The position numbers and the translations under genes are program-made. The notes below the pieces were generated by a model, which saw only the letters and a list, made by a program, of their open reading frames with translations, searched no databases and was not told the DNA's origin. Shown here one piece after another: positions 1 through 33,942 of a stretch of DNA of 33,942 nt (within the stretch, counting starts at the first letter, position 1; each line of letters begins with the position of its first letter). Source of the stretch: Desulfovibrio sp. (GTDB lineage: Bacteria; Desulfobacterota; Desulfovibrionia; Desulfovibrionales; Desulfovibrionaceae); contig JAITRF010000093.1 in NCBI GenBank assembly GCA_031288535.1, positions 1 to 33,942 on the forward strand, read 5' to 3'.

Positions 1-14
1 AATTGGGGCATGCT

Positions 15-102
15 CTTTTTACCTCGTTGGTGATAGTGGGTGTGGACAAAACTCATACTATCTGCTTGTCGTTACAAGCACAACGAGGTTTTTTCTTTTT
101 TT
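15..102 (+). terminator. Rho-independent terminator or 3' end of a structured small RNA with a predicted three-way junction
   Basis: Outer stem ACCTCGTTG (21-29) pairs with CAACGAGGT (81-89). Inner stems are GATAGT (32-37)/ACTATC (57-62) and TGCTTGT (63-69)/ACAAGCA (74-80). A T-rich tract TTTTTTCTTTTTTT follows at 89-102. Confidence 0.7.
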
Positions 103-167
103 GCGTGGTGGATCGCGGATCGCCTCTGGAGCAGAATCGCCTCAAAATTGCACTGCCCCAGACGCGT

Positions 168-1643
168 TCAGGGGCTTCGACGGGAACGCGCCGCGAAAGG
201 TTCCCGTATGCCGTAGCGGGCGGTCTTTTTCACGATTGTCGAATGATTCACGCCAAGGGCCGCCGCCGCTTCCCTATAGGACGAATATGGTTTGAGCGCC
301 TCGCTCCAGTATTCCCTCTCAAAGGCGTCCATGGCCTCGCGATACCCGGCAGGAGGAGAGGAAGACCGGCTTTGCGGCGATGCGCGCATCTTCTCCGGCA
401 GATGCCCGGGCAGGATAATCGGGCCTGTGTTTATTATGGTCAGCCGCTCAAGCAAGTTTTCCAGTTCACGCACGTTGCCGGGCCAGGCGTAGTGCTCGAA
501 CAGGGCGCAGACCTGCGGGGAGAGGGTCTTTTCCTGATGATAGGCGTCATTGAAACGGGCCAGAAAATGGTCGGCCAGCGGGATTATGTCTTCGACGCGT
601 TCGCGCAGGGCGGGAATGTGCAAGGACAAAACGTTCAGACGGTAGAAGAGATCGGCCCGAAACAAACGCTCTTCCACCATTTCTTCCAAAGGCCGGTTGG
701 TGGCGGCCATGATGCGCGCATCCACCGTTATCAGACGGTTGCCGCCCAGGCGGTAGAATTCCCTGTTCTGCACAAAGCGCAGGAGCTTGACCTGAAGCGG
801 GAGAGGCATTTCTCCCACCTCGTCAAGGAACACGCTTCCCCCGGCGGCGGCCTCAAAAAGACCGGCGCGGCCCTGCCTGCGCGCCCCGGTGAACGCCCCG
901 CCCTCGTACCCGAAAAGTTCCGCTTCCAGAAGCTGCTCCGGAATGGCCCCGCAGTTGATCTTCAGGAAAGGTTTATCACGGCGCGGGCTGTTGCGGTGCA
1001 TGAAATCCGCCGCCACCTCCTTGCCTGTCCCGGATTCCCCGGTGATGAGCACAGGCGCGCCCGTGGATGCATACTCCAGAGCCTGGGTAAACACTGATCG
1101 CATCAGGGCGCTCCGCACGGTGCGGCGTTCCTCAAGAGCCGCCCGCCGGTTCATGTTCTCCAGGATGGAAGCGTAGCGGTCCGCGCTCTCTCTGGCCTTC
1201 TGCAGTTCGGTTCTCAGGCCGTAAACCTCGGACATGTCCCGCACGTTGGTCACAATGCGGATCAGCTTTCCGTCCGCGTCAAACACGGGGTTGGCGGTGT
1301 TCAAGGTGCGCTTGGCACCGTTCTGGAATTCCTGCTCGGCCGTCACCGGGCGTTTTGTTTCCACAGCCATCTGCGTGGCCGAAGGCGTGAGAAAACCCCG
1401 CGCAGCCAAATCCTGCACCCTGTGCCCCACGACGTCGGACTCCTCCGCCCCGGTTATGTTGAGATAACCGCGGTTCACCCGCAAAAGCCTGCCCGTGCCG
1501 TCCGCCACCACCAGCCCGTCTATGGAGGATTCGAACATGGCCGCATACTCGCGGTTCATGGCGCGCAGGCTCTCCAGTTCCTCTTCCAGCTCGCGCAGCC
1601 TGGACGCGCGCGGCCGGCCTGCAACGGCCCTCTTCGTTTTCAT
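168..1643 (-). CDS. PAS domain-containing sigma-54 dependent transcriptional activator
   Basis: 491 aa. Walker A GESGTGKE, GAFTGA sigma-54 contact loop, N-terminal PAS-like region, C-terminal HTH (YREAAAALGVNHSTIVKKTARYGI). Confidence 0.93.
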   Translation of the reverse strand: MKTKRAVAGRPRASRLRELEEELESLRAMNREYAAMFESSIDGLVVADGTGRLLRVNRGYLNITGAEESDVVGHRVQDLAARGFLTPSATQMAVETKRPVTAEQEFQNGAKRTLNTANPVFDADGKLIRIVTNVRDMSEVYGLRTELQKARESADRYASILENMNRRAALEERRTVRSALMRSVFTQALEYASTGAPVLITGESGTGKEVAADFMHRNSPRRDKPFLKINCGAIPEQLLEAELFGYEGGAFTGARRQGRAGLFEAAAGGSVFLDEVGEMPLPLQVKLLRFVQNREFYRLGGNRLITVDARIMAATNRPLEEMVEERLFRADLFYRLNVLSLHIPALRERVEDIIPLADHFLARFNDAYHQEKTLSPQVCALFEHYAWPGNVRELENLLERLTIINTGPIILPGHLPEKMRASPQSRSSSPPAGYREAMDAFEREYWSEALKPYSSYREAAAALGVNHSTIVKKTARYGIREPFAARSRRSP

Positions 1644-1654
1644 CAGAAATTCCT

Positions 1655-1793
1655 CTGGAGCATTTTACGCTTGAGATCCCCGCCTGACGGAAAAGCAAGC
1701 CCGCCTGCGCCAATCCCGCGAACGGCGTTACGCTTCGCTTCACACCGTCAGAGCATTTTATGGGAAAGATACTTTCAATGAGAAAATGCTCTA
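1655..1793 (-). repeat. Dispersed intergenic repeat, copy 1 (about 139 bp)
   Basis: The reverse complement (TAGAGCATTTTCTCATTGAAAGTATCTTTCCCATAAAATGCTCTGACGGTGTGAAGCGAAGCGTAACGCCGTTCGCGGGATTGGCGCAGGCGGGC...CCGTCAGGCG...CAAGCGTAAAATGCTCCAGAG) aligns closely to 21907-22040. Confidence 0.9.
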
Positions 1794-3326
1794 AAGCCGG
1801 GTCCGATCAAGAGTCCGGCAATTTACCGCTTCCGCCAGATGCACGGTCAGTATTTCCTCCTGCTCCTCAAGATCGGCAATGGTCCTGGCGATGCGCAGAA
1901 TGCGGGTATAGGCGCGGGCGGAAAGGTGCAGACCGCGCACCGCGTCGCGCATAAAAGCTTTCCCGGAGGCGTCCAGGCGGCAGTGGCGCTCCAGTTCCCG
2001 CCCGAAGAGATCGGCATTGGTCCGGCAAAGGCCCTCGGAGAACCGCTCCTTTTGCCGTGTCCGCGCCTTTTCCACGCTTGCCCGCATCTGCGCCGAAGAT
2101 CGCCCGGCCTCCTCGCTGCTCAAATCTTCATAAGGCACGGCCGGGACCTCCACGTGCAGGTCCATGCGGTCCAACAGGGGACCGGAAAGTCTGGAGCGGT
2201 AGCGCTGAATTTCGCCTTTGCCGCAGGTGCAGGTCTTGCGATTGTCGCCGAGATGTCCGCAGGGGCAGGGATTCATGGCTCCGACCAGCATGAAGGCGGC
2301 CGGATAGGTGAGGGTCTGGGCCGCCCTGGATATGGTCACGCGGCCGCTTTCCAGAGGTTGGCGCAAGGCCTCCAGAATCGGCTTGTGGAACTCCAGAAGT
2401 TCGTCCAGAAAAAGCACGCCCCGGTGGGCCAGGGAAATTTCTCCCGGCCTCGGGACAACGCCTCCTCCGACCAGCCCGGCCTGGGAAATGGTGTGATGCG
2501 GGGCGCGAAAGGGACGCTCTTCCATAATGCCCAGCCCAGGCGGCAAGGCCCCGGCCACGCTGTAGATCTTGGTGACTTCCAGGGCTTCCTCGAAGGACAG
2601 GCCGGGGAGAATGCCGGCTATGCGTTCGGCAAGCATGGTTTTCCCGCTGCCCGGAGGTCCGATGAAGAGCAAGTTGTGGCCGCCGGAGGCGGCGATCTCC
2701 ACCGCGCGCTTCGCGTGTTCCTGGCCTTTCACATCCGCGAAATCAGAGGCGGATTCGGCCTTGAGACCAAGGGAAGGCGCCGGATCGGAAAACAGACCCG
2801 GCCTTGGGCCGCCGTTCCCGGACAAGAGGGCCACGGCCTGCCCCAAGCTCTCCACGGCATACACGTCAAGGTCCCGGACCACCGCCGCCTCGCGCGCGTT
2901 GCCCACAGGGACCAGAAACCCCCGCGCCCCGGAATTCCTGGCCAGAATGGCCAAAGGCAGCACTCCGGCCACCGGCTTCACCTCTCCTGTCAGGGAGAGC
3001 TCCCCGGCCATGAAATACCCCTCCGCCGCGTTTTCCTGAAGATGTCCGGCGGCGGCGAGCAGACCGACGGCCAGGGGCAGATCGTAAGACGAGCCGCCCT
3101 TTTTGCGGTCGGCCGGGGCCAGATTCACGGTGATGCGCGCTGGAGGCAGGCGGAAATTCATGTTGCGCAGGGCGGCGAAAACGCGATCCCGCGCCTCGCG
3201 CACCGCGCCTTCGGCCAGCCCGACCATGGTGAATGCGGGCAAACCGGCGCGGGTCAGGTCCACCTCCAGATCAACGCGGAAGGCGTCCACTCCGTGCAAA
3301 GCGCCGCAGGCGACGCGGGTGATCAT
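1791..3326 (-). CDS. comM: YifB/ComM family Mg chelatase-like AAA ATPase
   Basis: 511 aa. N-terminal VDLTRAGLPAFTMVGLAEGAVREARDRVFAALRN, Walker A GPPGSGKTMLAERIAGILPGL, C-terminal SARAYTRILRIARTIADLE. Confidence 0.93.
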   Translation of the reverse strand: MITRVACGALHGVDAFRVDLEVDLTRAGLPAFTMVGLAEGAVREARDRVFAALRNMNFRLPPARITVNLAPADRKKGGSSYDLPLAVGLLAAAGHLQENAAEGYFMAGELSLTGEVKPVAGVLPLAILARNSGARGFLVPVGNAREAAVVRDLDVYAVESLGQAVALLSGNGGPRPGLFSDPAPSLGLKAESASDFADVKGQEHAKRAVEIAASGGHNLLFIGPPGSGKTMLAERIAGILPGLSFEEALEVTKIYSVAGALPPGLGIMEERPFRAPHHTISQAGLVGGGVVPRPGEISLAHRGVLFLDELLEFHKPILEALRQPLESGRVTISRAAQTLTYPAAFMLVGAMNPCPCGHLGDNRKTCTCGKGEIQRYRSRLSGPLLDRMDLHVEVPAVPYEDLSSEEAGRSSAQMRASVEKARTRQKERFSEGLCRTNADLFGRELERHCRLDASGKAFMRDAVRGLHLSARAYTRILRIARTIADLEEQEEILTVHLAEAVNCRTLDRTRL

Positions 3327-3419
3327 GCGGTGGAGACTCCTTGTTCCATTGCCGATGCAAAATCAGGCGGCGTATCGGTTCGAATTTTTGTGGCTATGCC
3401 CCAAACCTTATCGGTCATC

Positions 3420-4187
3420 TCAAATAAGCAGCGATTTCGACAGTCGGCCATCACTCGCAGGCACCGCCGAAAACAACGGCAACTGGCGCTTGCAGGATTG
3501 CAGGCGCCTTTCAGCGGCATTATAATATTTTTCTTCCAATTCAATCCCGATAAAGCGACGGCCGTTCTCCAGAGCGGCCACGCCGGTTGAGCCCACGCCC
3601 ATAAAAGGATCCAGGATTACATCACCTTCGTTCGTCGCCAATTTCAGTAAATGCGAAAGTAACCTAACAGGTTTTTGTGTTGGATGAACAGGCTCTTTCA
3701 AGCGCTCAGGGTGCATGCAAATCGGCGACTCATAAAAATTATGCATTTCATTTTGTTTGCCGAAATTCCATGTATGCCCTTTATTCCACATACATACAAC
3801 AAGTTCACAGCTATTTAAAAATCCAGCTTTCCTGAATTTTGGCACAGGATTTGATTTATGCCATACAAAAAACTGAAAGGTATCAAAAATTGGATCAAAT
3901 ATTTCATGCCATTTTCCAAGTAAATTATAACTGCAAAATACCATTATATTACCTGTTGGTTTAATGATACGTGTAAATGCATCTTTTAAATCAGCAGGAT
4001 TAAAATTTACATTATCCCATTCGGCAACATCATTATTGATATCCTTCCTCCAGTCAAATTTCATGTTTCCAGTTGAATAGTGACCAAGATTATATGGAGG
4101 ATCCGTTAAAATCATATCAATGCTATGATCTTTTACCTCTTGTAATTTAATAAAAGCATCAGCATTATATATAGAATACTCAGCCAT
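3420..4187 (-). CDS. Type II DNA methyltransferase (N4-cytosine/N6-adenine, beta-class motif order)
   Basis: 255 aa. DPPY motif near the N-terminus and DPFMGVGSTGVAALENGRRFIGIELEEKYY near the C-terminus. Gene is AT-rich and lies 3 bp downstream of the nuclease gene. Confidence 0.9.
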   Translation of the reverse strand: MAEYSIYNADAFIKLQEVKDHSIDMILTDPPYNLGHYSTGNMKFDWRKDINNDVAEWDNVNFNPADLKDAFTRIIKPTGNIMVFCSYNLLGKWHEIFDPIFDTFQFFVWHKSNPVPKFRKAGFLNSCELVVCMWNKGHTWNFGKQNEMHNFYESPICMHPERLKEPVHPTQKPVRLLSHLLKLATNEGDVILDPFMGVGSTGVAALENGRRFIGIELEEKYYNAAERRLQSCKRQLPLFSAVPASDGRLSKSLLI

Positions 4188-4190
4188 ATT

Positions 4191-4991
4191 TCATCCTAAA
4201 TATACCTTTTTGATATTAGCCAGGGAATTTATGATCAAATGTGAATTTTTCTTGTATTCATCTAAAATAATATGGTATCCATTTTTTGATTTACAAATGA
4301 AATTCCAAAAATTATTCCCTATAAGTAACTCGTCATCGGCAAAAAATTGCCTTACTCTTTCTTGTTTCCATGGTTTATCTTCACCAAATCTGTTATATGC
4401 TGTAGCAAAATAGATAATTATTTGTTCATCTTTATCTATTGTATTTGATAAAATGGCATACTGTTCAAGTATTGCTTCTTTTTCAGAACGAGCTTTTTTA
4501 TTATCAAGATCGCCGCCAATTTTTAATTCAATAAGATAGTGTCTACCTGATTTGACATCAATCAAATAATAGTCACTATCGTGGCGCTTATCGGCTGATT
4601 CGGAACTCTGAATTTCACGAAGTAAAAAATAATCCTTAACTTCAGGTCTTCTTCTATGACTTTTGTAATCCTCAAGCAATTCCGCAATGACCTGTGTTTG
4701 TCTGGTATATAACGGTCCTTCAACATTATGCCTGACTGTATAAAACAGTTCGGCAATATTCACCGCAAGTTTTTCCAGCATATTTCCGAGAGAACTGTCC
4801 AGCGAACGCACCAGAGCGGTATAATACTGTATCTCCGGCCCAAGAGCGGCTATGAAAACATTATGTATTTTCATATTGATCGTGCCATCGGGAATATCTT
4901 TTTCCGCAATATGCCTGGCTTCGAATCCTTCCGCATAGCCTTCGATAGCGGTTTTGACGATCGCCCGGACGGCTTTCTCATTAGCGATCAT
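4191..4991 (-). CDS. Type II restriction endonuclease, probably TdeIII-like
   Basis: 266 aa. PD-(D/E)xK-like YYLIDVKSGRHYLIELKIGGDLDNKKARSEKEAILEQYAIL, paired with the DNA methyltransferase. The family is assigned from remembered motif similarity only. Confidence 0.75.
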   Translation of the reverse strand: MIANEKAVRAIVKTAIEGYAEGFEARHIAEKDIPDGTINMKIHNVFIAALGPEIQYYTALVRSLDSSLGNMLEKLAVNIAELFYTVRHNVEGPLYTRQTQVIAELLEDYKSHRRRPEVKDYFLLREIQSSESADKRHDSDYYLIDVKSGRHYLIELKIGGDLDNKKARSEKEAILEQYAILSNTIDKDEQIIIYFATAYNRFGEDKPWKQERVRQFFADDELLIGNNFWNFICKSKNGYHIILDEYKKNSHLIINSLANIKKVYLG

Positions 4992-5116
4992 ATCTCAGCC
5001 CTGAACAGCATTTTTTGTGTTGGCTTTCCACAACTTGCTGCAAAATTACTTCGTGAGTGATTTTGCCTGGAGCATTCCAAATTTCCATGTGGGAATCTGT
5101 ATTTTCACGCCGGCCT

Positions 5117-5905
5117 TTATCGCAGGACCAGCCGTCCCTGTTCGGGGACATGGTCATGAAGCTCAAGACCCAGGCGGCGGGAAAGGTTTTCTTCAATGCG
5201 CACGCCCTGCATGTGGGCGGCCTGGATGCGCCCGCGCGCCGCCTCGTTGACCCCGTAGCGTTCGAGCAAATCCGCATGGCGGTCTTCGAGGCTCACGAAG
5301 CCGTCGTGCAAAGTACGCTTGTCCGCGTAAATCACGGCCGCAATCATGAAATGCGCCTCGTCGCACTTTTCCGGGAAAGGCCAGAAGACGTGAAAAAGCA
5401 CCGCCCTGGCTATGGGGGCGTTGCGCGTTTCGCGCATCACCCAGGCCGCGCCCAGCTGGGCGTGGTTCCCGCCTCGGCTGATGCTCCAGGCCTTGCCGAG
5501 GTCGTGCAGCAGTCCGGCCGCCCGCACCGCCTCCACGTTGACCTTCATCCCCAAAACCACGGCGCGCCTGACGAGAGCCTCGGCCATTTCCGCCACCCTT
5601 GCGCTGTGGTCGCGGATGTGCTCCGGCATGGAGTAGCGCTCCCAAAGCGCTTTGCAATCCTCATCCCCGGGGATGAGCACCAGCCCCGGATTGACGCGCG
5701 CGGCGCGGGCCAGAGGAAGAAACGCGTCGTTCGCCCCCTGAACCAGGGAAAGGGGAGACAGGTGCTTTTCCGGATCGAACAGAACCATGTCCGCTTCCGG
5801 AAAATAAAGGTCCGGCAGATCCGGCGGGGCATCCGGCAAACGATCCGCCCGCGCGGCGCCGGGTTCCCCCTGCGCCGCGCGCGGCTCTCCATATAAAGGT
5901 TTCAA
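5117..5905 (-). CDS. HD domain-containing phosphohydrolase
   Basis: 262 aa. IRDHSARVAEMAEAL ... AGLLHDLGKAWS ... HAQLGAAWVM ... IYADKRT pattern typical of HD phosphohydrolases. Confidence 0.85.
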   Translation of the reverse strand: MKPLYGEPRAAQGEPGAARADRLPDAPPDLPDLYFPEADMVLFDPEKHLSPLSLVQGANDAFLPLARAARVNPGLVLIPGDEDCKALWERYSMPEHIRDHSARVAEMAEALVRRAVVLGMKVNVEAVRAAGLLHDLGKAWSISRGGNHAQLGAAWVMRETRNAPIARAVLFHVFWPFPEKCDEAHFMIAAVIYADKRTLHDGFVSLEDRHADLLERYGVNEAARGRIQAAHMQGVRIEENLSRRLGLELHDHVPEQGRLVLR

Positions 5906-5917
5906 GACCTACCAGCT

Positions 5918-6871
5918 TCAGGGCAGTTTAATGCCCTTTTCCTTGTAGAACTTCACCGCTCCGGGATGCAGGGGAACCGTCAGGCCGCTCAGGGCCTTGT
6001 CCAGGGATATTTCCTTGGCCTTGGCGTGCGAGGCCTGCACATCGGACAGGTTGTCGAAGATGCCTTTCAGAAATTCATAAACCACTTTTTCCGAAACCTT
6101 GTCGTGGGCCACTATGATCGCCATGACCGCGGGCGTTGCGGCGTCCTTGTCCACACCCCGGTAAGTCCCGGCAGGGATCTTGTCGGGCACGAAATAGGGG
6201 TAAATCTTGTGCAGGTTGTCCAAAAAGGCGCTGTCCATGGAAACCAGGGTGATGTCCTTGGTCGTGGCGATGTCCATTATGGCCGGAGAAGGATAGCCGG
6301 TGGTCAGAAAGGCAGCGTCGATCTGGTTGTCTTTGAAACGGTTGGCGGTGGAGGCGAAGTCCATGCGCTGGGCATCGCCCAAGTCCTTGTAGGTCATGCC
6401 GGCGGCCTGCAGAACGCCTCTGACGTTGGCCTCCACCCCTGAACCGGGGGCGCCGACGCTTACCCTTTTCCCGCGCAGATCGGCCAGCTTGGTGATGTTG
6501 CTGGCCTTGGAAACCACCAGGTGCACGTGTTCGGGGTAAAGGGCCAGAACCGCGCGCAGGTTCTTCACCGGCGCATTTTCGAACATGTTCTGCCCGTTGT
6601 ACGCCCAGAAGGTGACGTCGTTCTGCACTATGGCGGTTTCAATCTCCCCTTTGCCGACGAGATTGATGTTGGCCACAGAGGCGTTGCTGGTTTCGGCCGT
6701 GGCCTGGACCACGCCGCCTTTGCTCACGGCGTTGGCTATGGCCCCGCCGATGGGGAAATAGGTGCCCGCCGTGCCGCCGGTGGCCAGGGACAGCCTTTCA
6801 GCGGCCAGCGCTCCCGGGGTCAGGCACAGAAGCGAAAAGGCCAGCGCAAGAAAACCGATCCTCAATTTCAT
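5918..6871 (-). CDS. TAXI family TRAP transporter solute-binding subunit
   Basis: 317 aa. Signal peptide followed by LSLATGGTAGTYFPIGGAIANAVSKGG, typical of TAXI proteins. ATGA overlap with the upstream permease. Confidence 0.93.
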   Translation of the reverse strand: MKLRIGFLALAFSLLCLTPGALAAERLSLATGGTAGTYFPIGGAIANAVSKGGVVQATAETSNASVANINLVGKGEIETAIVQNDVTFWAYNGQNMFENAPVKNLRAVLALYPEHVHLVVSKASNITKLADLRGKRVSVGAPGSGVEANVRGVLQAAGMTYKDLGDAQRMDFASTANRFKDNQIDAAFLTTGYPSPAIMDIATTKDITLVSMDSAFLDNLHKIYPYFVPDKIPAGTYRGVDKDAATPAVMAIIVAHDKVSEKVVYEFLKGIFDNLSDVQASHAKAKEISLDKALSGLTVPLHPGAVKFYKEKGIKLP

Positions 6872-8868
6872 AACACATCTTCTCCTGTCTTGATGTTTAC
6901 GGAGTTTTTCGCCTTCCTTCCCTGAACGAAAAGGATCAGCGCCAAAATAGCCAGTCCCATGATATCCGTTCCCGTGCCGGGGTCAAGCAGCCCCACGGCG
7001 CCGATCAGGGCCAAAATACGCAACGGCCAGGCCAAGGTGGTCTTGAAGTAGCCCACCGTGCTCATGGCGAGCAAAAACACCCCGAGCAAGGCCGTCAGCA
7101 CGGCCTGCACCATGGGCAGAGGCGAGACGTCGATAAAAAGAAGCATGGGATTGAACACATAGATATAGGGTACGATAAATCCCGCCAAAGCGAGCTTGAA
7201 GGAAGTCACCCCCGTCCGCATCGGGTCCGCCCCGGCTATGCCCGCCCCGGCATAGGCCGCCAGGGCCACGGGCGGGGTCAGGTCCGCGGCTATGCCGAAA
7301 TAGAACACGAACATATAGGCCGCCATGGGCGGGACCCCAAGTTGCAGGAGGGCCGGAGCGGCCATGGTGCTGGTCACGATGAAGTTGGCCGTGGTCGGCA
7401 GTCCCATGCCCAGCAGTATGCTGGCCATCATGGTCATGAGCATGGTGGGCAGCAGCATGCCGTGGGCCAGAGTGACTATGCCGTTGGCAATGCGCAGGGC
7501 GAGGCCGGTGAGGGTGCCCGCTCCGATAATCATGCCCACGCAGGCGCAGGCGCAGGCCACGGCAAGCGACGAACGCGCCCCGGCCTCAAAGGCCTCGATC
7601 AGCTTTTTCGGGGTCAGGCGGGTTTCCTTGTTCAGCCAGGACAGGGCGATGCAGATCAGAATGCCGTAAAAGGCGGCTTTCAGCGGCGTATAGCCCGCCA
7701 GCAGCAGATAAATGATCGCGGCCAGGGGCAGAAGGAGAAAACCCTTGGCGCGCAAGAGAAGCCATACGTTGGGCAGGCGTTCGCGCGGCAGCCCGGTCAG
7801 GCCCAGGCGCTTGGCTTCGAAATGCACCTGGATCATAACCGCGGAAAAGTACAGAAGGGCGGGGATGATCGCGGCAATGACCACCTCGTTGTAGGGAACG
7901 CCCAAAAACTGGGCCATGATGAAAGCCCCGGCCCCCATGACCGGCGGCATGATCTGTCCGCCTGTGGAAGCAACCGCCTCGACGGCCCCCGCAAAATAAG
8001 GCCGATAGCCCACGCTCTTCATCAGGGGGATGGTGAACATGCCGGTGGTGCAGACATTGGCCACCGAAGAGCCGGAAACAGTGCCCATCAGTCCGGAGGC
8101 GACGACGGCCACCTTGGCCGGACCTCCGGAAGACCAGCCGGCCAGGGCCAGGGAGAGATCGATGATGAACCGGCCTATGCCGGTCTTTTCCAGCACCGAA
8201 CCGAAAAGGATGAACATGAACACATAAGTGGAGGACACTTCGAGCGGAGTGCCGAAAATGCCCTCCCCGCCCAGGTACATGTGGTTGATAATGCGTGTTA
8301 CGGAAAAACCCCGGTGTCCGCCCATGGAATCCGGGAGATAGACCCCGAAATGACAGTAGAGAAGGGCCAGTATGGCAAGACAGGAAAGCACCGGATTGGA
8401 TATGCGCCGCGTGGCCTCCAGAAGCAGCACGATCAACAGGAAACCGGCCAGCAGGTCCATATCCGTGGGCAGGCCGGAGCGGTAGCTCAGCTCCTCGAAG
8501 TTGACCACCAGGTAAAGGGTTGCCGCCGCGGCGAGGCCCGCCAGAATAAAATCGTAGAAAGGCAGCCTGTGATGCTTTTCTCCCATGTGGTGTTTGGCGG
8601 GATAGAGCAGAAAGGTAAGGCAGAGGGCAAAGGCGAGGTGTACGGCGCCCTGGGTCTGGGCGTTGAGCAGCCCGAAGCCAGCGGTGTACATGTGAAAGCA
8701 GGACATGGAAGCCGCCAGAGCCGTCACCAGCAGGGCCTTGGGTCCGCTCAGGATGCGAAAGCGCGATTCCGTGTCATACTTGCGCATCAGCTTGTCAAAA
8801 TCTATGCCGCCGGGATCGGAATGATCAGGCACGCTTTGTCCGCCCGCCCCTGCTTTTTCTTCCGTCAT
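6868..8868 (-). CDS. TRAP transporter fused permease subunit (DctQ-DctM fusion)
   Basis: 666 aa, polytopic. GSSVANVCTTGMFTIPLMKSVGYRPYFAGAVEAVASTGGQIMPPVMGAGAFIMA is characteristic of the TRAP 4TM/12TM fusion family. Confidence 0.93.
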   Translation of the reverse strand: MTEEKAGAGGQSVPDHSDPGGIDFDKLMRKYDTESRFRILSGPKALLVTALAASMSCFHMYTAGFGLLNAQTQGAVHLAFALCLTFLLYPAKHHMGEKHHRLPFYDFILAGLAAAATLYLVVNFEELSYRSGLPTDMDLLAGFLLIVLLLEATRRISNPVLSCLAILALLYCHFGVYLPDSMGGHRGFSVTRIINHMYLGGEGIFGTPLEVSSTYVFMFILFGSVLEKTGIGRFIIDLSLALAGWSSGGPAKVAVVASGLMGTVSGSSVANVCTTGMFTIPLMKSVGYRPYFAGAVEAVASTGGQIMPPVMGAGAFIMAQFLGVPYNEVVIAAIIPALLYFSAVMIQVHFEAKRLGLTGLPRERLPNVWLLLRAKGFLLLPLAAIIYLLLAGYTPLKAAFYGILICIALSWLNKETRLTPKKLIEAFEAGARSSLAVACACACVGMIIGAGTLTGLALRIANGIVTLAHGMLLPTMLMTMMASILLGMGLPTTANFIVTSTMAAPALLQLGVPPMAAYMFVFYFGIAADLTPPVALAAYAGAGIAGADPMRTGVTSFKLALAGFIVPYIYVFNPMLLFIDVSPLPMVQAVLTALLGVFLLAMSTVGYFKTTLAWPLRILALIGAVGLLDPGTGTDIMGLAILALILFVQGRKAKNSVNIKTGEDVL

Positions 8869-9356
8869 AATTTCCTCCGGGTAAGCCGAGCCGTTCCGAA
8901 GACACGGCGTTCAGCGGAAAAATAAAGGCGCCGGCCGGCAAAGGCCTCGTAAAGCGCTTCCCACTCTCCACCGCCGATACGCAGGCAATTTCGTCCCAAA
9001 ACCGCGTCGCCCACGCGCAGAACCAACTCCCCGAGCGCCGGCAGCCGGCCTTCAAAGACCAGCCAGGGACCTTCCAGGTAAAAGCGCGTCCTTTCCGGGA
9101 GCACGGTCGGCAAACCCGCGTTCTGGGATTGGACCTTGCCCCGCCATTGCCGCACCAACCCGTCCCTGACCACATAAACGTCCTCGACCGGACTTAGCTG
9201 GACGGAATGCAGATAGCGCGTCGCAAAGACGCGCCCGAGCGGCATAAGTTCTTCTCTTGCGATCCCGGCCTCGCCGGTCCTGACGACAAGGACGTCCACC
9301 GGCCAAAGCCAGAGGGCCGCAAGGCCCAGGAGCAAAAGCGCGGCATGGCGCGTCAT
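8865..9356 (-). CDS. DUF1850 domain-containing protein (TAXI-TRAP associated)
   Basis: 163 aa. R(Y)[15 protein letters not shown] motif. Positioned directly upstream of the TRAP permease with ATGA overlaps on both sides. Confidence 0.8.
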
Positions 9357-11125
9357 TTTTTCTTTTTCTGCAAAGCCGCCTGCAGGGCCAGCCCCAGAGA
9401 GCCGACGGCCGGAGCCGGATGGGGCTTGGGGAGATGTTTTTTCCAGTCTTTGTCCAAAGGCGCTTCATTTTGCGCGGCGTCTGCAGGGATGAGACCGACG
9501 CGGCGCCTCTGGCTGTCGATTTCTTTTACGCGCACCCGGATCTCGGAGCCAGGCGCGAGGTTTTCCAGGTTTCTTCTGGAAGGCGAAGAGGCCAGCGCCG
9601 CCTTGGGGAGCAGTCCGGTAATTCCGGGCGAGAGGCCGACAAAAATGCCGTAGGGGGAATGCCGCTCCACTGTTCCGCTTATCTCGGCGTCCACAGGCAG
9701 CAACTCCCGCACGTTGTCCCAGGGATTGCCGACGGCGTCGCGCAGGCTTAGCGATACGCGGCGCTTGTCCGGATCCACTTCCTTGATCTTCACTGAAACC
9801 GTATCGCCCGGCGCAAGCACATCCTCCACCTTCAGGACGCGTTTTTCGTGGGAAAGCTCCGAGACGTGCACCAGTCCCTCTATGCCGGGAAAAATCTCCA
9901 CAAAGGCCCCGAAGGCCGCAAGGCGCGTGACCCTGCCGCCGACCATGTCTCCGGGCGACAGGCATCGCGCCGCTTCCACCCAGGGATCGTCCGTGACCTG
10001 ACGCAAGGAGAGGGAGATACGCGGGGGTTTTTTGTCCTGCTCGATCTCAAGCACTTTGACGCGCACGCGCTCTCCGATGCTCAGGGCCTCGTCCGCCTGC
10101 CCCACCCTTGACCAGGAAAGCTCGGACAAATGCGCGAGCCCCTCCACCCCCGGCGCCAGTTCCAGAAAAACGCCGAAAGGGGCGAAGCGCGTCGCCACCG
10201 CTTCGCGCACGTCGCCGACCTGCAGAGAGGCCAGCACAGCCTCCCGGTTCTCGGCATATTCGCGCTCAAGCAGAGAACGGCGGGAAACGACGATGTTGCG
10301 CCCGCTCTTTTCCAGGCGGGTGATCAGGAAGGGATAAATTTTACCGACGTGCGATTCGGGGTCCTGCGCCGGGTGCAGGTCTATCTGGCTCAGCGGACAG
10401 AAGGCGCGCCGCTTCATTATGTCCACCGCGTATCCGCCCTTGACGAGCCCGGTCACCTTGCCCTCCACCGGGAGCCCGCTTTCGCGCGCTTCGCGCAGGG
10501 CGTTCAGACTGCCGGCCCCGCGCAAAATGCGCGAGAGGCGGACTTCCTGGGGACTCACGTTGACCACGTACAAATCAAGCACGTCCCCGACCGCGCAGAC
10601 AAGCTCCCCGTCCCTTTCCAGCTCCTCCCGTTCCACAATGCCGTCCACCTTGTCCCCGGTGCTTACGAAGACCGTATCTCCGGTGACGGCCACAACACGC
10701 ACGCTGACCCTCCGGCCCTGTTCAAGCGCCGGCCCGGGCGCGCCGTGCTCCTCCTGCCTCTCCAGCATCTCCGCAAAGGATAATTCCTCGTTTTCCGGCG
10801 CCTCCGGCACGGAAGAAATACCTCCTCCCTCTCCCGCCAAGTCTGAAACCGCCCCGCTCTCCGGCAAATCCGAAGCCGCTCCGCTCTCCGGCAAGTCCGA
10901 AGCCGCCCCGCTCTCCGGCAAATCCGAAGCTGCTCCGCTCTCCGGCAAGTCCGAAGCCGCTCCACCTTCCCCCGCCAAGCCTGAAACAGCGCCGCCTTCC
11001 CCCGCCAAATCCGGAGCCACGCCGCCCTCCCCAGCCGGGTCCGACGGGGGACAGTCTTCCTTCTCCGGGCCGGAAGGGACGCCGCCTTCCTCTGCCGGGG
11101 CCAAGGGTTCGATCCGTAGATTCAT
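9353..11125 (-). CDS. S1 RNA-binding domain protein (ribosomal protein S1-like) with repetitive acidic N-terminus
   Basis: 590 aa. Several S1 repeats (e.g. [34 protein letters not shown]...[19 protein letters not shown]). N-terminal [14 protein letters not shown] repeats. RBS AAGGAGA upstream on the minus strand. Confidence 0.88.
10857..10964 (-). repeat. In-frame 27-bp tandem repeat, 4 units, encoding ESGAASDLP
   Basis: Units CTCTCCGGCAA(A/G)TCCGAAGC(C/T)GC(T/C)CC(G/A) start at 10857, 10884, 10911 and 10938. More degenerate repeats flank them. Confidence 0.9.
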
Positions 11126-11369
11126 GTGTTCTCCTTGAAGCAGCGCTCAAACCGTCAAGCCCGGAAAACGCGCCGGATGGACGCAGGCCTGTAAATGCCG
11201 GAAAACGCGCCCGCGGGCGAAGCCGCAACTTGCCGTCAACGGCCGACCGGAAGCCGTCGCCCGCACAGAGCGGCGAACAGCCGCCGGAGCGAAAGCATCC
11301 TCCGCGCAAATCCCTGCCGAGGGATGCCCGCAGGCGGGTTTTCTCCGCCCGGGTGTAAATGTCATAGTG

Positions 11370-11390
11370 TTGAGTTGTAGCTAAACTCAA
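11370..11390. promoter_or_regulatory. Near-perfect palindrome in the divergent neuB / S1-TRAP intergenic region (possible operator overlapping divergent promoters)
   Basis: TTGAGTT-G-TAGCTA-AACTCAA. On the plus strand, TTGAGT-N18-TAATTT (11370-11399). On the minus strand, TTGAGT-N17-CTATGA. Confidence 0.4.
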
Positions 11391-11578
11391 GACTAATTTC
11401 AATGCTTTTTATTCTCCGGCCAAGCTTTTGCCGGTTCGCGGGGCATCCGCGCAAATCTGTTTTGCATTTTCCGGCAATCGGGGCTATATCGCGTCCACCG
11501 GGCGGCAATACGCAATTCGGCGTGCGGCCTTTCATTCTCCAAGCCGATTCAGAAAAAAAAATTTGCAGGGAATTTCCG

Positions 11579-12658
11579 ATGAAGATACTGGAGTTTCTCT
11601 TAAATGCGGAACGCGGGGGCGCCCCGACGGCCGGGTCTTCCGGGCTGCGGCGGCCTTTTATCATCGCCGAGGCCGGGGTCAACCACGAAGGCAGCCTGGA
11701 ACTTGCCCGGCGTCTTATAGACGAGGCCAGGGAAGGCGGGGCGGACGCCGTGAAATTCCAGACCTACAGGGCCGACACCCTGGCCTCCAAAGACTCCCCG
11801 GCTTACTGGGATACGGACAAGGAGCCCACCAAAAGCCAGTACGAGCTTTTCCGCCGTCACGACAAATTCTGGAAAAGCGAATTCGAGGCGTTGAAACGCC
11901 ATTGCGAGGAGGCGGACGTCGAGTTCCTCTCCACGCCCTTTGACCGGGACTCGGCGGTTTTCCTGAACGATCTCATGGACGTGTTCAAGATATCCTCCTC
12001 GGACATCAGCAACAAGCCCTTCATCAGGTTTATCAGCGCCTTCGGCAAGCCGATCATCCTGTCCTGCGGGGCCTCGGAGGCCTTTGAGATAATGGAGGCC
12101 GTCTCCTGGATACGGGGCAACGACCTGGCCCTCATGCACTGCGTGCTCAACTACCCCACGGCGGACGAAAACGCCGCCCTGGGCAAGATCTGCTCGCTGC
12201 GCCGGCTTTTCCCGGATCTTTTGATCGGCTATTCGGATCACACCCTGCCCGAGGATATGGGCACCCTACTTACGGCCGTCCTGCTCGGGGCGCGCATCCT
12301 GGAAAAACACTTCACCCACGACAAGAGCCTGCCCGGCAACGACCACTACCACGCCATGGACAAGGCCGACCTGCGCCTTTTCCTGCAAAGGCTCGAAGCG
12401 ACGCAGGCGCTGGTCGGCTCTTCCGATTTGCGCAGCCTCCCCTCCGAGGCCCCGGCGCGGGCCAACGCCCGGCGCAGCTTGGTCGCCGCGCGCGAAATCA
12501 GGGCGGGAAGCGTGATCAGCCTGGCCGACCTGACCTGCAAACGCCCGGCCCACGGCCTCTCCCCCCGCCTGATCGACGAGCTGATCGGCAAAAAAGCCCT
12601 GCTCGACATCCCCGAAGACTGCGTCCTGAAATGGGGCATGATCGGGGAAGCGCCGTAA
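11579..12658 (+). CDS. neuB: NeuB-family N-acetylneuraminate/pseudaminate synthase with C-terminal SAF domain
   Basis: PFIIAEAGVNHEGSLELARRLIDEAREGGADAVKFQTYRADTL ... IGYSDHTLPEDMGTLLTAVLLGARILEKHFTHDKSLPGNDHYHAMD. Start chosen as the in-frame ATG nearest the conserved N-terminus (ORF track opens at 11402). Confidence 0.9.
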   Translation: MKILEFLLNAERGGAPTAGSSGLRRPFIIAEAGVNHEGSLELARRLIDEAREGGADAVKFQTYRADTLASKDSPAYWDTDKEPTKSQYELFRRHDKFWKSEFEALKRHCEEADVEFLSTPFDRDSAVFLNDLMDVFKISSSDISNKPFIRFISAFGKPIILSCGASEAFEIMEAVSWIRGNDLALMHCVLNYPTADENAALGKICSLRRLFPDLLIGYSDHTLPEDMGTLLTAVLLGARILEKHFTHDKSLPGNDHYHAMDKADLRLFLQRLEATQALVGSSDLRSLPSEAPARANARRSLVAAREIRAGSVISLADLTCKRPAHGLSPRLIDELIGKKALLDIPEDCVLKWGMIGEAP

Positions 12659-12682
12659 AGATTCGCCCCATTCTGCCGATAA
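12656..12682 (+). promoter_or_regulatory. Sigma-28 (FliA) promoter upstream of the flagellin-like gene
   Basis: TAAAGATT (12656-12663) - 11 nt - GCCGATAA (12675-12682), against consensus TAAAGTTT-N11-GCCGATAA. The -35 begins on the neuB TAA stop codon. Confidence 0.85.
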
Positions 12683-12722
12683 GCGCCACCGGAGAACATA
12701 CACGTATTCCGGAGGCCGCCAC

Positions 12723-13517
12723 ATGAGTTCCTATTATGCCGAGAGTCTGCCCGTCCTGCTTGACGCGCAAAGGGCGCTGATCACCCAGCTTGTACAGGAG
12801 GGTGGAGGGGAAACGCTTATCGAGCGCCTGCTCGCCCCGCGCCAGAAAAGCGGCCGGGAAATAGCGGCCGAAGCCCTGACGGGGCGGATGCGCTCCGAGG
12901 CCGCCGGTCTGCGCCAGTCCGCGCAAAACGCCGCGGAAGGAACAAGCATAGCCGACACACTGATCGCCGCGGGCGAAAGCATCAGCGAATCCTTGAGCGC
13001 CATGCGCTCCATAGCCGCCGGCTACCCGAGCATGACAGCACAGGAGCGGGCGACCGCGCAAACCGAGTATGAAGCGGCGCTCTCAGACATAAAAAATATC
13101 GTCAAATCCACTTCTTATAACGGCATGGCCCTTCTGGACGGCGCGCAATGGAGCAAGGACGAACGCACGGAGGACGGTAAAATCAAAATCCGCCTGGGCG
13201 GATGGGACAAGGAAATAAGCCTGACCGACCTGCAAAGCTTTGCCGGAGCTCTTCCACAATGGGCGGATATTGCGAGCGATGCCGCCACCTCCGCGACCAC
13301 GCTCGGGTCGTCCCTGGAAACGATGCGCGTCAGGGATTTAAGCTGGCAGGCTCTGGAACAAAGTTTCAAGTCCAACGCCGAGGCCTTGGAACGCCAGGCG
13401 GGCATCCTCGCCGATTCCGCCGCCCGCTCCGTCCTGGGGGCGAAAGACGACCCCCTGGCCCGTCTGCTGTACACGCTTTTGACGGACCAGGGAAAACTCG
13501 TGGACAGCCTGTCGTAG
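12723..13517 (+). CDS. Flagellin-like protein (atypical, 264 aa)
   Basis: RMRSEAAGLRQSAQNAAEGTSIADTLIAAGESISESLSAMRSIAA...SDIKNIVKSTSYNGMALLDG matches the flagellin N-terminal helical domain. RBS GGAGG, sigma-28 promoter upstream. Confidence 0.75.
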   Translation: MSSYYAESLPVLLDAQRALITQLVQEGGGETLIERLLAPRQKSGREIAAEALTGRMRSEAAGLRQSAQNAAEGTSIADTLIAAGESISESLSAMRSIAAGYPSMTAQERATAQTEYEAALSDIKNIVKSTSYNGMALLDGAQWSKDERTEDGKIKIRLGGWDKEISLTDLQSFAGALPQWADIASDAATSATTLGSSLETMRVRDLSWQALEQSFKSNAEALERQAGILADSAARSVLGAKDDPLARLLYTLLTDQGKLVDSLS

Positions 13518-13544
13518 AACGGGTTAACCTTAAGGGCTGACTGC

Positions 13545-13637
13545 ATGGAATCACAATGCATGGCCTGCCATGAAGCCGTGCAGCAGGAACCGCGCGACAT
13601 ACAATGCAACGGCTGCCATCAGCCATCAGTAAAGTAG
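13545..13637 (+). CDS. Micro-ORF (30 aa) with two CxxCH putative heme c-binding motifs
   Basis: MESQCMACHEAVQQEPRDIQCNGCHQPSVK*. AAGGG Shine-Dalgarno-like sequence about 9 nt upstream. Directly precedes the hmcB-like gene. Confidence 0.5.
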   Translation: MESQCMACHEAVQQEPRDIQCNGCHQPSVK

Positions 13638-13684
13638 GCATAACCGCAGTTTTTTGCCGGAAAGGCCCGGCAGGAGATTTTACC

Positions 13685-14794
13685 ATGCACCGCAGAATAT
13701 TTCTGAGTCTCCTGAGCGTTGCGGGTCTGGCCGCCCTGCTCGACGCGGGCGACGGACAAGCCGCGTCAACACCCCCATCGGACAAATATCCGGATGCCTT
13801 CGGCGTTCTGCATGATTCCGCCCGTTGCATCGGATGCCGCAAGTGCGAAGCCGGATGCCGGGCCAGACATGCGGACCTGCTGCCCGAGCCGGACAAACCC
13901 TTTGACGACTTGAGCGTGCTTGAGAAAAAACGGCGTACCGACTATCGATGTTATACAGTCGTCAACAAATATACGGTAAAAGGTAGAGAAACCCCAGTAT
14001 TCCGCAAAATACAGTGCAATCACTGTCTGGAGCCCGCCTGTGTTTCGGCATGTTTCGTCAAGGCCCTGACCAAGACGGAGCAAGGGCCTGTCGTCTATAA
14101 TCCCGGGCTGTGCGTCGGCTGTCGTTACTGCATGGTGGCCTGTCCTTTCTATATTCCGGCCTACGATTACGGCGGCGTCCTGAACCCGCTCGTGTACAAA
14201 TGCGATATGTGCGCGCCTTTCATAGCCAAAGGCGAACTCCCGGCCTGCGTGGAATCCTGTCCCAAAGAAGCGCTCAACTTCGGCAAACGCAATGATTTGC
14301 TAAGGCTGGCGCGTGAACGCATGAGAACGCATCCGGCACGCTATGTACCCCATATTTACGGCGAAAAGGAAGCGGGAGGGACAAGTTGGCTGTACATAGC
14401 CCCGACGGCGCACACGGCGCTGGGACAGCAGGAACTCGGAGCGAGCCCCCTGCCGCAACGGAGCGCGGGAATTATGGAAGCGGCCTGCATGACGGCGGGC
14501 ATAGCGCCCGTGCTTCTGGGCGGGGCATATCTCGTCCGCAGACGGCGCGACGAGATTGCCGCAAGCGAGCGGGAGGCGGCCGTAAAAGAGGCGGTGGACA
14601 ACGCCGCCGCCGAAACCGCCGCCAAACTGAAAACGGCTGCGGAGGAGGCCGCCAAGGATAAAGAAACCGCCATCGCCCGGGAAGTTAAAAAAGCCCGGGA
14701 AGAAACACTCGGGGAAATACAGGCGCAAACCGCCGCCGCAGGCGATTCCGGGGGAAATGCGTCCGAAGCGAAGACGGAGGAGGATGCGCGATGA
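13685..14794 (+). CDS. HmcB-like 4Fe-4S ferredoxin subunit with Tat-like signal, C-terminal TM helix and charged tail
   Basis: HRRIFLSLLS twin-arginine-like start. Cys motifs CIGCRKCEAGC, CNHCLEPACVSAC, CVGCRYCMVACPF, CDMCAPF...CVESCPKEAL. TM IMEAACMTAGIAPVLLGGAYLV. RBS AGGAGA upstream of ATG 13685. Confidence 0.88.
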   Translation: MHRRIFLSLLSVAGLAALLDAGDGQAASTPPSDKYPDAFGVLHDSARCIGCRKCEAGCRARHADLLPEPDKPFDDLSVLEKKRRTDYRCYTVVNKYTVKGRETPVFRKIQCNHCLEPACVSACFVKALTKTEQGPVVYNPGLCVGCRYCMVACPFYIPAYDYGGVLNPLVYKCDMCAPFIAKGELPACVESCPKEALNFGKRNDLLRLARERMRTHPARYVPHIYGEKEAGGTSWLYIAPTAHTALGQQELGASPLPQRSAGIMEAACMTAGIAPVLLGGAYLVRRRRDEIAASEREAAVKEAVDNAAAETAAKLKTAAEEAAKDKETAIAREVKKAREETLGEIQAQTAAAGDSGGNASEAKTEEDAR

Positions 14795-15993
14795 ATTTCA
14801 AACTCTTGAGTGCCGACACGCTGAAGGCCTATGTAAAAGATTACAAAGTGACGCTGAAAGCCTACGTAAAAGATCACAAAGTGATCTCGGCCATACTGTT
14901 CGTCGGTCTGGGCCTGACCATGTTGCGCTTTACCCTCGGCATCGCCGGCGTGAGCAACCTGGACGACAACACTCCCTGGGGATTCTGGATGAGCTTTGAC
15001 CTCCTCTGCGGGGTCGCCCTCTCGGCAGGAGGATGCGCCGTCGCAGCCGCCTACCATGTTTTCGGCATCAGACATTTCGGCCCCCAGGTGCGCGCGGCCC
15101 TTGCAACCGCCTTTCTCGGCTACTTTTTTGAAGTTGTGGCCCTGCAGTATGAAGTCGGTCAACCCTGGCGGCTGGTCTATCCCCTTTTCTGGTCTCCGGG
15201 GACGAGATCGGCCCTGTTCCTGGTCGGACTGTGCGTATTTTTATATCTCATCGTCTTGTTTATCGAGCTGCTGCCCGCGCTTTTCGAGTACCTCGGCATG
15301 CGGACGCGGCGTACGGCCGCCGTACACTGGAGCGTACATCTGGCCGTTGCCGGCGCCGTTATCGCAATCATACACCAAAGTGCGCTTGGATCGCTCTATC
15401 TCATCGCCCAGCCAAAAGTACATCCGTTGTGGTATTCCGATTTTATGCCGGTTCTTTTCCTTATTTCAAGTATCTTTGCCGGATTGTGCATGGTCATTAT
15501 TGAAGGAATTTTAGCTCATAAATATCTTAAAAAGTATATGGATGAGCAGCATATTAAAAATGCCGACAAGGTTGTTCTGAGTTGCGGTAACGCCGTTTTT
15601 CTGTTGATGATCAGCTATCTGTTCATTCGTATTGTAAATTTGATTGCGGATGACAATATTCAATACCTTACGACAGGATATGGAATGTGGTTTCTTGTAG
15701 AGATTATTGGATTTGTCGCGCTCCCTGTATTTTTACTTTTTATAGGCACCAGGGAAAAACGCATACGACTTGTTAAAATATCGGCAATTATCACCGTACT
15801 GGGAGTCATGCTTAATCGTTTTAATGTCAGTATCATAGCATTCAACTATAACCTTCCCCCGGATGAACGCTATTCTCCGAGCTGGATGGAAATTTTTATT
15901 TCCGTTTTTTTAGTTACGCTTTTGTTGCTTGCCTATCGTCTGATGTGCGCAAAGATGCCGATACTTAAAGAGCATGACGATTATACGGGATAA
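14791..15993 (+). CDS. NrfD/HybB/HmcC-like polytopic membrane subunit of a respiratory complex
   Basis: 400 aa, polytopic. TPWGFWMSFDLLCGVALSAGGCAVAAAYHVF and AVHWSVHLAVAGAVIAIIHQSALGSLYLIAQPKVHPLWYS are HybB/HmcC hallmarks. ATGA overlap with the upstream gene. Confidence 0.9.
   Translation: MNFKLLSADTLKAYVKDYKVTLKAYVKDHKVISAILFVGLGLTMLRFTLGIAGVSNLDDNTPWGFWMSFDLLCGVALSAGGCAVAAAYHVFGIRHFGPQVRAALATAFLGYFFEVVALQYEVGQPWRLVYPLFWSPGTRSALFLVGLCVFLYLIVLFIELLPALFEYLGMRTRRTAAVHWSVHLAVAGAVIAIIHQSALGSLYLIAQPKVHPLWYSDFMPVLFLISSIFAGLCMVIIEGILAHKYLKKYMDEQHIKNADKVVLSCGNAVFLLMISYLFIRIVNLIADDNIQYLTTGYGMWFLVEIIGFVALPVFLLFIGTREKRIRLVKISAIITVLGVMLNRFNVSIIAFNYNLPPDERYSPSWMEIFISVFLVTLLLLAYRLMCAKMPILKEHDDYTG
14821..14886 (+). 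repeat. 33-bp tandem duplication at the 5' end of the NrfD-like gene
   Basis: CTGAAGGCCTATGTAAAAGATTACAAAGTGACG / CTGAAAGCCTACGTAAAAGATCACAAAGTGATC, encoding LKAYVKDYKVT / LKAYVKDHKVI. Confidence 0.9.
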
Positions 15994-16699
15994 AATATAC
16001 GGTTTTTGCGCCTGCCCCGGCGGGCGTAATCCCAATTCCCGATAAAAATTTAAGCGGTTTCAAAGCGTGTTAACACCTGAGGGTAATACGCTCCAGTGGC
16101 CGCAATTCGGCATCAAGTGCAAACGCCGTACCGCACGGCCGGAAATTACCTGCCGAACGAGCCGTGTACCTGTCTCTCCGCCCTGAAAAATCTGTATTTT
16201 CCCGCTTGCAAAAAATTATGCCTTGCATTATTACGATAAACAGTCATGTTATATTGCAATGATGCGCAGAGTAAAAAATGTTCCGGTCCGTATGCGTACC
16301 TACCTGCCGTTACGAGGTTTTTCCGCCCGGCACTATATTCCTATAAAACACATCCGTAATGTAATAAAAAACTCGCATGGCGCCCGATATGCAACATAAA
16401 GTCCAATTGCCGCGTCTGAAACATCACGCAAATGCGGAAATCTCCCGTGCCTGCGCCGCTGTCTCACGGACGGCCGGCTTTTTGCCGCTGAAGTTCCGTC
16501 AGGAAGCGCTCCGGCCGGATGGATGTCCGCTGAAATCGGAATTGCCGGAAAACAGCGCGTCGATTTGCCGTTTATCGGATTTTCCCCACATTGCCCGCAA
16601 AGGTTATGTTCCCCATATGTTTTGCTTCATCACCGCATACCGGCACACGGCTTTCAAAGCCGTCCCTATCTCTAAACTGTGCATCAGGAGGAAGATTTC

Positions 16700-18454
16700 A
16701 TGAGCCAGGAACAGCAGGATATTGTTGTTGACGATGGCAGGGCCAGATGGTCGGATCTGTGGAAAAAAGAGGATTACTGGGCGATATGGCTCGGCTTCGT
16801 CGTGATTCTGTTCGGCTATATCGTCTTTATCGCCCAGGGACCCGCCTCCTTTCGGGAGACGGTAGACAAATCCAACCGGATTATGGCGGCGGAATCCGCG
16901 AAAAACGAGGTCTTCAAAAGCATTGAGTACCTGACCGCGCAGGACGCCAAAAAGAAACTCCGCTCCCGCGACAGCGCGGCCGGCAAGTCCGTTTCCTGGT
17001 TTCTGACCAGACCCGGCCGCTGGAGCAGCAACCCTGCCGACTCCTTTTTTGTCTCCGGGGACACAGTCGCGGCCGCCAATGAAAAGGCCAAACCGGCGGC
17101 GGCCGAAGCCAAGGGAAAACTTGAAGCGGCCTTGAAAGAAGCGACTGCTGCCCAGCAGGCGGCCGACGGCGCCGGCCTGAAGAACGCCGAATTGAACGCC
17201 GACGCCGAAGCGAAAATTGCCGCCTGGCGTAAAGCTCAGGGTGCTTCGAGCAAGGCTGCCGGGGCGGCGTCGAAAAAGCCGGTCAACCTTATCCCCTCTC
17301 TTTTGAGCGCCCTGGCGGTAGGAATCGTTTTCTTCGGAATCGGCATCTGCTGCATGGGCGAGAATGTGGTCAAATTCGCCCTCGGGTTCGTCGGCGTCTT
17401 TGTGGCGGCCGTGCTGGCGTTCATGATGGGTGCCCAGTCCACCATGCATACCTACGGCATCGGATCAGAAGCCTGGGCCATCATCATCGGCATGCTCGTC
17501 GCCAACACGGTAGGCACGCCGAACTTTATCAAACCGGCCCTCAAGACGGAGTTCTACATCAAAACCGGTCTTGTCTGCCTCGGAGCGGAAGTTCTGATGG
17601 ACAAGATCGTGGCGATCGGCGGTCCCGGCATTTTCGTGGCCTGGGTGGTGACGCCCATCGTGCTCGTCCTGACCTTCATCTTCGGCCAGAAAGTGCTGAA
17701 AATGCCCTCAAAAACGCTGAACATCACCATCTCTGCCGATATGAGCGTGTGCGGCACCTCGGCGGCCATTGCGACAGCCGCCGCCTGCCGGGCCAAAAAA
17801 GAGGAGCTTACCTTGGCCCTCGGCCTTTCGCTGGTATTTACGGCCATCATGATGGTCGCCATGCCGGCCTTTATCAAGGCTGTGGGCATGCCTGACGTGC
17901 TCGGCGGCGCCTGGATCGGCGGCACGGTCGACTCCACCGGCGCGGTTGCGGCAGCCGGCGCCTTTATCAGTGATACGGCCATGTACGTGGCCGCCACCAT
18001 CAAGATGATCCAGAACGTGCTTATCGGCGTGACCGCCTTCGGCGTGGCCCTGTATTGGACCACCAAAGTGGAGCCCGAGGAAATGGGCATGACCGGGCGG
18101 AAGGTCAGCATAATGGAAATCTGGAACCGCTTCCCCAAATTCGTTATCGGTTTTCTCACCGCCTCCTTTTTTTGCTCTCTCGTCAGCGGCGGCCTCGGCA
18201 CGGACATGTCCAACGCCCTGGTCGGCCAGGGCCTTGTGGGCGGCCTGACCTCGCCCATGCGCAGCTGGTGCTTTGCCCTGGCCTTCACGTCCATCGGCCT
18301 GAGCACCAATTTCCGGGAGCTCGCCGTATACTTCAAGGGCGGAAAGCCTGTGCTCCTGTACGTATGCGGCCAGACCTTCAACCTCATCCTGACCCTGGCC
18401 ATGGCCTACGTCATGTTTTACAAGGTGTTTCCCGAGGTCACCGCGAAGATTTAG
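16700..18454 (+). CDS. YeiH/PSE-family putative sulfate exporter with extended N-terminal region
   Basis: RBS CAGGAGGAAG before ATG 16700. Core AWAIIIGMLVANTVGTPNFIKPALKTEFYIKTGLVCLGAEVLM ... ISADMSVCGTSAAIATAAACRAKKEEL ... GGAWIGGTVDSTGAVAAAGAF. Confidence 0.9.
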   Translation: MSQEQQDIVVDDGRARWSDLWKKEDYWAIWLGFVVILFGYIVFIAQGPASFRETVDKSNRIMAAESAKNEVFKSIEYLTAQDAKKKLRSRDSAAGKSVSWFLTRPGRWSSNPADSFFVSGDTVAAANEKAKPAAAEAKGKLEAALKEATAAQQAADGAGLKNAELNADAEAKIAAWRKAQGASSKAAGAASKKPVNLIPSLLSALAVGIVFFGIGICCMGENVVKFALGFVGVFVAAVLAFMMGAQSTMHTYGIGSEAWAIIIGMLVANTVGTPNFIKPALKTEFYIKTGLVCLGAEVLMDKIVAIGGPGIFVAWVVTPIVLVLTFIFGQKVLKMPSKTLNITISADMSVCGTSAAIATAAACRAKKEELTLALGLSLVFTAIMMVAMPAFIKAVGMPDVLGGAWIGGTVDSTGAVAAAGAFISDTAMYVAATIKMIQNVLIGVTAFGVALYWTTKVEPEEMGMTGRKVSIMEIWNRFPKFVIGFLTASFFCSLVSGGLGTDMSNALVGQGLVGGLTSPMRSWCFALAFTSIGLSTNFRELAVYFKGGKPVLLYVCGQTFNLILTLAMAYVMFYKVFPEVTAKI

Positions 18455-18510
18455 GTAAACGACGTAATAACCTCACCTTGCAAAACCGGGACGGCCACGC
18501 GTTTCCGGAC

Positions 18511-18542
18511 GGCAAACGCCGTGAGAATTCACGGCGTTTGCC
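18511..18542 (+). promoter_or_regulatory. Perfect 14-bp inverted repeat (intercistronic hairpin)
   Basis: GGCAAACGCCGTGA-GAAT-TCACGGCGTTTGCC between the YeiH-family gene and the 102-aa ORF. No U-tract follows. Confidence 0.8.
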
Positions 18543-18557
18543 CGATACGAGGCCCGC

Positions 18558-18866
18558 ATGCTGAACGCTTTCTCCGTACACGCGCAACCGTCCTGTCCGG
18601 ACAGCCCGCTATCCCCTCCCGGCCGGCCCGGCAGACTGCTGCGCCTCTGCCTGGCCTTGGGGGCCCTCACCTTTGTCATGTACGTTCTGGCTCCTTTGGC
18701 AATCGCCCTGCTCCCCCCCCTGCGTGATTATGACCGGGTAGTCAGGGAAACCGGCATCATGCCCGGCGCTCTGTACTACAGCGACGTTCCCCAGACCGTA
18801 GACGGAGAATTCAACAACCGTGACGCCATCCGCTTTCGCGTCCGGGCGGCGGAAAAATCCAGATGA
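18558..18866 (+). CDS. Small single-TM hypothetical protein
   Basis: 102 aa. TM LLRLCLALGALTFVMYVLAPLAIALL followed by a soluble tail. Weak RBS (ACGAGG). Same strand, just downstream of the transporter. Confidence 0.6.
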   Translation: MLNAFSVHAQPSCPDSPLSPPGRPGRLLRLCLALGALTFVMYVLAPLAIALLPPLRDYDRVVRETGIMPGALYYSDVPQTVDGEFNNRDAIRFRVRAAEKSR

Positions 18867-18906
18867 CATTTCCGCATTCCGGGATTGCCGACTTTTTTTC
18901 GGGACA

Positions 18907-18936
18907 TTGACAAAACCGGAATATAAGATGTAGTGA
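18907..18936 (+). promoter_or_regulatory. Candidate sigma-70 promoter for the DUF177-rpmF-plsX-fab cluster
   Basis: TTGACA (18907-18912) - 18 nt - TAGTGA (18931-18936). The -35 is good, the -10 is poor. Confidence 0.4.
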
Positions 18937-18965
18937 AGCCGGGCTCGGAATGAGCGTCTCAAGCT

Positions 18966-19643
18966 TTGGCGGGATCGGACATGGACGGCGGCTGGATAGG
19001 ATTGCAAAGCGTTCCCTCTGGGGGGAAGACCTTTATTTTCGAGAACCCGGCTGTCTGGAGCGAACCTTTGAAGGAATTCGCCATCCCTTGTCTGGTCCTT
19101 GAGCCTCTGCGGGCGGAAATATTCGTTCTGCCACAGGATGACGGCGTGCTTTTTCAGGGGCGACTCAAAGGACGGGTAGCCCTGCCCTGCGATCGTTGCG
19201 CCGACGACGCCGTGGTGGACCTGGATTACGGGTTTGACGAGTTCGAGCCGTATCCGCCTTTGGCCTTGCGCGTGGCGGCAGCCGTTACGGAGCGCGGGAC
19301 GCCGGAAAAACACGGTTTTGCCGGTGGTCGGCGCGTCGATTACGCGCAGGACGAGGCCTGCGAGGATACGGAGGTCATCCGCGCGACTCCATGCGGACGG
19401 GGCATCGAGATAAACCCCGCCGCCCTGGCCTGGGAAGAATTTGTGCTCGCGCTTCCGGCGAAGCCCCTGTGCAGAAACGATTGCCGCGGTCTGTGTCCGG
19501 TCTGCGGCAAAAACAACAACCGTGAACTCTGCTCCTGCGCGAACGAAGGCGCGGACCCTCGCCTGGACGTCCTGCGCGGGATCAAAGTGGAGAAGGAAGG
19601 CGGCAACCCCGCAAGGAAACGAAATGGCCGTTCAGCAAAATAA
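18966..19643 (+). CDS. DUF177 (YceD-family) protein
   Basis: 225 aa from TTG (ATG at 18981 possible). CDRCADD...[23 protein letters not shown] signature. Directly precedes rpmF. Confidence 0.88.
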
Positions 19644-19800
19644 AAAATCCAAATCCAAAAAAGGGATGCGCCGCTCCCATCACCATGTTCCCGTTCCCGC
19701 GCTTGTGCTTTGCAAATGCGGCAACCCGACCAGGCCGCACGCGCTGTGCCCTGTCTGCGGAACTTATCGCGGACGGGAATACGCCCCCGCGACGGAATAG
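19624..19800 (+). CDS. rpmF: 50S ribosomal protein L32
   Basis: [58 protein letters not shown]. Confidence 0.96.
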
Positions 19801-19802
19801 GA

Positions 19803-20849
19803 ATGTCGCGCGATTCTCCGGTCATAGCGGTGGACGTGATGGGGGGAGACTTCGGCCCATCCGTCGTCGTCCCCGGAGCGTTGGACGCCGCCCGCAAAGG
19901 CGGCTTCACCGTACTTCTGGCCGGAGACAAAGACATTGTGGGCAAAGAACTGGGCAAACACGACTGCAAAGGCGTTTCCTGCGATCTCGTCCACGCCTCC
20001 GAGGTCGCCCTCATGGGGGAAAAGCCCTCGGAAGTACTGCGCCGCAAGAAAGACTCCTCCATCCAGGTGGCCTGCCGTCTGGTCAAGGAAGGCAAAGCGC
20101 AGGGCGTGGTCAGCCCCGGACATTCCGGGGCAAGCGTGGCCTGCGGCATGTTCATAATGGGGCGGATGCCCGGCATAGACCGCCCCGCCCTGGTTTCCGT
20201 CCTGCCTTCGGAAAAGCGGCCCACTGTGGTTCTGGACGTGGGAGCGAACGTGGACAGCAAGGCGTACCACCTGCTCCAGTTCGGCCTGATGGGCGACGCC
20301 TTCGCAAAAACGATCCTGGAACGCCCGCATCCGACCATCGGCCTGCTCTCCATCGGCGAGGAAGAGGGAAAGGGAAACACCCTGGTCAAAGAAGCCTATG
20401 ACCTCTTCAAACTCGTGCGCAACGTCAATTTCGTCGGCAACGTGGAGGGTCGGGACATTTTTACGGGAGATGTGGACGTCATCGTCTGCGACGGCTTTGT
20501 GGGCAACGTGGCCCTGAAACTCTCGGAAGGCCTTTCCACCTCCCTCTCGCGTATACTCAAACGGGAACTGTTGAACAGCACGCTTGCGGCGAAAATAGGC
20601 TCCCTCCTGTCCAAAGGCGCTTTCGCCCGCTTCGCGCGCTTTGTGGATTACGCGGAGTATGGCGGAGCGCCCCTGCTTGGCCTCCAGGGCATCGTGATCG
20701 TCTGCCACGGGCGCTCGAATCCCAAAGCCGTAAGCAACGCGGTCAAAATGGCCGCCGCCTTTGTGAGCAGAAACACCAACGAACGCTTGAGCGCCAATAT
20801 TTCAGCCAACGAAGAGCTGAACCGCTTCGGCAAGGCCGTAAAAGCCTGA
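19803..20849 (+). CDS. plsX: Phosphate acyltransferase PlsX
   Basis: IAVDVMGGDFGPSVVVPGALDA ... SPGHSGASVACGMFIMGRMPGIDRPAL ... VIVCDGFVGNVALKLSEG. Confidence 0.96.
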   Translation: MSRDSPVIAVDVMGGDFGPSVVVPGALDAARKGGFTVLLAGDKDIVGKELGKHDCKGVSCDLVHASEVALMGEKPSEVLRRKKDSSIQVACRLVKEGKAQGVVSPGHSGASVACGMFIMGRMPGIDRPALVSVLPSEKRPTVVLDVGANVDSKAYHLLQFGLMGDAFAKTILERPHPTIGLLSIGEEEGKGNTLVKEAYDLFKLVRNVNFVGNVEGRDIFTGDVDVIVCDGFVGNVALKLSEGLSTSLSRILKRELLNSTLAAKIGSLLSKGAFARFARFVDYAEYGGAPLLGLQGIVIVCHGRSNPKAVSNAVKMAAAFVSRNTNERLSANISANEELNRFGKAVKA

Positions 20850-20901
20850 GGCGGAACCCGCGCGCCTTTTATCCCCGACAGCAAGGAGCAGACCCGGCAT
20901 T

Positions 20902-21909
20902 ATGACGACATATTCCTCCATAGGCGGATACGGTTTCGCCGTTCCGCCGAAAGTGCGCGAAAACTCTTATTTCACGGAAAAAACCGGCGTGAGCGAAGAA
21001 TGGATAGTCTCGCGCACCGGCATATCCGCAAGACGTGTGCTTGAAAACGGGCAGACGGGAAGCGATCTCGCAAAGGACGCCGCCCTGATGGCTCTAGAGG
21101 ACTGCGGGCGCGGGGCAACGGAAGTGACCCACATCCTCTACGCGACCTGCACCCCGGATTCCATGTGCCCGTCCACGGCCTGCGCGCTTGCGCACAAACT
21201 GGGCATAAAAGGCGTTATGGCGGTGGACGTGAACGCGGCCTGCTCCGGGTTCATCAACTGCCTTGAACTGGCGGACGGGCTCGCGGCGCGCGATCCCCTT
21301 GCCTGCGTGCTTCTGGTGGCCGCCGAAAGCCTTTTCCATCGCTGCAATGTCGAAGACGTCTCCACGGCCGTGCTTTTCGGGGACGGAGCCGGAGCCGTGG
21401 TCGTCGAAGGCCGGCAGGCCGCCGCCACCGCGCACCGGCTCCCCAAAGCCGACCTGGTGGACGTGCTGCTCGGTTCGGACGGCAGCCAGGGAAACCTCCT
21501 GCTCATGGACGGGGGCTTCGCGTCCCTGCCGTATAAACTCGGCGAGCCGGTCGGTCCGGAGTATTTCATCCGCATGAACGGAGGGCTGGTGTTCAAAAAC
21601 GCCGTGCGCCGCCTTGCGGAGAGTTGCGCGGAGATCCTCAAGCGCAACGGATACGGAGTGGAACAGGTCGACCTCTTTGTCCCGCATCAGGCCAACCTGC
21701 GCATCATCGAGGCCGTGGGGTCGAGACTGGGCATAGAGAAAGAGAAGGTGTTCCTCAACGTACACAAATACGGCAACACTTCGGCGGCCTCCGTGCCCAT
21801 CGCCCTGGGCGAGGCCCTGCGTGAAGGGCGCATCCGCGAAGGAATGCTGGTGCTGGTCAGCACCTTCGGCGGAGGACTGACCTGGGGTTCGGCCCTGTTG
21901 AAATTTTAG
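20902..21909 (+). CDS. fabH: 3-oxoacyl-ACP synthase III
   Basis: YFTEKTGVSEEWIVSRTGI, VDVNAACSGFINCLELA, FVPHQANLRIIEAVGSRLG, NTSAASVPIAL. Confidence 0.96.
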   Translation: MTTYSSIGGYGFAVPPKVRENSYFTEKTGVSEEWIVSRTGISARRVLENGQTGSDLAKDAALMALEDCGRGATEVTHILYATCTPDSMCPSTACALAHKLGIKGVMAVDVNAACSGFINCLELADGLAARDPLACVLLVAAESLFHRCNVEDVSTAVLFGDGAGAVVVEGRQAAATAHRLPKADLVDVLLGSDGSQGNLLLMDGGFASLPYKLGEPVGPEYFIRMNGGLVFKNAVRRLAESCAEILKRNGYGVEQVDLFVPHQANLRIIEAVGSRLGIEKEKVFLNVHKYGNTSAASVPIALGEALREGRIREGMLVLVSTFGGGLTWGSALLKF

Positions 21910-22040
21910 GGCATTTTGTCAGCGAAAGTATCTTTCCGATAGAATGCCCCGACGGTGTGAAGCGAAGCGTAACACCGTTCGCTGGATTGGCGCAGGCGGG
22001 CTGCGCCCGCCGTCAGGCGACAAGCGCAAAATGCCAGAGC
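21907..22040 (+). repeat. Dispersed intergenic repeat, copy 2
   Basis: TAGGGCATTTTGTCAGCGAAAGTATCTTTCCGATAGAATGCCCCGACGGTGTGAAGCGAAGCGTAACACCGTTCGCTGGATTGGCGCAGGCGGGC...CCGTCAGGCGACAAGCGCAAAATGCCAGAG, closely similar to the reverse complement of 1655-1793. Confidence 0.9.
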
Positions 22041-22068
22041 AGTTTAACTTTGAAATTTGGACCGCTCT

Positions 22069-22155
22069 GCAAGGATTTGTTCGCAAATCCCTGCCGCGAA
22101 ATGCTTGCAGGCGAGCTTCTCTCGCCGTTAAGCAAGCATTTCAAGCGTAAAATGC
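22069..22155 (+). repeat. Hairpin-chain repeat module (module B)
   Basis: Hairpin GCAAGGATTTG-TTCG-CAAATCCCTGC (22069-22094), then nested hairpin GAAATGCTTGC..GGCGAG-CTTCT-CTCGCC..GCAAGCATTTC (22098-22142), then CAAGCGTAAAATGC. Related sequence at 23409-23458 and 11308-11360. Confidence 0.75.
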
Positions 22156-22215
22156 CTATAGAGAACGGATCAACTTTGAAAATACGCTCTGTGCGGAACA
22201 CATGCAGGAAGGAAA

Positions 22216-22959
22216 ATGAGCGAAAATAATCTTACCGCCATTGTCACCGGCGCCTCACGCGGGATAGGCAGACGCATCGCGCAAACCCTCGGAACGGCCG
22301 GCTACCAGGTCTATCTGACCTATGCAAGCCAGGCGGCGCAGGCCGAGGCCGTTGCGGAAGAAATCAGGTCCGCCGGGGGCAGGGCCAAAGCCTTCAGGCT
22401 GGACCTCGGAGACGCCAAAGCCGTCGCCGCCTTCTTCTCCTCGGAGATCAAAGACAGGACGGATTTGCACGTCCTGGTGAACAACGCCGGCATCACCGCG
22501 GATTCCCTGCTTATCAGCATGAAGGACGAAGACTTTGACAAAGTGCTGGATGTTGATTTAAAAGGCGCTTTCATATGCACGCGCGAGGCCGCCAGGATCA
22601 TGATCCGGCGCAGGGCGGGACGCATTGTGAACATAGCGTCCGTAGTGGGGCTGACCGGCAACCCCGGGCAGGCGAATTACAGCGCCGCCAAGGCCGGACT
22701 CATCGGGCTGACCAAAACGGCGGCCAAAGAACTCGCCGGACGTAAAATTACGGTCAACGCCGTGGCTCCGGGATTTATAGAAACCGATATGACCGGCGCT
22801 TTGCCGGAAAACGTCAAGGCGCAGTATCTGCAAACCATCCCGCTCAAACGCTTCGGAACGCCTGAAGATGTCGCCGCGGCGGTTCTTTTTCTCGTTTCGG
22901 ATCAGGCAGGATATATCACGGGACAAGTATTGTCTGTAAACGGCGGTCTCCACTGCTGA
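22216..22959 (+). CDS. fabG: 3-oxoacyl-ACP reductase
   Basis: [46 protein letters not shown]. Confidence 0.95.
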
Positions 22960-23004
22960 ACTCGAACCTTAACCGGCTTGCCGCCGCAACAATCTGGAGG
23001 ACAC

Positions 23005-23238
23005 ATGTCTGTTGAAGCCAAAGTGCAAAAAATTATCATGGATCAACTGGGAGTTTCCGCTGACGAGATCCATCCGGAGGCTTCCTTTGTGGAGGACCTG
23101 GGGGCGGATTCCCTTGACCTTACGGAACTGATCATGGCCATGGAAGAGGAATTTTCCCTGGAAATCGACGACGAGGAAGCCCAGAAGCTCCTCAAGGTAA
23201 AGGATGCCGTTGCCTACGTTGAAAAGCACGCCAAGTAA
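23005..23238 (+). CDS. acpP: Acyl carrier protein
   Basis: [44 protein letters not shown]. Confidence 0.97.
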
Positions 23239-23377
23239 GCCCCGCCTGACACAACCCCTGTCTTGCGGCGAGCGGCGCCGTGTCAAGGGCTGCGCCGCGC
23301 GCCTGCGCGCTTTGGCGCCCGCAAGGCTCCGGGCGGCCTTTTTTGAAACAGTCAACGCCTCAAACAGTCGCCTGCCG

Positions 23378-23458
23378 GCGGGCGAAGCCCGCTTGCGCCT
23401 GTTCGGCGGCAAGGATTTGAAAACAAATCCTTGCGGGCATTTCAAGTGTGAAATGCCC
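23378..23458 (+). repeat. Chain of three perfect short hairpins between acpP and fabF
   Basis: GCGGGC-GAA-GCCCGC (23378-23392), GCAAGGATTTG-AAAA-CAAATCCTTGC (23409-23434), GGGCATTTCA-AGTG-TGAAATGCCC (23435-23458). Confidence 0.8.
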
Positions 23459-23482
23459 CAACCCTTTTGAGGAACACCGGAT

Positions 23483-24730
23483 ATGACCAGAAAACGCGTG
23501 GTGATAACCGGGCTCTCGGCGCTTTCTCCCATTGGCGGAAACGTTGCCGAATCCTGGGACAATCTTCTTGCCGGCAAATCGGGCATAGCGCCGATAACGC
23601 TTTTCGACGCCGGCGGTTTCGCCGCGCGCATAGCCGGCGAGGTAAAAAATTTCGACCCCGAAGCTTACGGCCTGCCGGCCAAACAGGCCAAACGCATGGA
23701 CCGCTTCGCGCAATTCGCGGTGTCCGCCGCGCTCATGCTGCTGAAAGACGCAGGGTTCGCCGTCAATGATGAAAACGCCGAGGACGTTTCCGTTATTCTC
23801 GGGATCGGGCTCGGCGGCCTGAAAACCATTGAAGATTTCCACTCCCGGCTGCTTGAGGCCGGGCCAGGCAAAATTTCCCCCTTCATGATCCCCATGCTCA
23901 TTTCAAACATGGGGCCGGGGCAGGTTTCCATTTTCACGGGCGCAAGGGGCGAGAACGTGGTCGCGACCAGCGCCTGCGCGTCGGCCCTGCACGCAATCGG
24001 CTACGCCTATACGGAAATTCTTCTCGGAAGAACCGCTTACGCCATCACCGGCGGGGTGGAATCCGTGATAACCCCCATGGGCATATCCGGGTTCACCGCC
24101 TTGAAAGCCCTCTGTACGGCCAACGAGAACCCGGAAAAAGCCTCCCGCCCCTTTGATCTCAACCGCAGCGGCTTCGTGATGGGCGAAGGCGCGGCCATGC
24201 TCTTTATGGAGAGTCTGGAATCCGCGCAAAAACGCGGCGCGAAAATCTATGCGGAGATAGTGGGCTTCGGCGCGACCGGCGACGCCTTTCACATGACCGC
24301 TCCGCGCGACGACGGCGAAGGCATGGCCGGGGCCATGCGCAGGGCCGTCGCCGACGCAGGGCTGACCCCGGACGCGGTCGGACATATAAACGCCCACGGC
24401 ACCTCCACCCCCCTCAACGACATCGCCGAAACCAGGGCCATCAAGAACGTCTTCGGGAAAAGGGCCTACGACATACCCATCTGTGCCAACAAAAGCCAAA
24501 TCGGCCACCTGCTCGGGGCGGCCGGGGGCATGGAGAGCGCGTTCACCATACTCGCGCTGCAAACCGGCATCATTCCGGGGACGATAAACCATGAAACGCC
24601 GGACCCGGAATGCGATCTGAACTACATGACGACCGGGCCGAAAAAGATCCAGGCCGAATACGCGCTGTGCAATTCCTTCGGCTTCGGCGGCACCAACGCC
24701 TGCATTCTGTACAGGCATTGGGCCGGATAG
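23483..24730 (+). CDS. fabF: 3-oxoacyl-ACP synthase II
   Basis: TGLSALSPIGGNVAESW, TSACASALHAIGYAYTEI, NAHGTSTPLNDIAETRAIK, NKSQIGHLLGAAGGMESAFT. Confidence 0.96.
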   Translation: MTRKRVVITGLSALSPIGGNVAESWDNLLAGKSGIAPITLFDAGGFAARIAGEVKNFDPEAYGLPAKQAKRMDRFAQFAVSAALMLLKDAGFAVNDENAEDVSVILGIGLGGLKTIEDFHSRLLEAGPGKISPFMIPMLISNMGPGQVSIFTGARGENVVATSACASALHAIGYAYTEILLGRTAYAITGGVESVITPMGISGFTALKALCTANENPEKASRPFDLNRSGFVMGEGAAMLFMESLESAQKRGAKIYAEIVGFGATGDAFHMTAPRDDGEGMAGAMRRAVADAGLTPDAVGHINAHGTSTPLNDIAETRAIKNVFGKRAYDIPICANKSQIGHLLGAAGGMESAFTILALQTGIIPGTINHETPDPECDLNYMTTGPKKIQAEYALCNSFGFGGTNACILYRHWAG

Positions 24731-24833
24731 GCCCGGCTTCAAGCGGCGCCGCTTTCCCGGCGGGCAAAGCCAATCCGCCCGGCATAACGGGTTCCATCTC
24801 TGTCCCGGCTGAATATCAACAAGGATATTTGTC

Positions 24834-26072
24834 ATGGATGAACTTCTTCTTTGCGATCCGGAGGCAGCCGGGGCGATCTGCATGGAAATCCGGCGCCAGT
24901 TGACAAAGCTCGAGCTCATAGCCTCGGAGAACTTCGTGTCCAAAGCGGTACGCGAAGCCCAGGGCAGCGTTCTCACCCACAAGTACGCCGAGGGCTACCC
25001 GGGGAAACGCTACTACGGCGGCTGCGAATGCGTGGACATAGTTGAAAACCTCGCCATATCCAGAGCGCGCAAGCTGTTCGGCGCGGCCTACGTAAACGTG
25101 CAGCCCCACTCCGGCAGCCAGGCCAATATGGCCGCTTACCTTGGCACGGTCGATATGGGGGCCGTTATTCTCGGCATGGACCTTTCCCACGGCGGGCACC
25201 TGACGCATGGCAGTCCGGTCAATTTTTCCGGACAGTTCTATAAATTTCACGCTTACGGCGTGAACAGGGAAACAGGCTGCATCGACTACGACGAACTCCT
25301 GGCCCTTACGCGCAAGCACAGACCGGCGCTGATCGTAGCCGGGGCGAGCGCCTATCCCCGCACTCTGGATTTCGCGCGCTTCCGCGCCATCGCTGACGAA
25401 ACTGGCGCAAAACTCATGGCCGACATGGCCCACATCGCCGGACTGGTCGCCGTGGGACTGCACCCCACCCCGGTCGGCCAAGCGCATGTGATAACCACCA
25501 CCACGCACAAGACGCTGCGCGGCCCGCGCGGCGGCATGATTCTGGCTGACGGGGACCTGGAAAAAAACCTGAACGGTAAAATCTTTCCCGGCACTCAAGG
25601 CGGCCCGCTCATGCACGTCATCGCCGCCAAAGCCGTGGCCCTGGGCGAGGCGCAAAAACCGGCCTTCCGGCGTTATCAGAAAAAAATCCTTGAAAACGCA
25701 TCCGCACTCGCGGCAGAACTCTCGGCCGCCGGCTTCGACCTTGTCTCCGGCGGCACGGACAACCACATGATGCTCATAGACTTGAGCAACAAGGGAATTA
25801 CGGGCAAAGAGGCGGAAACCGCCCTGGACAAGGCGGGCATAACGGTAAACAAAAATACCGTGCCCTTTGAAACGCGCTCGCCATTCGTGACTTCCGGCAT
25901 CCGCATCGGGACCCCGGCCCTGACCACGCGCGGCATGGACGCGCGCGACATGCGCAAAATAGCCGGCTGGATCGCGGAATGCCTTGAATCCTGCAACAAT
26001 GAAAGCCGTCTGGCCTCCATCAGCCGCAAGGTGGAGAAATTCGCGTCAGCTTTCCCGCTCTTCGCCTGGTAG
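24834..26072 (+). CDS. glyA: Serine hydroxymethyltransferase
   Basis: [57 protein letters not shown]. Confidence 0.97.
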
Positions 26073-26088
26073 CCCGCCGGGGCCTGTC

Positions 26089-26583
26089 ATGACGCGTCTG
26101 CCCTGGCCGCACTACTTCATGAACATTACCCACCTGGTGGCGGAGCGCTCCACCTGTCTGCGCCGCAAGGTCGGAGCGATTGCGGTCAAGGACAAGCGCA
26201 TCCTGGCCACCGGCTATAACGGAGCCCCGCGCAACATACGCGATTGCCTGGAAATCGGAAGCTGCCGGCGCATGCGCGAGGGGACTCCTCCCGGAGAACG
26301 TCACGAGCTGTGCCGCGGCATCCACGCCGAACAGAATGTGATCATCCAGGCGGCGGTACATGGGGTTTCCCTGGAAAAGGCGGTGATCTACTGCACCCAT
26401 CAGCCCTGTTCCATCTGTTCGAAAATGCTTATAAACTGCGCTGTGGAAGCCGTTTATTTCGAAACTGCCTATCCGGACCCCATGGCTGTGGAACTGTTCG
26501 CGGAGGCGGGAATAACCTTGGCCAGCCTTGACGGATTACCGGAGTTCGCGTGTCGCGGAGAGAGCACCCTTTCCATGGCCTGA
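26089..26583 (+). CDS. Deoxycytidylate (dCMP) deaminase family protein
   Basis: STCLRRKVGAIAVKDKRILATGYNGAPRNI, CRGIHAEQNVIIQAA, THQPCSICSKMLINC. Confidence 0.92.
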   Translation: MTRLPWPHYFMNITHLVAERSTCLRRKVGAIAVKDKRILATGYNGAPRNIRDCLEIGSCRRMREGTPPGERHELCRGIHAEQNVIIQAAVHGVSLEKAVIYCTHQPCSICSKMLINCAVEAVYFETAYPDPMAVELFAEAGITLASLDGLPEFACRGESTLSMA

Positions 26584-27767
26584 TGCTTGAAGCCGTGTCT
26601 TTGGCGGCAAAGCACAAATTTCGGACCGGGCCGAACCCCTGCGTAGGCGCCCTGCTGGTTCGCGACGGCATAATTGTGGCCCGCGGCGCGCACAAAGGCG
26701 CGGGTCTGCCCCATGCGGAAGTCGAGGCCCTTGAAGACGCGCGGCGCAATGGGGTTGACCCGGCGCAATGCGTTTGCCTGGTCACCCTGGAACCCTGCCG
26801 TCACCAGGGGAGGACGCCGCCCTGCACCGAGGCCCTGCTTGCCGCGGGCGTAAAAAAACTCGTCGTGGGCGCACTTGATCCCAACCCCGAGGCCTCGGGA
26901 GGCGCCGAATTTCTGCGCTCGCGCGGCGTCAGCGTGGAATGCGGAGCGGCGGAGGATGAATGCCTGGACCTCATCAGCGATTTCATCACCTGGCAAACCA
27001 CGGATCTGCCCTACACGGTTCTCAAACTGGCCGCCACCCTGGACGGACGCATCGCCACGCGCACCGGTCATTCCAAGTGGATCAGCTCGGATCAGTCCAG
27101 ACGCCACGTGCATGAACTGAGGCGGAAAGTCCAGGCGGTCATCGTGGGCGGCAACACCTTCTACAGGGACGACCCCCTCCTGAACGCCCGCCTTTCGGTT
27201 GAAGAAGACGCCGAAGAAGATCCTTCGTCCGGACAGCCCCTGGCCGTGATTGCTACCTCGCGCCTGCCCGACGCCGACCTGCCTATGCGGCTTCTGCGCG
27301 AAGGGCAAAAGCGCCTGATCTTCTGGACGACGGCGGCGGCCGCCGCCGGTCCCGGGGCGGAACAACTCCGCCGCAAAGGCGTACGCGTACTCGGACTGCC
27401 GGACGTCGCTCCCGGCGACAAATATGGGACGGACCTGCACTCCGAGCTTGATCTGCGCGCAGGGCTTGTCTGGCTGCGCGAAAATCTCGGCTGCCTCCAT
27501 GTGCTTTGCGAAGGCGGCGGACGCCTGGGCCTCTATCTGCTCGACAAGGGGCTGGCCGGAGAATTCATCCTGCACCTTTCGCCCAAGATCCTGAGCGACA
27601 ACGAAGCCGTCCCGCTCTTCAACGGCCTCGCCCCGCAAAGCGTCGATCAGGCACTCAGTCTGCGCTTGACCGAAACCGCACGCCTGGGACCGGACCTCAT
27701 GCTGGTCATGCGCCCCCCGCGCCCCGAGACGAAAACACCGGAGATGCCCTCATGTTCACCGGACTGA
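26550..27767 (+). CDS. ribD: Bifunctional diaminohydroxyphosphoribosylaminopyrimidine deaminase / 5-amino-6-(5-phosphoribosylamino)uracil reductase
   Basis: GPNPCVGALLVRDG, GAGLPHAEVEAL, LEPCRHQGRTPPCTEALLAAG, and reductase domain KLAATLDGRIAT. GTG start, 34 bp overlap with the upstream gene. Confidence 0.94.
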   Translation: MSRREHPFHGLMLEAVSLAAKHKFRTGPNPCVGALLVRDGIIVARGAHKGAGLPHAEVEALEDARRNGVDPAQCVCLVTLEPCRHQGRTPPCTEALLAAGVKKLVVGALDPNPEASGGAEFLRSRGVSVECGAAEDECLDLISDFITWQTTDLPYTVLKLAATLDGRIATRTGHSKWISSDQSRRHVHELRRKVQAVIVGGNTFYRDDPLLNARLSVEEDAEEDPSSGQPLAVIATSRLPDADLPMRLLREGQKRLIFWTTAAAAAGPGAEQLRRKGVRVLGLPDVAPGDKYGTDLHSELDLRAGLVWLRENLGCLHVLCEGGGRLGLYLLDKGLAGEFILHLSPKILSDNEAVPLFNGLAPQSVDQALSLRLTETARLGPDLMLVMRPPRPETKTPEMPSCSPD

Positions 27768-28399
27768 TCAGCGGAATTGGCGAAACCCTGGCCCTTGACG
27801 CGGGCGCTGCCGATGCGCGCTTTTCCTTCCGCACCCTTTTCCGGGTAGACGACTGGAAGAAAGGGGAAAGCGTGGCGGTCAACGGGGTCTGTCTCTCCGT
27901 AGAAAGCTTCGGAACAGACTACTTCAGCGCCTACGCCTCGAACGAGACCCTGCGCCTGACCAACCTAAGCGCCCTGCGCAAGGGGGATCGAGTAAACCTT
28001 GAGCGCGCGCTGGCGCTCGGCGATCGCCTGGGCGGACACCTGGTGAGCGCCCACGCCGACGGCACGGCCCTGATCCGGTCCACAAGGGAAGCCGGAGAGT
28101 CCAGGGTCATCCGAGTAAGTTTTCCGGAGGAATTTTCCTCTCAGGTGATTCCCAAGGGCTCGGTGGCGCTTGACGGGGTGAGTCTTACGGTAAACCATTG
28201 CGGCCCCGGCTTCCTTGAGGTAAACATCATTCCTGAAACCTTGAAAAGCACCACCGCCGCTTCTTGGAAAAAAGGCCGCCGGCTGAACTTTGAAACGGAC
28301 CTGATAGGCAAATATGTCGCCGGGATGCTGGCGCCTGCGCTGAACAAAGAGCGGGAAAAGGGAGTGGACCTGGACTTCCTGCGCGAAAACGGTTTTTAA
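27752..28399 (+). CDS. ribE: Riboflavin synthase (alpha subunit)
   Basis: MFTGLISGIGETLAL, SVAVNGVCLSVES, GGHLVSAHADGTA, SVALDGVSLTVN. Confidence 0.95.
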   Translation: MFTGLISGIGETLALDAGAADARFSFRTLFRVDDWKKGESVAVNGVCLSVESFGTDYFSAYASNETLRLTNLSALRKGDRVNLERALALGDRLGGHLVSAHADGTALIRSTREAGESRVIRVSFPEEFSSQVIPKGSVALDGVSLTVNHCGPGFLEVNIIPETLKSTTAASWKKGRRLNFETDLIGKYVAGMLAPALNKEREKGVDLDFLRENGF

Positions 28400-28486
28400 G
28401 GAAATTTAAACGTCAATCGCAAACGTAAAATGCTCTGGAAAATGCATGAACGAAACACGCCCCGGTTCGCGGACTGATAACGAGGG

Positions 28487-29746
28487 GTGATGAAAACGGG
28501 AGAAACCATGCCCATCTGCAAGGCCGAGCAGGCCATTGAAGAAATCCGCAACGGACGCATGATCGTTCTGGTGGACGACGAAGATCGCGAAAACGAGGGA
28601 GACGTCACCATCGCCGCCCAGTTTTGCACCCCCGAGGTCATAAATTTTATGGCCACGCACGCCCGCGGTCTGATTTGTCTGCCTCTGTCCCCGGAATTGT
28701 GCGACCAACTGCAGCTTCCCCTTATGACCAAACGCAATGAATCCGGATTCGGCACCAATTTCACGGAATCCGTCGAGGCCCGCCACGGGGTGACGACGGG
28801 CATTTCCGCATTCGACCGGGCCACAACCATACAGACCGCCGTAGCCGACAACGCCAGACCGGAAGACCTGGTCAGACCGGGGCATGTTTTCCCCCTGCGC
28901 GCGAAAAAAGGCGGGGTTCTGGTGCGGGCCGGGCAGACCGAGGGCAGTGTGGATCTGGCGCAGCTTGCCGGAGTCAAGCCCGCGGCCGTCATCTGCGAGG
29001 TGCTCAACGAGGACGGAACGATGGCCAGGATGCCGGATTTGATTGTTTTCGCAAAAAAACACAATATAAAAATTGCGACCATCAAGGACATCATCCGCTA
29101 TCGCATGCAAAGCGGCCTGCTTTCCGTAAAACGCCTGGCCCAGGCCAGGCTGCCTACGCGCTACGGGGAGTTCACCATTATCGCCTATGAAAACGAACTG
29201 CGCGACGACACCCACGTGGCCATTGTCAAAGGCGAGCCGAGCCCGGACACGCCCACCTTGGTGCGGGTGCACAGCGAATGCCTGACAGGCGACGTCTTCG
29301 GCTCTTTGCGCTGCGACTGCGGCGGGCAGATCGCCGCGGCGCTCGCGCGCATCGAGCAGGAAGGCGTCGGAGTTGTGCTCTACATGCGCCAGGAAGGGCG
29401 CGGCATCGGCCTTGCCAACAAGATCAAGGCCTATTCCTTGCAGGACAACGGCATGGACACCGTGGAGGCCAACAAGAAGCTCGGGTTCCAGGCCGACCTG
29501 CGCGATTACGGCATAGGCGCGCAAATTCTCGTGGACCTGGGGATACGCAAGATGCGGCTTATGACCAACAATCCCAAGAAAATCGTCGGCCTGGAAGGCT
29601 ACGGCCTGGAAGTGGCCGAACGCATCCCCCTGGAGCTTGAGGCCTGCGAATTCAATGCCGCCTACCTGCAAACCAAGAAAGACAAAATGGGGCACCTGCT
29701 GTTTCTCGACAAATGCCAGAACTGCGACCAGGGACGATCTTCCTGA
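28487..29746 (+). CDS. ribBA: Bifunctional 3,4-dihydroxy-2-butanone-4-phosphate synthase / GTP cyclohydrolase II
   Basis: [85 protein letters not shown]. Start could also be the ATG at 28508. Confidence 0.96.
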
Positions 29747-29775
29747 GGCGCAGCAAATCTTACGCCGGAGACCTT

Positions 29776-30249
29776 ATGAAACCTTCGCTTATCACCATTG
29801 ACGGCCGGCTTTCCGCCTCCGGACTCAAAATCGCGCTCGCGGCCAGCCGTTTCAACTCCATAATCGTGGAGCGCCTTGTGGACGGGGCCGTCGACTACCT
29901 CATCCGCCACGGACTTGAGGAAGAAAACCTGACTCTCGTGCGCCTTCCCGGCGCCTTTGAGCTGCCTCTGGTCTGCCAGAAGCTCGCCCGCAGCGGAAAG
30001 TTCGACGGCATAGCGGCTTTGGGGGCCGTGATCCGCGGGGCGACGCCGCATTTTGATTTTGTGGCCGCGGAGGCGATCAAGGGATTGGCCCAGGTGAGCC
30101 TTGACACCGGCGTCCCCATTGGCTTCGGCCTGCTCACCACGGACAATGTCGAACAGGCCGTGGAACGCGCCGGGTCAAAGGCGGGCAATAAAGGCGCCGA
30201 CGCCGCGGCCGCCATGCTCGAAACCATCCGGGTACTTGAGCAGTTGTAG
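29776..30249 (+). CDS. ribH: 6,7-dimethyl-8-ribityllumazine synthase
   Basis: [82 protein letters not shown]. Confidence 0.96.
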
Positions 30250-30250
30250 A

Positions 30251-30751
30251 ATGGCGGCGGGCAAAAAACAATACCGCCGGGCGGAACGGACATTCGCCTT
30301 CAAGGTGCTTTACAGCCTGAGCTTTTCTCCGGCAACGGGCGAGGATTCCCTGCGCGAGGCCTTTCTCAATTTCCCCGGGCGCCCCGAGGGACTGCTTCCC
30401 GAAGACAACTACGCCTGGCGTCTTGTCCTAGGCGTATGGGAAGACCGGACGCGACTGGACGCGGATCTGGCCTCCCATCTGCACAATTGGCGAGTAGAAC
30501 GCGTGGGCAAGGTGGAAAGCGCCATACTGCGCATCGCCCTTTTTGAATTGAAGCGCAACGCGCCGGACGTCCCGCCCAAGGTCGTCATCAACGAAGCCGT
30601 GGAACTGTGCAAGCTGTACGGCGACGACAAGTCGGGAATCTTTGTGAACGGAGTGCTGGACAATGCGGCGAAGCTCACCCGCGGCGAAGAAAACCCGCAA
30701 GATCCGGTCCGTGAAATCCATGCGACCGCAAAACCCGCATACGAACCATGA
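30251..30751 (+). CDS. nusB: Transcription antitermination protein NusB
   Basis: [15 protein letters not shown] ... [17 protein letters not shown] ... [31 protein letters not shown]. Confidence 0.94.
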
Positions 30752-33252
30752 AATACAATCCCCACGCGCTTGAAGACAAATGGCAGAAATTCTGGGAGCA
30801 AAACCACTCTTTCCAATGCCGGGAAGAAAGCTCCAGACCCAAATACTACTGCCTGGAGATGTTCCCCTACCCTTCGGGGAAAATCCACATGGGCCACGTG
30901 CGCAATTACGCGATAGCCGACGTGGTGGCGCATTTCAAAAGGATGCAGGGTTTCAACGTGCTGCATCCCATAGGCTGGGACGCCTTCGGTCTGCCCGCCG
31001 AAAACGCCGCCATCCAGCACGGCACGCACCCGGCAAAATGGACTTACGACAACATAGACCACATGCGATCCCAATTGAAACGCCTGGGGTTTTCCTATGA
31101 CTGGAGCCGGGAAATAGCTACCTGCGATCCCGAATATTACCGCTGGGAACAGCTTTTCTTCCTGAAATTCCACGAACGGGGGCTGCTTTTCCGCAAACAG
31201 GCCCCGCAGAACTGGTGCCCGCGCTGCAATACCGTGCTCGCGAACGAACAGGTCGTGGAAGGCCTCTGCTGGCGTTGCGACGCCGTTGTGGAACAAAAGG
31301 AACTGACGCAGTGGTTTTTGCGCATCACGGACTACGCCCAGGAATTGCTGGATGACCTGGAAAAACTGGAGGGAGGCTGGCCGGAACGGGTCATCGCCAT
31401 GCAGCGCAACTGGATGGGCAAATCCGTCGGCGCCGAAATCCGCTTCGGCATCGAGCGAAGCGACAAGTTCCTGCCGGTTTTCACAACCAGGCAGGACACG
31501 GTCTTCGGCGCGACCTTCATGAGCATAGCCCCGGCCCACCCTCTGCTTGACGAAATTACCGCCGGAACGGGCCGGGAGGCGGAAGTCGCGGAATTCGCCG
31601 CCAGAATCCGGAAAAGCGACCCGAAGGAGCCGGACGGAGAAGCACAGGAAAAAGAGGGCGTGTTTACGGGCCGGCACTGCATCAATCCTTTCAGCGGGGA
31701 ACGCATGCCCATCTGGGTGGCGAACTTCGTGCTCTCCGGCTACGGGACCGGGGCGGTCATGGGGGTTCCCGCCCATGACCAGAGGGATTTTGAATTTGCG
31801 AAAAAATATTCCCTGCCCATCCGGGTGGTCGTCCAGCCCGCCCATCTCGCGCCCCTGGACCCCGTCCTCATGACGCAGGCCGAGACGGAGGCCGGCCTTA
31901 TGGTCAATTCCGGGGAATTCAGCGGCCTGCACAGCGAGGAAGGGAAAGTGCGCATCGCGGATTTTCTTGAAGCGGAAGGACTGGGAAAACGAAGCGTAAA
32001 CTGGCGCCTGCGCGACTGGAACGTCTCGCGTCAGCGTTACTGGGGCACGCCCATCCCCATGGTCTACTGCGAAAAATGCGGAGTGGTGCCGGAAAAGGAA
32101 GAAAACCTGCCCATCCGCCTGCCCCGGGACCTGGCCGTTCACCCGGACGGCCGCTCTCCCTTGCCGGAGTCCCCGGCCTTCTACGAATGCCCCTGCCCGA
32201 AGTGCGGGGGCAAAGCCAGACGCGAAACCGACACCTTCGACACCTTTGTGGAATCTTCCTGGTATTTCGCCCGGTACACGGACCCGGTCAACGCGGAGGC
32301 GCCCTTCGACAAGGAGAAGATCGCCTACTGGATGCCGGTAGACCAATACATAGGGGGCGTCGAACACGCCATTCTCCACCTCCTGTACGCGCGTTTTTTC
32401 ATCAAGGCATTGCGCGACTCCGGTTTCATTCCGAAACTGAGCGGCATGGACGAACCCTTCGCCAACCTGCTCACTCAGGGAATGGTGCTCAAAAGCGGCA
32501 GCAAAATGTCCAAGTCCAAGGGGAACACGGTAGACCCTTCGGAAATGATCGACAAATACGGCGCCGACACCGTCCGGCTCTTCTGTCTTTTCGCCGCTCC
32601 GCCGGAACGGGACTTTGACTGGGCGGATTCCGGCATAGAGGGGGCCTATCGTTTCATTAACCGCATCTGGCGGCTGGCGCTCGAACTCGCCGGCAAGGTT
32701 CCGGCGATTGACGCCTGCGCGGCCTCGCCGGCCGATGCCGCGTCGCCGAAAGCGCGCGCCCTGCGGCAAAAGGAGCACGCAACGGTGAAGAAAGCCGGAG
32801 AGGACATCTCCGGACGCTTCCAGTTCAACACTGCGATCGCCTCCGTCATGGAACTGGTGAATCTCATGTATCTGGTCAAGGACGAACTGCTTGCGGACGA
32901 GGGCGGCAAACGTGTCCTCGGTTCGTCCCTGTTCACCGCCATCACCCTGCTTTTCCCCTTTACCCCGCACATCTGCGAGGAACTGCGCGAGCTGCTCGGG
33001 TCGCCCCTGCCCCTGACGGAAAGGGTCTGGCCCGTCTACAGCGAAAAGGCGCTTGGCGCGGAAAAAATAACCATAGTGCTTCAGGTGAACGGGAAACTCC
33101 GGGGCAAAATCGAGATGCCGGCGGATGAAGATGAGGAGATCGTGAAACGCGCGGCCCTGGACGACCCTCATGTGCAAAAACATATTCAGGGGCTTGACGT
33201 AAGAAAGGTGGTCTATGTCCGGGACAAGCTCATCAATGTGGTCGCGGGATAA
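30748..33252 (+). CDS. leuS: Leucyl-tRNA synthetase
   Basis: 834 aa. [22 protein letters not shown] (HIGH) and [23 protein letters not shown] (KMSKS), CP1 editing domain. Confidence 0.98.
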
Positions 33253-33781
33253 GGCGGAAACGGCGCGCGAATTGCGGCAGCGCGCGCGGCCGCTGCCCGC
33301 TCTTGGCCTCTGTCTGGCCCTTGCGCTGTTCTGCGCCGGCTGCGGCTACACCCTGGCCACGAATTCGCCTTCGGTGCTGGGCACGGGTGAAAAAACCCTG
33401 AAAGTCAAGGGAGTGGACTATCCGACCCTGCAACCCTGGCTGCCCAACTCCATACGCTCCGTCTTGCGCGACGAGATGGGCGCGCGTTATCTGGCTCAAT
33501 GGGTGGACAGCGGCCCGGCGGATTTTGAAATTCAGATCAACGTGATCTCTTTTACAAACCGCTCCTGGATCAGCTCGGAGGTGGACACGACGCAGCTTTT
33601 CGCGGCGACCATGACCCTGGAGGCTCTGCTGTACAGCGGGAACGACAACAAGGAAATCTGGCGTTCCGGCCCGATCAGCTATTCGGAATATGAGGCGCAG
33701 ATAGACGAGAAAACAGCTTCCGCTTCCATAATCCGGCAAATCATCCGGCGCCTGTGCGACAAAATGCGCAACACCTTCTAG
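33236..33781 (+). CDS. lptE: LPS assembly lipoprotein LptE
   Basis: Lipobox [12 protein letters not shown] followed by an LptE-like domain. Overlaps the leuS 3' end, a common leuS-lptE arrangement. Confidence 0.82.
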
Positions 33782-33827
33782 CCGTGTATCGTTTAAAATC
33801 ACGCATCCGCTTCGTTTTAAGCGATAA

Positions 33828-33914
33828 TTCCATTTTCAGATCAAAAATGTCCTCATTTTTGATCTGAAAATGGAAAGCGTGACAGGATGTCACGCCGAAA
33901 TGCGAAGCATTTCG
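33828..33914. repeat. Chain of perfect inverted repeats downstream of lptE
   Basis: 22-bp arms TTCCATTTTCAGATCAAAAATG-TCCT-CATTTTTGATCTGAAAATGGAA (33828-33875), GCGTGACA-GGA-TGTCACGC (33877-33895), CGAAATGC-GAA-GCATTTCG (33896-33914). Confidence 0.88.
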
Positions 33915-33942
33915 AGCGGCAAGGCGAAACAGCGCTTGCGCC

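What the first reader, a model, noticed from the sequence alone, without database searches (positions are those of the whole stretch)
1655..1793. Intergenic repeat whose boundary supplies the stop codon of the upstream gene (with copy at 21907-22040)
Two ~135-bp copies lie 20 kb apart in opposite orientation. In each, the element starts exactly at the TAG stop of the upstream gene: comM ...GGCTT-TAG-AGCATTTT and fabH ...AAATTT-TAG-GGCATTTT. Both share an internal GAAAGTATCTTTC near-palindrome, a GCATTTT/AAAATGC-type terminal hairpin, and a CAAGCG(T/C)AAAATGC end. Sharing the stop codon position suggests a small non-autonomous element that targets gene ends, or a multi-copy terminator cassette. 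I do not recognise a named family.
Basis: partly seen in the sequence, partly recalled or inferred. Interest (0 to 1): 0.75.

Follow-up and report, generated by a model that had tools for sequence, protein, structure and literature searches.

The report
Tiny transposon that rebuilds stop codons
The repeat is one of about 40 copies of a 138-bp non-autonomous transposon in a Desulfovibrio genome; it inserts at TA, and because its first base is G, landing in a gene's TAA or TAG stop codon simply rebuilds a TAG stop, which about a fifth of the sampled tips of this and related elements in this genome have done.

Summary
The two window copies (81% identical) belong to a ~138-bp family with about 40 near-complete copies in this 2.83-Mb draft genome. 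Best explanation: a MITE mobilised by an IS630/Tc1-type transposase. It has TA at both ends, a tip (TA|GAGCATTTT) matching the genome's only detected IS630-type element, three hairpins, and a YTAR target. The stop-codon coincidence follows: the tip's first base is G, so insertion at the TA of a TAA or TAG stop leaves TAG at the native protein end. In this family alone 5 of 37 tips do this (comM, fabH, hbd, rnc, pal), weakly above chance. Pooled with sister families sharing the IS630 tip, 29 of 141 sampled tips coincide exactly with a stop (expected 6.6; no other offset exceeds 2). Two congeners repeat it (13/38, 10/31); another genus does not (1/19). fabH and grpE have element-free orthologues ending at the same codon; pal carries different elements on its stop in three species. 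It is not a terminator cassette (no U-tract) and not stop-specific. New here: MITE tips used as stop codons genome-wide. Whether targeting or selection causes the excess is open.

The parts
1656..1793 (-). MITE copy 1 (family A), left tip TA|GAGCATTTT at 1793, right tip decayed (TGCTCCA for consensus TGCTATA)
1791..1793 (-). TAG stop codon of comM formed by target TA plus the element's first base G
1748..1792 (-). Hairpin 1: left terminal inverted repeat and its partner arm, loop end GAAAGTATCTTTC
21907..22034 (+). MITE copy 2 (family A), left tip TA|GGGCATTTT; right tip ends AAAATGC, outer TA lost
21907..21909 (+). TAG stop codon of fabH formed by target TA plus the element's first base G; the same codon position is TAG in G008 and TAA in G005, without the element
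22035..22160 (+). Second, different element of the IS630-tip group (CAGAGCAGTTTAACTTTGAAA ... AAGCGTAAAATGCCTATA), head to tail with copy 2
22159..22191 (+). Decayed left tip of a third element (TAGAGAACGGATCAACTTTGAAAATACGCTCTG) just upstream of fabG
   Evidence: sequence inspection only
1791..3326 (-). comM (YifB/ComM family), upstream gene of copy 1
20902..21909 (+). fabH, upstream gene of copy 2

Best explanation
A family of 138-bp MITEs (non-autonomous DNA transposons) moved in trans by an IS630/Tc1-type transposase. The element inserts at TA within YTAR, duplicating the TA. Its left tip, like the tips of its sister families, reads TA|G, so insertion at the TA of a TAA or TAG stop codon gives TA|G = TAG: the upstream protein keeps its native end and the insertion is silent. 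comM and fabH in the window are two such events. Shown: copy number, tips, target consensus, exact coincidence with stops of full-length genes, element-free orthologues. Inferred: mobilisation in trans, and that the excess at stop codons reflects selection (safe landing sites) rather than extra target specificity.
For: About 40 near full-length dispersed copies. TA at both ends; the left tip matches 17 of the first 21 bases of the IS630-type element's inverted repeats TAGAGCATTTTAACTTTGAAA, which flank the only DDE_3 gene found in this genome. 223 tips of the IS-like consensus genome-wide against 1 for the reversed-pattern control. Target YTAR in 15 of 16 intact sites. Exact stop overlap in 29 of 141 tips, expected 6.6, P about 2e-11, or about 5e-5 with the most generous background. 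Coding frames that reach a tip: 29 end at its TAG, 3 in the other two frames. Replicated in G004 (13/38) and G008 (10/31). Pfam models of the affected genes run to or nearly to the C-terminus: GrpE, LpxL-type acyltransferase, FlgH, FliP, P-II, CusF, FabH. Element-free orthologues: fabH TTTTAGG in G008 and TTTTAAG in G005; grpE in G008 AACCTTAGGGAATTTTTAATG.
Against: For family A alone the stop excess is weak (5 of 37; P = 0.03, or 0.27 with the generous background). Its right tip (TATAGCATTTTGCGCTTGAGA) matches the IS less well. Only one IS630-type transposase gene was found, and movement in trans is by inference. The other genus G030, with 252 similar tips, shows only 1 of 19 at stops, so the excess does not follow from tip and target alone. 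comM has no clean empty site in G008: it ends CTT TAT TGA there and unrelated DNA follows.
Confidence: 0.88

Rival explanations
1. A transcription-terminator or mRNA-3'-end cassette that genes have recruited, so the placement at stop codons is functional.
For: Three strong hairpins (-63.8 kcal/mol, z = -6.8); paired positions change half as often as unpaired ones (0.037 against 0.077); several genes end just before or at the element.
Against: No U-tract follows any hairpin; the terminator scan found only a 5-pair stem inside copy 1 and none in copy 2. Genes face either end with their 5' or 3' side in similar numbers. Compensatory changes are few (8 cells).
Confidence: 0.05
2. The transposase or an accessory factor recognises stop-codon context (for example gene ends or translation termination), i.e. 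real stop targeting beyond YTAR.
For: Stop sites are hit about 4-5 times more often than their share of non-coding YTAR sites, and the same pal stop carries three different elements in three species.
Against: Most copies are not at stops; the target logo shows only YTAR with a T-rich -2 position; G030 shows no excess. Selection against disruptive insertions explains an excess without new specificity.
Confidence: 0.1
3. Chance: two copies of an ordinary intergenic repeat happen to abut stop codons.
For: For family A alone, 5 of 37 against 1.7-3.5 expected is barely above chance.
Against: The pooled data show a single-position peak of 31 at offset 0 (29 after removing a duplicate and one dubious frame) against at most 2 at any other offset, replicated in two other genomes.
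Confidence: 0.03

Closest known systems
RUP (repeat unit of pneumococcus), thought to be mobilised by IS630-Spn1
   Same: About 107 bp, intergenic, TA duplication, inverted repeats like those of a resident IS630-type element (PMC2229807, PMC3049150)
   Different: No sequence relation tested; RUP is AT-rich, and the passages read report no recurrent use of its tip as a gene's stop codon
Correia/NEMIS and ERIC (RU-1) elements; MITEPlu5 of Photorhabdus
   Same: Short TA-flanked MITEs with strong hairpins; MITEPlu5 is linked to IS630-type ends (PMC2229807, PMC6267812)
   Different: An RU-1 insertion at a gene end is described as removing the normal stop and extending the protein (PMC2759123); here the left tip keeps the protein end
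IS630 (target CTAG) and ISY100 (target TA)
   Same: TA duplication, Tc1/mariner-type cut and paste (PMC2170065; the CTAG preference is cited there from Tenzen and co-workers). YTAR found here includes CTAG
   Different: Those are autonomous; the target here is the broader YTAR

Membership tests
MITE of the IS630/Tc1-mariner group | Short, no transposase gene, many dispersed copies | tested here: met
   138 bp, about 40 near full-length copies
MITE of the IS630/Tc1-mariner group | Terminal inverted repeats matching a resident autonomous element | tested here: met
   Left tip matches 17 of 21 bases of the IS630-type repeats in L045; right tip weaker; sister family C matches closely at both ends
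MITE of the IS630/Tc1-mariner group | TA target, duplicated on insertion | tested here: met
   TA at both ends in 16 intact A copies; single TA at element-free grpE and fabH orthologous sites. No strain-level empty site for an intact A copy
MITE of the IS630/Tc1-mariner group | Mobilisation in trans by the transposase | not testable with these tools
   Needs a transposition or binding assay
Intrinsic terminator cassette | G+C-rich stem followed by a run of U | tested here: not met
Known Rfam RNA family | Match to a covariance model | tested here: not met
   No match up to E = 1 in window 1500-2000
RUP, Correia or ERIC themselves | Sequence homology to those families | not tested
   No direct alignment was made; only features from papers were compared

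The most novel reading that the evidence does not exclude
In this Desulfovibrio genus, IS630-group MITEs use stop codons as a safe niche: a YTAR target plus a TA|G tip makes TAA/TAG stops recurrent silent landing sites, so a large share of tips (roughly 20-35% of those sampled, possibly of the order of a hundred genes in the most loaded genome) now supply TAG stops, with different elements colonising the same stop in different species, beyond what target choice alone predicts.
Probability: 0.45. Interest if true: 0.6.

Novelty: new variant of a known kind. Interest (0 to 1): 0.5.

Why it matters
It suggests how a gene-dense bacterial genome can carry hundreds of transposon tips with little harm: the element's end sequence turns a stop codon into a neutral landing site. 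It gives a simple testable rule (YTAR target, first base G) that can be checked in other IS630-type MITEs, it can convert TAA stops to TAG, and it warns annotators that the last codon of many genes belongs to a mobile element.

Tried and rejected
Terminator cassette: no U-tract. Known RNA family: no Rfam match. Phage or plasmid carriage: no match in either collection. Pattern scan of named genomes for the element core: none, own genome possibly excluded. Right-end stops: long frames entering the right end of family A copies looked like shadow frames, and no scored gene ended there, as expected because the right tip reads TA|T. L033 was excluded from the stop count (doubtful frame). The replicate in another genus, G030, did not show the excess.

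Full report
OBSERVATION. Copy 1 is 1793-1656 on the minus strand, copy 2 is 21907-22034 on the plus strand; they are 81% identical over 149 columns. In both, the TAG stop of the upstream gene (comM, fabH; Pfam identities) is formed by the first three bases of the repeat.

COPY NUMBER AND ANATOMY. A search of the own genome (G000, 2.83 Mb, 153 contigs) with copy 1 gives 48 matches, about 40 of them near full length, plus partial modules. Extracted and aligned, they have a median identity of 96% to the consensus TAGAGCATTTTGTCATTGAAAGTATCTTTCCGATAAAATGCTCTGACGGTGTGAAGCGAAGCGTAACACCGTCCGCGAGATTGGCGCAGGCGGGCTGCGCCCGCCGTCAAGCGACAATCTCAAGCGCAAAATGCTATA. The left end is TA|GAGCATTTT, the right end AAAATGCTA|TA. 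The RNA fold has three hairpins (-63.8 kcal/mol, z = -6.8); paired positions change about half as often as unpaired ones, with few compensatory changes. Rfam has nothing; phage and plasmid collections have nothing.

PARTNER TRANSPOSON. The only DDE_3 (IS630-type) transposase gene found in the genome lies in L045, a complete element with two overlapping frames (probably joined by -1 frameshifting; inferred) and inverted repeats TAGAGCATTTTAACTTTGAAA at both ends. The MITE's left tip agrees with it at 17 of 21 positions. A pattern built on this tip finds 223 tips genome-wide against 1 for the reversed control; many belong to a ~150-bp sister family ('C': TAGAGCAATTTCACTTTGAAATTG ... TCAAAGTTAAAGTGCTCTA). 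The tip is common across the genus and in some other genera of the family. Family A itself has matches in most congeners and in G022 and G025. The nearest named records are 'MAG: Desulfovibrio sp.' isolates Nc350_bin8 and Hs463_bin41; the habitat is not stated in those titles, and a termite gut is only my guess.

TARGET. In the 16 family A copies with both tips intact, joining the flanks gives YTAR in 15. Upstream of the TA is C or T in 26 of 29 A tips and 74 of 81 C-type tips; downstream is A or G in 22 of 23. This fits the IS630/Tc1 rule of TA duplication; ISY100 inserts at TA, and the CTAG preference of IS630 is cited in the same paper (PMC2170065).

WHY THE STOP CODON. After the TA the element begins with G. 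Insertion at the TA of a TAA or TAG stop therefore leaves TAG and the protein keeps its native end. I tested this with a codon-usage gene caller trained on the window. Family A: 5 of 37 tips are the stop of a real gene (comM, fabH, hbd, rnc, pal). C-type tips: 24 of 104 after removing a duplicate. The distance from gene end to tip has one peak, at exactly 0; no other distance has more than two cases. Of coding frames that reach a tip, 29 stop at its TAG and 3 run on in the other frames. Against a background of 434 kb of this genome, where stop-codon YTARs are 9.4% of non-coding YTARs (4.7% per tip, since only one of two tips faces the gene), 6.6 of 141 are expected (P about 2e-11); with the full 9.4% the P is about 5e-5. 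Family A alone is only weakly in excess (P = 0.03 or 0.27).

NATIVE ENDS. Pfam models for the affected genes run to or nearly to their last residue: GrpE 165/165, lipid A acyltransferase 295/295, FlgH 172/172, CusF 72/72, FliP 191/191, P-II 102/102, FabH 89/90. Orthologues without the element stop at the same codon: fabH ends TTT TAG in G008 and TTT TAA in G005; grpE in G008 reads AACCTTAGGGAATTTTTAATG with no insert; hbd and pal end TAG without an element in G005. pal carries family A here, family C in G008 and another element in G004, all at its stop; hbd carries A here and an unrelated repeat in G008. comM is less clean: G008 has CTT TAT TGA followed by unrelated DNA.

REPLICATION AND LIMIT. 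In G004 13 of 38 tips and in G008 10 of 31 tips are exact stops; these samples were taken from loci of perfect tip matches and so favour intact TAG. In G030, another genus with 252 similar tips, only 1 of 19 is. So tip and target make stop insertions possible; the excess in this genus needs something more, most simply selection against other intergenic insertions. That is not shown.

COMPARISON. It works like RUP, Correia, ERIC and MITEPlu5: short, TA-flanked, hairpin-rich, with IS630-type ends where known (PMC2229807, PMC3049150, PMC6267812). The published case I found of an ERIC/RU-1 unit at a gene end removed the stop and lengthened the protein (PMC2759123). I found no report of MITE tips serving as stop codons on this scale, but the library is partial.

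CAVEATS. Draft metagenome assembly; simple gene caller; some elements counted at both ends; no strain-level comparison; movement in trans is inferred.

Noticed in passing
window 22035-22191: The fabH-fabG intergenic region is a head-to-tail array of three different IS630-tip elements, each apparently inserted at the previous one's terminal TA
   Followed up: partly
window 1784-1755 (minus) and 21916-21945 (plus): The family consensus contains a sigma-70-like promoter (TTGTCA, 18 nt, TAAAAT) reading through the element toward the downstream side
   Followed up: no
window 33828-33875: Perfect 22-nt inverted repeat (TTCCATTTTCAGATCAAAAATG); a very similar palindrome (CCAGATCAAAAATG...CATTTTTGATCTGG) forms the altered end of rnc in G008 (L097), so it may be another repeat family
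   Followed up: no
window 10834-10968: Tandem 27-nt repeats inside the coding sequence 9353-11125 (minus)
   Followed up: no
L045:1003-1150: Degenerate GTTGTGCTAGTG-type tandem repeat next to the right end of the IS630-type element, encoding a Thr/Ser-rich tail of the neighbouring gene
   Followed up: no
L043 (just downstream of its family A copy) and the end of L010: Hairpin 1 alone occurs as a separate ~44-bp TA-flanked unit, and the last ~62 bp occur alone or in tandem, so the element is modular
   Followed up: partly
G008 tips: Many tips in G008 have changed from TAGAGC to CAGAGC, which could be used to test whether tips that serve as stops are kept by selection
   Followed up: no
L098 (hbd in G008) and flanks of L041: Another repeat family starting about TAGTACGCTGTAACA also sits at a stop codon (hbd in G008)
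   Followed up: no
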